Below, piece after piece: positions 1-64,000 of a stretch of DNA of 64,000 nucleotides. Position numbers and translations under genes: made by a program. This stretch comes from Demequina activiva. GTDB taxonomy: Bacteria; Actinomycetota; Actinomycetes; Actinomycetales; Demequinaceae. The DNA lies in the NCBI RefSeq assembly GCF_016862815.1, contig NZ_BONR01000001.1, positions 1 to 64,000 on the forward strand. Direction: 5' to 3'. The notes under the pieces are model-generated. The model had not been told where the DNA came from. It saw only the letters and a program-made list of their open reading frames with translations, and ran no database searches. Numbering within the stretch: position 1 is the first letter of the stretch; each line of letters opens with the position of its first letter.

Positions 1-871
1 GCTCCTCGGCCTTCTCGTCGGCCTTCTCGTCAGCCTTGGGCTCCTCGGCCTTCTCGTCAGCCTTCTCGTCAGCCTTGGGCTCCTCGGCCTTCTCCGCCTT
101 GTCGCCGGCGAGCAGCTCCTGCTCCCACTCGGCGAGCGGCTCTGCCTCGCCCTCGGCGTCCGCCTCGTCACCCTTGGGGGTGTGGCGGATGCGCAGGCCC
201 TCGGCGACCGCATCGGCGATCACGCGGGTCAGCAGGCCGACGGCGCGGATCGCGTCGTCGTTGCCCGGGATGCCGTAGGCGACCTCGTCGGGGTCGCAGT
301 TGGAGTCGAGGATGCCCACCACGGGGATGCCCAGCTTGCGGGCCTCGTCCACGGCGAGGTGCTCCTTGTTGGTGTCGACGATCCACACGACGGAGGGGGT
401 CTTGCCCATGTCGCGGATGCCGCCCAGCGTCTTGTCGAGCTTGTCCTTCTCGCGACGCAGGCCCAGCAGCTCCTTCTTGGTGCGACCGGAGCCGGCGACG
501 TCGTCGAAGTCGATCTCCTCGAGCTCCTTGAGGCGGGTGATGCGCTTCGAGACCGTCTGGAAGTTGGTGAGCATGCCGCCCAGCCAGCGCTCGTTCACGA
601 AGGGCATGCCCACGCGCTTGGCCTGCTCGGCGATCTGCTCCTGCGCCTGGCGCTTGGTGCCCACGAAGAGCACGGTGCCGCCGTGGGCGACGGTGTCGCG
701 CACGAACTCGAAGGCGGAGTCGATCTTGGCGAGCGACTGCTGCAGGTCGATGATGTAGATGCCGTTGCGCTCGGTGAAGATGAAGCGCTTCATCTTGGGG
801 TTCCAGCGGCTGGTCTGGTGTCCGAAGTGAACGCCGGAGTCCAGCATCTCGCGCATGGTCACGACTGCCAT
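1..871 (-). CDS. rpsB: 30S ribosomal protein S2 (3' end beyond window)
   Basis: S2 of the small ribosomal subunit. The start is the ATG at 871. The first ~230 residues read as a full S2 core, with the N-terminal [14 protein letters not shown] signature and the conserved [14 protein letters not shown] segment. After that comes a non-conserved acidic tail of Lys, Glu, Ala and Asp, in which a [17 protein letters not shown] unit repeats (bases 1-105). The frame is still open at the left edge, so the protein exceeds 290 residues, longer than the usual ~255-300. tsf normally follows rpsB and would lie outside the window. The gene is divergent from the M23 protein across a 358-bp gap. Identity is certain; only the tail length is unknown. 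Confidence 0.97.
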
Positions 872-1229
872 GGCTGTTCCTGTTCTGCACGCGCGCGAGC
901 GCATGCTTGTCTTGGGCGGGCGTGAGCCCGCATGTTCGGTTGACGATCCCGGTCCTGTGACCGGCATCCCTGGCGCCAACGCGGCTCGGCACCGAGCGGA
1001 GCTCGGACCTCGCCTCACCGGCGCGCTCCCGGATCCAACCGTGAGCGCGAATGGCGCGCGATGTCATCTGGGCATGCCAGACGCAAGGACGATGATACCC
1101 GATGGGACGTCCCCGGGCGGACCCGGCCTCAAGCACGGGACCGTCCCCAGGACGCGAGCGCCGTGTGGATGTCCCCAGCGCCCGGCCGATGCGGTGGCCT
1201 CGCTGCGTCGCGCGGGCTCCACTGAACGC
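872..1229. other. Noncoding gap between divergent rpsB and M23 gene
   Basis: No convincing gene lies in these 358 bases. The longer open frames here only extend the M23 frame upstream or run antisense to rpsB. The gap must hold the rpsB promoter and leader and the M23 promoter. A TATCAT hexamer on the minus strand near 1093-1098 is a possible rpsB -10, but no good -35 accompanies it. One copy of GGCCGATGCGG, close to an 11-mer enriched across the window, is at 1184. Confidence 0.5.
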
Positions 1230-1754
1230 ATGAGACGTCCCTGCTGGCCCCTGCTCCTCGCGATCGCCCTGACGGCGGCACTGGTGGTGCGCGCTCCGGC
1301 GGAGGCGCTCGAGTGGAGGCCGGCGGAGCCGTACCTCAGTCCGGTCACGCCCGTGCTGGCGCTGGACGTCGCGCGCATCCCGGTGCACGAGTGGCTTCCC
1401 GGGCACCGCGGCATCGACCTCGCCGCCGCTCACGGTCAGCCGGTGGTCGCGCCCGCGCCGGGGACGGTGACTTTCGCGGGCATCGTGGTGAACAGGCCCG
1501 TGCTGACCGTCACCCATGACGACGGGGCGCGCACGAGCCTCGAGCCCGTGGACGCGACGGTCGAGGTGGGCACGCGCGTGGTCGCAGGGGCGCCCATCGG
1601 GACGGTGGCCCAGACTCCGGGCCACTGCGTTCCGGTCGCCTGCGTGCACTGGGGCGTGCGCGTGGGCGAGCGCTACGTGGACCCGCTGGATGTCCTCGCG
1701 GGGTTCGGACCGGTGCGGCTGCTGCCTCGGGACCGCGGCGCGTTCGTCACATGA
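1230..1754 (+). CDS. Secreted M23-family (LytM-like) peptidase domain protein
   Basis: About 174 residues. The chosen start at 1230 gives a typical signal peptide (MRRP, a hydrophobic stretch, then a cleavage region near APAEA); the open frame runs much further upstream without a plausible start. The rest resembles the beta-sheet core of M23/LytM: HRGIDLAAAHGQPVVAPAPG carries the first metal-ligand motif (HxxxD) and VHWGVRV the HxH-like second site, here H-W-G. The final zinc ligand is therefore not canonical and peptidase activity is uncertain. A small M23 protein between whiG and rpsB is also known from Streptomyces. The 3' end overlaps the convergent whiG by 8 bp. Confidence 0.8.
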   Translation: MRRPCWPLLLAIALTAALVVRAPAEALEWRPAEPYLSPVTPVLALDVARIPVHEWLPGHRGIDLAAAHGQPVVAPAPGTVTFAGIVVNRPVLTVTHDDGARTSLEPVDATVEVGTRVVAGAPIGTVAQTPGHCVPVACVHWGVRVGERYVDPLDVLAGFGPVRLLPRDRGAFVT

Positions 1755-2577
1755 AGGCGCCGGTGCGCATCAGGTTCTCGCGGAGCTTCTTGACGGCGCC
1801 GGAGTGGATCTGCGAGACGCGGGACTCGGTCACGCCCAGGATCTGGCCGATCTGCGCGAGCGTGAGGTTCTCGAAGTAGTACAGGCGCAGCACCTCCTGC
1901 TCGCGATCGCGCACGCTCTGGATCGCGCCGGCCAGCAGCGTGCTGGTCTCGCGCACCTCGACGGACAGCGACGCCTCGGGCGCAGCGTTGTCGAGCACCG
2001 CGTCGATCGCACGCGTCTCGCCGCCGGCCACCATCCCATCGAGCGCCGCCACGTGCGACAGCGCGACCTGCGCGCGGACCGTGCGCACCTCGGCGGTGTG
2101 CCAGCCCAGGTGGGCCGCGATGTCCTCGTCCGTCACCGGGCGCATCAGGGTCTGCTCGAGGGTGCGAGCGGCGTGCTCGACGGTGCGTGCCTTGGAGCGC
2201 ACGGACCGCGGCACCCAGTCAGCGGCGCGCAGCTCGTCGATGATGGCTCCGCGGATGCGCTGGCCGGCGTAGGTCTCGAACTTGAAGCCGCGGGCCGGCT
2301 CGAACTTCTCGACCGCGTCGATGAGTCCGAACGTTCCATAGCTCACGAGGTCTGCCAGCTCGACCGTGTCCGGCAGACGCCCGATCATCCGGGTCGCGAC
2401 CTGGGTCACCAGCGGCGCGTAGTGCGTGATGAGCGCGTCGCGGGCGTCGCGACGGGTGGCGCCGTCGTCAGCGAGATCGCTCCACCACTGGTCCAGCTGC
2501 GACGCATCCGCGCGCGGCGGCGCGAAGGTCATGGGCTCCTCGGTGTCCTGCGACAGCACGGGGTTCAGGCTGGACAT
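1747..2577 (-). CDS. whiG: FliA/WhiG-family sigma factor
   Basis: A 276-residue sigma-70 factor of the FliA/WhiG type. Region 2 (about 45-120) has ELADLVSYGTFGLIDAVEKF and FETYAGQRIRGAIIDELR. Region 3 (about 125-195) contains VTDEDIAAHLGW, and region 4 (about 215-270) has LTLAQIGQILGVTESRVSQIHS as the -35-binding helix-turn-helix. Its place between xerC and rpsB matches Streptomyces whiG, which drives sporulation there. In a non-sporulating actinobacterium the target could instead be motility or another developmental regulon, and no flagellar genes are visible here. GGGAG sits 5 nt before the ATG, and xerC ends 9 nt upstream, so the two are probably co-transcribed. Confidence 0.88.
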   Translation of the reverse strand: MSSLNPVLSQDTEEPMTFAPPRADASQLDQWWSDLADDGATRRDARDALITHYAPLVTQVATRMIGRLPDTVELADLVSYGTFGLIDAVEKFEPARGFKFETYAGQRIRGAIIDELRAADWVPRSVRSKARTVEHAARTLEQTLMRPVTDEDIAAHLGWHTAEVRTVRAQVALSHVAALDGMVAGGETRAIDAVLDNAAPEASLSVEVRETSTLLAGAIQSVRDREQEVLRLYYFENLTLAQIGQILGVTESRVSQIHSGAVKKLRENLMRTGAFM

Positions 2578-2586
2578 GGATGCTCC

Positions 2587-3525
2587 CTAGGCGCGCGGGT
2601 GCGCGAGTTGGTAGGTGGCCCGCAGGCGTTCTGCGGACACGTGGGTGTAGCGCTGGGTCGTGTTGAGGCTGGCGTGACCGAGCACTTCCTGGACGGAGCG
2701 GAGATCGGAACCTCCGGTGAGCAGATGCGTCGCTGCCGTGTGGCGCAGCGCGTGCGGGGCGATGTCGGGAAGGCCAGCGGCACGGCACAGGGAGTGGATG
2801 GCCTCGCGCACCTGGCGCTGACCGACGCGCGACCCACGGCGCCCCAGGAACATCGCGGCGCCGGTCTCGGCGGAGACCAGCAGAGGGCGGGACTGATCGA
2901 GCCACTGCCGCACGGCACGAGCGGCCGGCACGCCGAACGGCACCACGCGCTCCTTGTCGCCCTTGCCGGTGACGCGCACCAGGCGCTCGTCGAGGTCGAG
3001 GTGCGCGACATCGATCCGGACCAGCTCTCCCACGCGCATGCCCGTCGCGTACAGCAGCTCCGCGATGGCCCAGTCCCGCATGTGGATGGGGTCGCCGTCG
3101 TCGCAGCGGGTCTGCGCGACGGCCAGCAGCGTCATCACGTCCGCCGGGCTCATCGCGGCGGGGATGGTGGAGGCCGGCCGCGCGGACGCGAGGCGCAGCG
3201 CGGGGTTGGCGTCGAGGTGCCCGGCGTCGTAGGCCCACGCGTAGAAGGTCCGCACCGCGGCGCCGCGTCGCGCCATCGTGGTGCGCGACAGCCCGGCGCC
3301 GGCCATGGCGGCCAGCCAGGACCGCAGGTCCGCCAGCTGGACGTCCGCGAGCACGGCGGTGCTGTGCTCCCCGGCGTCCTCGCCGCCGGAGGCGTGTGCG
3401 GCCAGGTGGAGCAGATCCCCGCGATAGGCGCGCACCGTGTTCTCCGAGAGCCCGCGCTGATGGCGCAGGTAACCCTCGAAGTGCGCGATCAGGTCGCGCT
3501 CGCCGGTCTCACCCCTCGTGGACAT
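2587..3525 (-). CDS. xerC: Tyrosine recombinase XerC-like
   Basis: A 312-residue site-specific tyrosine recombinase of the type that resolves chromosome dimers at dif. The N-terminal SAM-like DNA-binding domain covers about 10-110 and the catalytic domain 125-305. All catalytic residues are visible: Arg164 (GMRVGEL), Lys188 (GKGDKER), His258 and Arg261 (HALRH), His284 (LGHAS) and Tyr293 (RYTHV). Gene order with whiG and dprA agrees with XerC. It could act as the only Xer recombinase or pair with a XerD elsewhere. The ATG at 3525 is directly preceded by a -10-like CACAGT, suggesting a leaderless mRNA. Three ATGTGAC repeats lie just upstream. Confidence 0.92.
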   Translation of the reverse strand: MSTRGETGERDLIAHFEGYLRHQRGLSENTVRAYRGDLLHLAAHASGGEDAGEHSTAVLADVQLADLRSWLAAMAGAGLSRTTMARRGAAVRTFYAWAYDAGHLDANPALRLASARPASTIPAAMSPADVMTLLAVAQTRCDDGDPIHMRDWAIAELLYATGMRVGELVRIDVAHLDLDERLVRVTGKGDKERVVPFGVPAARAVRQWLDQSRPLLVSAETGAAMFLGRRGSRVGQRQVREAIHSLCRAAGLPDIAPHALRHTAATHLLTGGSDLRSVQEVLGHASLNTTQRYTHVSAERLRATYQLAHPRA

Positions 3526-3531
3526 GGTGAC

Positions 3532-3561
3532 ACTGTGGCACCGTCACATGAGTCAAATCAA
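3532..3561 (-). promoter_or_regulatory. Putative xerC promoter
   Basis: On the minus strand TTGATT (3556-3561), an 18-bp spacer and CACAGT (3532-3537) end 6 nt before the xerC ATG. That spacing places the transcription start at or within a base or two of the start codon. Confidence 0.45.
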
Positions 3562-3585
3562 CCCCTCCTGTCACATTTGTCACAT
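3543..3585. repeat. Three GTCACAT (ATGTGAC) heptamers upstream of xerC
   Basis: Exact heptamers at 3543-3549, 3570-3576 and 3579-3585, all in the same orientation. The last two are spaced 9 bp apart. They lie in an unusually AT-rich stretch and overlap or flank the putative xerC promoter, so they may be an operator. No known regulator is assigned. Confidence 0.55.
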
Positions 3586-3644
3586 CAATCTCACGTTTCA
3601 CCCCCTTTTTGTACCGTTTTGTCCCTGTTTGGTGCGACTCGAAA

Positions 3645-3659
3645 CGGTGCGATGCACCG
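3645..3659 (-). terminator. Weak hairpin after dprA
   Basis: CGGTGC-GAT-GCACCG forms a 6-bp stem with a 3-nt loop directly downstream of the dprA stop. On the minus strand it is followed by TTTC only, so it is a weak intrinsic terminator candidate for the yraN-comM-dprA unit. Confidence 0.4.
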
Positions 3660-3660
3660 C

Positions 3661-4860
3661 TCACGACAGCGAGACGCCCTTCACCCGCCTCCACCCTCCC
3701 CGGTCTCGCTCCACCATCCGGGCCGCCTCCAGTCGCCCCAACGCCGCCCGCAGCTCACCGGCTTCGAGGCCCGCCGTCGAGGCGATGAGGGCAACCTCGA
3801 CGGTGCGCGTCCCGATCGCGTCGAACGCGGCGCGATCGGCTGGCGCCGCGAAGTCGAGGCGTGTGGGCGGCGTGCCGTCCATCGCTTGAGGCTCCACCAC
3901 CTCGAGAGGGCCCACGAGCTCGCGGACGTCCGCTCCGCAGGTGACGAGCACCGCGGCGCCGTCCCGCAGCAGCGCGTGGCAGCCGGCAGAGCTGGCGCTC
4001 GTGACGGGCCCCGGGACCGCACCCACCGGGCGCACCAGCTCGTGCGCCCGCGCCACGGTGCTGAGCGCTCCGGACCTCAGCGCGGCCTCCACCACGACCG
4101 TGGCCCCTGCCGTGGCGATGAGGCGATTGCGGGTGAGGAAGCGCGACCGGTGCGGCGCCCACCCCGGCGGGACCTCGCTCACCACGAGTCCCTCGCGCAT
4201 CACGCGCTCGAGCAGATCCGCGTTGCCTGCCGGATACAGGCGGTCCACCCCTCCGGCCATGATGGCGAGCGTCGTTCCACCCGCCGCGACGGTCGCCCGA
4301 TGCGCCGCAGCGTCGATCCCGTACGCGCCGCCGGAGACCACGGTGCCGCCCTGACCGGACCACTCCCCTGCGATGCCCGCCGCGACGTGCTCGCCGTAGG
4401 CGGTCGCCGAGCGCGCGCCCACGATCGCGACCGAACGCTCGTCGAGCGATCGCAGGTCGCCGGCGCCGCGCACCCACAGCGCGAACGGCGCGCAGCTGCC
4501 AAGATCGTCGACGCAGGCCGGCCACTCGTCATCCTCTCGGGTGACGATCCGTGCTCCGCACGCCCGAGCGCGCCTCTGCAGCGCGTGCGAGTCGGCGCCC
4601 TCGAGACGGGGCGCCCACCGCGCGCTCGCGCGGATCGCCTCGTCGACGTCCCTCGGGGTGGCGAGCTCGAGCAGGCGCGCGGTGGCGGAGACCGGGTCCC
4701 GCGCGGCGAGCGCGCTCCACTCGAGAGCCTTCGAGGCCCCCAGCACCGACACCAGCGCACCCGCAGCGGCATCCGCCGGCTCCGCGATCGCGCTCCACAG
4801 GATCCACGCCCGCGCCTCGCCCTCCGGGCGCATCTCCCCCACCTCGTCCACGGGGATCAT
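3661..4860 (-). CDS. dprA: DNA processing protein DprA
   Basis: About 399 residues. DprA loads RecA onto incoming single-stranded DNA in natural transformation. The Rossmann-like core is clear: SVAIVGARSATAYG, VVSGGAYGIDAAAHRATV, GGVDRLYPAGN and RSRFLTRNRLIATAGATVVVEA. A C-terminal winged-helix region (about 325-395) follows. The start chosen at 4860 gives ATGA overlap with the comM stop, which argues for translational coupling; longer in-frame extensions lack support. DprA is widespread in bacteria not known to be competent, so competence here is only an inference. Confidence 0.94.
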   Translation of the reverse strand: MIPVDEVGEMRPEGEARAWILWSAIAEPADAAAGALVSVLGASKALEWSALAARDPVSATARLLELATPRDVDEAIRASARWAPRLEGADSHALQRRARACGARIVTREDDEWPACVDDLGSCAPFALWVRGAGDLRSLDERSVAIVGARSATAYGEHVAAGIAGEWSGQGGTVVSGGAYGIDAAAHRATVAAGGTTLAIMAGGVDRLYPAGNADLLERVMREGLVVSEVPPGWAPHRSRFLTRNRLIATAGATVVVEAALRSGALSTVARAHELVRPVGAVPGPVTSASSAGCHALLRDGAAVLVTCGADVRELVGPLEVVEPQAMDGTPPTRLDFAAPADRAAFDAIGTRTVEVALIASTAGLEAGELRAALGRLEAARMVERDRGGWRRVKGVSLS

Positions 4861-6374
4861 GCGGCCACTCCCCGGGATCGCAGCGTGAGGGCCTGGGCGA
4901 CGTGGTCGGCGTTCGGCTGCTCGACTCCTGCGAGGTCCGCGACCGTCCACGCCACGCGCAGCGCCCGGTCCGCTCCCCTGGCCGTGAGCACCCCGCGATC
5001 GAGCGCCTGCCACACCAGCGCGGCGCCGTCGCGCGGGGTGTGACGGCGCAGCCACGTGCCGGACGCGTGCGCGTTGAGCGCCCATCCGTGCGGCGCGAGG
5101 CGTGCACGCGCTCGCGCTCGCGCCTCGGCCACCCGTGCGGCTACCGTCGCCGACGACTCCCCTGGCTCATCCGCGCCGCCGCGCACCGGCAGCACCGTGA
5201 CCTGGAGGTCCACGCGGTCCAGCAGCGGCCCGGACAGGCGTCCGAAGTAACGACGCCGCTGGATCGGCGTGCAGGTGCAGCGCTCGCCGCTGCCGTAGTA
5301 GTGGCCGCACGGGCACGGGTTCGCCGCGAGGATCAACTGGAAGCGCGAGGGGTAGCGAGTCGCTCCCTGCGCCCGATGCAGCACCACCTCGCCGTGCTCG
5401 AGAGGCTGGCGCAGGGTCTGCAGCACGCGAGCCGGGAACTCGGGAGCCTCGTCGAGGAAGAGCACTCCCGCGTGAGCACGCGAGATCGCGCCCGGCCGGG
5501 CCAGGCCGCTGCCTCCGCCCACGATCGCCGCCGCCGAGGCGCTGTGGTGCGGAGCCTCGAACGGCGCCGTGCGCAGCAGGCCCCGGCTGGGATCGAGGGT
5601 GCCCGCGAGCGAGTGGATCGCGGTCGCCGTCACCGCGTCCTTGTCCGTCAGCGGCGGCAGGATCGTGGGCAGTCGCCGGGCGAGCATGGTCTTGCCCGCT
5701 CCAGGGGGACCGGACAGGAGCAGGTGATGCCCGCCTGCCGCCGCCACCTCGAGCGCCCACCGAGCCTCGGGCTGACCGCGCACCTCGTCCAGATCCACGC
5801 GCTCGGCGTGCGCCGCGGCGCGCACGGGAGCGGCGACGGGATCGCAGGCGACCGCCACCGCATCGGCTGCTCCATAGTGTCGTGCGAGCTCGGCGAGGGT
5901 GGTGACGGCGACCACCTCCACCCCGGGCACCAGCGCCGCCTCCTCCGCATTTCCCGCGGGGACCACCACGCGCTCGATCCCGCGATCGGCGGCAGCGACC
6001 ACCGCGGGCAGCACGCCGGGGATGGGGCGCACCCGACCGTCGAGGCCGAGCTCACCCAGATGCACAGCGCCGCTGGGCGCGTCCGCACCGATGCCTCCAG
6101 ACGCCGCCAGGACCGCGACCGCGATCGCGAGATCCGTGGCTGCGCCGGACTTGGGCAGCGACGCCGGCGACAGGTTCACGGTGATGCGGCGCTGCGGCCA
6201 GGGCAGGCCCGAGGACGCCGTCGCCGCACGCACCCGGTCGCGCGCCTCGGACAGCGCCGTGTCCGGCAGCCCCACGATCGTGAACCCCGGCAGCGACGAG
6301 CCGATGTGCGCCTCGACGTCGACCACGTGCCCGGTGAGCCCTGCCAGCACCACGGTGCGGGTGCGCCCGATCAT
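4857..6374 (-). CDS. comM: ComM/YifB-family AAA+ Mg-chelatase-like ATPase
   Basis: About 505 residues. ComM is a hexameric AAA+ helicase that promotes branch migration during recombination of transforming DNA. The sequence shows the N-terminal Lon-like fold (residues ~1-165, with GLPDTALSEARDRVRAA), Walker A GPPGAGKTMLARRL near residue 225, Walker B-like LFLDEAPEF, and a C-terminal Mg_chelatase region with a four-Cys cluster (ANPCPCGHY, GERCTCTP). It starts with ATGA overlap on yraN and ends with ATGA overlap on dprA, so yraN-comM-dprA is a tightly coupled operon. Confidence 0.94.
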   Translation of the reverse strand: MIGRTRTVVLAGLTGHVVDVEAHIGSSLPGFTIVGLPDTALSEARDRVRAATASSGLPWPQRRITVNLSPASLPKSGAATDLAIAVAVLAASGGIGADAPSGAVHLGELGLDGRVRPIPGVLPAVVAAADRGIERVVVPAGNAEEAALVPGVEVVAVTTLAELARHYGAADAVAVACDPVAAPVRAAAHAERVDLDEVRGQPEARWALEVAAAGGHHLLLSGPPGAGKTMLARRLPTILPPLTDKDAVTATAIHSLAGTLDPSRGLLRTAPFEAPHHSASAAAIVGGGSGLARPGAISRAHAGVLFLDEAPEFPARVLQTLRQPLEHGEVVLHRAQGATRYPSRFQLILAANPCPCGHYYGSGERCTCTPIQRRRYFGRLSGPLLDRVDLQVTVLPVRGGADEPGESSATVAARVAEARARARARLAPHGWALNAHASGTWLRRHTPRDGAALVWQALDRGVLTARGADRALRVAWTVADLAGVEQPNADHVAQALTLRSRGVAA

Positions 6375-6727
6375 TCGATGCCTCTCAGGTGCTCGATGCG
6401 GGCCGCACCGGCGGCCGGCAGCGTGACCGCGATCACGTCCACCCGGGCGTGCGCGAACGTCTCCGGCTGCTGAGCGAGCCACGTGGCGAGCAGTCTGCGC
6501 AGTCGGGCCACCTTGTCCGTGGTCACCGCCTCCAGGGCGCTGCCGGCCACCGTCGAGCGGCGCGTCTTGACCTCGACCGCGACCGCCGTCTCGCCGTCAC
6601 GCGCGACGATGTCGAGCTCGCCGCGGGCGCACCGCCAGTTGCGGTCCAGCACCTCCCAGCCCTGCTCCTCCAGGGCGCGCGTCGCCACCGTCTCTCCGTG
6701 CCGTCCCACTGCCTGCCTGGCGTTCAT
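6371..6727 (-). CDS. yraN: YraN / UPF0102 family endonuclease-like protein
   Basis: A 118-residue UPF0102 protein. The restriction-endonuclease-like core is seen as RNWRCARGELDIVARDG followed by VAVEVKTRR, giving the E...D...ExK pattern typical of PD-(D/E)xK nucleases. Its biological role is not well established. It is the first gene of the yraN-comM-dprA overlap operon. No strong Shine-Dalgarno motif decides the start, but the ATG begins with the usual conserved Gly-rich region (RQAVGRHGE). Confidence 0.9.
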   Translation of the reverse strand: MNARQAVGRHGETVATRALEEQGWEVLDRNWRCARGELDIVARDGETAVAVEVKTRRSTVAGSALEAVTTDKVARLRRLLATWLAQQPETFAHARVDVIAVTLPAAGAARIEHLRGIE

Positions 6728-6792
6728 CCGTCACCTCCGCTGGCAACGGTGCAGGTGCGGCGTCGCGCGGGGCGAGCCCGCGTGGCACCGTC

Positions 6793-6844
6793 CGTGGACA
6801 ACGGGCGTCGGCAGGCGGGCTGTGGACAGGCGGGCTGTGGACAG
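6793..6844. repeat. Cluster of DnaA-box-like 9-mers with 15-bp tandem repeat
   Basis: CGTGGACAA (6793-6801), TGTGGACAG (6821-6829) and TGTGGACAG (6836-6844) each differ by one base from TGTGGACAA, the complement of the high-GC actinobacterial DnaA box TTGTCCACA. The last two are part of a 15-bp direct repeat (6812-6844, 2.2 copies of CAGGCGGGCTGTGGA). The cluster lies in the 238-bp gap between yraN and DUF2469, where I see no gene. Confidence 0.55.
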
Positions 6845-6965
6845 CGGCGAGCATCACCGGCGCCCAGCCTCGGCGACCCGGATCAGCGAGGAGGCTCAGG
6901 TTCGAGCGTCGGCGCCGTGCTCGCGCCACCGCTCGTGCGCGACCCTCGGACTCGCGGCGCGCGCC

Positions 6966-7292
6966 TCAGCGGGCGCGCAGCTGCCGGATGTCCGGCATCG
7001 CGTCGTCGTCCTGCGACAGCTCCTCGATGTTGACGTCCTTGAACGTCACCACGCGCACGTTCTTCACGAGCCGCGCGGAGCGGTAGACGTCCCACACCCA
7101 CGCATCGGTCATCGTGACCTCGAAGTAGACGTCGCCGCCCGAGGCCTTCACCTGCAGATCCACCTTGTTGCACAGGTAGAAGCGGCGCTCCGTCTCGACC
7201 ACGTACTGGAACAGCCCCACCACGTCGCGGTACTCGCGGTAGAGCGCCAGCTCGGCGTCGGTCTCATAGTTCTCGAGGTCGTCACTGCTCAC
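6966..7292 (-). CDS. DUF2469 family protein
   Basis: 108 residues, start GTG at 7292. It matches the actinobacterium-specific DUF2469 family, normally found between rnhB and yraN as here (for example Mycobacterium Rv2901c-like). The conserved run LALYREYRDVVGLFQYVVETERRF is followed by a beta-rich segment with VYFEVTMTDAWVWDVYR. No catalytic motif or membrane segment is visible. The function is unknown; the steady neighbourhood with rnhB, lepB and comM hints at a housekeeping role. Confidence 0.88.
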   Translation of the reverse strand: MSSDDLENYETDAELALYREYRDVVGLFQYVVETERRFYLCNKVDLQVKASGGDVYFEVTMTDAWVWDVYRSARLVKNVRVVTFKDVNIEELSQDDDAMPDIRQLRAR

Positions 7293-7346
7293 CCGACCAT
7301 CATTGCCGCGATGCGGCCGATGCGGCCAATCGGCGCGCCGATCACC

Positions 7347-8030
7347 TCACCCGACGGCGCGGTCGGGCAGCCTCCAGGAGCGCCGATGCAAGGGCGAGGG
7401 GCCGAGCCTGCGGATGGCCTCGAGGTGCGTGGCGGCGCCGTACCCCTTGTTGCCGTCCCAGCCGTAGTCGGGATGGTCGCCGTGCGCGGCCGCCATGATG
7501 GCGTCCCGCTCGACCTTCGCGATCACGGAGCCCGCCGCGATCGAGGCGCACAGCGTGTCGCCCTTGATCACCATCGTGACGGGCGGCGCGGTGGGGCCCG
7601 GCAGGACGGCCGATGCGCGGGCCGGGTCCTCGAACAGGCTCGCTTGAGGGTCGGTCAGCCAGTCATGCTTGCCGTCCAGGAGGACGGCGTCGACGGTGAC
7701 GCCTGCCTCGCCGATCCGCGCCAGTGCACGGCGCCCGGCGAGCCTCAGCGCGCCCACGATCCCGTGGGCATCGATCTCCTGTGGTGACGCGTGCCCCACG
7801 GCGCGCGCGAGGCCGAACTGCGACAGCGCGGCGGCCATCGCATCGCGGCGCGCCACGGACAGCTCCTTGGAGTCGGCGAGGCCCTCAGGCCACACGTCGC
7901 AGCGCTCGAGAGCGCACACGCCCACGGAGACCGGCCCGGCAAGCGCCCCGCGGCCCACCTCGTCGACGCCGGCGATGACGCGCGCTCCGGCGTCCCACAG
8001 GGCTGCCTCATGCGTCAGCGAGACCGGCAC
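7347..8030 (-). CDS. rnhB: Ribonuclease HII
   Basis: 227 residues, GTG start. RNase HII cuts the RNA strand of RNA/DNA hybrids and removes single ribonucleotides from DNA. The acidic active site is complete: Asp23 and Glu24 in GVDEVGRG, Asp119 in LLDG and Asp176 in ERDAIM. It also has the family GYGAATH and SWRLPDR-like tail, though the usual RxSF motif reads HRRSW here. It begins only 3 nt after the lepB stop and is probably translated from the same message. Confidence 0.95.
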   Translation of the reverse strand: MPVSLTHEAALWDAGARVIAGVDEVGRGALAGPVSVGVCALERCDVWPEGLADSKELSVARRDAMAAALSQFGLARAVGHASPQEIDAHGIVGALRLAGRRALARIGEAGVTVDAVLLDGKHDWLTDPQASLFEDPARASAVLPGPTAPPVTMVIKGDTLCASIAAGSVIAKVERDAIMAAAHGDHPDYGWDGNKGYGAATHLEAIRRLGPSPLHRRSWRLPDRAVG

Positions 8031-8033
8031 GGC

Positions 8034-8660
8034 TCAGTCCTCGACCGTGTCCGGGTCGTCGTAGGGGTTGCCGATGCCGTGGAAATGGTTCAGCGGCCAC
8101 ACGGTCGCGAACGCGGTGCCCACGATCGAGTCGATCGGGACGGATCCGCCGCCGGGATTGCCCTGGTGCGACCGGGAGTCCGCACTGTGCGGGCGGTTGT
8201 CGCCCATGACCCAGATGTAGCCATCCGGGACGGTGGTGGAGAAGTCGGTGAGCGACGGGTCGATGCCGGCAGGCAGGTAGGGCTCCTCGAGCGGCTCGCC
8301 GTCGACGGTGATGGAGCCGTCCGCGTCACAGCACTCGACGGTCTCGCCCGGCAGCCCCACCACGCGCTTGACGAGGTGCTCGCCGGCGTCCTCGGGCAGC
8401 AGGCCCGTGAAAGTGAGGACGGTCTTGCCGGCGGTCTCGAGGGGCGTGTCGTCGGAGGTGTCGACGGGAGCGAGCCAGCCGCCCGTGTCCTTGAACACCA
8501 CGATGTCGCCGCGGCGCAGGTCGAGCGGCTCGGGGCGCCACTTGGTGACGAGGATGCGGTCGTTCAGCTGGAGCGTGGGCTCCATCGAGCCCGAGGGGAT
8601 CCAGAACGACTGGAAGAAGAAGGTCTTGAGCAGCAGCGACAGCGCGAGCGCGCTGACCAC
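8034..8660 (-). CDS. lepB: Signal peptidase I
   Basis: About 208 residues from the GTG at 8660. LepB removes signal peptides of exported proteins at the outer face of the membrane. One N-terminal membrane segment leads into the nucleophile Ser25 (IPSGSMEPTL); Lys98 (LVKRVVG) is the general base, and box E is VMGDNRPHSADSR. No ATG, GTG or TTG lies in frame further upstream as far as I checked. AAGGAG 12 nt before this GTG and a strong hairpin further up favour this start, although the spacing is long. rplS precedes and rnhB follows. Confidence 0.92.
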   Translation of the reverse strand: MVSALALSLLLKTFFFQSFWIPSGSMEPTLQLNDRILVTKWRPEPLDLRRGDIVVFKDTGGWLAPVDTSDDTPLETAGKTVLTFTGLLPEDAGEHLVKRVVGLPGETVECCDADGSITVDGEPLEEPYLPAGIDPSLTDFSTTVPDGYIWVMGDNRPHSADSRSHQGNPGGGSVPIDSIVGTAFATVWPLNHFHGIGNPYDDPDTVED

Positions 8661-8697
8661 GATGATGAGGAGCTCCTTGGTGAAGCCCCACAGACGA

Positions 8698-8732
8698 GCA
8701 CCGGCGGACGGCTGTGAGCCGTCCGCCGGTGC
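8698..8732 (-). terminator. Perfect 16-bp-stem hairpin between rplS and lepB
   Basis: GCACCGGCGGACGGCT pairs perfectly with 8717-8732 around a 3-nt loop. It starts about 20 nt after the rplS stop. There is no U-rich tail, so it may attenuate lepB-rnhB, protect the rplS mRNA 3' end, or terminate partially. Confidence 0.6.
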
Positions 8733-8751
8733 GTCAGTGGTGTCGCTGATC

Positions 8752-9099
8752 TCAGTTCTCGCGCTTCTCGCGGATGCGCGCGGCCTTGCCGCGACGCTCG
8801 CGGAGGTAGTACAGCTTCGCGCGACGGACGTCGCCGCGGCTGACGAGCTCGATGTGGTCGATCGTGGGGGCGTGCACCGGGAAGGTGCGCTCCACTCCCA
8901 CGCCGAACGAGATCTTGCGGACCTGGAAGGTCTCGCCGATGCCCTGGCCCTGGCGGCCGATCACGACGCCCTGGAAAACCTGGATGCGCGAGCGGTTGCC
9001 CTCGACGACCTTCACGTGAACCTTCACGGTGTCGCCGGCACGGAAGTCCGGGACGTCGTCGCGGAGCTGGCCCGCGGTGATGTGGTCAAGCTTCTGCAT
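8752..9099 (-). CDS. rplS: 50S ribosomal protein L19
   Basis: 115 residues. L19 sits at the interface of the two ribosomal subunits. It starts at the ATG at 9099, giving MQKLDHI as in other L19 proteins; a longer frame upstream is not conserved. [26 protein letters not shown] and [11 protein letters not shown] are the family signatures. trmD lies upstream across 155 bp holding a hairpin and a possible promoter, so rplS can be expressed separately from rimM-trmD. Confidence 0.97.
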
Positions 9100-9229
9100 G
9101 ACTGACTCCAACGCACACGCCACAGGTCCTGCACGATATCTGCCTTACGGCCTTCTCTGGGTTGCTGTGCGTCGCGGACTGTGCTCAGCCCCCTGTGGCA
9201 GGCATGAGCGCCGCGCGCACCGAAGAGCA

Positions 9230-9258
9230 ATTATGCCACAGCCGCCGGCCGGACTCAG
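9230..9258 (-). promoter_or_regulatory. Possible rplS promoter
   Basis: On the minus strand CATAAT (9230-9235) is a good -10 hexamer. The sequence 17 bp further up is CTGAGT (9253-9258), a poor -35. It lies about 130 bp upstream of the rplS ATG. Confidence 0.35.
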
Positions 9259-9270
9259 GCCTCCGGCGGC
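9241..9270 (-). terminator. Hairpin overlapping trmD stop codon
   Basis: GCCGCCGG (9241-9248) and CCGGCGGC (9263-9270) form an 8-bp GC stem that includes the last trmD codons and stop. No T-tract follows. It may separate rimM-trmD from rplS expression. Confidence 0.4.
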
Positions 9271-9944
9271 AGCAGGTCCGGGCGGCGCTCACGGGTGCGC
9301 TCGAGCTGCTGCTCGTGGCGCCACTGCGCGACCTTCCCATGGTGCCCGCTCAGCAACACGTCGGGCACCTCGAGCCCGCGCCACGACGCCGGCCGGGTGT
9401 AGCTCGGGTACTCGAGCAGGCCATCGGAGTGAGACTCCTCCACGATGGACTGCGCGTTGCCCATGAACCCGGGCAGGAGCCGCGTGATCGCCTCGATCAT
9501 CGCGTAGGCCGCGACCTCTCCCCCGTTGAGCACGTAGTCCCCCAGGGACACCTCGCTGACACGGAACCCCGCATCGGCGTAGTGCTGCGGCACCCGCGCG
9601 TCGATGCCCTCGTAGCGCCCGCACGCGAACACCAGCTGCGGCTCCGTTGCGAGCTCCGCCGCCATCGCCTGCGTGAACGGCACTCCCGCGGGGCTCGGCA
9701 GCACCAGGTGGGCGCCGGTCTCGAGGACGTCGTCGAGCGCTCGGCCCCAGACGTCCGGCTTCATGACCATGCCGGCGCCGCCGCCGAACGGAGCGTCGTC
9801 CACGGTGCCGTGCACGTCGCTGGTCCAGTCGCGCAGGTGGTGCACCCTCGCGTCGACCAGCTCGCGCTGACGAGCCTTGCCCAGCAGCGACACGTCGAGC
9901 ACCTGGAAGAACTCCGGGAAGATCGTGACGACGTCGATGCGCAT
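9255..9944 (-). CDS. trmD: tRNA (guanine37-N1)-methyltransferase
   Basis: 229 residues. TrmD methylates G37 next to the anticodon and so prevents frameshifting, using SAM held in a trefoil knot. The sequence has [13 protein letters not shown] at the start, [16 protein letters not shown], the RYEGIDARV knot segment, [17 protein letters not shown], and a C-terminal domain ending in [14 protein letters not shown]. Its ATG overlaps the rimM stop as TGATG, giving translational coupling with the 16S maturation factor. Confidence 0.97.
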
Positions 9945-10489
9945 CAGCGCGTCTCCCCCGTCGCCTCCGGCGTCTCGCCGGACAGCAGCCCGTAGGGCGG
10001 CGTCAGGGTCACGGTGCCGGCCTCGAGATCGACGTCGGGGACGAACTCGTCCACGAACGGGATCATCGCGCGGTGACCGCCGGGCTCCTTCACCACGAGC
10101 ACGTCCTGCGCTGGCATCGACAGCAGGTCCACCACCTCGCCGATCCGTTCGCCGTCCGGACGCTGCGCCGTCAGGCCCACCAGCTCGTGGACGTACCAGG
10201 CGTCGTCCTCGTCCGATTCGTCGCCGTCGATCACGAGCTCCACGCCGCGCACCTCGTCAGCGGCCTCGCGGCTGCCGATCTCCTCGAAGCGCAGGAACCA
10301 CCGTCCGCCCTGGGTGCGCACGCTCTCGATCGTGAGCGGCCCGGCGCTGTCCGGCTCGGTCTCGTACACCTCGCCAGGGGCCAGGCGATCCTCGGGGATG
10401 TCGGTGCGAACCTCGACGGTCACCTCGCCCTTGAGCCCGTGGGCGCGGCCGATGCGCGCGACGGTCAGCTTCATGGGTCCGGTGCTCAT
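9944..10489 (-). CDS. rimM: 16S rRNA processing protein RimM
   Basis: 181 residues. RimM helps mature the 30S head and binds S19. The N-terminal barrel ([23 protein letters not shown]) and C-terminal PRC barrel ([51 protein letters not shown]) are both present. TAGGCT ends 6 nt before the ATG at 10489, so the rimM-trmD message is probably leaderless and has its own promoter. In relatives rimM follows khpA directly; here a divergent gene separates them. Confidence 0.96.
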
Positions 10490-10495
10490 GGGTCC

Positions 10496-10501
10496 AGCCT
10501 A
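10496..10501 (-). promoter_or_regulatory. -10 element TAGGCT, leaderless rimM start
   Basis: TAGGCT on the minus strand with 6 nt to the ATG at 10489. The start codon would be the first transcribed triplet. Confidence 0.5.
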
Positions 10502-10573
10502 CGGCCAGCCAGCGCGCGCGCCGCCAGCGCGGTAGCGTGGAGGCACGGTCTACCAGCGACGACGGAGGCGACC

Positions 10574-10996
10574 ATGGCGGAGGACAAGCAAGGCATCGGC
10601 AACATGCCGGTGGGCGTGGCGTTCGTGGGGGTGCTGTCCATCCTCAACGGGATCGCGGCGATCGTCATCGGCGGACTGTGGCTGTGGGCCTCGGGCGACG
10701 CGGACGTGCTCGGGGAGGTCGACACGTCCGCGGACGAGGCGACCATCTACGGCTGGACGGCGCTCGTGCTCGGCGTCATCATCGTCCTGGTGTCGGTGGG
10801 CCTCCTGCGAGGCTCGCGCTTCGCGCGGTTCCTGGTCCTCACGCTGATGGTGCTGCGCATCGGCGCGGATGTGTTCGCGCTCATCATGGTCGACGGCTAC
10901 TCCGTGGTGCAGGCCGTCATCGGCATCGCCTGGGCGCTGCTGATCATCGTCATGCTCACCACCCGCAAGGCCAGCTCCTACTTCCTGCAGCGCTGA
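10574..10996 (+). CDS. Small polytopic membrane protein, unknown function
   Basis: 140 residues with four predicted membrane segments: about 13-35, 54-75, 81-100 and 107-128. The first follows a short polar N-terminus (MAEDKQGIGNMP); the last is followed by a basic tail (TTRKASSYFLQR). No known motif is recognised. It is transcribed against both neighbours and interrupts the usual khpA-rimM junction. A strong two-way terminator closes its 3' side. GGAGGCG lies just before the ATG. Confidence 0.75.
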   Translation: MAEDKQGIGNMPVGVAFVGVLSILNGIAAIVIGGLWLWASGDADVLGEVDTSADEATIYGWTALVLGVIIVLVSVGLLRGSRFARFLVLTLMVLRIGADVFALIMVDGYSVVQAVIGIAWALLIIVMLTTRKASSYFLQR

Positions 10997-11017
10997 GCGC
11001 GTCGCGTCACAGCAGAC

Positions 11018-11060
11018 GCACGAAGGCCCCGCCTCCACCAGGGAGACGGGGCCTTCGTGC
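11018..11060. terminator. Bidirectional hairpin terminator between convergent genes
   Basis: GCACGAAGGCCCCG (11018-11031) pairs perfectly with 11047-11060. The loop adds CTCC/GGAG pairing after one mismatch. It lies between the stop codons of the membrane gene (plus) and khpA (minus), so it can serve both. Confidence 0.8.
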
Positions 11061-11072
11061 TGTGCATCGCGG

Positions 11073-11303
11073 CTAGGCGACGTCGACGATGTTCACCCGG
11101 ACGTCGTCGCGCGAGATCGCGTCGACCACGGTGCGAATGGCTGTCGCGGTGCGGCCGCGGCGGCCGATCACGCGAGGCAGGTCGTCGGGGTGGACCACCA
11201 CGTTCAGGGTGGTCCCGCGACGACCAGAGCGCTCCGTGACCGTCACATCCTCCGGGTTGCGGACGATGCTCTTGATCAGGAACTCCAGCGCATCGACGAC
11301 CAT
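11073..11303 (-). CDS. khpA: KH-domain RNA-binding protein KhpA
   Basis: 76 residues, a single KH domain with the GxxG loop in VIGRRGRTATAIRTVV. KhpA family proteins (YlqC, Rv2908c) bind small and structured RNAs, often together with KhpB. It starts 2 nt after the rpsP stop, the standard rpsP-khpA pair. A strong terminator follows, so in this genome the operon ends here rather than continuing to rimM. Confidence 0.94.
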   Translation of the reverse strand: MVVDALEFLIKSIVRNPEDVTVTERSGRRGTTLNVVVHPDDLPRVIGRRGRTATAIRTVVDAISRDDVRVNIVDVA

Positions 11304-11305
11304 GC

Positions 11306-11857
11306 TTACTTGTCCTCGGCGGCGGGCTCCGGCTCGGCGGGGCCGGTGGCCTCGTCGGACGCGGGAGCCGCAGCGGCGGCGTCCTCGGCGGGCGCGGCGT
11401 CGGCGACGGCGGACGCGGCCTCCTCGGCGGCCTTCGCGTCGGCCTCGGCCTTCGCAGCCTCGTCGGCCTCCTTCTTGGCCTTCTCCGCCTCCGCGGCCTT
11501 CTCAGCCTTGAGCTTCTCTGCGGCATCGGCGGTGGCCTTGATCTGGTCCTCCGGCGACAGCTTGCCCGCAGGCTGCTCGACGGTGCTCGTGGCACCCTTC
11601 TCGCCCTTGAAGGTGCCCCAGTCGCCGGTGAGCGTCAGGAGCTTGCGGACCTGGTCCGAGGGCTGGGCGCCCACGGACAGCCAGTACTGCGCGCGCTCGG
11701 AGTCGATCTCGATGACCGACGGGTTGGACAGCGGGTGGTACTTGCCGATCTCCTCGATGGCACGGCCATCGCGCTTGGCGCGGCTGTCCATGACGACCAC
11801 GCGGTAGAAGGGCGCCTTCTTCTTGCCGAAGCGCTTGAGTCGAATCTTTGCAGCCAT
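11306..11857 (-). CDS. rpsP: 30S ribosomal protein S16 with long acidic/Ala C-terminal extension
   Basis: 183 residues, about twice the length of many S16 proteins. Residues 1-~80 are the S16 fold ([36 protein letters not shown]). Residues ~90-183 are a low-complexity Ala/Glu/Lys/Asp extension ([21 protein letters not shown] and similar), likely helical and solvent exposed. Extended S16 proteins are common in actinobacteria. AAGGAG lies 8 nt before the ATG. TTGCTC-N18-CACAAT near 11960-11990 on the minus strand is a weak promoter guess. khpA follows immediately. Confidence 0.95.
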
Positions 11858-12029
11858 GGTGGCTTCTCCTTGTTATTCGGTATGAGCCGGCGCGCGCCGT
11901 CCGGGGAAAGCAGACGAGGCTTGCTGGCAAGACGAATAGCCGATGCGGGTAGAGGGCCGCTCCGGCCAGCGACCTATTGTGCCAGACAAGCACCCGCGGG
12001 AGCAAAGCCTGCTGGATCGCAGCTCGCGG

Positions 12030-12650
12030 TCAGGTCGAAGGCGGCACGTCTGCCGCCGGCTCGACGATCGCGACCACGTCGCCGTCCACGACGCTCACCC
12101 ACACGCCGCGGTGCTCGTGGACCACCTCGGGGTCGAGCGCGTGAGCCGCCGGCGTGGGGTCCGTGGGGTCCCAGTCGAGCGCCTCGATGTACACCGCGGT
12201 ATCCGCCGTGAGACGCACGTCGCGCTCCTCCACCACGTCGTTCACCACCACGTAGTGGTGGGTGTCCGAGTCCTCGGCCTGCGCGAAGGCGGTGTACTGC
12301 TCGCTGTCCGGTCCGTACACGCACGCGATGTCGAGGGTGAGCGCGGTGGGCGCGTAGGCGATCACGTAGCCGAACCAGTCGCCATCCGCGAGGGACTCGC
12401 CCTCCGCCACCGCGCATCCGCCGCCCATCGCACCGTCCTCATCGAACGGGCCGGACATCGCGGCGAGCGCGTGGAGCCGCGGGTCCTTGATGGGGACCTC
12501 GGGGAGGGTCGTCACCTCGACCGCCTGGTCGGTGGCTGACGGTGCGGGCGCAGAGGCGAGCGCAACGTCGTCCGCGCCGGCCGCGCAGCCCGCGACCAGC
12601 AGCCCTCCGGCGAGCGTCAGCGCCCACCGGGGATCCCTCATCGGTGCCAT
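12030..12650 (-). CDS. Predicted lipoprotein, unknown function
   Basis: 206 residues with a lipoprotein signal peptide ending in the lipobox LVAGC (Cys22). A Thr/Pro/Ala-rich linker follows, then a beta-rich acidic domain (HHYVVVNDVVEERDVRLTADTAVYIEALDW). No enzyme motif is seen. Two starts are possible (12650, or the ATG at 12641 giving MRDPRW); both keep the signal. It stands alone between rpsP and the flavin operon, all on the minus strand. Confidence 0.72.
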   Translation of the reverse strand: MAPMRDPRWALTLAGGLLVAGCAAGADDVALASAPAPSATDQAVEVTTLPEVPIKDPRLHALAAMSGPFDEDGAMGGGCAVAEGESLADGDWFGYVIAYAPTALTLDIACVYGPDSEQYTAFAQAEDSDTHHYVVVNDVVEERDVRLTADTAVYIEALDWDPTDPTPAAHALDPEVVHEHRGVWVSVVDGDVVAIVEPAADVPPST

Positions 12651-12743
12651 CGATGTCCCCTCGGCTGTGTATCGGTCACCCTAGCCCACGAACCGCCTGA
12701 CCATGCAAGCAGCTGTCGCATAGTCCACGCGACACGCGTGCGC

Positions 12744-13544
12744 TCACTCGATCGCGGCCCACCCGGCGTTCGCCGTCGCGCGCACCGAGCCGTTGACCAC
12801 CCGCAGCGCGAGGGCGGCCACGCCCGCCTCCTGCGCGAGCTGCAGCGTGCGCCGGCCTCCAGCGAGGATCGCCGTCGCCCATGCGTCGCATGCCACAAGG
12901 TCGCGCCCGATCACACTGACCTGGGCGTAGTGGGAAGCGGCCTCCCCGGTGCGCGGGTCCCACACGTGGCCGGAGTCGAGGCCCTGACCGGACGTCGCCA
13001 GCGCGTCCAGCCGTCCTCCCAGCTGCGCCCTGCGCACCACCGGCGTCGCCGGACCGGGCGGGTGCCGCGGGTCCGCGATCCCCGCTCGCCAGCCGCCCTC
13101 GATCGGCCCGCGGCCGCTCACCGCGACGTCGCCCGCGCACCCCCACATCCATCCCGTGGCTCCCACGAGCGACAGGCGCCAGCGTGCCCGTTCCATCGCC
13201 CAGGTCTTGACGATGCCGGTGGGGTCGATGCGACCGTCGGGGGTGCGCGCGTCGAACGCGCCACCGGTGTCCTCACGGAAGCGCTCGCACAGGTCGAGCA
13301 CCTCCGCGACGGCTGGCGGCGCATCGGCCGTGCGCGCCTCGCCGCGCCCGATGCGGGAGATCCACGAGTCCTCGCGGTAGGTCGAGAAGACCGCGTCGAC
13401 CCAGCGCAGATCGGACGCGACGTGCTCCATGACCGCATCGAGCGCTGCGGGATCGACGGGCCCCCACGCCTGCAGCGTGAAGTCCATCGCCATCGCGGTC
13501 ACCGTCCGCGCCAGCGGATCGGAGGCCGCCGTCGGCTGGCTCAC
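12744..13544 (-). CDS. apbE: ApbE-like FAD:protein FMN transferase
   Basis: 266 residues. ApbE family enzymes transfer FMN from FAD to a Thr or Ser on extracytoplasmic proteins. Visible family features: AMAMDFTLQAW near the start, TGIVKTWAMERA, the GCAGDVAVSG loop (usually GGD), ATSGQGLDSGHVWDPRTGE with the conserved His-x-DP-x-TG, and DACDAWATAILAGG. No signal peptide or lipobox is visible, unlike many exported ApbEs, so it may act in the cytoplasm or by another route. It overlaps the FMN-binding gene by 4 bp, which strongly suggests that protein is its substrate. Confidence 0.86.
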   Translation of the reverse strand: MSQPTAASDPLARTVTAMAMDFTLQAWGPVDPAALDAVMEHVASDLRWVDAVFSTYREDSWISRIGRGEARTADAPPAVAEVLDLCERFREDTGGAFDARTPDGRIDPTGIVKTWAMERARWRLSLVGATGWMWGCAGDVAVSGRGPIEGGWRAGIADPRHPPGPATPVVRRAQLGGRLDALATSGQGLDSGHVWDPRTGEAASHYAQVSVIGRDLVACDAWATAILAGGRRTLQLAQEAGVAALALRVVNGSVRATANAGWAAIE

Positions 13545-14116
13545 AGCCCTGCGTCGGCGAACGCGGCCTGCGCGGACTCCACCATCGCAGGCGACGTGTA
13601 GCTGGCGCCCGAGACGTACTCCACATCGCCTGACTGCGCGGCGAGGATGCGCTCCTCGAGCACCGGCAGCGCCATCTCGTTGACCCGCCTGGACTCGGAC
13701 GCCTCGGTGCCCGCGACGGGGAACTCCACGTCCACCACCACTCCGCTGTCGATGATCAGGCGCACCTGGTACTCGCCGCGGATGTTCGTCACCACGGGTC
13801 CGTCCACGGTCTCCGTGGTGGCCCCCGCCTCCGTCGCCGGCTCGTCGGCAGGCGCGCCGGCGCCGGTCGAGCCGCCGGCGTCGCTGGGCTCGTCGCAGTC
13901 GTCGTCGCGCTCGCGCTCCTCGATGGGGTCCTCGGTGTTGCCCCGCCCCGAGTTGCTGTCCGGATCGATGTCCTTGATCTCGCAGTCATCGTCGACCTCC
14001 GGGGCCGCGGCCACCTCGTCGACGTCGTCGCTCAAGGGCGCGGGGGCGGCCACGAAGCCGCCCGCGAGCACCACGGCGGATGCCCCGCCCACGATGAGCT
14101 TGCGCGATGTCCTCAT
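13541..14116 (-). CDS. Exported FMN-binding domain protein (likely flavinylated)
   Basis: 191 residues. An N-terminal signal or anchor (MRTSRKLIVGGASAVVLAGGF) is followed by an acidic linker with two DDDC motifs (residues ~43-46 and ~73-76), then a C-terminal FMN_bind domain (about 110-190) ending with VSGASYTSPAMV. The SGASYT sequence fits the [ST]GA[ST]x[ST] flavinylation site, where Thr receives FMN through a phosphoester bond. It lies between the ferric-reductase-like gene (4-bp gap) and apbE (4-bp overlap). The two DDDC cysteines are outside the FMN fold and could form a disulfide or bind metal; that is a guess. Confidence 0.82.
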   Translation of the reverse strand: MRTSRKLIVGGASAVVLAGGFVAAPAPLSDDVDEVAAAPEVDDDCEIKDIDPDSNSGRGNTEDPIEERERDDDCDEPSDAGGSTGAGAPADEPATEAGATTETVDGPVVTNIRGEYQVRLIIDSGVVVDVEFPVAGTEASESRRVNEMALPVLEERILAAQSGDVEYVSGASYTSPAMVESAQAAFADAGL

Positions 14117-14120
14117 GACC

Positions 14121-15476
14121 TCACCATCCGAACTCCTCGCGATGCACGGCGTCGGGGCTCACCCCGGCGCCCAGCGCATCTGCCTCGACCGCGAGCGCCC
14201 ACGCGCGGGGCCCGCAGATGTACACGTCCGCGCCGGCGGGGTCCTCCACCAGATCGCCGATGCTCGCGGGCTGCTCGCGCGTGCCCCACGTCCCGCCGCG
14301 CGAGCCCAGCAGCACGTGCAGCCGGGCACCCCGCTCGGTGCACAGCTGCTCGACCTCGTCGAGCAGGGGTGCCTCGTCGCGCGAGCGCGCCCGCACGATC
14401 ACCGTGACGTCGTCGCCCGCCGTGACCTCCTCGAGCATCGAGCGCACGGGCGTGATGCCGATGCCGGCGCAGATCATCACGATCGGGCCGCGAGAGCGCG
14501 AGGCGTGCGTGAAGACTCCCAGCGGTCCCTCGGCGAGCACGCGCGTGCCGGGCTGCAGGTCGCGTACGCGCGACGAGCCGTCGCCGGAGGCCTTGACGGT
14601 GATGCGCAGCCTGTCCCCCGGGGCGGCGGACAGCGAGTACGGGTGGGACTGCCCGCGCAGGCCCGGTGCGAGGAAGCGCCACAGGAAGAACTGGCCCGCA
14701 CGCGCGCGAAGGCGCGCCACGTCGCGACCGGCGATCGTGACCGTGGTGGAGCCGTCCGCACGGGGCTCGACGGATTCGACCGTGAGGCCGTGGCGCGCGA
14801 GGAGCACCAGCGGCCGGGCAAGGCGGAACAGCACGAACGAGCCGATGCTCACGGTCCACAGCACGGCCCAGAACCACCACGACAGCCCGCCCGTGCGGAA
14901 GGTCGAGCCCTCGAGAAACTGGTGCGGCACGGCGAACGCGACGCCCACGTACACCAGCATGTGGACCGCGTGCCAGCGCTCGTAGGGCCATCGCAGGCGC
15001 ACGGCGGCGAGCGACGTGATCAGCACGATCGTGAACGTCGCGAGGGCGATCTGCGCGAACAGCATGAACCAGCCGTACTGCGGCCACGTGAGGAACTGGC
15101 TCACGGGAGAGCGTCCGTCGTACACGCCCGATGCCGTGGTGAGGATCGCGGCGTGCACCAGCATCAGGATGATGGCCAGCTTGCCCAGCCGCGCGTGGGT
15201 CGCGATCGCGCGGTCGTGGCCGATCGCACGCTCGACCCATGGGGCCCGCGAGGCGAGCAGCACCTGGGTCATCATCAGCACCGCCGCGACGATGCCGAGC
15301 GCTCGTCCCAGCGTGTAGAACCAGTCGGTCGCGCTCTGGGCGAGCAGCCCGCCGGAGGCGATCATCAGCGCGATGCCTGCGGCGCACACGAGCCAGACCG
15401 CGCCTTCGAGTCCATCCGCCCACCAGCTGCGCCGTTGCGCGGCTTGCGAGCGCTCCACCACTGTCGATGCCGTCAC
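14121..15476 (-). CDS. Ferric-reductase-like transmembrane flavocytochrome
   Basis: 451 residues, GTG start. The N-terminal half holds about six membrane helices with candidate haem histidines in THARLGKLAIILMLVHAAIL and ERWHAVHMLVYVG. The C-terminal half is an FNR-like reductase: HPYSLSAAPG (FAD), GPLGVF, and GIGITPVRSML (NAD(P)H). It should carry electrons from cytoplasmic NAD(P)H across the membrane. As first gene of an operon with an FMN-binding protein and ApbE, its acceptor is probably the outer flavin, as in flavin-based extracellular electron transfer modules. A possible promoter GTGACA-N18-GATACT lies upstream. Confidence 0.85.
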   Translation of the reverse strand: MTASTVVERSQAAQRRSWWADGLEGAVWLVCAAGIALMIASGGLLAQSATDWFYTLGRALGIVAAVLMMTQVLLASRAPWVERAIGHDRAIATHARLGKLAIILMLVHAAILTTASGVYDGRSPVSQFLTWPQYGWFMLFAQIALATFTIVLITSLAAVRLRWPYERWHAVHMLVYVGVAFAVPHQFLEGSTFRTGGLSWWFWAVLWTVSIGSFVLFRLARPLVLLARHGLTVESVEPRADGSTTVTIAGRDVARLRARAGQFFLWRFLAPGLRGQSHPYSLSAAPGDRLRITVKASGDGSSRVRDLQPGTRVLAEGPLGVFTHASRSRGPIVMICAGIGITPVRSMLEEVTAGDDVTVIVRARSRDEAPLLDEVEQLCTERGARLHVLLGSRGGTWGTREQPASIGDLVEDPAGADVYICGPRAWALAVEADALGAGVSPDAVHREEFGW

Positions 15477-15593
15477 GTGTCTCCCCGGGGTCTGGTCCGT
15501 CGCATCCGTTGGTCAGTATCCCCTGCAGCGTGCAGAGGTGTCACGAGTTTGCCGCGAATCCCCGGGAGATCCCCTGGTGAGGCGCGACCGCCC

Positions 15594-16700
15594 TCAGGCC
15601 GGCGGCGCTCCGTCCGTGCCTGACACTCGTTCGCCGCGCAGCACCACGTGGATGGGTGCGGCGAGGGCGCGGATGTCCTCGCGCGGGTCCTGCCCGTACA
15701 CCACGAGGTCCGCGCTCGCGCCCTCGGTCAGGGTGTCCACCCCCAGGAAGGCCCGCGCCCGCCAGGTGGCCGCTGCCACCACATCGGCCGCGGGCACTCC
15801 GGCCTGCACCATCGCGGCCGCCTCGAGCGGCAGCAGGCCGTGCCCCAGGGTGCCTCCCGCATCCGTGCCCACCAGCAGCAGCACGCCTGCGTCGTGCATC
15901 GCGCGCACCTGCTCGCGGCGGCGCTGGTGCATCGCGCGCATCCGGGCCGCGTAGCGCGGGAAGCGCTCCTGGCCTGCGTCCGCGTATCCCACGAAGTTGT
16001 CGACCTGCAGCAGCGTGGGCACCACCGGGATGCCGCGCCGCGCGGCGACGCGCATGTGCTCCTCCGTCATGCCCGTGCCGTGCTCGATGCAGTCGATCCC
16101 GGCATCGAGCAGCGGGTCGATGGCCTCCTCGGAGAAGGCGTGCACCGTAGCCCTGGCACCCTCGGCGTGGACGGCGGCCAGCGCATCGGCGAGCTGCTCG
16201 GGCGTCCACAGCGGCGACAGGTCGCCCTCCTCGCGATCGATCCAGTCGCCGATGAGCTTCACCCAGCCGTCGCCCGTGCGCGCCTCCTCCGCAGCGACAG
16301 CCGGCAGCTGGTGAGGCTCGATCTCGCGCGCGTAGTGGCGCAGGTACCGCTTGGGGCGAGCGATGAAGCGCGCGGAGCGGATCAGGCGCGGCAGCTCGGG
16401 GCGCTCGTGGATGAAGGCCGTGTCCAGCGGCGACCCGGCGTCGCGAATCAGCAGCGTGCCGGCATCACGGTCGACGATGGCCTGCTTGACCGCCAGGTCG
16501 CGGTCCGTCGCGCCGCCCGAGTCCAGCCCCACATGGCAGTGGACGTCCACCAGGCCCGGCAGCACGGTGCCGGCCACGGCCGTGACCTCGCCGCTGTGAC
16601 GCGGCCGCTCGAAGGTGATGCGCCCGTCCAGCACCCATGCCTCGGGGGCCACGGTCGCGTCGTCGACGAGGACGGGCCCGGTCAGGTGCAGGACGCTCAC
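15594..16700 (-). CDS. Amidohydrolase family protein
   Basis: 368 residues, GTG start. A metal-dependent hydrolase of the amidohydrolase superfamily: VDVHCHVG gives the first HxH pair, VHAFSEEAIDPLLDAGIDCIEHG the His ligands of the barrel, and VGTDAGGTLGHGL the catalytic Asp. The C-terminal strand GASADLVVYGQDPREDI is typical of imidazolonepropionase- or prolidase-like members. The substrate is unknown. It begins 9 nt after the ffh stop and is probably co-transcribed with ffh. Confidence 0.85.
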   Translation of the reverse strand: MSVLHLTGPVLVDDATVAPEAWVLDGRITFERPRHSGEVTAVAGTVLPGLVDVHCHVGLDSGGATDRDLAVKQAIVDRDAGTLLIRDAGSPLDTAFIHERPELPRLIRSARFIARPKRYLRHYAREIEPHQLPAVAAEEARTGDGWVKLIGDWIDREEGDLSPLWTPEQLADALAAVHAEGARATVHAFSEEAIDPLLDAGIDCIEHGTGMTEEHMRVAARRGIPVVPTLLQVDNFVGYADAGQERFPRYAARMRAMHQRRREQVRAMHDAGVLLLVGTDAGGTLGHGLLPLEAAAMVQAGVPAADVVAAATWRARAFLGVDTLTEGASADLVVYGQDPREDIRALAAPIHVVLRGERVSGTDGAPPA

Positions 16701-16709
16701 GCGCGAGCC

Positions 16710-18299
16710 CTACTTCAGGTACTTGCCGAGGTCCGCGTCCAGCTGGGACGGGTCGAAGTCCTTCTCCTGCTGGCCCAGCCCGAACGCACTCCCCGCAGGC
16801 GCCTGCTGCGCCGCGCGGTTGCGCGCCGCGGCCTCCTGCTGGGCGCGCTTGGCGGGGTTGCCCGACTTGCCCTTGACCTTGCGCTGGGGCGCCTGCTTGC
16901 CCTTGGACTTCTTGCCGCCCGGCATCCCGCCCCACGCGCCGGGACCGCCGCCCTGGCCAGGCATCTGCGGCATCCCGCCGCCCTTGGCCATGGCGCGCAT
17001 CATCTTCTGCGCGTCCTCGAAGCGCTTGACCAGCGAGTTCACGTCCGAGACCTGCATGCCGGATCCGGAAGCGATGCGCGAGCGACGCGACCCGTTGAGG
17101 ATCTTGGGGTTGTCGCGCTCGGCAGGCGTCATGGACTGGATGATCGCCTCGGTGCGCACCAGCTCGCGCTCGTCGAAGTTCTCGATCTGCTCGCGCATCT
17201 GGCCCATGCCAGGCAGCATGCCCAGCATCTTCTTCATCGAGCCCATGTTCTTGAGCTGCTGCATCTGGCTCAGGAAGTCGGTGAGCGTGAAGTCCTCGCC
17301 CTTGGTGACCTTGTCGGCCATCCGGGCGGCCTCCTCCTGATCGAAGGCCTTCTCGGCCTGCTCGATCAGCGTGAGGATGTCGCCCATGTCCAGGATGCGG
17401 CCGGCCATGCGGTCCGGGTGGAAGACCTCGAAGTCGTCGAGCTTCTCGCCGGTCGACGCGAACAGGATGGGGCGGCCGGTGACCTCGCGCACGGACAGCG
17501 CCGCGCCTCCGCGGGTGTCGCCGTCCAGCTTGGTGAGCACGACGCCCGTGAAGTCGACGCCCTCCTGGAAGGCGGTCGCGGTGGCGACGGCGTCCTGGCC
17601 GATCATCGAGTCGATGACGAACAGCACCTCGTCCGGCTCGACGGCCTTGCGGATGTCCGCGGCCTGCTTCATGAGCTCGGCGTCCACGCCCAGGCGCCCG
17701 GCGGTGTCCACGATCACGACCGAGTGCTGACGCTGCTCGGCCTCCTTCATGGCCTTCTTGGCGACCTTCACGGGGTTGCCGCGCTGGCGCTCTCCCTCGC
17801 GGGTGACGCCGGGCTCCGGAGCGAAGACCGGCACGCCGGCACGCTCGCCGACGACCTGCAGCTGGTTCACGGCGTTGGGGCGCTGGAGGTCCGCGGCGAC
17901 CAGCAGCGGCGTCTGGCCCTGGCCCTTCAGATGGTGCGCGAGCTTGCCGGCCAGGGTGGTCTTTCCGGCACCCTGGAGACCGGCGAGCATGATGACCGTG
18001 GGGCCGGTCTTGGCGTGACGCAACGGGCGGGACTCGCCGCCGAGGATCGAGATGAGCTCCTCGTTGACGATCTTGACGACCTGCTCGCCCGGATTGAGGG
18101 CTCCCGAGACCTCGGCGCCGAGCGCCCGCTCACGGATGTTGCCGGTGAAGGTGCGGACCACGGGCACGGCGACGTCGGCGTCGAGCAGCGCACGACGGAT
18201 CTCGCGGATGGTGCCGTCGATGTCCGCCTCGGTGAGCCTGCCCTTGCCGCGCAGGCCCTTGAAGGTGGAAGTCAGGCGGTCGGAGAGGTTCGCGAACAC
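16710..18299 (-). CDS. ffh: Signal recognition particle protein Ffh
   Basis: 529 residues, longer than the usual ~450 because of a Gly/Lys-rich tail. The N domain is followed by the GTPase G domain (GLQGAGKTTLAGKLAHHL, VIVDTAGRLGVD, TKLDGDTRGGAALS), then the Met-rich M domain that binds signal peptides and SRP RNA (MKKMLGMLPGMGQM, SRRSRIASGSG). The tail after residue ~440 is rich in Gly, Met, Lys and Gln and is not conserved. The start at 18299 is GTG. The partner receptor ftsY is about 4 kb away on the same strand. Confidence 0.97.
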   Translation of the reverse strand: MFANLSDRLTSTFKGLRGKGRLTEADIDGTIREIRRALLDADVAVPVVRTFTGNIRERALGAEVSGALNPGEQVVKIVNEELISILGGESRPLRHAKTGPTVIMLAGLQGAGKTTLAGKLAHHLKGQGQTPLLVAADLQRPNAVNQLQVVGERAGVPVFAPEPGVTREGERQRGNPVKVAKKAMKEAEQRQHSVVIVDTAGRLGVDAELMKQAADIRKAVEPDEVLFVIDSMIGQDAVATATAFQEGVDFTGVVLTKLDGDTRGGAALSVREVTGRPILFASTGEKLDDFEVFHPDRMAGRILDMGDILTLIEQAEKAFDQEEAARMADKVTKGEDFTLTDFLSQMQQLKNMGSMKKMLGMLPGMGQMREQIENFDERELVRTEAIIQSMTPAERDNPKILNGSRRSRIASGSGMQVSDVNSLVKRFEDAQKMMRAMAKGGGMPQMPGQGGGPGAWGGMPGGKKSKGKQAPQRKVKGKSGNPAKRAQQEAAARNRAAQQAPAGSAFGLGQQEKDFDPSQLDADLGKYLK

Positions 18300-18378
18300 A
18301 GATGTCCCTTCGGGTGAAACGTGACCTCTAGCCTACCGGCGCGCGCGAGCGGTCCCCACAGCGCGCAGGGGGCCTGGG

Positions 18379-20154
18379 TCAGGGGCGCTCGCGCAGCTGC
18401 TGGCGGGCGCTCGCCATCAGCGTGTCGATGAGGCTCGCGCGCCACGTGGTCCAGGCCTTGGGGCCGGCCGCCCTCGCATCCGCCTCCGTGAGCGCGCGCA
18501 GCGTCTCGAGCAGATCCTGACGATGGTCGACCGCATCGAGCAGCGCCGCTGCGGTCGCAGGGTCGGCCGGGTCCTCCGTGGTCGCCAGGCCTGCCAGCGT
18601 CAGATGCTCGCGCACCAGGACCGTCACATCCGCGGTGGTGGCCTCCGACAGTCCCAGCCGCTCGCCGATGCGCGGGATCAGCGCCGCGCCATCCCGGGAG
18701 TGGTCCGTGGCGCCGGGCCGCTTGCCGATGTCGTGCAGCCACGCCGTGAGCAGCAGCAGGTCGCCGTCGGGCACATGCCGCCGATGCTTGCCGGCGAGGA
18801 CCACGGCCTCGAGCATGTGGCGGTCGACGGTGAAGCGGTGCACCGGGCTGCGCTGAGGCCGGTTGCGCACGCCCTCCCATTCGGGCACCCAGCGCACTGC
18901 CAGGCCATGGAGGTCGACCGCCTCCCACACATGGATGAGGTGCTGGCTGCCGCGCAGCAGGTCGCGCAGGTGCTGGCGCGCCGCGGCCGGCCACGGCTCC
19001 GGGAGGTCCGGCGTGCGCTGCAGGGCCAGCAGCAGGTTGGGGGTGAAGGTGAGCCCGGTGGTCGCGGCGGTCGCGGCAGCACGCAGCGGCAGCAGGGGGT
19101 CCTCCTCTGGCCTGCCGTCGCTCGCCAGCGCGAGCTCGCCGTCGACGTCGATGAGCCCCGGGGCCACGTCGACGTGGCGGGGAGCCGTGCCGCGCCTGCG
19201 TGCACGCCAGGCCCGCGAGCCGATGCCCGAGCGCTCCAGCGAGCGGCGCGCTCCGCGCTCGGTGGTGTCCAGGGCGTAGGCGACGGTGCGCCCCGCTTCC
19301 GCGAGCGACGCGAGCAGGTCGTCAGCGTGGTCGTAGCCCATGAGCTCCGCGACCTCATCCGCGATGTGACGGCCCAGGACGTTGACGGGCCTGCCGGTCA
19401 CCAGGTGGATCGCGTCGCGCACGTCCTTGAGGTGGTCGCCCGCATCGTCGACGGACCCGTGCGGCCGGTCGGTAAGCCAGGTCGCGGACAGGGCGCTCAG
19501 GCTCATGTGGTCGCGCAAGCCGCCGCGCGCCTCCTTGAGGTGCGGCTCGATCAGGTAGGCGAGCTCGCCGTGGCGCTCGGAGCGCGCTCGCGACGCTGAC
19601 AGCAGCTCGGGCAGGCGCTTGCGCGCCGCGCCGCGCCAGTCCTGGTAGATCGCGGCCCGTGCCTGCTGCGTGAGAGCGGCGTCGCCCGCGACGGGGTGCA
19701 GGTCGAGCAGACCGGCCGCCGCGGCCAGGTCCTTGGACGCCACCTGGCGGCACTCCGTGATGGAGCGCATCGAGTAGTCGAGCTCGAGACCGGCGTCCCA
19801 GATGGGGTACCAGAGACGTTGGGCGAGATCCGCGACCTGCTGGGAGGAGTTGGTCCTGCCGTCGTGGATCAGCACCAGGTCCAGGTCCGAGGCGGGACCG
19901 GCGTCGCCGCGACCCACCGAGCCCACGGCCCCCAGCGCGACTCCCTCGGCCAACGGCTGCGAGGCGTTCCAGTGCTCGGCGAGCCGCGCGAGGATCAGCT
20001 TGGTGATCTGACGGCGCCGCTCGGGGCCGGAGGTGCCTTCCTGCGTGAGGCGGGTCGCCAGCTCCGCCCGCTCACGCTTGAGGTCCCGCACCCCCAGGGG
20101 GTGCGGGACCTCAGCGTGGTGGCCGTCAGGGACAGCGCCCTTCGGGCCGGTCAT
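18379..20154 (-). CDS. glnD: PII uridylyl/adenylyltransferase GlnD lacking ACT domains
   Basis: 591 residues. GlnD modifies PII proteins by nitrogen status. The nucleotidyltransferase motif is [19 protein letters not shown] (residues ~77-95), and [17 protein letters not shown] is the conserved GlnD linker. The HD phosphohydrolase domain includes [15 protein letters not shown] near residue 474. The protein ends soon after the HD domain, whereas Streptomyces, Mycobacterium and E. coli GlnD are about 800-890 residues with two C-terminal ACT domains that sense glutamine. No ACT domain lies downstream in any frame I can see. The start is uncertain because no good ribosome-binding site precedes 20154 and a strong palindrome covers codons 15-25. 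Confidence 0.9.
20080..20112 (-). repeat. Perfect 33-nt inverted repeat in 5' coding part of glnD
   Basis: GAGGTCCCGCACCCCC (20080-20095), one A, then the exact 16-nt complement (20097-20112). In RNA it would be a very stable hairpin about 40-75 nt into glnD, just after glnK. It could lower glnD expression relative to amtB-glnK, or mark a partial terminator if the true glnD start is further downstream. Confidence 0.75.
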
Positions 20155-20172
20155 AGATGTGGAGCGTCCCGA

Positions 20173-21770
<1,598 letters not shown>

Positions 21771-21853
21771 TCTGCTTCTCCTTGATTCTCTCGCCGCTCC
21801 GGCGAGTCACGAGTCACCCTCCCGCACGTTTGTTGCCCCTGAACTGCCCCCGT

Positions 21854-21869
21854 GTTTCCGAACGGTTAC
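21854..21869 (-). promoter_or_regulatory. GlnR-type box upstream of amtB-glnK-glnD
   Basis: On the minus strand GTAAC (21865-21869), 6 nt, then GAAAC (21854-21858). This is an exact match to the GlnR half-site pair gTnAC-n6-GAAAC described in Streptomyces and mycobacteria. It lies about 84 bp before the amtB ATG in the 168-bp intergenic region. Confidence 0.75.
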
Positions 21870-21938
21870 AAGAACCCGGCTCAGGTAAAAGGTGCGTTGC
21901 GAGATTCGTGAACGAGCGGTTCACGCGGAATGTCCGGA

Positions 21939-22298
21939 TCAGGCGTCCGGGATCTGGATGGCGTCGACCTCCCACCAGCCGTCGAACAGTCGCAGCTGGT
22001 GCAGCACCTTCTCGACCACGTGGTCGCTGCCGTCGAGCGAGGTCTCCGTGATCTCGACCGTGGCACGGTCGCCGTCGACGTCCACCGCGGTGACCGCCAT
22101 CGTGAGGCCCTCGGAGGCCTCGAGGTAGTCCGCGGTGGCGTCCGCGAAGTCGTCCCGCGAGTGCACGCCCAACGAGTCCCACAGTCGCGGCGTGGTGAGC
22201 GCGAGGAAGGCGGGGTAGTGACCCTCGCGCCACGCCTGGTCGTAGGCCTCGACCACCTGCGCGGGCTCGAGCGACGCCGGCAGATCGTCGAGGTTCAC
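21939..22298 (-). CDS. NTF2/SnoaL-like small protein
   Basis: 119 residues, GTG start overlapping the ftsY stop as GTGA. The order of one long helix region (EPAQVVEAYDQAWREGHYPAFLALTTPRLW) followed by curved beta strands (AVDVDGDRATVEITETS, RLFDGWWEVDAIQIPDA) fits the NTF2-like fold. The catalytic residues of any known enzyme group are not evident. Translation coupling to ftsY suggests co-expression with protein targeting, but no role is established. Confidence 0.7.
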   Translation of the reverse strand: MNLDDLPASLEPAQVVEAYDQAWREGHYPAFLALTTPRLWDSLGVHSRDDFADATADYLEASEGLTMAVTAVDVDGDRATVEITETSLDGSDHVVEKVLHQLRLFDGWWEVDAIQIPDA

Positions 22299-23401
22299 GC
22301 CTGCGCGCCCAGCAGTCCGTCCACGAACTGCTCGGTGTCGAACGGCGCGAGGTCATCCGCGCCCTCGCCCAGGCCGATGAGCTTGACGGGGACGCCCAGC
22401 TCCCGCTGGACGGCGATCACGATCCCGCCCTTGGCGGTCCCGTCGAGCTTGGTGAGGACGATCCCGGTGACGTTCGCGACCTCCGCGAACACGCGCGCCT
22501 GCGCCAGGCCGTTCTGCCCGGTGGTGGCGTCGAGCACCAGCAGCACCTCGACGGGCTCGGCCACCTTGGAGACCACGCGGATGATCTTGCCCAGCTCGTC
22601 CATGAGCCCGGCCTTGTTCTGCAGTCGCCCCGCGGTGTCGATGAGCAGCACGTCCGTTCCCTCGGCGCGGGCGCGGTCGGCGGCCTCGAAGGCCACCGAC
22701 GCGGGATCGGCTCCGTCGCGGTCGGATCGCACCGTCTCGACGCCCACCCGGGCGCCCCAGGTCTCGAGCTGATCCGCGGCGGCCGCGCGGAACGTGTCCG
22801 CCGCGCCCAGCACGACGGTGCGGCCCTCGGCGACCAGCACGCGGGCGATCTTGCCGACCGTGGTGGTCTTGCCCACGCCGTTGACGCCCACCACGATGAT
22901 GGGCTCGTGCGCGCCGCCGCCGGGCTCGCCCAGCGCGAGCGAGCGATCCAGGGCGGGATCGATGGTCTCGATGAGCACCGCGCGCAGGATCGCGCGCGGG
23001 TCCGAGTCGGGCTCGTCGCGCAGTCGCGTGCGCAGCCCCGCGAGGATGTCGTCGGTGGCCGCCGCTCCCACGTCCGCGAGCAGCAGCGTCTCCTCGAGCT
23101 CGTCCCAGTCGTCCTGCGACAGCGAGTCCTTGGAGAAGATCGCCAGCAGGCTCGCGCCGAGCCCGCCGGACAGGCGGGCGCGCAGGCGGGCGAGGCGAGC
23201 GCCGGGCGCCTCGGGCGCATCGGCGCGCCCAGCGGTGACCGTGGGCGCGGCCGACGCCGGGCCGGACTCACGCTTCGGGGAGGGCTGGGCACCCCGACCG
23301 CGCCGAGCGGCGAGGGCTGCGCCCGCGCCTCCCACGACGGCGAGACCGGCGACGATGACGACGACGAGGTCAGCGGACCCCGGGATCCAGGAGACGTCCA
23401 T
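22295..23401 (-). CDS. ftsY: SRP receptor FtsY
   Basis: 368 residues. The N-terminal ~30 residues form a hydrophobic membrane segment (ADLVVVIVAGLAVVGGAGAALAA), as usual in actinobacterial FtsY. A short Pro/Ala linker is followed by the NG GTPase (GVNGVGKTTTVGKIARVL, LIDTAGRLQNKAGLMDEL, TKLDGTAKGGIVIAV, GLGEGADDLAPF). It docks Ffh-ribosome complexes at the membrane. CACACT ends 6 nt before the ATG, a possible weak leaderless promoter. Confidence 0.96.
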   Translation of the reverse strand: MDVSWIPGSADLVVVIVAGLAVVGGAGAALAARRGRGAQPSPKRESGPASAAPTVTAGRADAPEAPGARLARLRARLSGGLGASLLAIFSKDSLSQDDWDELEETLLLADVGAAATDDILAGLRTRLRDEPDSDPRAILRAVLIETIDPALDRSLALGEPGGGAHEPIIVVGVNGVGKTTTVGKIARVLVAEGRTVVLGAADTFRAAAADQLETWGARVGVETVRSDRDGADPASVAFEAADRARAEGTDVLLIDTAGRLQNKAGLMDELGKIIRVVSKVAEPVEVLLVLDATTGQNGLAQARVFAEVANVTGIVLTKLDGTAKGGIVIAVQRELGVPVKLIGLGEGADDLAPFDTEQFVDGLLGAQA

Positions 23402-23474
23402 GAGTCCAGTGTGTCAGGTCGCGAGAGGCGCGCGAGGCACCATCAGACGGTCCCGGCACCACCGGCAGGTCTGC

Positions 23475-23858
23475 TCAGCGACCGCCGAGGCTGAGCTCAC
23501 CGGTGCGCGGCGCCTCGACGCCAGCGGCGCCCGGCAGGTCCTCGCCGCGCTCGCGCAGGGCCGCGGCCTGCTCCGCCACCACCACGCGGGCGTGCCCGGC
23601 GGTCTCCTTGGCCCAGGCGGCGGCACGGGTGCCCGGCGCCGGCCGGTCGGGGACGGAGGCGACCTCATCGATGAGGCTCCAGTCCGACTCCTGTCGCGGG
23701 GCCGGTGCGAACACGTCCTCGATGGACTGGCGCGAGCGCACGCCGAGGATCAGGCGTGCCACGTGCCGTCCACGCCCCTCGGCGAGTGCGGCGACCACCA
23801 TCACGACGACGGCGAGCACCACGATGAACGACAGCATTCCAGCGATCGACGAGAACAA
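23475..23858 (-). CDS. Single-pass membrane protein, unknown function
   Basis: About 127 residues from a TTG start at 23858. That start is chosen because a perfect AGGAGG (23865-23870) stands 6 nt before it, while the in-frame ATGs nearby have none. One N-terminal membrane helix (MLSFIVVLAVVVMVVAALAEG) is followed by a polar cytoplasmic part rich in Ala, Arg and Glu. No family is recognised. It lies upstream of ftsY on the same strand with a 73-bp gap. Confidence 0.65.
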   Translation of the reverse strand: MFSSIAGMLSFIVVLAVVVMVVAALAEGRGRHVARLILGVRSRQSIEDVFAPAPRQESDWSLIDEVASVPDRPAPGTRAAAWAKETAGHARVVVAEQAAALRERGEDLPGAAGVEAPRTGELSLGGR

Positions 23859-23997
23859 CGTGCTCCTCCTAGAGAAAGGGACATTCCGGACGGAAGTCTG
23901 GCCCTGCATCGGACTCAGAATCAACTCAGGTTCGGGCCCCGGACGGGAGCCCCGTGATCGGCCAGGGAGTCGTCGCCACGGGCATCGCAGCAGCGGC

Positions 23998-24003
23998 TAC
24001 CCT
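23998..24003 (+). promoter_or_regulatory. -10 element TACCCT, leaderless start
   Basis: TACCCT is followed by 6 nt and the ATG at 24010. Confidence 0.45.
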
Positions 24004-24009
24004 CCCACC

Positions 24010-25257
24010 ATGGACAACGCTCGGACCGGCCGGAGGGCCGTGGCGTGGATCGTGGCGGGCGCAGTCGTGATCGTGGGGATCGTGGTGGCGGTCGCGCTGG
24101 CAGCGCGACCCTCAGGCGACGCTGCCGTCGCGGGATCCGCCTCGCCGACTGCAGGCGACGTCTGCGGTGGCGTCGCGGACCAGTCTATCGCGCTCGACCA
24201 GCAGGTCGTGGGCCCGGAGCCGCGCACGTGCTTCGTCCTCGCCGAACGGCGCCAGGTCACCGTGGGGGCGGCCGCGCTGGAACCGGACGATGCGGTGGTG
24301 CTGGCCGTGCTCGACGTCGACGGGACGGAGCTGGGCGGGGCGCAGAGCGAGGCCGGCTGGGACCCCGAGGTGAGCCTCACCCTCGAGCCGGGCACCTACG
24401 TCATCGAGGTGACGGGGACGGCAGGCGCCACTCCCCCGTTCCTGATCTACACGGCGACGTTCCCCGCGACGGCGGAGGAGCCCGCCGACGCTGCGCAGCT
24501 GCCGCCCCTGGACGCGTGCGGCGCGGACGTGCCGACGGTGAGGGACGATGCGCCGGTCACCGTGAGCGCGGCCGCAGGCGAGTCGGCCGCTCACTACGCG
24601 TGCCTCGAGATCGAGGAGGCCGGCTTCGTCAAGGTGGGCCTCGCCTCCGCGGAGCCATCGGATCAGGACGCACCGGACCTCCAGCTCGCGGTCTACCGCC
24701 ACGGCGAGCAGCCCACGCTGGTACGCACCGCCGACGATGCGATCGGCCTGGATCCCGAGATGTCGCTCGATCTCGAGCCGGGCACGTACCTGCTCGAGGC
24801 CACCGCATGGTTCGACCTGCCCACAGGTGAATTCGAGTTCTACGTGGACGACGACGCGGACCTCTTCCGCCGCGGAGAGGTCACGTCCCTGCACGCGGAC
24901 GCGACGGCCGCGCTGTGCGCGGACGCGCCGGCGCTCGCGCCGGGCGAGGCCATCACCGTCGACGGCGAGGGCACCTACGTGTGCGTCACGGTCCCGAGCG
25001 ACCAGCGCCTCACGCTCGAGGCGGCGACGCTGAGCGACCAGGACCTGGTGCTGGAGGTCATCGGCTTCGAGGACTCGGGCGCGCCGTACCGTCTCGCGTT
25101 CGCGGACGAGAACCCGTACTCCGATGTGCTCGCCAACGTGGATCCGCTGATCGACCAGGTGCTGCCCGCCGGCACGTGGCTGGTGGCGGTCACGACGTAC
25201 TACACCGGCGTCGCCGCTGACTACGACGTCGCCGTGCAGCCCGCGGTGGCGCGGTAG
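24010..25257 (+). CDS. Membrane-anchored extracellular protein with PPC-like repeats
   Basis: 415 residues. An N-terminal membrane helix (about 9-32) anchors a secreted part made of three similar ~110-residue modules. Each begins with a Cys near the start (DVCGGV, DACGAD, ALCADAP) and contains a second Cys before a beta run (RTCFVL, YACLEIE, YVCVTV). Each then has a D-P-L/E-V/M-S-L-x-L-E-P-G-T-Y type turn, as in bacterial pre-peptidase C-terminal domains. The paired cysteines probably form one disulfide per module. No catalytic domain is present, so it may be a binding or scaffolding protein. It is convergent with smc. Confidence 0.72.
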   Translation: MDNARTGRRAVAWIVAGAVVIVGIVVAVALAARPSGDAAVAGSASPTAGDVCGGVADQSIALDQQVVGPEPRTCFVLAERRQVTVGAAALEPDDAVVLAVLDVDGTELGGAQSEAGWDPEVSLTLEPGTYVIEVTGTAGATPPFLIYTATFPATAEEPADAAQLPPLDACGADVPTVRDDAPVTVSAAAGESAAHYACLEIEEAGFVKVGLASAEPSDQDAPDLQLAVYRHGEQPTLVRTADDAIGLDPEMSLDLEPGTYLLEATAWFDLPTGEFEFYVDDDADLFRRGEVTSLHADATAALCADAPALAPGEAITVDGEGTYVCVTVPSDQRLTLEAATLSDQDLVLEVIGFEDSGAPYRLAFADENPYSDVLANVDPLIDQVLPAGTWLVAVTTYYTGVAADYDVAVQPAVAR

Positions 25258-25275
25258 CCGCGACGGCGCCGGCGC

Positions 25276-28200
25276 TCAGGCCGCGTCGTCGTCCTTGAGA
25301 CGCTGGGAGATCACGGTGGTGACGCCGTCGCCCCTCATGGTCACGCCGTAGAGCGCGTCGGCGATCTCCATGGTGCGCTTCTGGTGCGTGATCACGATGA
25401 GCTGGCTGTCCTCCTGCAGCTCGGTGAAGATCTCCAGCAGACGGCCCAGATTCGCGTCGTCGAGCGCCGCCTCGACCTCGTCCATCACGTAGAACGGGCT
25501 GGGGCGCGCCTTGAAGATGGCGACGAGCATCGCCACCGCCGTGAGGGAGCGCTCGCCTCCTGACAGGAGGGACAGTCGCTTGACCTTCTTGCCCGCCGGG
25601 CGAGCCTCGACCTCGATGCCGGTCTCGAGCATGTTCTTGGGGTCGGTGAGCACCAGCTTGCCCTCGCCGCCGGGGAACAGCCGGGGGAAGATCCGGTCGA
25701 ACTCGCGCTGCGTGTCCGCGAACGCCTCGACGAAGATGCGCTCCACGCGATCGTCGATCTCCCGCACGATCTCCAGCAGGTCCTCGCGCGACCTCTTGAT
25801 GTCGCTCAGCTGCGTCTGCAGGAACGTGTGCCGCTCCTCGAGCGCCGCGAACTCCTCGAGCGCGAGCGGGTTGACCCGCCCCAGCTGCCCCATCGCCCGC
25901 TCGGCGGTGCGCAGCCGCTTCTCCTGGGCGGAGCGCACGAACGGCTCGGTGGGCTGCTCCCCGGTGTCGGGGTCGGGCTCGGCGTCCGTGACCGGCACCG
26001 GCAGGTGCGGGCCGTACTCCTCGACCAGCTGCGACGGATCCATGCTGAGATCGTCGATCGCACGCTGCTCCAGCTGCTCCAGCCGCACCTTCTGCTGCGC
26101 GCGCGCCACCTCGTCACGGTGGACGTCGTCGGTCAGCCGGCGATGCTCGTCGGCGTGCTGCTCGACGAGCGCGCGCACGTCCGCCAGCTCGGACGTGCGT
26201 TCGGAGCGCGCGGCCTCCGCGGCCGCCCTGGCGTCGTCCGCCCGGGCGACGGACACGTCGATGGCCGCGAGCGCATCGGCCGTGCCGGCGATGACCTCGC
26301 GCGCGGCCTGTGCCTGGCGCTCGCGGCGCCTGGCCGCCTCCTCGGCACGGGCGCGGGCGTCGCGCTCGGCGACCACCGCGCGCTCGAGCGACTCGGCGCG
26401 CGCGGCGAGGGCACGCGCCCGCTCCTCCGCCGTGCGCAGGGCCAGGCGGGCCTCGGTCTCCCGGGCACGCGCGGCCACGGCCGCCTGAGCGTCCTCGTCG
26501 CGCTGCGACTGCGCCTGAGCGGTGTCCGCCTCGGTCTGCTCGGGCTCGGCCTGGGCGGCGGCCAGCCGCTCCGCAAGGCTCGAGAGCTCTTCGGACTGCG
26601 TCGCCATGCGCTCCTGCGCGGCGGCGATCTGGGTCTCGAGCCGCTCGGCGTCGGCGCGGGCTGCACGGGCGGAGGCGCCCAGGTGGCCCAGCTGCTCGGC
26701 GACCGCGGACATGCGGGCGTCGGACTCGTTGAGCCGCTCGAGCGTGCGCTCGAACGCCGTGCGCGCCTGCGCTGCCCGCTCCTCCGCCTCGCGGATCGCG
26801 AACGTGGTGGACTCGACGCTCCCGGTGGCCGCATCGCGCTTGGTCCGCGCCTCGTCCAGAGCGGCCTGCATGTGGAGCACGCTGGGCGCATCCCCGGCGC
26901 CGCCCTGCGCGTTCTGCGCCCCGAGCAGGTCGCCCCGGCGGGTGACGGCGACCACGTCCCGGTGGGCGGACACGACCGCGCGTGCGGCTGCGAGGTCATC
27001 CACCACCGCGACCCCGGACAGGAACGAGCGCACGGTGTCGACGATGCCCGCCGGGCCGGAGACCAGGTCCGCCGCCCAGGCAGCGCCGTCCGGCAGCGCG
27101 ACGTCGGGGTTGGTGACGGTCGCTCCCGCGTCGCCCACGAGGAACCATGAGCGGCCCGCGTCCTCGTCGCGCAGCCAGCGGATCGCGTCCACCGCGTCCT
27201 CGACCGAGTCGACGGCGACCGCGTCCGCGAGCCCGCCCAGGGCGGCAGCGACGGCGTCCTCCGCGTCGTCCGCGACATCGATGAGCGCGGCGACGGTGCC
27301 GCGCACGGAGCGGGAGCCGGAGGCCAGCAGCGCGCCGGCGCCGTCCTTGCGCGCCAGCGACATGTCGAGCGCCTCGACCTTGGCCGCCCAGGTGTCGCGC
27401 TCGCGCATCGCGCCGTTCAGCGCGTCCTTGAGCGCGTCGAGGGCGGACTTGGCCTCATCCCACTCCTCGGTGGCGGCCTCGTGCTGCTCGTCGAGATCCT
27501 CCTCGCCCTCCTCCACGGAGGCGACCTGCTGCTCGAGATGCTGGAACTCGGTGGTCGCCTCGTGCGCGCGGCGCTCCGCGTCGGCGAGCGCCTCGCGCAG
27601 GCGGCCGATCTCCGCCTCGGCCGCCTCGACGCTCGAGCGGCGAGCGGAGACGTCGCCCGCGAGGCGGGCGACTCCCTCGCGGCGGTCCGCGACGGAGCGC
27701 AGCAGGTTGGCGAGGTGCTTCTCGGAGCCCTCGGCGACCTGCTCGGCCTCGCGACGGCCGGCCTCGGCCTCCTCGAGCGCGGTCGCGGCCGCCGCGACCT
27801 CGGAGTCCAGCTCCGCCTTCGCGCTGCGGGCGCGCTCGAGCTGCTCGTCCAGATCCACCAGATCCGTGGGAGGCGCCTCCTGCGTGGCGTTGCCGAGCAT
27901 CCGCAGACGCTCCTCGGCGAGACCGGCCAGGTTGCGCAGCCGCTCGCGGATCGCGCTCAGGCGGTAGTAGATGTCGTTGGCCTTGGTCAGCGCAGGCGTG
28001 GACTCGGCGGCCGTGCGCTCGAGGTCCGCGAGGCGGGCGCGGGCCTCGGACAGCGCCTTCTCGACCTCGGCACGGCGCTGGTTCAGCGCCGTCTCGTCCG
28101 CCTGCTCCTGCTCGAGCTGCGCGGTCAGCTGAGCGAGGTCGTCAGCGAGCAGGCGCGCGCGAGCGTCGCGGACATCGACCTGGATGCGCTGCGCCTGACG

Positions 28201-28836
28201 CGCGACCTCGGCCTGCTTGCCCAGCGGGCCCAGCTGGCGGCGGATCTCCGCCGTGAGGTCCTGCACGCGCGTGAGGTTGCCCTGCATCGCGTCGAGCTTG
28301 CGCAGGGCCTTGTCCTTGCGCTTGCGGTGCTTGAGGATGCCCGCGGCCTCCTCGATGAAGTGGCGGCGGTCCTCGGGGGTGGCGCGCAGCACGGCGTCCA
28401 GCTGCCCCTGCCCCACGATCACGTGCATCTCGCGGCCCAGGCCGGAGTCGCTCAGGAGGTCCTGGATGTCGAGCAGGCGGCACGGCGAGCCGTTGATCTG
28501 GTACTCCGAGCCGCCCGAGCGGAACAGCGTGCGGGTGATCGTCACCTCGGTGTACTCGATGGGCAGGGCGCCGTCCGAGTTGTCGATCGTGAGCGAGACC
28601 TCCGCGCGGCCCAGCGGTGCGCGGCCGGAGGTGCCGGCGAAGATGACGTCGTCCATCTTGCCGCCGCGCAGCGTCTTCGCTCCCTGCTCGCCCATCACCC
28701 AGGCGAGCGCGTCGACCACATTGGACTTGCCGGAGCCGTTGGGGCCCACCACGCAGGTGACCCCCGGCTCGAACTCGAGCGTGGTCGCGGACGCGAACGA
28801 CTTGAAGCCGCGCAGCGTCAGCGTCTTGAGATGCAC
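25276..28836 (-). CDS. smc: Chromosome segregation protein SMC
   Basis: 1186 residues. SMC forms the condensin ring with ScpA/ScpB and folds the chromosome. The N-terminal Walker A is VVGPNGSGKSNVVDA. Long coiled coils surround a hinge near residues 505-660, and the C-terminal ABC part carries LSLLSGGERSLTAVAMLVAIF and FYVMDEVEAALDD. It starts at GTG 28836, with TAGGCT ending 6 nt before it, so the message is likely leaderless. In relatives smc is often next to ftsY; here two extra genes come between. Confidence 0.97.
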   Translation of the reverse strand: MHLKTLTLRGFKSFASATTLEFEPGVTCVVGPNGSGKSNVVDALAWVMGEQGAKTLRGGKMDDVIFAGTSGRAPLGRAEVSLTIDNSDGALPIEYTEVTITRTLFRSGGSEYQINGSPCRLLDIQDLLSDSGLGREMHVIVGQGQLDAVLRATPEDRRHFIEEAAGILKHRKRKDKALRKLDAMQGNLTRVQDLTAEIRRQLGPLGKQAEVARQAQRIQVDVRDARARLLADDLAQLTAQLEQEQADETALNQRRAEVEKALSEARARLADLERTAAESTPALTKANDIYYRLSAIRERLRNLAGLAEERLRMLGNATQEAPPTDLVDLDEQLERARSAKAELDSEVAAAATALEEAEAGRREAEQVAEGSEKHLANLLRSVADRREGVARLAGDVSARRSSVEAAEAEIGRLREALADAERRAHEATTEFQHLEQQVASVEEGEEDLDEQHEAATEEWDEAKSALDALKDALNGAMRERDTWAAKVEALDMSLARKDGAGALLASGSRSVRGTVAALIDVADDAEDAVAAALGGLADAVAVDSVEDAVDAIRWLRDEDAGRSWFLVGDAGATVTNPDVALPDGAAWAADLVSGPAGIVDTVRSFLSGVAVVDDLAAARAVVSAHRDVVAVTRRGDLLGAQNAQGGAGDAPSVLHMQAALDEARTKRDAATGSVESTTFAIREAEERAAQARTAFERTLERLNESDARMSAVAEQLGHLGASARAARADAERLETQIAAAQERMATQSEELSSLAERLAAAQAEPEQTEADTAQAQSQRDEDAQAAVAARARETEARLALRTAEERARALAARAESLERAVVAERDARARAEEAARRRERQAQAAREVIAGTADALAAIDVSVARADDARAAAEAARSERTSELADVRALVEQHADEHRRLTDDVHRDEVARAQQKVRLEQLEQRAIDDLSMDPSQLVEEYGPHLPVPVTDAEPDPDTGEQPTEPFVRSAQEKRLRTAERAMGQLGRVNPLALEEFAALEERHTFLQTQLSDIKRSREDLLEIVREIDDRVERIFVEAFADTQREFDRIFPRLFPGGEGKLVLTDPKNMLETGIEVEARPAGKKVKRLSLLSGGERSLTAVAMLVAIFKARPSPFYVMDEVEAALDDANLGRLLEIFTELQEDSQLIVITHQKRTMEIADALYGVTMRGDGVTTVISQRLKDDDAA

Positions 28837-28842
28837 GGGGTC

Positions 28843-28848
28843 AGCCTA
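28843..28848 (-). promoter_or_regulatory. -10 element TAGGCT, leaderless smc start
   Basis: TAGGCT on the minus strand with 6 nt to the GTG at 28836. Confidence 0.5.
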
Positions 28849-28947
28849 GGGGACGTGGGCCGTCGACCGTGCGAGGCGTGCGGCGAGCGTGCCCGCCGAG
28901 GGAAGTACCATGTCTGCCGAGCATCGTCCCCTCATCTCTGGAGTCCC

Positions 28948-31047
28948 ATGCCCCACGCGGTCTCGTCCCGTTTCAGGCTCGACATCGAAGGCATGCGTGC
29001 GGTCGCCATCGGACTGGTGCTGGTCTACCACGCCGGGGTCACGTTCCTGCCGGGTGGCTTCGTGGGCGTCGACGTGTTCTTCGTCATCTCCGGATTCCTG
29101 ATCACCGGCATGCTGGTGGCGGAGGCGGAGAAGCGGGGCACCATCTCGCTGCGGCGCTTCTACGCGCGCAGGGCGAAGCGCCTGCTGCCCATCGCCTCCG
29201 TGGTGCTCGTGGCCGCCGCGATCGTGACCGCGACGGTGCTGCCCGTGTCCGAGTCGCGGACGTTCGGCGTGGACATCGCGGCGGCGGCGCTGTACGTCGT
29301 GAACTGGACTCTCGCCGGGCGATCCGTCGACTATGCGGCCCAGGACGTCGGCGCCTCCCCCGTGCTGCACTTCTGGTCGCTGTCCGTCGAGGAGCAGTTC
29401 TACATCGCGTGGCCGCTGCTGCTGATCCTGGTCCTCGTGCTCGTGCGCAAGCGCCGTTCCCTGGTGCGGCCCACCATGGGCGTGGCCCTGCTCGTCATCG
29501 TCATCCCGTCCTTCGTGTGGTCCGTGGTCCTCACGGGGCGTCAGGACCCCAGCGCGTTCTTCGTCACCACGACCCGCCTGTGGGAGCTGGGCATCGGCGC
29601 CCTGCTGGCCATCGCCACCCCCCTGGTGAGGCGCCTGCCGGCGTGGAGCGGCCACGTGCTCGCAGCGACCGGACTCGCGGCCATCGGCTACGCGGCCGTG
29701 ACGTTCCGGGACACGATGGGGTGGCCGGGCTCGGCGGCCCTGGTGCCGGTGCTCGGCACCGCAGCGATCATCGCGGCCGGGAACATCGTCCCCGCGGGGG
29801 CGTTCCAGCGCCTCCTGTCGTGGAGGCCGCTGGTGTGGATCGGCGGGCTGTCCTACTCGCTGTACCTGTGGCACTGGGTGGTGCTGGTCGCCGGTCGCGA
29901 CGGGTTCGGGCTGGAGGGCGCGCGGTGGGGCATGGCGCTCGTGGCGCTGTCCTTCATCCCCGCGTGGGTGGGCCACCACCTGATCGAGAACCCCGTGCGG
30001 TTCTCGGAGCGCCTGTCCGTGGGCAGCACCACTGCCCTCGTCACCGGCGCGGCGTGCAGCCTCGTCGGAATCGTCGCAGGGCTGTCGGTGGCGACCTTCG
30101 CGGCGCCGGCGACCACGTCCGAGGTCGCCGGCGGAGCCGAGCAGGCGCACCTCGGCGCCGTGGCGCTGGGCTCGGACCCGTCAGCCAGCGTGCTGGGAAC
30201 GCCCCGCGACTCCTACCCGGTGATCTGGCCGCCGCTGGCCGACGCCGGCATGGACATCCCGTCCTACGACCGCGCGGAGTGCTTCACCGCGCCCACGGAG
30301 TCGGAGGCCAAGGCGTGCGACTTCGGCGACGTCGACTCGGACGTGCATCTGGTCGCCGTGGGCGACTCGAAGCTCGCGCAGTGGTACGACGCGCTCGACC
30401 TGGTGGGCAAGGCCAACGGGTGGCGGCTCACGATGTACTCCAAGGGCTCGTGCCCGTTCTCCGACTCGGGCCGCGTGCGCGACGAGCAGACGTGGCAGGT
30501 GTGCAGCGACTGGAACGACGCGACCCTCGACGCGATCCTCGCGTCGCAGCCCGACGCGGTGATCACCTCGCAGGGATCGAAGGTCGCGGTGCTGCCGGAG
30601 AACGAGGCCACCGCCACGGAGACCGAGGAGGATGCGATCACCGGCCTCACCCGCCGCTGGCAGACGCTCGCGGATGCGGGCATCCCGGTGATCGTGCTCG
30701 CGGACAACCCGCGCCCCCCATCGGGATACGACGCGATCACCTGCCTCACCGACAACGCGCAGGACGCGACGGCATGCGCGTTCCCCGGCGACGCGGCCGT
30801 GGACGCGAGCGGCATCCCGGCGCAGTCGGCCGCAGCCGCCGCCGTCCCCGGCACGGTCACGGTGGACCTCAACGACTACATCTGCCCGGCGCAGCAGTGC
30901 GCCCCGGTGATCGGCGAGGTGATCATCTACCGGTCGGGCGCGCACATCACGAACTCGTATGCCGTGTCCCTGGTGCCCGTCGCGATCGAGCGCTTCGCGA
31001 CGGCCGCGCGCGAGGTGGGCGTCGCCGTCCCGGCGTCGTCCGCCTGA
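28948..31047 (+). CDS. OafA/YrhL-type acyltransferase with SGNH-like C-terminal domain
   Basis: 699 residues. The N-terminal ~380 residues are an acyltransferase-3 domain with about ten membrane helices: RLDIEGMRAVAIGLVLVYHAG (catalytic His), GGFVGVDVFFVISGFLI and HFWSLSVEEQFYIAWPL. The outer C-terminal domain (about 440-695) looks like the SGNH/OafA-C fold: VAVGDSKLAQWYDAL gives the GDS Ser, GSCPF a family motif, and the end has a DxxH-like VIIYRSGAHITNSYA. Such proteins O-acetylate cell-wall or surface sugars. It is convergent with ndk-yqhA and alone on its strand. Confidence 0.88.
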   Translation: MPHAVSSRFRLDIEGMRAVAIGLVLVYHAGVTFLPGGFVGVDVFFVISGFLITGMLVAEAEKRGTISLRRFYARRAKRLLPIASVVLVAAAIVTATVLPVSESRTFGVDIAAAALYVVNWTLAGRSVDYAAQDVGASPVLHFWSLSVEEQFYIAWPLLLILVLVLVRKRRSLVRPTMGVALLVIVIPSFVWSVVLTGRQDPSAFFVTTTRLWELGIGALLAIATPLVRRLPAWSGHVLAATGLAAIGYAAVTFRDTMGWPGSAALVPVLGTAAIIAAGNIVPAGAFQRLLSWRPLVWIGGLSYSLYLWHWVVLVAGRDGFGLEGARWGMALVALSFIPAWVGHHLIENPVRFSERLSVGSTTALVTGAACSLVGIVAGLSVATFAAPATTSEVAGGAEQAHLGAVALGSDPSASVLGTPRDSYPVIWPPLADAGMDIPSYDRAECFTAPTESEAKACDFGDVDSDVHLVAVGDSKLAQWYDALDLVGKANGWRLTMYSKGSCPFSDSGRVRDEQTWQVCSDWNDATLDAILASQPDAVITSQGSKVAVLPENEATATETEEDAITGLTRRWQTLADAGIPVIVLADNPRPPSGYDAITCLTDNAQDATACAFPGDAAVDASGIPAQSAAAAAVPGTVTVDLNDYICPAQQCAPVIGEVIIYRSGAHITNSYAVSLVPVAIERFATAAREVGVAVPASSA

Positions 31048-31077
31048 CCTCAGTGCGTGGCGCCCGAGCGCGCCGCG

Positions 31078-31689
31078 CTAGCGCGCATCGGCCGTCGAGA
31101 CGTCCGCCTCGTCGGTGAGCGTGTCCGGGTTCAGGCCCTTGGCCTTGAGCTTGGTCTCCAGCAGCAGCGCCTGACGCTTGGCTCCCCAGTAGTCCATGAC
31201 CGCGAACAGCAGTCCGGAGATCACGAACGTGAAGTGCAGGCCGATGCGCCACGCGACGGCCTCGTAGTCCAGCTGCTTCGCGGGATCCGCGGCCGCCACG
31301 AAGTCCTTGAGCAGGAGGATCACGGAGATCGCGACGAGCGAGCCGATGAGCTTCATCTTGAGCCCGGAGAAGTCCACGGTGCCCATCCACGACGGGCGGT
31401 CCTCGGAGTCCTCCGCGACCTTGATCTTGGACACGAAGTTCTCGTAGCCCGCGAAGATCACGATCAGGATCAGGTTGCCCAGCAGCGCGATGTCGATGAG
31501 CGACAGCACGGCCACCGTGACCTCGTCCGCGGACTGCTCCATCGAGAAGTCATCGATGAGGTGCCACAGCTCGCCGAAGAACTTGAGCGCGACGATCACC
31601 AGTCCGGCGAGCAGCCCCACGTACATGGGGGCGAGCAGCCAGCGGCTGGCGAACAGGCTCCGCTCGAGCCCATCCTCGAACCGGTTCAT
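31078..31689 (-). CDS. YqhA / TIGR00645-like membrane protein
   Basis: 203 residues with about four membrane helices. It reads like the UPF0114/YqhA family (ASRWLLAPMYVGLLAGLVIVALKF, LIDIALLGNLILIVIFAGYENFVSK, LKMKLIGSLVAISVILLLKDF). A polar loop and tail follow. The function of the family is not known. The ATG overlaps the ndk stop as ATGA, so it is coupled to ndk. Confidence 0.82.
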   Translation of the reverse strand: MNRFEDGLERSLFASRWLLAPMYVGLLAGLVIVALKFFGELWHLIDDFSMEQSADEVTVAVLSLIDIALLGNLILIVIFAGYENFVSKIKVAEDSEDRPSWMGTVDFSGLKMKLIGSLVAISVILLLKDFVAAADPAKQLDYEAVAWRIGLHFTFVISGLLFAVMDYWGAKRQALLLETKLKAKGLNPDTLTDEADVSTADAR

Positions 31690-32108
31690 GCGAGGCCCGG
31701 GAACCAGATGCCGATCTCGCGCGCGGCGGACTCCTCCGAGTCCGAGCCGTGCACGAGGTTCTGCAGGACCTTCGTGGGCCACTGGCGGCCCAGGTCGCCA
31801 CGGATGGTGCCGGGCGCGGCGGTGGTGGGATCGGTGACGCCCGCGAGCGAGCGGAAGCCCTCGATCACGCGCTCGCCCTGCGCGACGATCGCGAGGGTGG
31901 GTCCGGAGAGCATGAACTCGACCAGCGGCTCGTAGAAGGGCTTGCCCACGTGCTCCTCGTAGTGCTGCTCGAGCAGCTCGGGCGTGGCCTGGCGCAGCTC
32001 GACGGCCACGAGCGTGTAGCCCTTGGCCTCGATGCGCCGCAGGATCTCCCCGGACAGGCCGCGCTGGACGCCGTCGGGCTTCACAAGGATCAGAGTGCGT
32101 TCCGTCAT
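31686..32108 (-). CDS. ndk: Nucleoside diphosphate kinase
   Basis: 140 residues. It transfers the gamma phosphate between nucleoside triphosphates and diphosphates. It starts with ERTLILVKPDGVQRGLSGEI. The active-site His lies in NLVHGSDSEESAAREIGIWF. TAGGCT ends 7 nt before the ATG, suggesting a leaderless transcript shared with the membrane gene behind it. Actinobacteria usually keep ndk near folC-DUF4233; here apt and one more gene intervene. Confidence 0.97.
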   Translation of the reverse strand: MTERTLILVKPDGVQRGLSGEILRRIEAKGYTLVAVELRQATPELLEQHYEEHVGKPFYEPLVEFMLSGPTLAIVAQGERVIEGFRSLAGVTDPTTAAPGTIRGDLGRQWPTKVLQNLVHGSDSEESAAREIGIWFPGLA

Positions 32109-32115
32109 GGCGGAC

Positions 32116-32121
32116 AGCCTA
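32116..32121 (-). promoter_or_regulatory. -10 element TAGGCT, leaderless ndk start
   Basis: TAGGCT on the minus strand with 7 nt to the ATG at 32108. Confidence 0.5.
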
Positions 32122-32176
32122 ATGGCGAGCGGCCGATGCGCGGGTTCAGAGCCGTGCCGGTGGGAGGATGGTAGAC

Positions 32177-32683
32177 GTGATCACCCTCGACGACTTCGAC
32201 ACCTACCCCGACTTCCCCGTGCCGGGAGTGCTGTTCTACGACATCAGCCCCATCCTGGGCGATGCGGCGACCTTCAGGACCGCGTGCGCGGCGCTGATGC
32301 CACGCGAGCCCGTGGACGTCGTGGTGGGCGTGGACGCACGCGGCTTCATCTTCGCGCCGGTGGTCGCGCAGCAGCTCGACGTGGGCATGGCGATGGTGCG
32401 CAAGAAGGGCAAGATGCCCGGCGTGCTCCTGGAGTCCACCGCGACCATCGAGTACGGAGCCTCGGACCTCGTCATCAGCCCCGTCGGCATCGAGAACAAG
32501 CGTGTGCTCGTGATCGACGACGTGCTGGCGACGGGCGGCACCGCCGCAGCCGTGGCGGAGATGCTCCATCGCGCCGGAGCGACCAGCGTCGAGTTCAGCT
32601 TCCTGCTGGAGCTCGATGCGCTGAACGGGCGGGAGGCGCTGGACGGCCACACCGTCACGTCCGTGGTGCGCGTGCCGGCCTGA
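32177..32683 (+). CDS. apt: Adenine phosphoribosyltransferase
   Basis: About 168 residues from GTG 32177, giving MITLDDFDTYPDFPVPGVLFYDISPIL. GGAGG (32163-32167) is 9 nt before this GTG but directly abuts the in-frame ATG at 32168, so the GTG is preferred. The enzyme salvages adenine to AMP with PRPP. The PRPP loop is RVLVIDDVLATGGTAAAV, and the flexible loop is VRKKGKMPG. In many actinobacteria apt sits with relA; here it is alone between ndk and the folC cluster. Confidence 0.94.
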   Translation: MITLDDFDTYPDFPVPGVLFYDISPILGDAATFRTACAALMPREPVDVVVGVDARGFIFAPVVAQQLDVGMAMVRKKGKMPGVLLESTATIEYGASDLVISPVGIENKRVLVIDDVLATGGTAAAVAEMLHRAGATSVEFSFLLELDALNGREALDGHTVTSVVRVPA

Positions 32684-32688
32684 GCCGC

Positions 32689-33183
32689 TCAGTCGGTCGC
32701 GGGCCGCGCCTGGGGACGCTTGTACCCGGGGGCCCAGCGCACGCCCAGCAGCACGAGCGCCACGATGATCAGGGCGCTCATGATCACCTGGAAGCCCACG
32801 AAGCCGGGGTTGGGGTCCATCGGGACCGAGTCGAGGCCCCTGATGTAGCCCGCGTGCGTCGCCACGGACGTGATGAGCGCGGCTCCCGGCAGCACGATGA
32901 GGATCACCAGGAACCACACCGGCAACTGCGCGGTGCCGGGATGCTCCCGCAGATAGTCAGACCACTGCCGGACGGCGTAGAACGTGGACAGGTTGACCAG
33001 CGCGAGTCCCACGAACATCGTCACGTAGACGCGCATCGGCGTGCTGACGTCGGCACCCTCGATCACCATCGCGAAGTTGATCAGCGACGTGCGCTCGAGC
33101 GCCCACACCACCATCGTCAGGCCCACGACACCCGCGGCGAGGGCGCCGCCCACGCGCCGCAGGAGCGACCTGGTGGTGCTCAC
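32689..33183 (-). CDS. Four-helix membrane protein, unknown function
   Basis: 164 residues from GTG 33183, which overlaps the stop of the DUF4233 gene as GTGA. Four membrane segments are predicted (about 13-32, 51-70, 84-106 and 126-146), with a basic tail (GYKRPQARPATD). No family recognised. It is the last gene of the folC-DUF4233 run and converges on apt with only 5 nt between. Confidence 0.72.
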   Translation of the reverse strand: MSTTRSLLRRVGGALAAGVVGLTMVVWALERTSLINFAMVIEGADVSTPMRVYVTMFVGLALVNLSTFYAVRQWSDYLREHPGTAQLPVWFLVILIVLPGAALITSVATHAGYIRGLDSVPMDPNPGFVGFQVIMSALIIVALVLLGVRWAPGYKRPQARPATD

Positions 33184-33626
33184 TGGCTGGACTCCGTGGC
33201 GCCGCCGGCGTCGCCGGCGCTCGCGGCCGCGTCTCGCTCGGCACGCTCGCGGTCGATGCGGCCGCCGAGGCGCAGGCCCATGATCCAGATCACCAGGAAC
33301 ACCGCGCCGATGACCGCGATCGCGGGAACGATCAGCCCGGCGAGCAGCATGGGGACCTGAAGGATCCAGCCCAGGATCCGTCCCCAGCGCCTCTTCTGCT
33401 GGCCCGACGCGTAGCCGAGGGCGAGCATGAGCGCCACGCCGCCGCCCAGCATCCAGCCGGGCGCGGCATCGATGAGCCCGTTGCGCGCGAAGCTCCACGC
33501 CACGAGGGTCGCGAACAGGGCGGCGAACGCCTCGAGCACGAGCACGGCCTGCGTGAACACGAGCGTCGCGGGGCGCTGGGGCTTGGCGGGCGCCTCGGCG
33601 TCCCGTGGCTGCGGCTGGTCCGTCAT
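33180..33626 (-). CDS. DUF4233 membrane protein
   Basis: 148 residues. Four predicted helices with the DUF4233 pattern: ATLVFTQAVLVLEAFAALFATLVAW, LLGG-like GWMLGGGVALMLALGYASG, and LGWILQVPMLLAGLIVPAIAVIGAVFLVIW followed by GLRLGGRIDRERAE. DUF4233 genes nearly always follow folC in actinobacteria, and this one overlaps the folC stop by 4 bp. The function is unknown. The tail is rich in Ala, Glu and Asp. Confidence 0.85.
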   Translation of the reverse strand: MTDQPQPRDAEAPAKPQRPATLVFTQAVLVLEAFAALFATLVAWSFARNGLIDAAPGWMLGGGVALMLALGYASGQQKRRWGRILGWILQVPMLLAGLIVPAIAVIGAVFLVIWIMGLRLGGRIDRERAERDAAASAGDAGGATESSQ

Positions 33627-35029
33627 CGGGCGCGGCCCGCCCCCTTGCGCTTGTCGGCGCCCATGAGGATGCGCGCCTCCGCGACCACGGTCACCGATCC
33701 GACCACGAGCACGCCCGCGCCCATGTCGTGAACGCTCTCCGCGGCCTGGACCGCGCGGTCGATCGCGTCCGGAAGGTCGCTCGCCTGGCTCACCCGGTCC
33801 TCCCCGAACACGTCGCGAGCGATCTCGGCGAGCTCGTGCGCGGGGATGGCGCGGGGGGAGGCCGATGCGGTCACGACCACGTGGTCGAGCACGCCTTCGA
33901 GTCCGGCGAGGATGCCCTCGGCATCCTTGTCCGCGAGCACGCCCACGACGCCCACGAGGGACTCGAAGGCGAAGGACTCGTCGAGGGCGCCCACGAGCGC
34001 GTCGATGCCGGCCGGATTGTGCGCGACGTCGACGAGGACCATGGGCGAGGTGCGCACGGACTCGAGGCGACCGGGAGAGGTCACCGCGCCGAATCCGGCC
34101 TCGACGGTCTCGCCGTCGAGCGCCTGCGGCTCGCCGCCGTCCGCGAGCAGAGCCTCCGTGGCCGCGAGCGCGAGCAGCGCGTTGCGGGCCTGGTAGTCGC
34201 CGTACAGCGGGACGAAGATCTCGGCGTAGGTCGCAGCGGGGGTGCGCAGCGTCACGAGCTGACCGCCCACGCCGGGCTGGCGATCCACGACCTCGAGGTC
34301 GTGGCCCTCCCACAGCGCACGGGCGCCTCGCTCCGCGACGGCGTTCAGCAGCACGGGGGTGACCGCGTCCGACTGCTCCGCGATGATCGCGGCCGCTCCG
34401 TCCTTGATGATGCCGGCCTTCTCGCGGGCGATGCCGGCGAGGTCGTCTCCCAGCCACTGCGCGTGGTCCAGGCTCACGGTCGACACCACGGCCACGTCGC
34501 CATCCGCGACGTTGGTCGCGTCCCAGACGCCTCCCATGCCGACCTCGACGACGGCGACGTCCACAGGAGCGTCGGCGAAGGCGGCGTACGCCAGCACCAC
34601 GAGCACCTCGAAGAAGCTCAGGCGAGGGCCGCCGCCGTCGATCGACTTCGCGTCGACCATGTGGATGATCGGGGCGACCTCCTGCCACAGGCGGATGAAG
34701 TCCGCCTGCGAGATGGGCTCGCCGTCGATCTGGATGCGTTCGCGCACCGAGGTCAGGTGCGGCGACGTGAACAGCCCGGTGCGCAGCCCGTGCTCGCGCA
34801 CCAGGGACTCCACCATGCGCGCGGTCGACGTCTTGCCGTTGGTGCCGGTGAGGTGCACCACCTTGAAGGCCGACTGCGGGCTGCCGAGCAGATCGGTGAC
34901 CTCGCGCACGCGCTCGAGCGTGGGCTCGAAGTCGTGCTCGGGGTTGCGGGACAGGATGTGCTGGTAGATCTCGCGCTCTGCCTCATCAGGAGTGAGGCCG
35001 CCGAGCGTGAGGTCGCTGGGGTCAGGCAT
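33623..35029 (-). CDS. folC: Folylpolyglutamate synthase/dihydrofolate synthase, copy 1
   Basis: 468 residues. It adds glutamate to folates (and to dihydropteroate, if bifunctional). The start ATG at 35029 gives MPDPSDLTLGGLTPDEAEREIY. The Mur-ligase ATP loop is LTGTNGKTSTARMVESL, followed by GLFTSPHLTSVRERI, DHAQWLGDDLAGIAREKAGIIK (carbamylated-Lys region) and VDVAHNPAGIDAL. It is followed by DUF4233 in the standard arrangement, so this is the orthologous copy. A second homologue lies 750 bp away on the same strand. Confidence 0.94.
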   Translation of the reverse strand: MPDPSDLTLGGLTPDEAEREIYQHILSRNPEHDFEPTLERVREVTDLLGSPQSAFKVVHLTGTNGKTSTARMVESLVREHGLRTGLFTSPHLTSVRERIQIDGEPISQADFIRLWQEVAPIIHMVDAKSIDGGGPRLSFFEVLVVLAYAAFADAPVDVAVVEVGMGGVWDATNVADGDVAVVSTVSLDHAQWLGDDLAGIAREKAGIIKDGAAAIIAEQSDAVTPVLLNAVAERGARALWEGHDLEVVDRQPGVGGQLVTLRTPAATYAEIFVPLYGDYQARNALLALAATEALLADGGEPQALDGETVEAGFGAVTSPGRLESVRTSPMVLVDVAHNPAGIDALVGALDESFAFESLVGVVGVLADKDAEGILAGLEGVLDHVVVTASASPRAIPAHELAEIARDVFGEDRVSQASDLPDAIDRAVQAAESVHDMGAGVLVVGSVTVVAEARILMGADKRKGAGRAR

Positions 35030-35105
35030 GCGGACAGTGTCCCACGCACCCGCGCAGGCGCGCCTCCGCCGCGCGACCGACTTGGGCACGGGGTTGTCCC
35101 GGACC

Positions 35106-35111
35106 TAGACT
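35106..35111 (+). promoter_or_regulatory. -10 element TAGACT, leaderless cyclase start
   Basis: TAGACT, 6 nt, then the ATG at 35118. TTGGGC stands 18 bp further upstream as a weak -35. Confidence 0.5.
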
Positions 35112-35117
35112 CGCGCC

Positions 35118-35771
35118 ATGGGCGCACGCATCGTCGACCTCTCCCAGACCGTCGCTGACGGCACCGTGACCACACCGGGCCAACCGGCAGCGCGCATCGG
35201 CTGGTGGCGCGATCACGCGGACACCGCCGCGCTGTACGAGGAGGGCACCTCCTTCGCGTTCTCCCACCTCGACATCATCGGCGGCACCGGCACCTACATG
35301 GATGCCCCGCTGCACCGCTTCCCCGATGGCACCGATGCGCGGGACATCGACCTCGCGAGGGTTGCCGGGGTTCCCGGGGTGGTGGTCGATGCCGCCGGCG
35401 CCGTGGGGGCCGATGCGTTCACGGGCATCGATCTGGAGGGTCGCGCGGTGCTGGTGCGCACCGGCTGGTCGGTCCGGTTCGGGAGCCGCGACTACGCCAC
35501 AGGCCACCCGCACCTGACTGGCGAGGCGGGCGACCTGCTCGCCGCATCCGGGTGCGCGCTCGTCGGGATCGACACCCCCAACATCGACGGCACCGCGACC
35601 GGAGCGCGACCCGTGCACACGGCGCTGCTCGCGGCCGGCATCCCCATCGTGGAGCACCTCGCGAACCTCGCCGCGCTGCCCCGCCACGGCTTCGTCTTCA
35701 CGGCGCTGCCGCTGCCGTTCGTGGGCCTCGCCACGTCCCCCGTGCGCGCGATCGCGACGCTCGACGCGTGA
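35118..35771 (+). CDS. Cyclase / kynurenine-formamidase-like family protein
   Basis: 217 residues. It has the swivelling cyclase fold motifs DLSQTVADG near the start and GTGTYMDAPLHRFPDG at residues ~57-72. In classic KynB-type enzymes the metal motif is HxGTHxDxP; here the central His is Tyr, while Asp and the following His remain. A related subgroup with GTGTYLDAP is known to me, so this may be a real subfamily with an altered metal site. The GIDTPNIDG segment is also typical. It stands between the two folC genes on the opposite strand. Substrate unknown. Confidence 0.8.
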   Translation: MGARIVDLSQTVADGTVTTPGQPAARIGWWRDHADTAALYEEGTSFAFSHLDIIGGTGTYMDAPLHRFPDGTDARDIDLARVAGVPGVVVDAAGAVGADAFTGIDLEGRAVLVRTGWSVRFGSRDYATGHPHLTGEAGDLLAASGCALVGIDTPNIDGTATGARPVHTALLAAGIPIVEHLANLAALPRHGFVFTALPLPFVGLATSPVRAIATLDA

Positions 35772-35780
35772 GCCGAGCCC

Positions 35781-37238
35781 CTACGCGGGCACGGACTCCG
35801 CCGAGGACTCCCCCGCATCGGCCAGCCGGCCGGAGGCGTCCTGGGTGACCTCCGCCTCGTGCTCGCGCTGCACCAGCGTGCGCGCCTGCGCGACCAGCGT
35901 GATCGAGCCTGCGACCAGCACTCCCGCCTCACCGTCGCGCTCGAGCGCCATCGCCGTCGCCCGCTCCAGAGCATCGGCCACGGACGGCGACACGCTCACC
36001 CGGTGGGACCCGAACACCTCGCGCGCGGACGCCGCGAGCTCGTCGACGGGAGTCGCGCGGGGCGAGGAGGTCTCGGTGACGATCACGTGGTCCAGGACCG
36101 TCTCGAGCCCGGCCAGGATGCCCTCGGCGTCCTTGTCCGCCAGCACCGCGACGACGCCCACCACCGAGTCGAAGCCGAAGCTCTCGCCCAGCGCGCCCAC
36201 GAGCGCCGTCACGCCATGGGGGTTGTGGGCGGCATCGACCACGACCGTGGGCTGATCCGCGATGACCTCGAGCCGTCCGGGCGACGTGGAGCCGGCGAAG
36301 CCGCGCGCGACCGCCTCGTCATCCAGGCCCATGCCGCGCAGCTCGAGAGCCGCCTCGACGGCCGCGAGCGCGATCATCGCGTTCTGCGCTTGGAAGTCGC
36401 CATGCAGCGGCACCAGCACGTTGTCGCGGGTGCTCGTCAGGGTGCGCAGCGCCACCACCTGGCCTGCGGGGCTGGCCTCGCGCGCGATCACGTCGTGGTG
36501 CAGCCCCTCCCAGCGCACCACTGCGCCGCGCAGAGCAGCCACCCCGCGGATGATGTCCTCCGCCACCACCGGCTGGGTGGCGGAGACCACGACCGCTCCG
36601 GGCTTGATGATCCCCGACTTCTCCGTCGCCACACCCGTGATGCCGCCCACGAAGTAGGTGGAGTGGTCCTCGGCCATGGGGGTCAGGACGGCCACCTCGC
36701 CGCGCACCACGTTGGTCGCATCGCGCGCACCGCCGATGCCCACCTCGATGACGGCCACGTCCACGCCCGCGTCCGCGTACGCGCACAGGCCCAGGACGGT
36801 GAGCACCTCGAAGAAGCTCATGAGCGGCCCGCCGGCCGCGAGCGAGCGCGCGTCGACGGTGGAGATCGCCGGGGCGACGCGCTCCCACAGGCGCACGAGC
36901 GCGTCCTGCGGCAGCGGCTGCCCGTCGAGCTGGATGCGCTCCCGGAAGGTCGTCAGGTGAGGCGACGTGAACAGGCCCGTGCTGAGGCCGTGGGCGCGCA
37001 GCAGCGACTCGATCATGCGGCTCGTGGACGTCTTGCCGTTGGTGCCGGTGATGTGCACGGCTCGCAGCGAATGCTGGGGATCGCCCAGCAGCTCGAGCGC
37101 CGCGGCGACCCGTCGCATCTTGGCGTCGTGGTCCGCGTGGGTGGGGCGGGAGAAGATCAGCGCGTCGATCTGACGCTCGGCGTCGGCGGGGCTCAGCCCC
37201 ACCATGGAAGGGAGATTCACAGCGATATTGTGCGGCAT
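35781..37238 (-). CDS. folC: Folylpolyglutamate synthase-like protein, copy 2 (paralogue)
   Basis: 485 residues. It is clearly homologous along its whole length to copy 1: ITGTNGKTSTSRMIESLL, GLFTSPHLTTFRERIQLDGQPL, VDAAHNPHGVTALVGALGESFGFDSVVGVV and LADKDAEGILAGLETVLDHV. The substrate loop differs (DHSTYFVGGITGVATEKSGIIK against DHAQWLGDDLAGIAREKAGIIK). A C-terminal acidic tail (~25 residues) is added. Key Lys and Mg ligands look intact, so it is probably active. It may be a recent duplicate that divides the dihydrofolate synthase and folylpolyglutamate synthase roles, or it may use another substrate. Confidence 0.86.
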   Translation of the reverse strand: MPHNIAVNLPSMVGLSPADAERQIDALIFSRPTHADHDAKMRRVAAALELLGDPQHSLRAVHITGTNGKTSTSRMIESLLRAHGLSTGLFTSPHLTTFRERIQLDGQPLPQDALVRLWERVAPAISTVDARSLAAGGPLMSFFEVLTVLGLCAYADAGVDVAVIEVGIGGARDATNVVRGEVAVLTPMAEDHSTYFVGGITGVATEKSGIIKPGAVVVSATQPVVAEDIIRGVAALRGAVVRWEGLHHDVIAREASPAGQVVALRTLTSTRDNVLVPLHGDFQAQNAMIALAAVEAALELRGMGLDDEAVARGFAGSTSPGRLEVIADQPTVVVDAAHNPHGVTALVGALGESFGFDSVVGVVAVLADKDAEGILAGLETVLDHVIVTETSSPRATPVDELAASAREVFGSHRVSVSPSVADALERATAMALERDGEAGVLVAGSITLVAQARTLVQREHEAEVTQDASGRLADAGESSAESVPA

Positions 37239-37413
37239 CCGAGGGCGCTCCGCTGACCATCCGCGAAGCCGGGCCGAGAGGCCGCTCTACCACCGCATCT
37301 ACCAGGGGTGACAGAAGCAACGGCGCGACCGCGGCGAGGGTTCGTGGCGGCACCCCAGCGGGGCGAGCGCCACGGCCGTGGCACCTCTCCCGCCGCGTGT
37401 CCGGTTTGTCCGC

Positions 37414-37419
37414 TACTGT
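37414..37419 (+). promoter_or_regulatory. -10 element TACTGT, leaderless start
   Basis: TACTGT, 7 nt, then the ATG at 37427. No good -35 is seen. Confidence 0.4.
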
Positions 37420-37426
37420 CGGGCGC

Positions 37427-38590
37427 ATGATCAACGCCGATGCTGCCCGCCCCGTCCGCACCCGCCGAGCGCTCGTCGCCGCCGCCCTTGCGATCGCCTC
37501 CGCGGCACTGCTCGCCGTGCCCGCCGCCGCCGGGACCGCCGCGACCGCCGTGGACACCGGCGTCGACAGCGCCGTCAGCACCGGCGCGACCACCGCCCGC
37601 GCTCAGGCCGCCACGACCATGCGCGATCTGTCCGGCGGCGTGCTGCGAGTGTCAGGAGACACCAAGGTCGTGGGCGACGGCACGCGTGCGTCCTGCACGG
37701 CGGCGACCCTCGCGTACGCGATGCGGTCCGGCGGGTCCATCTCGTTCGACTGCGGCTCGACCCCCATGACCATCGCGCTCGACCGGACCCTGTTCACGTG
37801 CAACACGCACAACTGCAAGCACGCGTGGCAGGGAGGCATCCCGGTCGAGGAGATGACGCTCGACGGCGGCGGGCTCATCACGCTCAGCGGCGGCGGCGAG
37901 CGCGGCATCTACTACGCGAACTCGTGCGAGCCCTCGTTCGGCTGGCTGTCGTCGAGCTGCCAGAACGACCACACCCTCGAGGTCACCTTCCGCAGCATCG
38001 GCTTCACGCGGGGCAACGCCACCAAGGGAATGCCGGGCAAGGCGAGCGTGGGCGGCGGCGGTGGAGGCGGCGCGATCGCGATGCGCGGCAACGAGCTCAC
38101 CATCGAGAACTCGTGGTTCTACAACAACAAGTGCATGACCTACCACTCGGACGCCGGCGGCGGCGCGGTGCGCGTCACCGGCATGGAGGTGCCGGTGACC
38201 ATCACGGGCAGCACCTTCAAGAAGAACTGGTGCGCGAACGGCGGCGCGATCTCCAGCCTGCACGCGTCGCTGGACATCACCGACTCGAAGATCTACCACA
38301 ACACCGCCACCGGCCGTGGCGCCTCGAGCGGCCGCGGCGGCAACGGTGGCGGCGTGTACTTCGACGGCACGTCCGACAACGTCGCCATCACCCGCACCTC
38401 GGTCTGGGACAACAAGGCGTTCGAGGGTGGCTCCGGCATCTTCTACGTGTCGAACAACCGCACGGGGTCGCTGACCATCACTGACTCCAAGGTGTTCGCG
38501 AACACCCGAGAGACGTTCTGGACCAACCCCTACCGCGACATCTTCTTCAAGGGCCGTTCGCTGAACGTCAGCGGCGGGATCGTCCGGTAG
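37427..38590 (+). CDS. Secreted right-handed beta-helix protein
   Basis: 387 residues with a clear signal peptide (VRTRRALVAAALAIASAALLAVPAAAG). The body has repeated strand-turn units of the pectate-lyase-like helix: MTLDGGGLITLSG, TIENSWFYNNKCMTYHSDAGGGAV, VTITGSTFKKNWCANGGAIS, LDITDSKIYHNTATG, VAITRTSVWDNKAFEGGSGIFYV and LTITDSKVF. A Gly-rich insert of seven Gly in a row lies near residue 210. Several paired cysteines may form disulfides. It resembles chlamydial-type polymorphic or parallel beta-helix repeat proteins; enzyme residues are not evident. Role unknown, probably surface or polysaccharide binding. Confidence 0.78.
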   Translation: MINADAARPVRTRRALVAAALAIASAALLAVPAAAGTAATAVDTGVDSAVSTGATTARAQAATTMRDLSGGVLRVSGDTKVVGDGTRASCTAATLAYAMRSGGSISFDCGSTPMTIALDRTLFTCNTHNCKHAWQGGIPVEEMTLDGGGLITLSGGGERGIYYANSCEPSFGWLSSSCQNDHTLEVTFRSIGFTRGNATKGMPGKASVGGGGGGGAIAMRGNELTIENSWFYNNKCMTYHSDAGGGAVRVTGMEVPVTITGSTFKKNWCANGGAISSLHASLDITDSKIYHNTATGRGASSGRGGNGGGVYFDGTSDNVAITRTSVWDNKAFEGGSGIFYVSNNRTGSLTITDSKVFANTRETFWTNPYRDIFFKGRSLNVSGGIVR

Positions 38591-38600
38591 CCTCCGCCGT

Positions 38601-41600
38601 CTACGGCGAGACCTTCGCGACCGCGACGTCGAGCTCGGAGCCCGCGATGATCTCCACCTGCGCATCGCCCGTGGCCGGGTCCTGCGCGAGAGTCTCGCGA
38701 GCGATGAGCTCGCGCCACGCCTCGGTGGCGCCCACGCGGTCCATCGGCACGCGCAGGGTGAGCCGGATGCGGTCGGACACGTTGAGCCCTTCCGCCTTGC
38801 GGGTGTCCTGCACCGTGCGGATCACGTCGCGGGCGTAGCCCTCGGCCTCGAGCTCCTCGGTGATCGCGGTGTCGAGCAGCACGAAGCCGCCCGCCGGGAG
38901 CACCGCCGCGGCCTCCTGCGCGTCCGCGGCGCCGCCGCCGATCACGGTGGCGAGCTCGAACTCGCCCTCGATGAGCGCGATGCCGCCCGACACGACGTCG
39001 CCGCCGGACAGCAACGACCAGTCGCCGGTCTTGGCGCCCGTGATCGCGGCCTGCACGTCCTTGCCGATGCGAGGCCCGGCAGCGCGGGCGTTCACGGACA
39101 GCCGCTGCTTGACCGGATGCGCCGCAGTGAAGTCGTCGATGGTCTCGACCTGGACGGCCTTGACGTTGAGCTCTGCGGCGATGAGTGCCGCGTAGGGCTC
39201 GAGCTGCCCCGGCGAGGCCACCGCGACCGTCAGCGTGGACAGCGGCTGACGCACGCGGATCTGCTCCTTCTTGCGCAGCGCGTGCGCGGTGGAGACCACC
39301 TCGCGCACCTGGTCCATGACGCCGCCCAGCGACTCGTCGCGCCAGGCCGCGGGCGCGACCGGATAGTCCGTGAGGTGCACCGAGCGCTCGCCGGTGAGCC
39401 CGCGCCAGATCTCCTCGGTGAGCAGCGGCAGCAGCGGCGCCGCCACCCGGGTGACGGTCTCGAGCACGGTCCACAGGGTGTCGAACGCAGCCGCGTCCTC
39501 GTCCCAGAACCGGTCGCGCTGCGTGCGCACGTACCAGTTGGTCAGCAGGTCCATGAAGGCCTGCAGCGAGTCCGAGGCGCCGGGCACGTCGTAGACCTCG
39601 AGCTGCGCTCCCATGGCGTCCATGAGCTCGGCGGTCTTGGCCAGCACGTAGCGGTCCATCGTGGGCAGGCCGGCCACGGCATCGTCCTGGATGGCCGAGG
39701 CACGGTAGCCCTGGCCGCCGTTCGCGGCACCGGCATAGAGGCTGAAGAAGTAGTAGGAGCTCCACAGCGGCAGCATCACCTCACGCACGCCCTCGCGGAT
39801 GCCCTCCTCCGTCACGACGAGGTTGCCGCCGCGCAGGATGGGGCTGCGCATGAGGAACCAGCGCATCGCGTCGGAGCCATCGCGGTGGAACACCTCGTTG
39901 ACGTCCGGGTAGTTGCGCAGGGACTTGCTCATCTTGCGGCCGTCGGAGCCCAGCACGATGCCGTGCGAGATGCAGGTGGTGAAGGCCGGGCGGTCGAACA
40001 GGGCGGTGGCGAGCACGTGCATCACATAGAACCAGCCGCGGGTCTGGCCGATGTACTCGACGATGAAGTCCGCCGGGTGGTGGGTGTCGAACCACTCGCG
40101 ATTGTCGAACGGGTAGTGGACCTGCGCGAAGGGCATCGACCCCGAGTCGAACCACACGTCGAACACATCCGGGATGCGACGCATGGTCGCCTGGCCGGTG
40201 GGGTCGTCCGGGTTGGGACGGGTGAGCTCGTCGATGTACGGACGGTGAAGGTCCGGCTGGCCCTCCTCGTTCAGGGGCAGGCGTCCGAAGTCCCGCTCGA
40301 GCTCGTCGAAGCTGCCGTAGACGTCGGTGCGCGGGTACGCCGGGTCGTCGGACACCCACACGGGGATGGGCGTGCCGAAGTAGCGGTTGCGGGAGATGGA
40401 CCAGTCGCGGGCGCCCTCGAGCCACTTGCCGAACTGGCCCTCCTTGATGTGCTCCGGGACCCAGGTGATCTGCTCGTTCAGCTCGACCATGCGGTCGCGG
40501 AACTGGGTGACGCCGATGAACCAGCTCGAGATCGCGCGGTAGATGAGGGGGTTGCGGCAGCGCCAGCAGTGCGGATACGAGTGGTCGTAGGTCTCGTGGC
40601 GCAGCACGAGGGCGCGCTCCTTGAGGCCGGCGATGATGGGCTTGTTCGCCTCGAAGACCTGCAGGCCCTCATAGTCAGGCACCTCACTGGTGAAGCGGCC
40701 CTTGGGGTCCACCGGCACCACGGTGCCGATGCCGGCCTGCGCGCACACCGCCGCATCGTCCTCACCGAATCCGGGCGCGAGGTGCACGATGCCCGTGCCG
40801 TCCTCGACGGACACGAAGTCCGCCGCGAGCACCTGGTGGGCGTTCTCCCACTGCGCGAAGTAGCCGAACGGCGCCTGATAGGTCAGCCCGGCCAGGTCCG
40901 CGCCGGCGAGAGTCGCGACCACGGTCGCGCCCTCCCCCAGCTCGCGGGCGTAGGCGCTCACGCGCGCCGCCGCCATCACGATGCGCCGGCCCGCGAAGTC
41001 GCCCTCGACCGGCGAGACCACCACGTACTCGATGTCCGGCCCCACCGCGATCGCGAGGTTGGACGGCAGGGTCCACGGCGTGGTGGTCCAGATCACGGCC
41101 GATGCGCCGGTGAGGGCCGTCTTCACGTCCTCGCCCAGCGAGGTGGCAGCCACCGCATCGGCGTCGAGCGGCAGCAGCACCGTGAGCGCAGGGTCCTGGC
41201 GCATCTGATAGACGTCGTCGTCCATGCGCAGCTCGTGGTTGGACAGCGGGGTCTCGTCGCGCCAGCAGTACGGCAGCACGCGGTATCCCTCGTAGGCCAG
41301 GCCCTTGTCGTGCAGCGACTTGAACGCCCAGATCACGGACTCCATGAAGGTGGGGTCCAGCGTCTTGTAGTCGTTCTCGAAGTCCACCCAGCGCGCCTGA
41401 CGGGTGACGTACTCCTGCCACTCGTCGGTGTAGCGCAGCACGGAGTCGCGGCATGCCTTGTTGAAGGCCGCGATGCCCATCTCCTCGATCTGGGACTTGT
41501 CCGTGATCCCGAGGATCCGCTCCGCCTCGAGCTCCGCCGGCAGGCCGTGGGTGTCCCACCCGAACCGGCGCTCGACCTTCTTGCCGCGCATGGTCTCGAA

Positions 41601-41834
41601 GCGCGGCACCACGTCCTTCGCATACCCGGTCAGCAGGTGGCCGTAGTGCGGCAGACCGTTGGCGAAGGGCGGGCCGTCGTAGAAGACGTACTCGTCCGCG
41701 TCCGCGCGGTTGTCGATCGACGCCTGGAAGGTGCCGTCCTCCTTCCAGTGCGCGAGGACGTCCTCCTCGATCGCGGGGAAGGACGGGGATGCGGGAACCT
41801 CGCCGGAGGGCCGGTGCAGGGGGTACGAGCTCAT
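38601..41834 (-). CDS. ileS: Isoleucyl-tRNA synthetase
   Basis: 1077 residues, the long eukaryal-like IleRS class. The HIGH motif is PHYGHLLTG near residue 60. The CP1 editing domain follows ([11 protein letters not shown] region), then KMSKS in [11 protein letters not shown] near residue 633. A long anticodon-binding and C-terminal part ends with [15 protein letters not shown]. This class is linked with mupirocin tolerance in other bacteria. Expression is controlled by a T-box directly upstream. Confidence 0.97.
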
Positions 41835-42042
41835 GATTCCTCTGGTGGTACGGGCGTCGACTCCTGCGAGGACGCCCCGGCCGTGCGGCCGATGCGCGGT
41901 ACCACCCCGCTTGCACCCTGTGGGTGCCGCTCTGTCTCGCTGTGACGGGCTGCCCGTGCGGTTCTACTGAGCAGACGCATCGGCCGATGCGCGGCTGCCG
42001 TTCTTCCGCAAGCTCGCCGGTGATGGCCGGGTCGACGCTGCT
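41835..42042 (-). promoter_or_regulatory. Translational T-box riboswitch of ileS (Ile, AUC specifier)
   Basis: The minus-strand leader of about 208 nt has all marks of an actinobacterial ileS T-box. An ultrashort stem I encloses the specifier AUC (42022-42024) between CCGG arms. A stem II holds the perfect palindrome at 41976-41991. The T-box core AAGCGGGGTGGTACCGCG is at 41895-41912. A GUACCACC (41844-41851) lies directly before the AGAGGA ribosome-binding site (41838-41843) and can pair with GGUGGUAC of the T-box. Uncharged tRNA-Ile should compete with that pairing and free the start. A GGCGTC/GACGCC hairpin lies between. This is a translational rather than terminator design. Confidence 0.93.
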
Positions 42043-42048
42043 GGGGAC

Positions 42049-42054
42049 AGTGTA
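42049..42054 (-). promoter_or_regulatory. -10 element TACACT of the ileS leader
   Basis: TACACT on the minus strand would start the T-box RNA near 42042, just before its stem I. The -35 region is poor. Confidence 0.45.
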
Positions 42055-42084
42055 CCGGCCCAGCGCTGGCCGGGAGCAGCGTCG

Positions 42085-42090
42085 TAGGGT
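42085..42090 (+). promoter_or_regulatory. -10 element TAGGGT, leaderless start
   Basis: TAGGGT, 6 nt, then the ATG at 42097. Confidence 0.5.
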
Positions 42091-42096
42091 CGGGTC

Positions 42097-43737
42097 ATGG
42101 ACGATCTCACTGCCCTGGCCGACGACTTCTACGCCTTCACGCTCGCTGCGAGCCCGCTGGACCACATGTGGGACGGCAAGCTCGACCACCTTGCCGAGTG
42201 GGACGACTTCACGCCCGCGGGCACCGCGTCCCGGGTGGCGCGCGCCCAAGAGTTCGCGCAGCGCGCCGCGGCGTTCGACACCGCAGGCGATCCCCAGTCG
42301 ACCGCCCTGCGGGACGCCGTCGAGGCCGCCGCCTCGTCGATGGCGCGCGGCGCGCAGTGGAGCACCGAGCTCGAGTTGCTCAACCCCAAGATGGGCGCGT
42401 TCGAGCTCGTGATGTCCTTCATCGACAACTACCCGCTCACGACCGCCCAGCACGGCGAGGACTACCTCGAGAAGCTGCGTGGGATGCCCGCGGCCTTCCA
42501 GCAGATCGCCCAGGTCGCGACCGCATCGGCCGAGCACGGCGTGGTGGCGCTCGCGAGCCACCTCACCGCGGGTGCGGATGCCGTCGCCACGTACCTGTCG
42601 AGCCCGGAGGGCGACGAGGACCGGCTCGCCGCGCAGGAACCACCCACGGAGCTGGGCGCCGATGCGCGGGCAGCGTGGGCGGCCGAGCGCTCCCGGATCA
42701 TCGCGGAGGTGGTCCGGCCGGGACTGGCGGTGTTCGAGGCGTCGCTGCGCTCGCTTGCGGCCAGCGGCATGCCGGACGACAAGCCTGGCCTGGTGCACCT
42801 GCCAGGCGGCGCGCAGGCGTACCAGGACAAGATCTACGCGCACCTGCTGCTCGAGCGCACCGGCGAGGAGATCCACCAGATCGGCCTCGACACGGTGGCC
42901 TCGATCGAGGACGAGTACCGCGCGATCGCCCCCGAGGTGCTGGGCACGGAGGACATCGCGCAGATCTACGCGGCCCTGCGTGACGACCAGAGCATGAAGT
43001 ACACGGACGCCCAGACGCTGATCACGGACGCGGAGCGCGCGCTTGCGAAGGCGGAGGCGGCCGCGCCCGAGTGGTTCGCCGTGATCCCTCAGAGCCCCTG
43101 CAGGGCCGTGGCGACGCCGTTCGGCGCGATGGCGTACTACTCGTCGCCGGACCTCGAGACCGGCAAGGTGGGCACCTTCTACTTCAACACCTCGCATCCC
43201 GAGGCATGGTCCACGTACGAGCTCGAGGCGATCGTGTTCCACGAGGGCATCCCTGGTCACCACCTCCACCTCGCGCTCAACGCGGAGAACACCGCGCTCC
43301 ACAAGGTCCAGCGGGAGATGCACTCGACTGCCTACGCGGAGGGCTGGGGGCTGTACACCGAGCGGCTCGCGGACGAGATGGGCCTGTACAGCTCGCCGCT
43401 GTCGCGCCTGGGCATGCTGAGCGCGGACTCGCTGCGGGCGTGTCGCCTGGTGGTCGACACCGGCATGCACGCGCTGGGCTGGTCGCGCGAGCAGGCCATC
43501 CAGTACATGCTCGACCACACGCCCATGGACCGCGGGCACATCGAGCAGGAGGTGCACCGGTACATCGGGCTTCCGGGCCAGGCGCTCGCCTACATGATCG
43601 GCCGGCTCGAGATCCTCGACATGCGCCGCGAGGCCCAGCAGCGTCCGGGCTTCGACATCCGCGACTTCCATGACCGCTTCCTGCGCCACGGATCGGTCCC
43701 GCTGTCCACGGCGCGCCAGCAGGTGCTGGCGGACTGA
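42097..43737 (+). CDS. DUF885 family metallopeptidase-like protein
   Basis: 546 residues. It belongs to the DUF885 group of predicted zinc peptidases. The core motif is VFHEGIPGHHLHLA near residues 380-393, with HEGIPGHH replacing classic HExxH. A downstream STAYAEGWGLYTERLADEMG supplies the third ligand region, and VTARQQ-like ends are also typical. No signal peptide is seen, so it should be cytoplasmic. Substrates are unknown; relatives are annotated as carboxypeptidases or dipeptidases. It is divergent from ileS. Confidence 0.88.
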   Translation: MDDLTALADDFYAFTLAASPLDHMWDGKLDHLAEWDDFTPAGTASRVARAQEFAQRAAAFDTAGDPQSTALRDAVEAAASSMARGAQWSTELELLNPKMGAFELVMSFIDNYPLTTAQHGEDYLEKLRGMPAAFQQIAQVATASAEHGVVALASHLTAGADAVATYLSSPEGDEDRLAAQEPPTELGADARAAWAAERSRIIAEVVRPGLAVFEASLRSLAASGMPDDKPGLVHLPGGAQAYQDKIYAHLLLERTGEEIHQIGLDTVASIEDEYRAIAPEVLGTEDIAQIYAALRDDQSMKYTDAQTLITDAERALAKAEAAAPEWFAVIPQSPCRAVATPFGAMAYYSSPDLETGKVGTFYFNTSHPEAWSTYELEAIVFHEGIPGHHLHLALNAENTALHKVQREMHSTAYAEGWGLYTERLADEMGLYSSPLSRLGMLSADSLRACRLVVDTGMHALGWSREQAIQYMLDHTPMDRGHIEQEVHRYIGLPGQALAYMIGRLEILDMRREAQQRPGFDIRDFHDRFLRHGSVPLSTARQQVLAD

Positions 43738-43799
43738 GCGCCGCCGCCGCGCGCCGCGGCTCATCCGGGCCGACACTGGAACCGAGAGAGGAGATCACC

Positions 43800-44183
43800 A
43801 TGCTCGGAGACAGCAAGGCCTTCGGTGCGTTCTCGACGGACTCGGTCGAGACGGCCGCCCATTTCTACGGCGAGGTGCTCGGCATCGACGCCAGGGTGGA
43901 CCATGAGATGGGCGCCATGCTCACGCTCACCTTCCCGCACGGCGCAGAGTTCTTGGTCTACGAGAAGGAGGACCACGAGCCGGCGTCGCACACCGTCGTG
44001 ATGTTCCCCGTCGAGGACGTCGAGGAGGTCGCGGCCCGGCTCACGGAGGCGGGTGTGGCACTCGAGCGGCTCCCGTGGACAGACGACGACGGGATCGCAC
44101 GCGACCGCGAGCACGGCATGGAGACCGCGTGGTTCAAGGACCCAGCCGGGAACTGGTTGAGCATCCTGCGTGTCGATGAGTGA
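43800..44183 (+). CDS. VOC / glyoxalase-fold protein
   Basis: 127 residues. Two beta-alpha-beta-beta-beta modules typical of the VOC superfamily are visible: FGAFSTDSVETAAHFYGEVLGIDA and HTVVMFPVEDVEEVAARLTEAGV. It ends in AWFKDPAGNWLSIL, the usual metal-site Glu position being Ser here. Metal ligands are therefore incomplete and the role cannot be given. GAGAGGAG is well placed before the ATG. The 3' end overlaps the next gene. Confidence 0.82.
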   Translation: MLGDSKAFGAFSTDSVETAAHFYGEVLGIDARVDHEMGAMLTLTFPHGAEFLVYEKEDHEPASHTVVMFPVEDVEEVAARLTEAGVALERLPWTDDDGIARDREHGMETAWFKDPAGNWLSILRVDE

Positions 44184-45405
44184 GCGGGGCACGCGCCGCC
44201 TGCCGGCCGCATCGGTGGTGGTGATGCTGCTCGCGGTCGCCGGTTGCTCAGCGGATGCAGACCCCGCTGAGGAGCCGTCGGCGACGCCGCCTGACCTCCC
44301 CGGCATCACCGCAGGACCCGGTGGCGACGAGCCCGGCGTGGACGCGCCGTCGGTGGACCCGCGCATCGGCTCGGTGACGGTGACCGGCGTCGAGGACGTG
44401 GCGACGGCCCTGGCCGCGCCGTGGGAGGCGCACTTCCTGCCGGACGGCTCGGCTCTCGTGACCGAGCGCGACGCCGGCCGGATCCAGCGCGTCGACCGCA
44501 CAGCCGTGACGGAGCTGACGGGACCGGGGGCGGACGCGCTGGCCGCGGTCGTGGACGCCAGCGGCGAGGCGGGGCTGCTGGGCATCACGACCCTCCCGGG
44601 CGACGCGAGCGTGGTCTACGCCTACGTCACGCGCGCGGACGGCAACGCGGTGGTGCGCATGGAGCTGGACGGCGACGAGCTGTCCGCCCCCACGGACGTG
44701 ATCAGCGGCATCCCCAAGGCCGCCAATCACGACGGCGGCCGCATCGCCTTCGGCCCCGACGGCCACCTCTACATCGCCACCGGCGACGCCGCCCAGCCGC
44801 GCCTCGCGCAGGAGCGGGACTCGCTCGCGGGCAAGATCCTCAGGGTGGTCGCGGACGGGACACCGGCGGATGGCTCCGTGCCCGAGGGCAATCCCTTCGA
44901 GGACCTCGTGTGGTCCATGGGACACCGCAACGTGCAGGGGCTCGCGTGGCTGCCGGACGGCACCATGGTCGCCTCGGAGTTCGGACAGTCCGACGCTGAC
45001 GAGCTGAACGTCATCGTGCCCGGCGCCAACTACGGCTGGCCCGAGGTCGAGGGGCTCATCGGCGCCCCGGACGGCACCGAGCTCGCGCAGACCGTCGACG
45101 GCTTCACCTACCCGGTGGCGCAGTGGCAGCCCACCTCGGCGGCGTCCCCCAGCGGGATCGCTGCGACGGAGGCGGGAGTGTTCGTGGCCGCCCTGCGCGG
45201 CCAGGCGCTGTTCTGGGTGCCGTACTCGACCGGCGCGGGCTTCGGCGAGCCCCAGACGGTGCTCGATGGCGTGGGTCGCATCCGCGCCGCGGTGACGGAT
45301 CACGGCGGCGAGCTCTACGTGCTGACCAACAACACCGACGGCCGGGGCAGCCCGGCGCCGGGAGACGACCGCCTCATGCGCCTCGACCTCGAGACGGGGC
45401 CCTGA
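44176..45405 (+). CDS. Lipoprotein of the glucose/sorbosone dehydrogenase family
   Basis: 409 residues from ATG 44176 (a GTG two codons earlier is also possible). The lipobox is AVAGC. The body is a six-bladed propeller of the soluble PQQ glucose dehydrogenase-like (Gdh/sorbosone dehydrogenase) family: PWEAHFLPDGSALVTERDAGRI, GEAGLLGI, NHDGGRIAFGPDGHLYIATGD, SMGHRNVQGLAW and VIVPGANYGWPEVEG. PQQ dependence is known for some members only. It overlaps the VOC gene by 8 bp. It probably oxidises a sugar outside the membrane. Confidence 0.87.
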   Translation: MSERGTRRLPAASVVVMLLAVAGCSADADPAEEPSATPPDLPGITAGPGGDEPGVDAPSVDPRIGSVTVTGVEDVATALAAPWEAHFLPDGSALVTERDAGRIQRVDRTAVTELTGPGADALAAVVDASGEAGLLGITTLPGDASVVYAYVTRADGNAVVRMELDGDELSAPTDVISGIPKAANHDGGRIAFGPDGHLYIATGDAAQPRLAQERDSLAGKILRVVADGTPADGSVPEGNPFEDLVWSMGHRNVQGLAWLPDGTMVASEFGQSDADELNVIVPGANYGWPEVEGLIGAPDGTELAQTVDGFTYPVAQWQPTSAASPSGIAATEAGVFVAALRGQALFWVPYSTGAGFGEPQTVLDGVGRIRAAVTDHGGELYVLTNNTDGRGSPAPGDDRLMRLDLETGP

Positions 45406-45427
45406 CCGGCGGTGCAGTCGCGGGCGC

Positions 45428-47002
45428 TCACACGTGCGGACCCGGCACCACGCCCACGGTGTCCACGAGCGCCTGCTCGGTCGCGGCGGATCCGGGAGAG
45501 CGCAGCACGGCGCCGATGTGACGGTCGGGACGCACCACCGCGACCGACCCGGCCCGCAGGCGCGTGCCGCGCGGCGCGCGCTCCACCCGCACGGCGACCA
45601 CGCCGTCGGGGACGGGAGGCGGGTCGCACGCCACGGCCACCACGGCGGCGCGTCCCGCGATGGGCGCGAACAGCCGGCGGCCGTCGGGGAGCACCACGTT
45701 CGGCATGCGCCGGCCCACGGGTCCCCACCCCAGGCGCGAGCGTCCCGCCAGGCGCCGCGAATCGCGCGCCACGTAGCGCAGGTCCCGCATCGACAGGCGG
45801 CGGGTGAGCAGCCTCGTGAACCAGCCCGAACGGGTGGCGACCCGCATCGCGAGGAAGCCCAGCGGTCGCATCCACGGCGGCGTCGCGAACTCGAGCATCG
45901 AGTTCATGCGGGCGCGCCGCGCCACCACATCCGCGGCGTGCTCGCGCTCTCCCGCGTAGCCGTCGAGCATCGCCTCCACCGTGGGGGCGTCGCCCCGCCC
46001 TTCCGCCGCCACCGCGGCGGCGAGTGACCACGCGAGGCACTCGGCGTCCTGGATACCCTGGTTCATGCCCTGACCGCCGGCGGGCGAGATGAGGTGCGCG
46101 CTGTCGCCGGCGAGCAGGATCCTCTCCCCCAGCCGGAAGTGCGGCACCCGCTGCTGGTACAGCGTGGTCTGGCTCTGCCACACCACCCGGAGGTCGCGCG
46201 GCCCGAACAGCTCGTGCGAGAGCGCCTCGAGCTCCTCGATCGGGCGATCCGGCTTGCGCGGCGGCGGGCCGTCGGTCGAGGTGGTGCTCGCGGACGTCAA
46301 CGGCTCGCGGGAGGCGAGCACGCGCCACCGGCCGGAGCTGAAGCGCAGGCCCGCGAGCAGGCCGGGGCGCCGCGACACCATGCGCACCGGGGCGAGATCC
46401 TCGTCCTCGTCGAGCTCGATGTCGAACACCAGCAGGTCGACGTCGATGATCGAGCCGTGGTGGCGCGAGCCCTGGCTCTCCCTCACGGCCGATCGCGAGC
46501 CGTCGGCCCCCACCACGTACGCTCCGCGCACGTCTCGCCCCGCGGCGCCGGCACTGCCCGCCACATGGACGGTGACGCCGTCGCGGTCCTCCGTGGCGCC
46601 GGTGACCTCGCCGTGCACCAGGGTGATCGCGGGCTGGGCGGCCACGGCCTCGCGCAGCAGCGCCTCGGTGGACGACTGCGGGATCAGCAGCAGCCCCGGC
46701 ATGGCGCTCTCGCCGGACAGGGCGGTGAAGTCGACGGTGAAGATGGGCCGCCCGGTCTCGATCGCGACAGGCGCGATCGCATCGCGGGCGTCCCCGGCAG
46801 CGAGCAACGGTGCGCTCAGTCCCCACGAGTCGAGGATCTCGAGCGTGCGACCCCACACGCCGAACGCCTTCGATCCCACCGTGGGCTCCGTGCGCCTCTC
46901 GATCAGCACGCTCTCGACGCCGTGATGCGCGAGCCCCAGCGCGGTCGCCATGCCCACGGGCCCAGCACCCACCACGACCACGGGCGCGTCTGGGATCGGC
47001 AT
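45428..47002 (-). CDS. FAD-dependent aromatic-type monooxygenase
   Basis: 524 residues. It is a group A flavoprotein hydroxylase of the PheA/TfdB/MhpA kind. The dinucleotide fold is VVVVGAGPVGMATALGLAHHG, GADG is in YVVGADGSRSAVRE, and the second FAD motif is RILLAGDSAHLISPAGGQGMNQGIQDA. A C-terminal thioredoxin-like part follows. The start at 47002 is supported by AGGAGGTGA 8 nt upstream. It is divergent from a methyltransferase across 84 bp. Modification of a phenolic or polyketide-like substrate is plausible but unproven. Confidence 0.88.
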   Translation of the reverse strand: MPIPDAPVVVVGAGPVGMATALGLAHHGVESVLIERRTEPTVGSKAFGVWGRTLEILDSWGLSAPLLAAGDARDAIAPVAIETGRPIFTVDFTALSGESAMPGLLLIPQSSTEALLREAVAAQPAITLVHGEVTGATEDRDGVTVHVAGSAGAAGRDVRGAYVVGADGSRSAVRESQGSRHHGSIIDVDLLVFDIELDEDEDLAPVRMVSRRPGLLAGLRFSSGRWRVLASREPLTSASTTSTDGPPPRKPDRPIEELEALSHELFGPRDLRVVWQSQTTLYQQRVPHFRLGERILLAGDSAHLISPAGGQGMNQGIQDAECLAWSLAAAVAAEGRGDAPTVEAMLDGYAGEREHAADVVARRARMNSMLEFATPPWMRPLGFLAMRVATRSGWFTRLLTRRLSMRDLRYVARDSRRLAGRSRLGWGPVGRRMPNVVLPDGRRLFAPIAGRAAVVAVACDPPPVPDGVVAVRVERAPRGTRLRAGSVAVVRPDRHIGAVLRSPGSAATEQALVDTVGVVPGPHV

Positions 47003-47086
47003 GGGCGGTTCACCTCCTGGTGTTGGGCATGGAACACCGGGGCCGTGGCGTTTATTCAGCCAGCGACGCAACAAGGAGGCGCGACG

Positions 47087-47968
47087 GTGGAGACGTCGAC
47101 CGATCTGCTCGAGGTGCTGGACGTGCTGTGGGACAGCGCGCCCGACTCGGGCGAGCGCGTCCCGGTGCGCAAGGCCGATGCTCGCGCCCGGCTCAGCGAC
47201 CGCGGCCAGGACCGCGCCGCGCGACTGGTGGACGCCATCCCCGCACGCGGCGACGGCACGCTCGACACCCAAGCCGTCGACGACATCTTCCTGGCGGTCC
47301 ATCTCGAGCTCGGGCGCCTGAGCGAGTTCGTGCACGTGCCGCAGGCCATGGCGTCCTCGCTGGCGCCCATCGTCGAGCGGCTGCGCGAGGAGACCACGGG
47401 GACCATCCGCGTGGTGGACGTGGGCTGCGGCCTGGGCTTCGACACCCGGGTGCTCGCTCACACGCGCGCGCTGGGCCCGGACGTCGAGTTCGTGGGCCTG
47501 GACTTCAACGGCCTGCTGGTGGATGCCGCCGCTCGGCTGGCGCGCGCGGAGAGCATCCCGGTGCGCTTCGTGCACGGGGACGCCCTGGACCCGGGCAACG
47601 CGATCGAGGACCCGGCGCGCACCCTCATGATCTCCTCGGGGGTGCTGCACCACATCGGCGCCTCAGCGCTGCCGGCGTTCTTCGCCCGGCACGCGGAGCT
47701 GAGCGTGGCCGGCTTCGCGCACTTCGACCCTGCGCCGGGGTTCTGGACCCGTGCGGGCGCCTGGATGCTGCACAGCACGCGGATGCGCGAGCCGGTGTCC
47801 CGGTACGACGGCGCGATGTCCATGCGGCGTGCGTTGCCGGCGTCCACGCTCCTGCCGTTGGCGCGGGCAGGCGTGGGCGAGGCCTACGAGCTCACCTGTG
47901 AGGATCCTTCGCGGCTGGTGCCGCAGCCGGACCGGATCGTGCGACCCATCGTGGGGAGGCGGCGATGA
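47087..47968 (+). CDS. SAM-dependent class I methyltransferase
   Basis: 293 residues from GTG 47087, with AAGGAGG (47073-47079) 7 nt upstream. The SAM motif I is VVDVGCGLGFDTRVLA near residue 110, then VEFVGLDFNGLLVDAA and VRFVHGDALD. SSGVLHHIG is the motif IV region. The N-terminal ~90 residues are helical and may bind substrate. It shares a divergent promoter region with the FAD monooxygenase and is coupled by ATGA overlap to a membrane gene, so these three may act in one small pathway. Confidence 0.83.
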   Translation: METSTDLLEVLDVLWDSAPDSGERVPVRKADARARLSDRGQDRAARLVDAIPARGDGTLDTQAVDDIFLAVHLELGRLSEFVHVPQAMASSLAPIVERLREETTGTIRVVDVGCGLGFDTRVLAHTRALGPDVEFVGLDFNGLLVDAAARLARAESIPVRFVHGDALDPGNAIEDPARTLMISSGVLHHIGASALPAFFARHAELSVAGFAHFDPAPGFWTRAGAWMLHSTRMREPVSRYDGAMSMRRALPASTLLPLARAGVGEAYELTCEDPSRLVPQPDRIVRPIVGRRR

Positions 47969-48570
47969 ACGACCTCGTGGACGCGATCGCCTCGTGGCCC
48001 ATCTGGGAGCTGGCGTGGACGGAGTGGGCGGTGCTGGTGGCGCTGCTCGTGGTGGTGCTCCAGCACGGCGGCACCGCCGGGATCCACGCGGCCATGGGAC
48101 GCGACGGCATGATCGACCACCGGCGCGCCGAGCTCCTGGGGGCGATCCGCGGCACCGCGACGCTCGTCGCCCTCATGGGCCCGGTGTTCGTCATCTGGGC
48201 GTTCGATGCGCTGTCGAGCCCCGAACGCATGGAGCTCTACGTGACGGCCAACTGGGCGATCATCGCCGTCTACGGCCCCATCACGGTGGTGGCGCTGGCG
48301 AGCTTCGTGCTCGCGCGCACCACGCCGTGGCAGGTGCGGTCCAACCTCAACTCGGTGGTGATCGGCACGCTCGAGCTGCTGCGTCCGTGGATGGCAGCGG
48401 CGGGGATGATCGCGGGCATCGCGATCACCCGCGACGTGGTGGTCGCGGCGATCGGCACCATCGCCGTGATCGCCGGGATCCTGGTACCCGCGATCACGCG
48501 ACGCTGGTGGTACCGGCACCCGGTGCGCCTGACGGACCTGGGCGAGCCGGCATCCGCCGAGCGCGCCTGA
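47965..48570 (+). CDS. Membrane protein, unknown function
   Basis: 201 residues, with ATGA overlap on the methyltransferase gene. About five membrane segments (near 22-37, 62-83, 95-113, 132-150 and 155-170) are separated by short charged loops. No conserved motif recognised. Translational coupling suggests it works with the methyltransferase. Confidence 0.75.
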   Translation: MNDLVDAIASWPIWELAWTEWAVLVALLVVVLQHGGTAGIHAAMGRDGMIDHRRAELLGAIRGTATLVALMGPVFVIWAFDALSSPERMELYVTANWAIIAVYGPITVVALASFVLARTTPWQVRSNLNSVVIGTLELLRPWMAAAGMIAGIAITRDVVVAAIGTIAVIAGILVPAITRRWWYRHPVRLTDLGEPASAERA

Positions 48571-48711
48571 CGCCCGCGCCGCACCCCAGGAACAAAGCGC
48601 GCCAGCCCTCCGTTGGCCCCAGTGGCGTCCGATCCGCGGGATCGCGCCGGGCACGTCGTCGTGCAGTCCCCTGACAACGAACCCGCAGCCCCGCGGAGAG
48701 GAGCATCACCC

Positions 48712-50226
48712 TTGAGCGACAGCGCTCGCACCGTCGAGATCGACGTGCGCCCAGTGCAGCGCGCCAGCGAGCAGGCGCACTCCGGTGCGGATGACGACGC
48801 ACCCGAGCGCACGTATCGCGAGTCGGACCCCACCACGCTGTCGATCCCGCTCGTGACGGGCGCGCAGGCCGTGGTGCTCGAGGAGCCCGTCGCGGCGACG
48901 CGGACCATCGAGTCGCTCATGATCTCCTCGCGGCGCGCCAAGCTCGCACTGCTGACGCTGGCGGTCTCCGCCTTCGCCTTCGGCGCCAACGAGGCGTCGG
49001 TGGTCGCGATGAGCAGCGACATCGCGACCGGCCTGGGCGTGCCCGTCGCATCGGTGGGCCTGCTCGCGACCGCGTTCGCGCTCACCGTGGTGATCGCCGC
49101 GATCCCGCTCACGCTCGTGACGCGCCGGTGGAGCCGGCGCGCGTCCGTGACGGGCGCGATCGCCCTGTGGAGCGCGGGCGTCCTGGTGGCCGCCAACGCG
49201 GACACCCTCGCGATGCTCACCACCGGCCGCGTGGTGTCGGCGGGCGCTCACGCGCTGTTCTGGGCGATCGTCGCGCCCACCGCGGCCAGCCTGTTCGCGC
49301 CGCACCTGCGAGCACGCACGGTCACCGCGATCATGCTGGGCGCGTCCGCCGCGGGTGTGCTCGGCACCCCGCTGGTCTCCTTCGCCGGCACCTCGCTCGG
49401 TTGGCAGGTGCCCTACTGGGCGCTGGGTGGCCTGGGCGTGCTGCTCGTGGGCGCCTCCGCCGCGACCATGCCGGCGGCCCGCGGCACGGCGGCCGCCAGG
49501 TCCACGGTGGGCGATCTTCCCTCCGGGCGGGCGTTCGCCCGCGTCCTGGTGGTGACGTTCCTCGCGACCGTGGGCATGTCCGCGACGTGGACGTACATCG
49601 TGCCGTTCTACACCGGCGTCGCCGGCCTCCCCTCGCAGATGCTGCCGGCCCTGTTCGCGCTCGGCGGCACCCTCGCCGTCGCCACCACGCTCGCGGTGGG
49701 ACGCTTCCTCACCCGATACGCCGTGCGCACCGTGCTCGTGGGGACGGCGATGCTCGCCGCCGCCTGGGGTCTCCTCGCGCTCGGGCAGGGCTGGTCCGCC
49801 ATCGCCGCGCAGGCCATCCAGGCCGCCGGCTGGGCCGTCCTCGTGTCCGCCCTGCTCAACTGGGCGATGCGCCACACGCCGTGGCGCACCGAGATGGGCG
49901 CTGGCGCGTACACCGTGACCATGAATGGTGGCGCCGCCCTGGGGCCGCTGCTGGGAGCGGCCGTGGTCGCGACGGCCGGCACCGGCGCACTGCCCCTGCT
50001 GTCGCTCGCGCTCACGCTCATCGCGGCTGGCGTGGCCGCCGGCGTGGACCGCCGCACCCTCACGCTGCTGGAGCTGCCGCGCAAGGTGCGCACCCGCATC
50101 GCGGCCCGGCCTGCTCGACCCCTGCGGGAGAGCGGCCTGGAGCCTGCGCGTCGCCCCGCCAAGCCGATCGACGCCGCCGTGCTGCGCCGGCACCGCGCCG
50201 AGTGGCGCCGGCGGACGGGACTGTAG
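48712..50226 (+). CDS. MFS transporter, DHA1-like exporter
   Basis: 504 residues from TTG 48712, chosen because AGAGGAG (48697-48703) precedes it by 8 nt. A ~75-residue acidic N-terminal extension comes before twelve membrane helices. Motif A-like segments are present (PLTLVTRRWSRRASVTGA), and the order resembles AraJ/YdhP sugar or drug efflux proteins. The C-terminal tail is basic. The substrate cannot be told. The long polar N-terminus is unusual for the family and may be regulatory. Confidence 0.85.
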   Translation: MSDSARTVEIDVRPVQRASEQAHSGADDDAPERTYRESDPTTLSIPLVTGAQAVVLEEPVAATRTIESLMISSRRAKLALLTLAVSAFAFGANEASVVAMSSDIATGLGVPVASVGLLATAFALTVVIAAIPLTLVTRRWSRRASVTGAIALWSAGVLVAANADTLAMLTTGRVVSAGAHALFWAIVAPTAASLFAPHLRARTVTAIMLGASAAGVLGTPLVSFAGTSLGWQVPYWALGGLGVLLVGASAATMPAARGTAAARSTVGDLPSGRAFARVLVVTFLATVGMSATWTYIVPFYTGVAGLPSQMLPALFALGGTLAVATTLAVGRFLTRYAVRTVLVGTAMLAAAWGLLALGQGWSAIAAQAIQAAGWAVLVSALLNWAMRHTPWRTEMGAGAYTVTMNGGAALGPLLGAAVVATAGTGALPLLSLALTLIAAGVAAGVDRRTLTLLELPRKVRTRIAARPARPLRESGLEPARRPAKPIDAAVLRRHRAEWRRRTGL

Positions 50227-50316
50227 ACGCGCATCGGCCGTCCCCGCCCATCACCTGGCGGGACTCAGAGTCATAACGTTTCGCGCGCGCCTCTGGTGAC
50301 GCGCCCTGGCCGTCGC

Positions 50317-50322
50317 TAGAGT
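50317..50322 (+). promoter_or_regulatory. -10 element TAGAGT, leaderless start
   Basis: TAGAGT, 7 nt, then the ATG at 50330. Confidence 0.5.
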
Positions 50323-50329
50323 GCGTCCC

Positions 50330-50647
50330 ATGACCTTCGACACTGGCAACGCCGCCTACCGTGACAGCGCCACCACCGGCGCCCCCAAGTACGTCCTGAC
50401 CGCCTACCTGCTCGCGATCTTCTTCGGGGTCCTGGGCTTCCACCGCGCCTACCTGCGCAAGTACAAGGACATGGCGATCTTCTTCCTCGCAGCGCTGCTG
50501 GGCGTGCTGCTGCTGATCCCGACGGATCCCGGCTTCCTGCGCATCCTGGGCTACGTGGCCATCGCGGGCGTGGTGGTGGCGTGGGTGATCGACCTCTTCC
50601 GGATGCCCGCACTGGTCGCGGAGGCCAACGCGTCCGCCAAGGCCTGA
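50330..50647 (+). CDS. TM2-domain protein
   Basis: 105 residues. The TM2 pattern is clear: KYVLTAYLLAIFFGVLGFHRAYLRKYKDMAIFFLAALLG, two helices linked by a Gly-Phe-His-Arg turn, plus one extra helix (GYVAIAGVVVAWVIDLF). The function of TM2 proteins is not settled. The start at 50330 is preferred because a -10 hexamer stands 7 nt before it. Confidence 0.85.
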   Translation: MTFDTGNAAYRDSATTGAPKYVLTAYLLAIFFGVLGFHRAYLRKYKDMAIFFLAALLGVLLLIPTDPGFLRILGYVAIAGVVVAWVIDLFRMPALVAEANASAKA

Positions 50648-50675
50648 GGCAGCGGACCTCACCGCGGCGGACCGC

Positions 50676-51047
50676 ATGATCACCGCAGCCGCCGTCCTCG
50701 TGATGCTGGCGGGGCTCGCCCACGTGGGCTTCTTCGTGGCCGAGTCCCTGCTGTTCCGCCGCCCTGCCGTGCACCGGCTGTTCGGCGCCCGTGACGCCGA
50801 GACCGCGCGCATCCAGGCCCCCGTGTTCGTGAACCTGGGGTTCTACAACCTGTTCCTGGGACTGGGCGCGATCACGGGCGCAGCGATGCTGCTGGCATCC
50901 GGCGCGATGGCGCTGGCGCTGTTCGCATCGCTGTTCATGGTGGGCGCCGCCGCGGTGCTCGTCGCGACCTCGCGCCGCCTGTGGCGCGGAGCGCTCGTCC
51001 AGGGCCTGCTGCCCGCCGTCGCGGTGATCCTGCTGCTGGCGGCCTAG
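50676..51047 (+). CDS. DUF1304 membrane protein
   Basis: 123 residues with four helices. It matches DUF1304: VMLAGLAHVGFFVAESLLF, FGARDAETARIQAPVFVNLGFYNLFLGLGAITG, then two more helices. Function unknown. Its TAG stop overlaps the stop of the convergent regulator within the palindrome CTAG (51044-51047). Confidence 0.85.
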   Translation: MITAAAVLVMLAGLAHVGFFVAESLLFRRPAVHRLFGARDAETARIQAPVFVNLGFYNLFLGLGAITGAAMLLASGAMALALFASLFMVGAAAVLVATSRRLWRGALVQGLLPAVAVILLLAA

Positions 51048-51640
51048 TCCGTCGCGTCGTCGGAGTCCGCGGGCTCGTCGCCCTCGAGCTCCTCCTCGTC
51101 CTCGCCAGAGACCGTGTGGTCCGGGATCGCGGCGATCATGAGCGCCCACAGCTGCGCGTCCGGCGGCTGGTCCCGGTGGTGGTACTTCGCATAGGTGGCG
51201 GCGAAGTCCTGCGCCAGCTGCTCGCGCTCGTCCGCCGTGATCCACAGCGACTCGTGCCGCAGCGCGTAGCGATCATCGCGCCACGTCTCGTTCGCGAGTG
51301 CGAGGTGCCGGGCGGCGGTGCTGACGATCACGTCCGCGAAGGACTGCACGGTGCCCAGGAACTCCTCCTCGCTGCCCGCGGTGAAGGTCTTCGACGTCAC
51401 GTTCGCGCCGCCGGGCACCATCCGGTAGGTGCGCTCCATCGCGCCACCGCGGCGGACCTCCTTGGCGACCTCGATGAGCTCCGCCTCGTGCAGCTGCGCG
51501 ATGGCGCGGTAGAGCGACGCCTGCGGCACATCGGTCAGCAGGGTGCCGATCTGGCGAGTGGTGAGATCGCGCGCGCTCAGCGCGATGACGACACGCATGC
51601 GCACCGGGTGCAGCAGCAGACGTGCACGATCATTGGACAT
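51044..51640 (-). CDS. Winged-helix (ArsR/PadR-like) transcriptional regulator
   Basis: 198 residues from ATG 51640. The N-terminal ~75 residues are a winged helix: LLLHPVRMRVVIALSARDLTTRQIGTLLTDVPQASLYRAIAQLHEAELI. The remaining part is helical and ends with an acidic tail (SGEDEEELEGDEPADSDDATD). TAGAAT ends 7 nt before the ATG, so the transcript is probably leaderless. Its targets may be the neighbouring SDR or DUF1304 genes, but no operator is seen. Confidence 0.82.
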   Translation of the reverse strand: MSNDRARLLLHPVRMRVVIALSARDLTTRQIGTLLTDVPQASLYRAIAQLHEAELIEVAKEVRRGGAMERTYRMVPGGANVTSKTFTAGSEEEFLGTVQSFADVIVSTAARHLALANETWRDDRYALRHESLWITADEREQLAQDFAATYAKYHHRDQPPDAQLWALMIAAIPDHTVSGEDEEELEGDEPADSDDATD

Positions 51641-51647
51641 GGAGGTG

Positions 51648-51653
51648 ATTCTA
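51648..51653 (-). promoter_or_regulatory. -10 element TAGAAT, leaderless regulator start
   Basis: TAGAAT on the minus strand with 7 nt to the ATG at 51640. Confidence 0.5.
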
Positions 51654-51696
51654 GGTCGATCACCGCAGGTGATCGGGCACATTCACCCGATTTGGG

Positions 51697-52452
51697 TCAG
51701 TTCGGGGCGGTCGCGCGGCGCACCGTCTTGGTGGCGCTGCCCTGCTCCCGAGGGCGAATGACCAGCCTGTCCACGTTCACATGGTGGGGCCTTGTGACGG
51801 ACCACCCGATCGCATCCGCGATGTCCTCCGCCACGAGCGGCTCGATGCCGGCGTAGACCGCATCCGCGCTGGCCTGATCGCCCGCGAACCTCGTCAACGA
51901 GAACTCGTCGGTGCGCACCATCCCAGGCGCGATCTCGATCACCCTGACGCCCTGGCCCGTCATCTCCAGGCGCAGCGTGCGCACCATGGCGGACTCGGCG
52001 TGCTTGGCGGCCACGTAGCCCGCACCGTTCTCGTAGGGCTCGATCCCGGCCGTCGACGTCACGACCACGATGTCCCCCGAGCCGGAGGCTCTTAGCGCGG
52101 GGATCAACGCCTGCGTCACCCGGACGGTGCCCACCACGTTCACCTCGTACTGCCGCGACCATGCCTCCAGCGAGGACTCGGCCACGTGCTCCCAGCCGAT
52201 CGCTCCGCCCGCGTTGTTCACGAGCACGTGCACCGGCTGCGCCATCTCGCTCGCCAGGCGCTCGACGTCCGCGTCGCTCGTGATGTCCGCCACGACCACG
52301 TCGCAGCCCGTCTCCTCCGCGAGCGCCGCGAGACGGTCCGCCCGCCTCGCCACCGCGGTCACCCGCATGCCGTGCTCACGCACGAGCGTTCGAACGGTCG
52401 CGGCGCCGATCCCGGACGATGCTCCGGTCACCACGGCATGTCTGCGCTCCAT
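51697..52452 (-). CDS. Short-chain dehydrogenase/reductase
   Basis: 251 residues. Classical SDR: VTGASSGIGAATVRTL (NAD(P) binding), VLVNNAGGAIGWEHV, and the catalytic Ser-Tyr-Lys in VVVTSTAGIEPYENGAGYVAAKHAE. The sequence resembles the YdfG-like serine/3-hydroxy acid dehydrogenase group. Substrate unknown. TAGTCT ends 6 nt before the ATG, so it is probably transcribed on its own. Confidence 0.88.
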   Translation of the reverse strand: MERRHAVVTGASSGIGAATVRTLVREHGMRVTAVARRADRLAALAEETGCDVVVADITSDADVERLASEMAQPVHVLVNNAGGAIGWEHVAESSLEAWSRQYEVNVVGTVRVTQALIPALRASGSGDIVVVTSTAGIEPYENGAGYVAAKHAESAMVRTLRLEMTGQGVRVIEIAPGMVRTDEFSLTRFAGDQASADAVYAGIEPLVAEDIADAIGWSVTRPHHVNVDRLVIRPREQGSATKTVRRATAPN

Positions 52453-52458
52453 GCGGAC

Positions 52459-52464
52459 AGACTA
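52459..52464 (-). promoter_or_regulatory. -10 element TAGTCT, leaderless SDR start
   Basis: TAGTCT on the minus strand with 6 nt to the ATG at 52452. Confidence 0.5.
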
Positions 52465-52490
52465 TTCGCTCCGCGACAGGGCACCGCGCG

Positions 52491-52877
52491 TCAGAGCTTG
52501 CGCTCCCCCAGCCCCAGCTCCATGTGCCTCTGCCACCAGTGGGGCCGCGGCTGCAGCAACGGATCGGGATCGTACGAGCGCCGCACGCCGTCGAGCATCA
52601 CCGCCGTGTCCGCGAGGTCCAGGATGGTGTCGGGGTCCCGGATGGCGACCGCTGGTGGGGAGCTCAGCGCCTCGAGGCCAAAGTCGTGGATCACGTCGTG
52701 CGCGACCACGTGCGCCTGCGCCCGCACGGAGCTGGCGCCGATGACGGGCGTCGTGACGATCACCCGCCACTGATCCCCGGCGCGGTGCACGCGATGGCCG
52801 GCGCTCTCCAGACGCGCCACCGCCTCGGTCGGCACCGGGCCCACCTCGATGGCGATCTGCATGCGCTCCACAGCCAC
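52491..52877 (-). CDS. Hypothetical protein
   Basis: Up to 128 residues from GTG 52877; an in-frame ATG at 52862 (MQIAIEVGP) is also possible and neither has a clear ribosome-binding site. The sequence is a compact mixed alpha/beta protein (VPTEAVARLESAGHRVHRAGDQWRVIV, then AHVVAHDVIHDF) with no recognised family. It follows the ICMT-like gene by 25 bp on the same strand and may be co-transcribed. Confidence 0.55.
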   Translation of the reverse strand: MAVERMQIAIEVGPVPTEAVARLESAGHRVHRAGDQWRVIVTTPVIGASSVRAQAHVVAHDVIHDFGLEALSSPPAVAIRDPDTILDLADTAVMLDGVRRSYDPDPLLQPRPHWWQRHMELGLGERKL

Positions 52878-52902
52878 ATTGTCACTCTGCGAGGCGGGAT
52901 TG

Positions 52903-53373
52903 TCAGCCCTTGCGACGGCCGATGCCGGGCAGGAACCGGCCCGTGCGGGCGGCGTAGGCGTCGTAGCCGTTGTACACGCGCCGCAGGTACCGCTCCTCCA
53001 TGCGCGCCTTGAAGCCGAAGAACACCGCGAGCACCACCACGGAGACGTAGCACAGCAGCGCGCCCGAGCCGACGGCCACCCCCAGGCAGATCACCACCAG
53101 CGCGGTGTACATGGGGTGGCGGGCATACCGGTACAGGCCGCTGGCGGCCAGGCCCGCCTCGTTGGGCACGGGGGACGGCGTGAGCGAGCGTCCCAGGTTG
53201 CGGCCGGAGGCGATCACGCCTGCGGATCCCACGAGCACCAGCGCGAGCGCCAGCCACAGCGAGGTGAACAGGGCCGGCCCCACGTCGCGCAGGAACGCGG
53301 TCACCGCGACCGTGAGGAACAGCACGCCCTGCACCGCCACCATCGCCCAGGCGCGCACCGCGTTCGCATTCAT
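52903..53373 (-). CDS. Isoprenylcysteine methyltransferase / PEMT-like membrane protein
   Basis: 156 residues, four or five membrane helices. It has the ICMT/PEMT signature GLYRYARHPMYTALVV, followed by EERYLRRVYNGYDAYAARTGRFLPG, which binds SAM and acceptor in family members. In bacteria such proteins methylate lipids or remain uncharacterised. TAGCCT ends 7 nt before the ATG at 53373. Confidence 0.82.
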   Translation of the reverse strand: MNANAVRAWAMVAVQGVLFLTVAVTAFLRDVGPALFTSLWLALALVLVGSAGVIASGRNLGRSLTPSPVPNEAGLAASGLYRYARHPMYTALVVICLGVAVGSGALLCYVSVVVLAVFFGFKARMEERYLRRVYNGYDAYAARTGRFLPGIGRRKG

Positions 53374-53380
53374 GACCCAC

Positions 53381-53386
53381 AGGCTA
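53381..53386 (-). promoter_or_regulatory. -10 element TAGCCT, leaderless start
   Basis: TAGCCT on the minus strand with 7 nt to the ATG at 53373. Confidence 0.5.
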
Positions 53387-53458
53387 CGCGCCGGCGCCGC
53401 TGTCCACGGCGCCCACGGCAGCGCGCACGGCGGCGCCGATGCGCGAGGCGGTGCCGCG

Positions 53459-54577
53459 CTAGCGTCGCCTGGCCACCTGGACCGCCTGCGCATCGGCCGG
53501 CTCCGGCTGATGCTCGTCGATCCACGCGTCCACCCGCTCCCACCAGCCGTAGAGCCAGGCCTCGCGCTCGTCGCGCCCCTCGGGGATCTCGTCGGCGTCC
53601 GCGAGCCAGCCCTTGATGGTGATCCTCTTGTCCACGGGGAGCTCGCGCCAGATGTCCCGCACCGTGGACAGCCGCTCGAGGCCGGTGTGCGCGAGCATCA
53701 CCACGGCGGCGTCGGGGCACGCCTCCATCGCCGCCAGCACCCCGCCGGCGTGCGGTGGCATCACGTGCGGCATGGCCTCGGCGCGCTCGGCGAGCTCGTG
53801 GTGACCCCTGCGACGCAGCTCGTCGATGCGGCGCTCGCGGCGCTTGGGCGTGGCATTGCCGCCCTCCGGGAAGATCAGCAGCGCGTCGTTCTCGTCCAGC
53901 CCGGCGGCGAGCTCACCCACCGACGCCGAGCCGCCCGGCGCACCGGGCTTGCGACGCCGGCGGGAGGACACGAAGCGGGTGGGCAGTCGGTTGAGCAGCA
54001 CGTCCACAGCCGGGTCCCACTGGAGCGTGTCCTTGAGCACGATCGCAGGCTCGCGGTCGAACCGGTTGATGAGCGACTCCACGATGATGAACGAATCCCC
54101 CGGCCCTGCGTGACGCGACACCACGATGATGGGCCGGCCGGGAGCCATGGCGTCCAGGTCCGCGTCCTCGACGTCGATCTCGAGCCGCAGGATGCGCCGC
54201 GCCCACCGGAACAGCGAGCCGAGCATGACGCCGGCCAGGCGGTAGTGCTCGCGCTCGAAGCGAGGCGAGCGGATCCTCCAGCCGAATCCCGACGCGACCC
54301 ACAGCCCGAACATCCACATCAGCGCCAGCGCGTCCCACATCAGGTACAGGCCGGCCATGAAGAGCACGCGGAGGATCCGCACGCGTCCCGGCAGCGCCCA
54401 GGACACCACGCCGGCGATCACGATGGCGAGCCACAGTGCGGTGGGGGTCCAGAAGAACGCGAGCAGCACGATCAGGGGCGCGAGCACCACGCGGCGCACC
54501 CACACGGGCGGCAGGCCCCAGGAGATCCGGCGCCGGCGCCGGCGCTCGCGCACCTCCTCGGGGCTGGCGCCGCTCAT
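53459..54577 (-). CDS. PlsC-like 1-acylglycerol-phosphate acyltransferase
   Basis: 372 residues. A basic N-terminus is followed by two or three membrane helices, then the acyltransferase core: VVSRHAGPGDSFII (the H-x4-D motif with H and D present), KDTLQWDPAVD, and LLIFPEGGNATPKRR (the EGG/T phosphate loop). It is longer than PlsC of E. coli. It overlaps the patatin gene by 4 bp (ATGA), so a lipase and an acyltransferase are made together, which suggests phospholipid remodelling. Confidence 0.86.
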   Translation of the reverse strand: MSGASPEEVRERRRRRRISWGLPPVWVRRVVLAPLIVLLAFFWTPTALWLAIVIAGVVSWALPGRVRILRVLFMAGLYLMWDALALMWMFGLWVASGFGWRIRSPRFEREHYRLAGVMLGSLFRWARRILRLEIDVEDADLDAMAPGRPIIVVSRHAGPGDSFIIVESLINRFDREPAIVLKDTLQWDPAVDVLLNRLPTRFVSSRRRRKPGAPGGSASVGELAAGLDENDALLIFPEGGNATPKRRERRIDELRRRGHHELAERAEAMPHVMPPHAGGVLAAMEACPDAAVVMLAHTGLERLSTVRDIWRELPVDKRITIKGWLADADEIPEGRDEREAWLYGWWERVDAWIDEHQPEPADAQAVQVARRR

Positions 54578-55419
54578 GCGTCGCTCCCCGTGCGGCCGGT
54601 GCGGGCCCCGCCCAGGTATGCCATCGACGCCTCGTACGCCGCCTGGATGCGCGCGTGCGTCAGGTCCATGCGGCGGTACGAGCTGAGCTTCGAGTCGCCG
54701 GGCTGCTTGCCGCCGTACGGGAGGATGTGGACGTCCACGTGGTCGGGGACGGCGGCCAGGTCCCGCGCGAAGCGGTGGCGGCGGGCGATCTCGAAGGCCA
54801 CGCGTCCCACCTCCGATGGCTTGGCGGGAACCTCGAGAGGCTCCTCGATGCGACCCACCTGCAGCACGTAGACCTCCGTCGCGCCGCGGTCGATCGCCTC
54901 GCCCAGCGGGATGGAGTTGACCACGCCGCCGTCGATGAAGTGCTCGTCGCCGATGCGCGTGGGAGGCAGGGCCGCCGGCACGGAGGCACTGGCGATGACC
55001 GCGTCCACGATCGGACCCGAGTCGAACCAATGCTCGGCGGCGCGCTCGATGCTCGCCGCGCACACCGCCAGCGGCACGGCGAGGTCCTCGAAGCGGGCGC
55101 CGGCACCCAGGATCTCGTCGATCAGCTCGCGCAGCGGGGCGGGGTCGTTGAGGTGGGTCCTGGACCTCGCGAGCCGGCGCAGCTGGCGCGGCCAGGACTC
55201 GCCGTAGATGACCGATGCGGTGGGCGAGGCCCAGGCGCGCTCGAGCGTGTCGACCACGCGGATGGACGGATCGCTGGCGATCGCGGCGCCGTTGATCGCG
55301 CCGATGCTCGTGCCCACCACCAGGTCTGGCGTCACCCCGGTCTCGAACAGGGCTCGCAGCATCCCCACCTCGACGGCGCCGCGGACGCCGCCACCTCCCA
55401 GCACGAACGCCACTGTCAT
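54574..55419 (-). CDS. Patatin-like phospholipase
   Basis: 281 residues. The oxyanion hole is LGGGGVRGAVEVG, the nucleophile is Ser38 in GTSIGA and the catalytic Asp163 is in FIDGGVV, so the Ser-Asp dyad is intact. No signal peptide; it acts on cytoplasmic-face lipids. It is first in the operon with the PlsC-like gene. TAGCCT ends 6 nt before its ATG. Confidence 0.92.
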   Translation of the reverse strand: MTVAFVLGGGGVRGAVEVGMLRALFETGVTPDLVVGTSIGAINGAAIASDPSIRVVDTLERAWASPTASVIYGESWPRQLRRLARSRTHLNDPAPLRELIDEILGAGARFEDLAVPLAVCAASIERAAEHWFDSGPIVDAVIASASVPAALPPTRIGDEHFIDGGVVNSIPLGEAIDRGATEVYVLQVGRIEEPLEVPAKPSEVGRVAFEIARRHRFARDLAAVPDHVDVHILPYGGKQPGDSKLSSYRRMDLTHARIQAAYEASMAYLGGARTGRTGSDA

Positions 55420-55425
55420 GGCACC

Positions 55426-55431
55426 AGGCTA
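55426..55431 (-). promoter_or_regulatory. -10 element TAGCCT, leaderless patatin start
   Basis: TAGCCT on the minus strand with 6 nt to the ATG at 55419. Confidence 0.5.
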
Positions 55432-55485
55432 GTGGCGCCGCCCTCGCGGGGCGGGGCGCGCATCGGCCGTCCTGGGAGAGCGGAC

Positions 55486-55512
55486 CCAACCCTGGGGCCC
55501 TCCGCGCCGAAC
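55486..55512 (+). promoter_or_regulatory. SigK-type promoter of dipZ
   Basis: CCAACC (55486-55491), 15 nt, CCGAAC (55507-55512), then 7 nt to the dipZ ATG. The same pattern precedes lipoprotein 2. It resembles the promoter I recall for mycobacterial SigK (CCATCC and CCGAAT), and the mRNA would be leaderless. Confidence 0.6.
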
Positions 55513-55519
55513 ACTCACC

Positions 55520-57223
55520 ATGATCACCCTCGCCATCGTGGGCCTCGTGTCCGGCATCATCACGGCCATCAGCCCCTGCGTCCTGCCGGTGCTGCCGGCG
55601 ATCCTGACCAGCTCGATCCAGGACGGCGCCACGTCGCGGCGGCGTCCCATCGTGGTGGTGGCGGGACTCGTCACCAGCTTCGCGTTCTTCACGCTCCTGG
55701 GCGGGCTGCTGCTGAGCTCGCTGGGCCTGCCGGACGATCTGCTGCGCTGGGCGGGCATCGTGATCCTCGCGATCGTGGGACTGGGGCTGGCGATCCCGCC
55801 GCTGGGCGAGCTCCTGCAGCGGCCGTTCGAGCGCATCCGCCCGCTCAAGATGGACAGGGACGGCAACGGCTACGTGATGGGCCTCGCGCTGGGACTGGTG
55901 TTCGTGCCGTGCGCCGGACCCATCCTCGCGTCCATCACGGTGCTCGCGGCGACCAACGGCATCAGCTGGGGTCTCGTGGCGCTCACGGTGTCGTTCAGCC
56001 TGGGCATCGCGGTGCCGCTGCTCGCGTTCGGACTCGCGGGTCAGGCCATGGGAAGCCGCATCAAGGCGGTGCGCACACGCCTCCAGGGCATCCGGATCGC
56101 GTCCGGCGTGATCCTCATCGCGACCGCGGTGGTGGTGGCGACCAACGTTGCGGAGCCGCTCCAGCGCTGGGTGCCGTCGACCCTGGCGAGCATCCAGGAG
56201 ACCATCGAGGACAACGACAGCGTGCGCGACGAGCTCGACGTGCTCACCGGGCGGGAGGAGGCCCAGCCCGCCTCGGGAGACGCGCTCACGTTCGACCAGT
56301 GCGAGGAGGGGCCGCCGGACCAGCTGCAGAACTGTGGCCCTGCGCGTGACCTGCCCGGGATCCAGGAGTGGCTCAACACGCCTGAGGGCCAGGCCCTCGA
56401 CATCGACGAGCTCACCGCGGACGGCGGGGTGGTCCTGATCGACTTCTGGACCTACTCGTGCATCAACTGCCAGCGCACGTTCCCCTACCTGACCGCATGG
56501 GACGAGCGCTACCGCGACGACGGCCTGACGATCATCGGCGTCCACTCCCCCGAGTTCGCGTTCGAGAAGGTCGTGGGCAATGTCGAGGACGCGACCGAGC
56601 GGTACGACATCGAGTACCCGGTGGCGATCGACAACGACTTCGAGACCTGGCGCGAGTGGGACCAGCGGTTCTGGCCCGCGCACTACCTCATCGACCAGGA
56701 GGGCGTGGTGCGCCAGGTGCACTACGGCGAGGGCCGCTACGAGGAGACGGAGATGCTCATCCAGCAGCTGCTCGACGCCGCCCCGCAGGCCGCCGTGGAG
56801 GCGGACACCGGCGGGCACACGCAGGGCCGCACGCCGGAGACCTACCTGGGCTACGGCCGCGTCGCCTACGCCGCCAACCTCGACGACATCCGCACCAACA
56901 CGCCCATCCAGTACTTCTACGACCAGGAGCTTCCCCGCGACCAGTTCGCCTACCAGGGCGAGTGGACCGTCAACGAGGAGCATGCGCTGGCCGGCGAGGA
57001 GGCGCGGCTCGAGCTGTACTTCTACGCCGCGGACGTGCACCTCGTGATGGCGGGCGAGGGCGAGGTCAGGGTGACGCTGCTCAACGACCCCGAGTACGAG
57101 CGCGTGGTCGAGGTGGACGGCACCAGCGACCTCTACGACCTGTTCGTGGGAGAGCCCACGCAGGACATCATGATCCTCGAGTTCACGCCGGGCATCGAGG
57201 CGTATGCCTTCACGTTCGGGTAA
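55520..57223 (+). CDS. dipZ: DipZ-like CcdA-thioredoxin fusion
   Basis: 567 residues. The N-terminal CcdA domain has six membrane helices with one redox Cys in ISPCVLPVLPAIL (Cys20) and one in VFVPCAGPILA (Cys131). An outer TlpA/thioredoxin domain (about 285-430) carries WTYSCINCQR with Cys314 and Cys317. A C-terminal beta domain (about 440-567, QYFYDQELPRDQFAYQGEW) is typical of DipZ. It passes reducing power from the cytoplasm to exported proteins. In M. tuberculosis dipZ belongs to the SigK regulon, and here sigK-rskA follows 0.7 kb downstream. Confidence 0.9.
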   Translation: MITLAIVGLVSGIITAISPCVLPVLPAILTSSIQDGATSRRRPIVVVAGLVTSFAFFTLLGGLLLSSLGLPDDLLRWAGIVILAIVGLGLAIPPLGELLQRPFERIRPLKMDRDGNGYVMGLALGLVFVPCAGPILASITVLAATNGISWGLVALTVSFSLGIAVPLLAFGLAGQAMGSRIKAVRTRLQGIRIASGVILIATAVVVATNVAEPLQRWVPSTLASIQETIEDNDSVRDELDVLTGREEAQPASGDALTFDQCEEGPPDQLQNCGPARDLPGIQEWLNTPEGQALDIDELTADGGVVLIDFWTYSCINCQRTFPYLTAWDERYRDDGLTIIGVHSPEFAFEKVVGNVEDATERYDIEYPVAIDNDFETWREWDQRFWPAHYLIDQEGVVRQVHYGEGRYEETEMLIQQLLDAAPQAAVEADTGGHTQGRTPETYLGYGRVAYAANLDDIRTNTPIQYFYDQELPRDQFAYQGEWTVNEEHALAGEEARLELYFYAADVHLVMAGEGEVRVTLLNDPEYERVVEVDGTSDLYDLFVGEPTQDIMILEFTPGIEAYAFTFG

Positions 57224-57339
57224 AGAGGCTTGACGGAGATTTTGCCCGTCTCGCCAGGCAGAACCGGACAAACCGTGCGTTCATGGACATGACGGGTCAC
57301 GGTGGCCCGTCTCTGTTCACTACCTCAGGAGGAATCCAC

Positions 57340-57489
57340 ATGGATCTTCGCAAGGCAGCAGCAGGTTCTGCGGCCGTCATCCTGGGCGGGGTGCTCCTCG
57401 CCGGGTGCGGCGACTCCGCCGCTGATGACGGCGACGACATGGACTCGACCATGGAGCCCACCATGGAGTCCACGATGGACGCCGGCTAG
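57340..57489 (+). CDS. Tiny Met/acidic-rich lipoprotein 1
   Basis: 49 residues with AGGAGG upstream of the ATG. The lipoprotein signal ends at LLAGC (Cys23). The mature part is only ~27 residues: short acidic runs followed by repeated TMEP/TMES and MD units, with four Met. It shares signal length, lipobox and style with lipoprotein 2 and is surely its paralogue. It lies 117 bp behind dipZ and is closed by a strong hairpin. Function unknown; binding of copper or another soft metal, or acting as an oxidisable Met sink, is a guess. Confidence 0.75.
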   Translation: MDLRKAAAGSAAVILGGVLLAGCGDSAADDGDDMDSTMEPTMESTMDAG

Positions 57490-57515
57490 GCGTTCCTTCC
57501 CTCACCACCGAACAA

Positions 57516-57544
57516 GGGCGGTCGACTGAGCGGGTCGGCCGCCC
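57516..57544 (+). terminator. Hairpin after lipoprotein 1
   Basis: GGGCGGTCGAC (57516-57526) pairs with GTCGGCCGCCC (57534-57544) through 11 pairs with one G-T wobble and a 7-nt loop. No T-tract follows. It separates dipZ-lipoprotein 1 from the lipoprotein 2-sigK unit. Confidence 0.55.
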
Positions 57545-57565
57545 TCACTCATGCCCGGGCCCGAC

Positions 57566-57592
57566 CCATCCGCGCCCGCCATGGTCCCGAAC
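57566..57592 (+). promoter_or_regulatory. SigK-type promoter of lipoprotein 2-sigK-rskA
   Basis: CCATCC (57566-57571), 15 nt, CCGAAC (57587-57592). The spacing is identical to the copy before dipZ. It is about 50 bp before the lipoprotein 2 ATG and would make sigK autoregulated. Confidence 0.6.
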
Positions 57593-57641
57593 CACTCGTG
57601 ACGGGCTCGACCGGGCTCGTCCCACGAATCTGGGAGGAATC

Positions 57642-57905
57642 ATGCCGAAGCTGCGCACCCTGGCCGTCCCGGCCGTCATCCTGTTGTCCGGAACGCTGCT
57701 CGCCGGCTGCGGCGACGACACCGAGCCCGCCTCCGACACCTCCGACGAGATGATGGAGGAGACCATGGAGCCCACCGAGGACGCCATGATGGAGGAGGAC
57801 TCCATGGAGGACGAGGACGCCATGGAGGAGGACTCCATGGAAGAGGAGGACTCCATGGAGGACGACTCGATGGAGGATGAGGACGCCATGGAGGACGAGA
57901 GCTGA
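57642..57905 (+). CDS. Met/Asp/Glu-rich repeat lipoprotein 2
   Basis: 87 residues, GGGAGGA upstream. The lipobox is LLAGC (Cys23). The mature ~65 residues contain almost only Asp, Glu, Met, Ser, Ala and Thr, with eleven Met in units such as DSMEDED and DAMEED. The coding DNA carries a degenerate GAGGACTCCATGG tandem repeat, so copy number may vary by slippage. No folded domain is likely. It is 18 nt before sigK, so it is almost certainly co-expressed with it. Sensor ligand, metal chelator or Met-oxidation target are all open. Confidence 0.78.
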   Translation: MPKLRTLAVPAVILLSGTLLAGCGDDTEPASDTSDEMMEETMEPTEDAMMEEDSMEDEDAMEEDSMEEEDSMEDDSMEDEDAMEDES

Positions 57906-57923
57906 CCGGCCGATACTGACTGC

Positions 57924-58583
57924 ATGAGCCCGAGCGACGACGAGGAGGACCGCATGAGCGCCGAACGCCACCTGCGCGCGGTTCCCGACGCGCGCTCGGG
58001 CGATGCGGTCGCCGGCGCTGAGCCAGGGCCCGCCCCGGACCTCACCGACCTGCTGGAGCGGACCGCGCGCGGCGATGGCGGCGCATACGAGCAGCTCTAC
58101 GGGCTCGTCGCCGGGTCCGTGTTCGGCCTCGCACTGCGCATCGTCCGCGATCGCGACATGGCCGAGGACATCGCCCAGGAGGCGCTGGTCGAGGTGTGGC
58201 ACCGCGCCGCGCGCTTCGACGCGGGCCTGGGCAGCGCGCGCTCGTGGATCCTCACGATCGCGCACCGCCGGGCCGTGGACCGGGTGCGCTCGGAGCAGGC
58301 CCACACCACCCGCATGCACACCCATGGCGTGCGCGAGGAGGCGGCCCCCGCGGAGCAGGACTCGGTGGTCGACACGCTGTATCAGGAGTGGGAGGCCAGT
58401 CGCGTGCGCGCCGGCATGCAGGCCCTCACGGAACGCCAGCGCGAGGCGCTCGAGCTGTGCTACTTCAAGGGCTTCACCCACCGTGAGGCCGCCCAGGCGC
58501 TGGACGTGCCGCTGGGCACCGCGAAGGCCCGCATCCGCGATGGCCTGATCAAGCTGCGAGACGCGATGGGAGCAGAGCGATGA
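57924..58583 (+). CDS. sigK: ECF sigma factor SigK-like
   Basis: 219 residues (a later ATG at 57954 is possible). Region 2 is AYEQLYGLVAGSVFGLALRIVRDRDMAEDIAQEALVEVW, and region 4 (about 160-210) is LTERQREALELCYFKGFTHREAAQALDVPLGTAKARIRDGL. It belongs to the SigK group (ECF19), which controls dipZ and secreted proteins in mycobacteria. It overlaps rskA by ATGA. The promoter pattern upstream suggests positive autoregulation. Confidence 0.88.
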   Translation: MSPSDDEEDRMSAERHLRAVPDARSGDAVAGAEPGPAPDLTDLLERTARGDGGAYEQLYGLVAGSVFGLALRIVRDRDMAEDIAQEALVEVWHRAARFDAGLGSARSWILTIAHRRAVDRVRSEQAHTTRMHTHGVREEAAPAEQDSVVDTLYQEWEASRVRAGMQALTERQREALELCYFKGFTHREAAQALDVPLGTAKARIRDGLIKLRDAMGAER

Positions 58584-59416
58584 CCGACTCGATCCACTCC
58601 CTGGTGCCCGCGTACGCCGTCGACGCGCTCGAGCCCGACGAGCGCGCCATGGTGGAGCGTCACCTGCGCGAGTGCACGGACTGCCGCGAGGACCTGGCCG
58701 CGTTCCGCGCCGCGACCGCGGCGCTGGCCGACGCCGAGGCCGCCGCTCCCCCGCTGTCGCTGCGCTCCCGCGTGATGGCCGAGGTGGCGCGCACGTCTCA
58801 GCTCACGCCGGACGCCGCTGAGGCGCCCAGCACCGATCCCATTCGCGTCGCCGCCACGTTCGACTCCCCCGGCGGCGCCGGCCACGAGGAGGGCTCGAGC
58901 GCTGCCGCGGCCGCGCACGCGAGGGACGACGACCTCGCCGGTCGCCGTGACCGCCGCGGCGTGCGCCGCTGGATGCCTGCCCTGGCGGGAGCGGCCGCGA
59001 CGGTGGCCGTGGCCGCCGTGGGTCTGGGCATGGCTGGAGCGTTCTCCGCGGACGATGCCGCGACCGAGGTCGCGCTCGAGAAGGACGTGATGATGGTGAC
59101 GTCCGCCCCTGACGCGACCAGCATGGACGTGGACCTCGGCAATGGGCACCTCGTGAAGTCCGACCGCATGGACGCGTTCGTCCTCATGGGCGCCGCCGCT
59201 CCGATGCCGGACAAGGGCACCGAGTATCAGCTGTGGCTGATCATGGAGGACGGCAGCAAGGTGGCCGGCCCCACGTTCATGCCCGAGGACGACGGCGAGT
59301 ACATGACCGTGATGCACGGCGACATGGACGGCGTCGTGGCCGTCGCCGTCACGTGCGAGCCCCCGGGCGGGTCCGACGAGCCCACCACCGAGGCGGTCTC
59401 CGAGGTGATCCTCTAG
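58580..59416 (+). CDS. rskA: Anti-sigma-K factor RskA-like
   Basis: 278 residues. The N-terminal zinc anti-sigma domain has His28-x3-Cys32-x2-Cys35 (VERHLRECTDC). One membrane helix is near 132-157, and the outer part is an RskA C-terminal domain (TEYQLWLIMEDGSKVAGPTFMPEDDGEY) unusually rich in Met (about ten). It should hold SigK at the membrane until the outer domain senses a signal and proteolysis follows. The Met richness parallels the two lipoproteins. The TAG stop overlaps the next convergent gene in CTAG. Confidence 0.88.
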   Translation: MTDSIHSLVPAYAVDALEPDERAMVERHLRECTDCREDLAAFRAATAALADAEAAAPPLSLRSRVMAEVARTSQLTPDAAEAPSTDPIRVAATFDSPGGAGHEEGSSAAAAAHARDDDLAGRRDRRGVRRWMPALAGAAATVAVAAVGLGMAGAFSADDAATEVALEKDVMMVTSAPDATSMDVDLGNGHLVKSDRMDAFVLMGAAAPMPDKGTEYQLWLIMEDGSKVAGPTFMPEDDGEYMTVMHGDMDGVVAVAVTCEPPGGSDEPTTEAVSEVIL

Positions 59417-61737
59417 CGGCCTGTCGCCCGGCGCCACCACTGACGCGGGCGGCTTCCCGGCGCGCCCTTGGCATCCGTGCCGCGCGACCGTGCAGGCGCG
59501 CGCATGCCCCGCTGGCTCTCGCCGCTGAGCTCGTTGAGCGCCGCCTGATACTCCGGGCTGTAGTGGTAGGACGAGTGCGTGAGCACGTGCGCGACGCCCC
59601 GCGGCGGCACGTGACCCACGAGCCGGCTCGAGCCGCCGATCGCGCCGATGGGGTGGCCGAGCGGATCGGTCTCGCGGTACAGCTGGATCCACCGTCCGGG
59701 GTTGGCGGCGTCGAGCGAGGCGAGGCGGTCGTCGTCGAACAGGTGCGGGAACAGCTGCTGGTAGTGCGCGGCGAGCAGGTTGCCATAGCTGAGGAACCGC
59801 AGCGAGGCGCCTGGGACCTCGGCGTTGGCGAGCACGCGCCGCATCACGGGGAAGCCGAGCACCGCGCCCTGGCTGTGGCAGCTGAGGACGATGGTGTGGC
59901 TGGGGTGGTCCTCATGGAGGTGGCGCAGCCGCGTCTCGAGCGCCGGGATCGCGGTCTCGCTGTAGGGCGGCGGCGCCCACGGGTGGTAGAGCCGTGGCCA
60001 GAAGTTGGTGAGGTCCCACAGCACGCCCACGCCGCGGCGCGACTCGCGGTTGCCGGACGCGGAGAACACGAAGTACAGCACCGCGATCGCCGGCAGGAAC
60101 AGCGCCGCCACCACAGCGACCAGCGTGAACGAGGTGGCGGCCACCCACGGATGGTCCACCCCCGCCGTGCCGCCCAGCTCCGTGTCGAGGCGGGCCCACG
60201 CAAGCACGTCGATGCGGCCGCGCTCCAGCAGCCAGGCGAGTCCCACCAGCGCCGCGACCGCGACGGCGACGCCCGCCAGCGCGAGCGGGCGGCCGCGACA
60301 GATCCGCACCACCAGGTACGCCACGAACAGCCAGCCGAAGGCACCCAGCACCAGCCGTGGCTCCGTGAGGAGCTGGCCGACGCGCTGCGCCCACCCGACG
60401 TCTGGGAGCCCCATCCGCAGCAGCTCCGCGGCGACCAGCAGCAGGGCCGCGGCGAGCAGGCCCAGGCCCGCGCGGCGCAGCTCGACCGGGGCGTGCGCGA
60501 CGGCGGCCCGGATGCGACGCGCGGAGTCGACGCCCCGCTCGCCGCCGGGTGCGAGCGGCCGCACCTGGCCGACGATCCGGCCGGCGGTCCACAGCACCGC
60601 GCACGTGAGCACCACTGCCGAGTAGTCGATGAAGTGGAACATCCTCTCCGGCTCGGGGTCCGTCACGAACGCCTGGGGCGAGCGGTCCGAGGCGAGCGCG
60701 AGCATGCCGTAGGACAGCGCCCCGAAGGCCGAGTACGACATGAAGAACCCGAGCGTCGCGAAGGCTGGGGAGAACCCGGCAGCCTCGCGCACCGGCATGC
60801 GCGTCTCCGCCAGCAGCGCGACCGCGAGCAGCGTGGCCGCCGCTGCGGCGAGGACGAAGTGCGTGACGGTCAGCCCGTCGGCGGCCGCGAGAGCGCTGTC
60901 GCGCAGGCCGGCGGCGATCATGGCCACCACCACGGACAGCGCGCCCAGCGCTGCGGACGCGGCGCCCGTCCAGCGCGAGCGGTCCGGCCCCGTGTCCTCG
61001 GTCGCGAGCACCGCAAGGATGCCCAGCGACGCCGCCACCACGGCGAGGGCCAGCGGCGCGATGCCCCACGCATCGGCGGTCGCGAGGTTCCCCGTGACCA
61101 CCCAGCCCAGCGCGGCGACGGCGGCGAGGCCCACGCCGAGGTGCGCGAGCCCCAGCGAGCGCAGCGACTTCGCGCGGCCCCAGGGGTCGTCGTGCTCGTC
61201 GCGATCGTCGGGGGCGCCGCCCAGCTTCGCCAGCAGGTGCAGACCCAACGGCGCCAACGCTGCCAGACCTACCACGGCGACGCCGCGGCCCGAGGCGAGA
61301 GGCGCATCGGCCGTCATCGCCCCCAGCACGGAGGCGGCGGCCTGCACCGCGATCGCCGAGAGCAGCACGGTCGCCACGACCGTCACCAGCCGGATCGCCG
61401 CATCGCGCCACGCCTGCGCGGCGCCCTCGCGGGTCTGGATCGAGTGGGTGGGCTTCATCCATCCGGCCACGTTCACCAGCGCGAGCGGCGCGAGGAACAG
61501 CCACAGGGCCGTGAGGCGCCGACGCGAGGTGAGGCCGCCCCAGCTGAACGCCTCCGCGATGCCGCCGGTGTGGCCCGCGTCATGCGAGCGGTAGAAGCCA
61601 GCGTCCGCGTCGCCCTCCACGCGAACGGGGAACGCGCCCAGGAGCACCTGCGGAGGCGTGCCGGAGACACCGTGCACCCGCAGCTCGATGGTGCGGTCCG
61701 GAACCCGGGTCCGCACCAGCTCCTCGACCGGCTCCAT
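59413..61737 (-). CDS. Large membrane protein with split alpha/beta-hydrolase domain
   Basis: 774 residues from ATG 61737. The N-terminal stretch ELRVHGVSGTPPQVLLG looks like the first strand and HG oxyanion turn of an alpha/beta hydrolase. About 13 membrane helices follow (roughly residues 70-580). The nucleophile elbow VLSCHSQGAVLGFPVMRRV, with Ser622, comes only after them. Thus the hydrolase fold seems interrupted by a whole membrane domain. Similar large proteins occur in actinobacteria without a known role; a lipid or cell-wall ester substrate is plausible. TACGTT stands 7 nt before the ATG. Confidence 0.75.
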   Translation of the reverse strand: MEPVEELVRTRVPDRTIELRVHGVSGTPPQVLLGAFPVRVEGDADAGFYRSHDAGHTGGIAEAFSWGGLTSRRRLTALWLFLAPLALVNVAGWMKPTHSIQTREGAAQAWRDAAIRLVTVVATVLLSAIAVQAAASVLGAMTADAPLASGRGVAVVGLAALAPLGLHLLAKLGGAPDDRDEHDDPWGRAKSLRSLGLAHLGVGLAAVAALGWVVTGNLATADAWGIAPLALAVVAASLGILAVLATEDTGPDRSRWTGAASAALGALSVVVAMIAAGLRDSALAAADGLTVTHFVLAAAAATLLAVALLAETRMPVREAAGFSPAFATLGFFMSYSAFGALSYGMLALASDRSPQAFVTDPEPERMFHFIDYSAVVLTCAVLWTAGRIVGQVRPLAPGGERGVDSARRIRAAVAHAPVELRRAGLGLLAAALLLVAAELLRMGLPDVGWAQRVGQLLTEPRLVLGAFGWLFVAYLVVRICRGRPLALAGVAVAVAALVGLAWLLERGRIDVLAWARLDTELGGTAGVDHPWVAATSFTLVAVVAALFLPAIAVLYFVFSASGNRESRRGVGVLWDLTNFWPRLYHPWAPPPYSETAIPALETRLRHLHEDHPSHTIVLSCHSQGAVLGFPVMRRVLANAEVPGASLRFLSYGNLLAAHYQQLFPHLFDDDRLASLDAANPGRWIQLYRETDPLGHPIGAIGGSSRLVGHVPPRGVAHVLTHSSYHYSPEYQAALNELSGESQRGMRAPARSRGTDAKGAPGSRPRQWWRRATGR

Positions 61738-61744
61738 GCTCGCG

Positions 61745-61750
61745 AACGTA
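61745..61750 (-). promoter_or_regulatory. -10 element TACGTT, leaderless start
   Basis: TACGTT on the minus strand with 7 nt to the ATG at 61737. Confidence 0.4.
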
Positions 61751-61826
61751 CACCCGGGCACCGACGGATGCGCTGGCGGCAGCCTTCCACCGTGCACGCA
61801 GGCCCCGGCCGTCGCACACTGGAGAC

Positions 61827-62426
61827 ATGGCGGAGATCCTGCTGTTCCATCATGCGCACGGCCTCACCGAGGGCCTGTGCTCGCTCGCGGACCGCCTCCG
61901 GGCCGAGGGTCACACGGTCCACACGCCGGACGTCTACGCCGGCCTCACCTTCCCCAGCCTCGACGACGGCATCGCTCATGCCGAGCGCATCGGCCACGAC
62001 GCCGTCCTCGAGGTCGCGGCGCGCGCCGCACGCGAACATCGACGCGCGGACGTGGTGCTCGGCTTCTCGATGGGCACCGGGCCCGCGCAGCACCTCGCGC
62101 AGCACCTGCGGCGCGTGCGCGGCTGCCTGCTCATGGGCGGCGCGTCCACCACCGAGATGCACGGCTCGTCGTGGCGGCGCAACGTCGCGCTGCAGGTGCA
62201 CGTCGCGGACCCGGACGACTGGTGCTCGGCGGACGAGGTGGGAGCGCTCGAGCGCGAGGTCCCGGAGGCGGAGATCTACCGCTACCGCGACAAGGGGCAC
62301 ATGTTCGTGGACCCCACGCTGCGCGACTACGACGCGGATGCCGCGGACCTCTTCGAGGACCGGCTCGACGACTGGCTCGCGAGGCTGGACGCCGGCCGTG
62401 CGGAGCCCTCGCGCGTCGCGCTGTGA
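61827..62426 (+). CDS. Dienelactone hydrolase family protein
   Basis: 199 residues. It matches the dienelactone hydrolase branch of alpha/beta hydrolases: LLFHHAHGLTEGLCSLADRLRAEGHTVHTPDVYAG, the elbow VVLGFSMGTGPAQ (Ser in GFSMG where DLH itself has Cys) and the catalytic His in YRDKGHMFVDP. Substrate unknown; many members are general esterases. Divergent from the large membrane hydrolase across 89 bp. Confidence 0.87.
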   Translation: MAEILLFHHAHGLTEGLCSLADRLRAEGHTVHTPDVYAGLTFPSLDDGIAHAERIGHDAVLEVAARAAREHRRADVVLGFSMGTGPAQHLAQHLRRVRGCLLMGGASTTEMHGSSWRRNVALQVHVADPDDWCSADEVGALEREVPEAEIYRYRDKGHMFVDPTLRDYDADAADLFEDRLDDWLARLDAGRAEPSRVAL

Positions 62427-62440
62427 CGCACGCGGCGCGC

Positions 62441-62446
62441 TAGGGT
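62441..62446 (+). promoter_or_regulatory. -10 element TAGGGT, leaderless glsA start
   Basis: TAGGGT, 6 nt, then the ATG at 62453. Confidence 0.5.
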
Positions 62447-62452
62447 CCACAC

Positions 62453-64000
62453 ATGCGAAGCCCCGTGCAGCGGTACCTGGAGCACATCGTCGAGCAGTGC
62501 GGGGATGCGGGCGGCGAGGTGGCCTCCTACATCCCCGAGCTGGCGGACGCGGATCCCGACCAGTTCGCCCTCGCGCTCGCCACGGTCGACGGCCACGTGT
62601 ACACGGTGGGCGACCCCGAGGCGCGCTACTCGATCCAGTCGATCTCCAAGCCGTTCACCTATGCGCTCGCGCTGCAGGACCGGGGCATCGCGGCGGTGGA
62701 CGAGTCCATCGACGTGGAGCCCTCCGGTGACGCGTTCAACGAGATCAGCCTCGCCTCCGACACGGGCCGTCCGCGCAACCCCATGATCAACGCGGGCGCG
62801 ATCACCGCGGCGTCGCTGGTCGAGGGAGAGACGGCACCCGAGCGCTTCGAGCGCGTGCTCGACTGGTACGGCCAGTTCGCGGGGCGCGAGCTCGAGATCG
62901 ACGAGTCCGTGTACCGGTCGGAGCTGGTCACCGCGCACCGCAATCGTGCGATCGCGCACATGCTGCGCGAGTTCGAGGTTCTCACCGGCGACCCCGAGGA
63001 CACCCTCGACCAGTACGTGCGCCAGTGCTCCGTGAGCATCGACACCAGGGATCTGGCGCTGATGGCCGCCACGCTGGCCAACGGTGGCGTGCAGCCCCGG
63101 ACGGGAGCGCGCGTGCTCGAGCCCCGCAACGTCGAGCGGGTGCTGAGCGTGATGGCGACGTGCGGCATGTACGACTCCGCCGGTGACTGGATCTCCGCGG
63201 TGGGGATGCCTGCCAAGAGCGGGGTGAGCGGCGGCATCATCGCGGTGCTGCCGGGGCAGGTGGGCCTGGCCGTGTTCTCCCCGCGCCTGGACGCTCATGG
63301 CAACAGCACGCGCGGGGTCACGGTGTGCGAGCGCATGTCCGAGGACATGGAGATGCACCTCATGCACGTGGGGCGCGCGTCGAGCACCACGGTGCGGGCC
63401 ACCTACCCGGTCTCCCGAGTGTCCTCGCGCCGCCGGCTGCGCGAGGCGGATCAGGCGGTGCTCGACGAGCACGGCACGCGATCCATCGTCTACGAGCTGC
63501 ACGGCGACCTGCTCTTCTCCGGCGCCGAGCACGTGGTCCGAGCCGTGGTCGAGGACGCGCCCGAGCTCGCGATCTTCGACCTGCGACGCGTGGACGACGT
63601 CGCTCAGGTCGCTCGGGTGACGCTGCAGGGACTGCGGAGCATGCTGCGCGAGGATGGCGGCGAGGTGGTGGTCGTGGACCCGGACGGCGTGCTGCCCGAC
63701 CCCGATGCCGGCACGGACGCCGCGAGCCCCGTGTTCGAGGACCTCGACGCGGCCGTGCGGTGGTCCGAGGACGAGGTGCTGCGCCGTCACGGCGTCGAGC
63801 CGCCGTCCGAGCAGGTGCTGGTCGACGAGCACCCGCTGCTGCGCGACCTGTCCGCGGGCGCGCGCGAGGTGATCGACGCCCAGATGGAGACGCTCGAGTT
63901 CGCCGCGGACGAGGTGGTGCTCGAGGCCGGCGGCGCCTTCGCGGGCGTCCATCTGATCGTGTCCGGCCGGGCGAAGGCGACGGTCGAGGGACCGGACGGG
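62453..64000 (+). CDS. glsA: Glutaminase fused to STAS and cNMP-binding domains (3' end beyond window)
   Basis: At least 516 residues, open at the right edge. The glutaminase domain (1-~310) is a serine-dependent beta-lactamase-like fold: YSIQSISKPFTYALAL with the Ser63-x-x-Lys66 pair, NPMINAGAITAASL and MPAKSGVSGGIIAVLPG. A STAS-like domain (about 340-430, SIVYELHGDLLFSGAEHVVRAV) follows. A cyclic-nucleotide-binding fold begins near residue 460 (LEFAADEVVLEAGGAFAGVHLIVSGRA). Actinobacterial GlsA proteins with these extra domains exist. It releases ammonia and glutamate from glutamine. Confidence 0.92.
   Translation, partial: MRSPVQRYLEHIVEQCGDAGGEVASYIPELADADPDQFALALATVDGHVYTVGDPEARYSIQSISKPFTYALALQDRGIAAVDESIDVEPSGDAFNEISLASDTGRPRNPMINAGAITAASLVEGETAPERFERVLDWYGQFAGRELEIDESVYRSELVTAHRNRAIAHMLREFEVLTGDPEDTLDQYVRQCSVSIDTRDLALMAATLANGGVQPRTGARVLEPRNVERVLSVMATCGMYDSAGDWISAVGMPAKSGVSGGIIAVLPGQVGLAVFSPRLDAHGNSTRGVTVCERMSEDMEMHLMHVGRASSTTVRATYPVSRVSSRRRLREADQAVLDEHGTRSIVYELHGDLLFSGAEHVVRAVVEDAPELAIFDLRRVDDVAQVARVTLQGLRSMLREDGGEVVVVDPDGVLPDPDAGTDAASPVFEDLDAAVRWSEDEVLRRHGVEPPSEQVLVDEHPLLRDLSAGAREVIDAQMETLEFAADEVVLEAGGAFAGVHLIVSGRAKATVEGPDG

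Follow-up and report, generated by a model that had tools for sequence, protein, structure and literature searches.

The mycobacterial SigK regulon includes dipZ and mpt70. Passages of a study of this system (PMC7509140) name an mpt83-sigK-rskA cassette with a conserved SigK site, and state that the signal activating SigK/RskA is unknown. A locus in the actinomycete Demequina activiva, found in a stretch of 64,000 nucleotides (the window), raises the question of what such a system might sense and what role its small Met-rich lipoproteins play. Here we analysed the window, the genome to which it belongs (2,471,820 bases, 7 contigs) and a genus set of 44 Demequina genomes.

A SigK/RskA locus in Demequina activiva

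The genes dipZ, lipoprotein 1, lipoprotein 2, sigK and rskA adjoin in this order without other genes between them, and the start of rskA overlaps the end of sigK by 4 nt. The gene coordinates (Table 1) bear out the contiguity proposed in the original prediction.

Table 1. Features of the sigK locus in the window
Feature	Position	Strand	Description and basis
SigK-type promoter of dipZ	55486..55512	+	-35 CCAACC (55486-55491), 15 nt, -10 CCGAAC (55507-55512); exact match
dipZ (DipZ1)	55520..57223	+	Pfam domains over cut-off
Lipoprotein 1	57341..57490	+	49 aa, Met/acidic tail
Hairpin between the two units	57516..57546	+	Probably terminates the dipZ-lipoprotein 1 unit; its 3′ side lacks a T run; folding energy
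SigK-type promoter of lipoprotein 2-sigK-rskA	57566..57592	+	CCATCC-N15-CCGAAC; exact match
Lipoprotein 2	57642..57905	+	87 aa, lipobox LLAGC, Met/Asp/Glu tail; sequence, no family match
sigK (SigK1)	57924..58583	+	SigK-type ECF sigma factor; NCBIfam and PDB profile matches
rskA (RskA1)	58580..59416	+	Pfam and NCBIfam matches

DipZ1 matches PF02683, PF00578, PF08534 and PF17991 over cut-off. It contains the three parts that define a DipZ protein: a CcdA/DsbD-type membrane part, a TlpA/ResA-like thioredoxin domain (with the motif CINC) and a C-terminal domain, here Thioredoxin_10.

For SigK1, the best of 98 NCBIfam families was SigK (NF007228; 215.2 bits, cut-off 226) and the best PDB match was SigK 4nqw_A (E 1.2e-36). 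The conserved start codon probably lies at 57954 (ATG; MSAERHLRAVP). In the alignment to 4nqw, the RQC and RNC of SigK are replaced by REA and RDA in SigK1, and cysteines 133 and 183 are thus missing. According to passages of PMC7509140, these cysteines are present in 94% of ECF18 and 56% of ECF19 members. SigK1 is therefore a cysteine-less relative, of which there are many in ECF19, and we refer to it as SigK-type. It is directly followed by an RskA-family anti-sigma gene, whose product matches PF10099 (66.7 bits, cut-off 29.4), PF13490 and NF052375 (152.8 bits, cut-off 100). RskA1 is built from a zinc-finger-type N-terminus (H-x3-C-x2-C), one transmembrane helix and a Met-studded outer beta domain. 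Together with the paired promoters described below, these results support the proposed identification as a SigK/RskA locus.

A hairpin had been proposed to split the locus into two units, each with its own motif. Folding of the segment 57505-57560 yields -29.4 kcal/mol (z -3.29), a value matched by 2 of 200 shuffles. In all 12 two-lipoprotein loci of the genus, the strongest stem of 26-40 nt in this gap reaches -23 to -38 kcal/mol, judged by energy without shuffles. Both observations support the division, with the hairpin likely terminating the dipZ-lipoprotein 1 unit. Strong stems are also seen at a few loci that have a long gap and a single lipoprotein.

A conserved promoter motif connects the genes of a putative regulon

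The motif CCAWCC-N15-CCGAAC was predicted to precede both dipZ and lipoprotein 2. Both sites match exactly, and they are the only exact matches in the 64-kb window. When up to two mismatches were allowed, 16 matches were found (14 of them with one or two mismatches) compared to a mean of 11.95 in shuffled sequences, so the relaxed count in the window is no more than chance. A genome-wide search had been proposed as a check on random occurrence. The D. activiva genome holds three exact sites, the third of which (C3:329610) overlaps opposite-strand ORFs, and the 44 genus genomes together contain 105 exact matches, compared to 7 for the same pattern read backwards as a control. The frequency of the exact motif across the genus is therefore far above chance.

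Counting sites with up to two mismatches, all 35 readable genus copies of dipZ1 have the motif beginning at position -34 from the ATG (16 exact, 16 with one mismatch, 3 with two), and all 35 lipoprotein 2 genes have it at -67 to -86 (21 exact, 11 with one mismatch, 3 with two). The 15-nt spacer is invariant among the SigK-type promoters of the proposed regulon. This conserved position and spacing support the claim that SigK would control dipZ as well as its own operon. Because the dipZ ATG (55520) closely follows the -10 element, its transcript is expected to be leaderless. In the window, no separate motif precedes lipoprotein 1, the best site having five mismatches; a two-mismatch site lies further off in G030 and G016, two of the 14 copies in the genus. 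The same promoter words are found near sigK or fasciclin genes in other families.

Two further SigK-type promoters in the D. activiva genome, both CCATCC-N15-CCGAAT, each precede a TlpA-like thioredoxin lipoprotein of a tandem pair located far from the sigK locus. One lies 34 nt before the ATG of the protein with a Met-rich linker (C1:826029) and the other 72 nt before the second protein (start C1:825323); leaderless geometry is seen for dipZ and one tlpA. Elsewhere in the genus, the exact motif precedes TlpA-like lipoproteins at 13 of 60 fetched exact sites and, at 4 of 60, a polytopic protein with an NPCG segment, which is read as CcdA-like (the one example tested had no Pfam match). In two genomes (L140 and L154), the TlpA-like gene and the one read as CcdA-like stand tail to tail, each with a SigK-type motif. 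The mycobacterial mpt70 region contains a comparable Mpt53/CcdA-like pair, with Mpt53 as the exported TlpA-like thioredoxin, whereas D. activiva itself has the tandem TlpA-like pair described above. The predicted SigK1 regulon thus comprises dipZ(-lipoprotein 1), lipoprotein 2-sigK-rskA (autoregulation) and the tandem TlpA-like lipoproteins, a structure that we regard as very probable.

The original prediction also stated that no fasciclin gene is present. This holds for the window but not for the genome, where an MPT83-type fasciclin lipoprotein with a Met-rich linker is encoded at C1:669327-669698, divergent to a second dipZ. The promoters of this divergent pair read CAATCC-N15-GCGAAC and CAATCC-N15-CCGAAC; their -35 word tracks a second SigK (SigK2), which may govern both genes.

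Met-rich lipoproteins in the place of a fasciclin protein

In the window, the slot upstream of sigK holds a Met-rich lipoprotein and not a fasciclin lipoprotein as in the mpt83-sigK-rskA cassette. Outside the genus, a fasciclin domain begins upstream of sigK at a distance of ~390-725 nt in 14 of the 40 order-level loci and of ~430-660 nt in 47 of the 57 named loci. Lipoprotein 2 therefore sits where these relatives often keep a fasciclin gene, as had been proposed. Comparison of neighbourhoods, a suggested check, found a Met-rich lipoprotein 2 with its motif across the genus, and the same set in Actinotalea sp. M2MS4P-6 (dipZ with the motif at -34, a Met-rich lipoprotein, and RskA with 9.8% Met).

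After the lipobox cysteine, Met accounts for 15% of lipoprotein 1 and 17% of lipoprotein 2. The lipoprotein 2 tail, which is taken to be disordered, carries pentapeptide-like MEDDS/MEEDS units; the protein has no Pfam match and no NCBIfam family over cut-off. Five lipoproteins were tested against penta_MxKDx (TIGR02953, cut-off 41 bits): the window lipoprotein 2 and two Demequina relatives gave no match, that of D. globuliformis scored 20.7 bits, and that of Actinotalea passed with 42.4 bits. The lipoproteins resemble the Met-rich linker of an MPT83-type fasciclin lipoprotein, minus the fasciclin domain.

Such tails could lack a redox role and be plain disordered spacers, or what is left of the MPT83 linker after repeat expansion, their Met being incidental and that of RskA serving in packing. 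Consistent with this, tail length varies in a repeat-like manner (29-85 residues), an acidic or Ser/Thr-rich composition is seen in the listed fasciclin linkers irrespective of Met, and linker Met outside Demequina ranges from 0 to 15%. However, single tails retain 8-21% Met while their sequence shifts, and in the fetched Demequina loci high Met is confined to SigK-linked lipoproteins. At least 8% Met after the cysteine was found in 10 of 10 fasciclins and 3 of 11 TlpA-like proteins, but in none of 25 unrelated putative lipoproteins (at most 4.4%, median 2.2%, over 45 residues after Cys); for 13 of 21 versus 0 of 25, Fisher's test gives p 2e-6 with the kinship of genomes ignored. Together with the RskA positions described below, this makes the spacer explanation unlikely.

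The shared Met excess had been attributed to a common signal such as copper or oxidants. With copper (or silver), the Met/acidic tails would bind Cu(I) outside the membrane, RskA would sense copper via Met, and DipZ and TlpA would be thiol proteins of Scs-type copper tolerance. A Met spacing of 5 was observed 123 times in the tails (32 expected). Spacings of 2 and 3 (MXM, MXXM) were absent from 35 tails where 60 and 50 were expected, which argues against Ctr1-type copper motifs, although descent from a pentapeptide repeat could alone produce this absence. Moreover, the lipoprotein 2 tail in the window contains no His or Cys, and no copper gene was recognised among the recurrent motif targets. 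The copper part of the proposal thus appears quite improbable; oxidants fit better, as we infer.

Methionine in the outer domain of RskA

Met counts in the window and the genus bear out the proposed excess common to the lipoproteins and the RskA outer domain. The outer part of RskA1 in the window has 11 Met in 126 residues versus 3 in 132 for the inner part, and in 38 of the 40 Demequina loci Met makes up 8-14% of the outer domain. Where a Met-rich lipoprotein is present (38 readable loci, of which 37 are from Demequina and 1 from Actinotalea) the range is 8.1-13.7%, compared to a median of 2.4% in 70 readable loci without one, 68 of which are at or below 5.6%. The two exceptions are G040 (9.7%), whose fragmentary assembly yielded no lipoprotein, and L280 (8.0%), where a small lipoprotein containing Met lies further off. 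With a crude cut at residue 100, the outer part of RskA2 has 0-2% Met in 10 readable of 12 loci. Eight outer positions of RskA1 are nearly invariant for Met, while RskA2 and other RskA proteins have few there, which speaks against the spacer explanation. In G031, which retains SigK1 while dipZ1, both lipoproteins and TlpA are absent, RskA has lost six of these eight; its Met content thus fell once the module was gone. In L312 (15.2% and 0.8%) and L306 (11.9% and 0.8%), by contrast, a fasciclin linker rich in Met stands next to an RskA poor in it, which shows that high Met in sensor and effector need not coincide. The association between RskA Met and Met-rich lipoproteins rests on few independent lineages.

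The lipoproteins might instead be regulatory ligands whose accumulation in the membrane shuts RskA off, or shields it from protease, as negative feedback. Lipoprotein 2 does lie directly upstream of sigK-rskA, sharing a single motif with them, and is found together with Met-rich RskA. Yet the low-complexity, fast-changing tail is unlike a binding surface, and tails of the same composition are found on fasciclin and on a TlpA-like protein under the same promoter type, making this role highly improbable.

Discussion

We lean towards a model in which the locus forms the centre of a redox regulon that acts outside the cytoplasm. The Met-rich lipoproteins would serve as sinks for oxidant, and RskA1 might sense Met oxidation. 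An external oxidant would oxidise the conserved Met of the RskA1 outer domain, and RskA1 would be altered or cleaved, freeing SigK1. The cell would then export a CcdA-type electron importer with a thioredoxin domain and lipid-anchored thioredoxin-like proteins, keeping envelope thiols reduced, while the lipid-anchored Met/acidic tails would absorb oxidant as sacrificial sinks. A function of the regulon in envelope redox defence seems reasonably likely, the chance that the lipoproteins act as a Met sink is about even, and sensing by RskA through Met is a tentative proposal.

SigF/NrsF with MrpX in Azospira is a comparable system. Passages of a study of Brucella (PMC8315932) place BcrX, of the MXKDX repeat type, in a HOCl-resistance operon and assign BcrS/AbcS to the ECF16/NrsF family, NrsF having six transmembrane helices. 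As described there, BcrS/AbcS-bcrXQP likewise has an ECF system inducing an exported Met-rich repeat protein beside envelope redox enzymes, but its sigma/anti-sigma family differs from SigK/RskA, its partner is MsrPQ, and its repeat protein contrasts with the lipid-anchored, acidic Demequina tail. The MsrP family PF00174 was found in 0 of 44 Demequina genomes (9 of 14 control genomes were positive). MsrA is present in 43 and MsrB in 40 of the 44; by eye, no signal peptide was seen among the 30 MsrA and 30 MsrB loci listed, of which one only, msrB of G026, has a SigK-type site before it. With no MsrP and no visibly exported Msr, the sinks would therefore not be recycled by known enzymes. That RskA1 is a Met-oxidation-gated anti-sigma factor acting with sinks derived from an MPT83-type fasciclin linker, the same chemistry without MsrP, is a somewhat more speculative extension.

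The Demequina locus is a new form of the mpt83-sigK-rskA cassette. Both have an ECF sigma gene followed by an RskA with an RskA_C domain, a lipoprotein gene just upstream and dipZ as a target. Unlike the mycobacterial form, the Demequina slot holds a Met-rich lipoprotein without fasciclin, with fasciclin and a second dipZ elsewhere; SigK1 lacks cysteines 133/183, and the RskA outer domain is Met-rich. The finding links research on the SigK/fasciclin cassette with the Met-rich hypochlorite sinks of Proteobacteria, and a natural version of SigK/RskA with nearly invariant Met in the anti-sigma factor, exported thiol and Met proteins as predicted targets, and loss of most of this Met where the targets are missing turns the question of the signal into a concrete test in environmental bacteria.

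Conservation of the SigK1 locus and its promoters

ORF and family searches recovered all five genes of the window locus (dipZ, lipoproteins 1 and 2, sigK and rskA) at the places and with the identities originally predicted. Pfam matched DipZ to PF02683, PF00578/PF08534 and PF17991, both short lipoproteins carry a lipobox, and RskA lies above the cut-off for PF10099 and NF052375; the top NCBIfam model for the SigK-type ECF sigma factor is NF007228 (215.2 bits, below its cut-off of 226). The exact promoter pair CCAWCC-N15-CCGAAC occurs twice in the 64-kb window, at the two predicted sites, and three times in the whole genome, the third site overlapping opposite-strand ORFs. A genome-wide motif search and a comparison of gene neighbourhoods had been proposed along with the prediction. 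The search returned 105 exact matches versus 7 to the reversed pattern in 44 Demequina genomes, with the sigK locus accounting for about 40 of the 105.

SigK1, the window's SigK and its genus counterparts, was found at 200 bits or above in 40 of the 44 genomes and was not found at that score in G022, G032, G037 and G039. Across the 40 loci (all 39 SigK1-bearing relatives and the window), the layout and promoter places are kept. In all 35 readable cases the dipZ1 motif starts exactly 34 nt 5′ of the ATG (16 exact, 16 with one mismatch, three with two), the other five loci lacking dipZ1 or its start; CC at -34/-33 and CGAA at -12 to -9 are invariant. This fixed position predicts a leaderless message. 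The lipoprotein 2 motif lies at -67 to -86 in all 35 loci bearing the gene (21 exact, 11 with one mismatch, three with two). Lipoprotein 1 was found in 14 of the 40 loci, and no conserved motif of its own was detected in these 14 (two copies have a two-mismatch site further off); it is therefore grouped with dipZ. These promoter words and places, the gene layout and the co-occurrence are read directly from the sequence. Comparison across genomes gives good support for regulation of the locus by SigK1.

The window hairpin that separates lipoprotein 1 from the second promoter folds at z -3.29, and a strong stem, scored with no shuffle control, is present there in all 12 loci holding both genes. 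The window hairpin has no T run and is a likely, putative terminator. Separately, the gap between dipZ and lipoprotein 1 (window 57224-57345) contains a GACGGG...CCCGTC hairpin directly 5′ of the lipoprotein 1 ribosome site, which folds no better than shuffles (z -1.05).

Methionine in lipoproteins and RskA

The predicted Met excess common to the RskA outer domain and the lipoproteins was confirmed. For the fetched Demequina loci, lipoprotein Met was measured over a stretch of 45 residues beginning just after the lipobox Cys. By this measure the median is 2.2% in 25 unrelated putative lipoproteins, none of which exceeds 4.4%; it is 4.4% (up to 15.6%) in 11 TlpA-like thioredoxin lipoproteins and 15.6% in 10 fasciclins, MPT83-type lipoproteins. 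The 35 pooled lipoprotein 2 tails contain 18.6% Met, 43% Asp/Glu and no Cys. Their Met-Met spacings are chiefly 1, 5 and 6, with spacing 5 seen 123 times versus 32 expected; spacings 2 and 3 were not seen (60 and 50 expected), so that neither MXM nor MXXM occurs. Descent from a repeated pentapeptide could by itself explain this pattern. In other genera, the linkers of fasciclins at or close to the sigK loci vary from 0 to 15% Met (68 readable cases), so SigK-linked lipoproteins have a longer-standing, if variable, tendency to carry Met-rich tails. An all-linker lipoprotein would be a short step from a Met-rich fasciclin linker; descent cannot be proved from tails so short and simple.

Met makes up 8.1-13.7% of the outer part of RskA1 in 38 of the 40 Demequina loci, and eight positions (171, 172, 182, 197, 203, 222, 234 and 242) are Met in 32-38 of the 40 sequences. 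AlphaFold predicts with confidence that this domain folds as a beta sandwich (pLDDT 91-98 per block). RskA was compared over 137 loci, 29 of which were unreadable and dropped. Where a Met-rich lipoprotein is present (38 loci: 37 Demequina, one Actinotalea), RskA has 8.1-13.7% Met outside versus a median of 1.4% inside. The outer part has a median of 2.4% in the 70 readable loci without such a lipoprotein, where only G040 (9.7%, a fragmentary genome) and L280 (8.0%) exceed 5.6%. In L280 (1931-5041), from genome G090 of another family, SigK-RskA is followed by a PF00174 molybdopterin oxidoreductase and a small lipoprotein whose short tail contains four Met. G031 has neither dipZ1 nor either lipoprotein nor TlpA; its RskA falls to 5.4% Met and has lost six of the eight conserved Met. 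The same genes are absent from G010, and its aligned RskA shows seven of the eight gone, but that protein could be read only in pieces and the genome scores 50% complete.

Actinotalea sp. M2MS4P-6 (L450) is the sole carrier of the Met-rich lipoprotein among 57 named loci outside the genus. Its RskA outer part is 9.8% Met, and the motif lies at -34 from the aligned dipZ start and 66 nt upstream of the lipoprotein. The SigK tree (104 proteins) places L450 together with Cellulomonas L414 next to SigK2, a weakly supported position (96/79).

A second SigK and the fasciclin-dipZ2 pair

The original prediction that no fasciclin gene is present does not hold for the genome, where PF02469 matches C1:669327-669698 with 96.6 bits. 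PF02469 was found in 16 of the 44 genus genomes, this one included. The protein is a lipoprotein with a linker of 16.7% Met, divergent from a second dipZ, dipZ2 (46% identical); DipZ2 of this kind is listed in 14 genomes.

SigK2, about 50% identical to SigK1, is present in 12 genus genomes. RskA2 follows it in the 10 readable loci of the 12 and has about 0-2% Met by a crude cut. SigK1 and SigK2 each form one clade on the tree (100/99). Every readable genome with SigK2 (10 of 10) has CAATCC as the fasciclin -35 word, and all five without SigK2 (G031, G025, G029, G022 and G010) have CCAWCC; dipZ2 divides in the same way (CAATCY in 10/10 versus CCATCC in 4/4). The -10 word gives no such clear division. 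For fasciclin it is GCGAAC in all ten SigK2-side promoters and CCGAAY or GCGAAY elsewhere, and for dipZ2 it is GCGAAY in the four genomes without SigK2. The site upstream of SigK2 itself is CCATCC-N15-GCGAAC in 4/12, with CAATCC in 3/12 and CAAACC in 1/12, and none within two mismatches was found in 4/12. Because these sites are mixed, and G008 has SigK2 with no fasciclin, no clean SigK2-promoter rule emerges.

SigK2 may run the fasciclin-dipZ2 pair of this genome, and we infer that SigK1 took over the pair where SigK2 was lost. SigK2 carriers are dispersed over the SigK1 tree, whereas G025, G029, G031 and G010 fall into a single clade; the promoters may therefore have switched once, with G022 in addition. 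This last genome (92% complete) is not accounted for: its fasciclin has a CCATCC-N15-GCGAAC promoter, and the SigK search found neither SigK1 nor SigK2.

Other motif targets

Downstream ORFs were compared at 60 of the 65 exact sites beyond the sigK locus (five G038 sites left out) and at two one-mismatch sites of the window's own genome. TlpA-like lipoproteins recur at 13 sites (PF00578 in the single member tested). Four sites precede a polytopic protein that contains an NPCG segment. The latter, which matched no Pfam family in the single member tested, is read as CcdA-like. At L140 and L154 the two genes stand tail to tail with one motif apiece, and at L171 an exact site precedes fasciclin. 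The remainder are minor groups (L134/L143; L138/L163/L177; L166/L173/L188) and single sites, many of which are probably chance.

TlpA-like relatives occur in 35 of 44 genus genomes. Among 30 listed loci, second copies in those genomes not being counted, CCAWCC-N15-CCGAAY precedes the gene with no mismatch in 15 and one mismatch in eight, and seven have no site under three mismatches. The first gene of the tandem pair in the window's own genome (C1:826029) has the leaderless geometry of dipZ.

Candidate SigK-linked features elsewhere in the genome that contains the window (C1, contig)
Feature	Location	Strand	Promoter	Remarks
TlpA-like lipoprotein, first of tandem pair	C1:825397-826029	-	CCATCC-N15-CCGAAT, start 34 nt 5′ of ATG	Met-rich linker
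TlpA-like lipoprotein, second of tandem pair	C1:824763-825323	-	CCATCC-N15-CCGAAT, start 72 nt upstream	Linker not Met-rich
Fasciclin lipoprotein and dipZ2 (L243)	C1:666905-669698	divergent	CAATCC-N15-GCGAAC and CAATCC-N15-CCGAAC	
SigK2/RskA2 pair (L100, L263)	C1:123334-123966		CCATCC-N15-GCGAAC, about 160 nt before aligned start	RskA2 Met-poor

Three further sites were observed. CCATCC-N15-[CG]CGAAC lies upstream of a gene named by eye as PAS-GGDEF-EAL-like in three genomes (L188, own genome C6:17219; L166; L173), and may mark a SigK-type target or simply coincide with sequence that is conserved for other reasons. At C1:587409-587435 (L189), CCAACC-N15-GCGAAC starts 34 nt 5′ of the ATG of a small multi-pass membrane protein, a leaderless geometry like that of dipZ. 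In L142 (G011, near 980, minus strand) a SigK-like motif sits inside a tandem repeat with units like CAATCCGCCCAGGCGGTCCGAAC.

A putative methionine-based response

HOCl and peroxides oxidise Met readily, and CcdA/TlpA proteins are outward electron carriers. In the proposed mechanism, oxidation of Met in the RskA1 outer domain would initiate SigK1 release; the TlpA-like proteins, with DipZ1, would reduce envelope thiols, and the lipoprotein tails would soak up oxidant. In mycobacteria SigK is held by RskA, which an intramembrane protease cuts (PMC7509140). The chemistry of the proposed response is putative and unproven. PF00174 was absent from the 44 genus genomes searched, and the MsrA (30) and MsrB (30) of the listed loci are cytoplasmic in appearance, as judged by eye; a sink that is cheap and turned over need not be repaired. 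Only one msrB domain among the 30 loci listed (L345, G026) is preceded, by about 155 nt, by an exact CCAWCC-N15-CCGAAY.

The nearest system in function is the set of Met-rich repeat proteins that serve ECF-controlled hypochlorite defence (PMC8315932). Azospira MrpX is another protein of this kind. The Actinotalea lipoprotein scores above the cut-off of this repeat family and the window lipoprotein does not; the latter may work like a Met sink, but only the locus layout is classed, as a variant of the SigK/RskA cassette. In layout the nearest system is the mpt83-sigK-rskA cassette (PMC7509140). Taken together, the locus is real, conserved and biologically coherent; the cassette itself is already known, and what is new is this variant of it.
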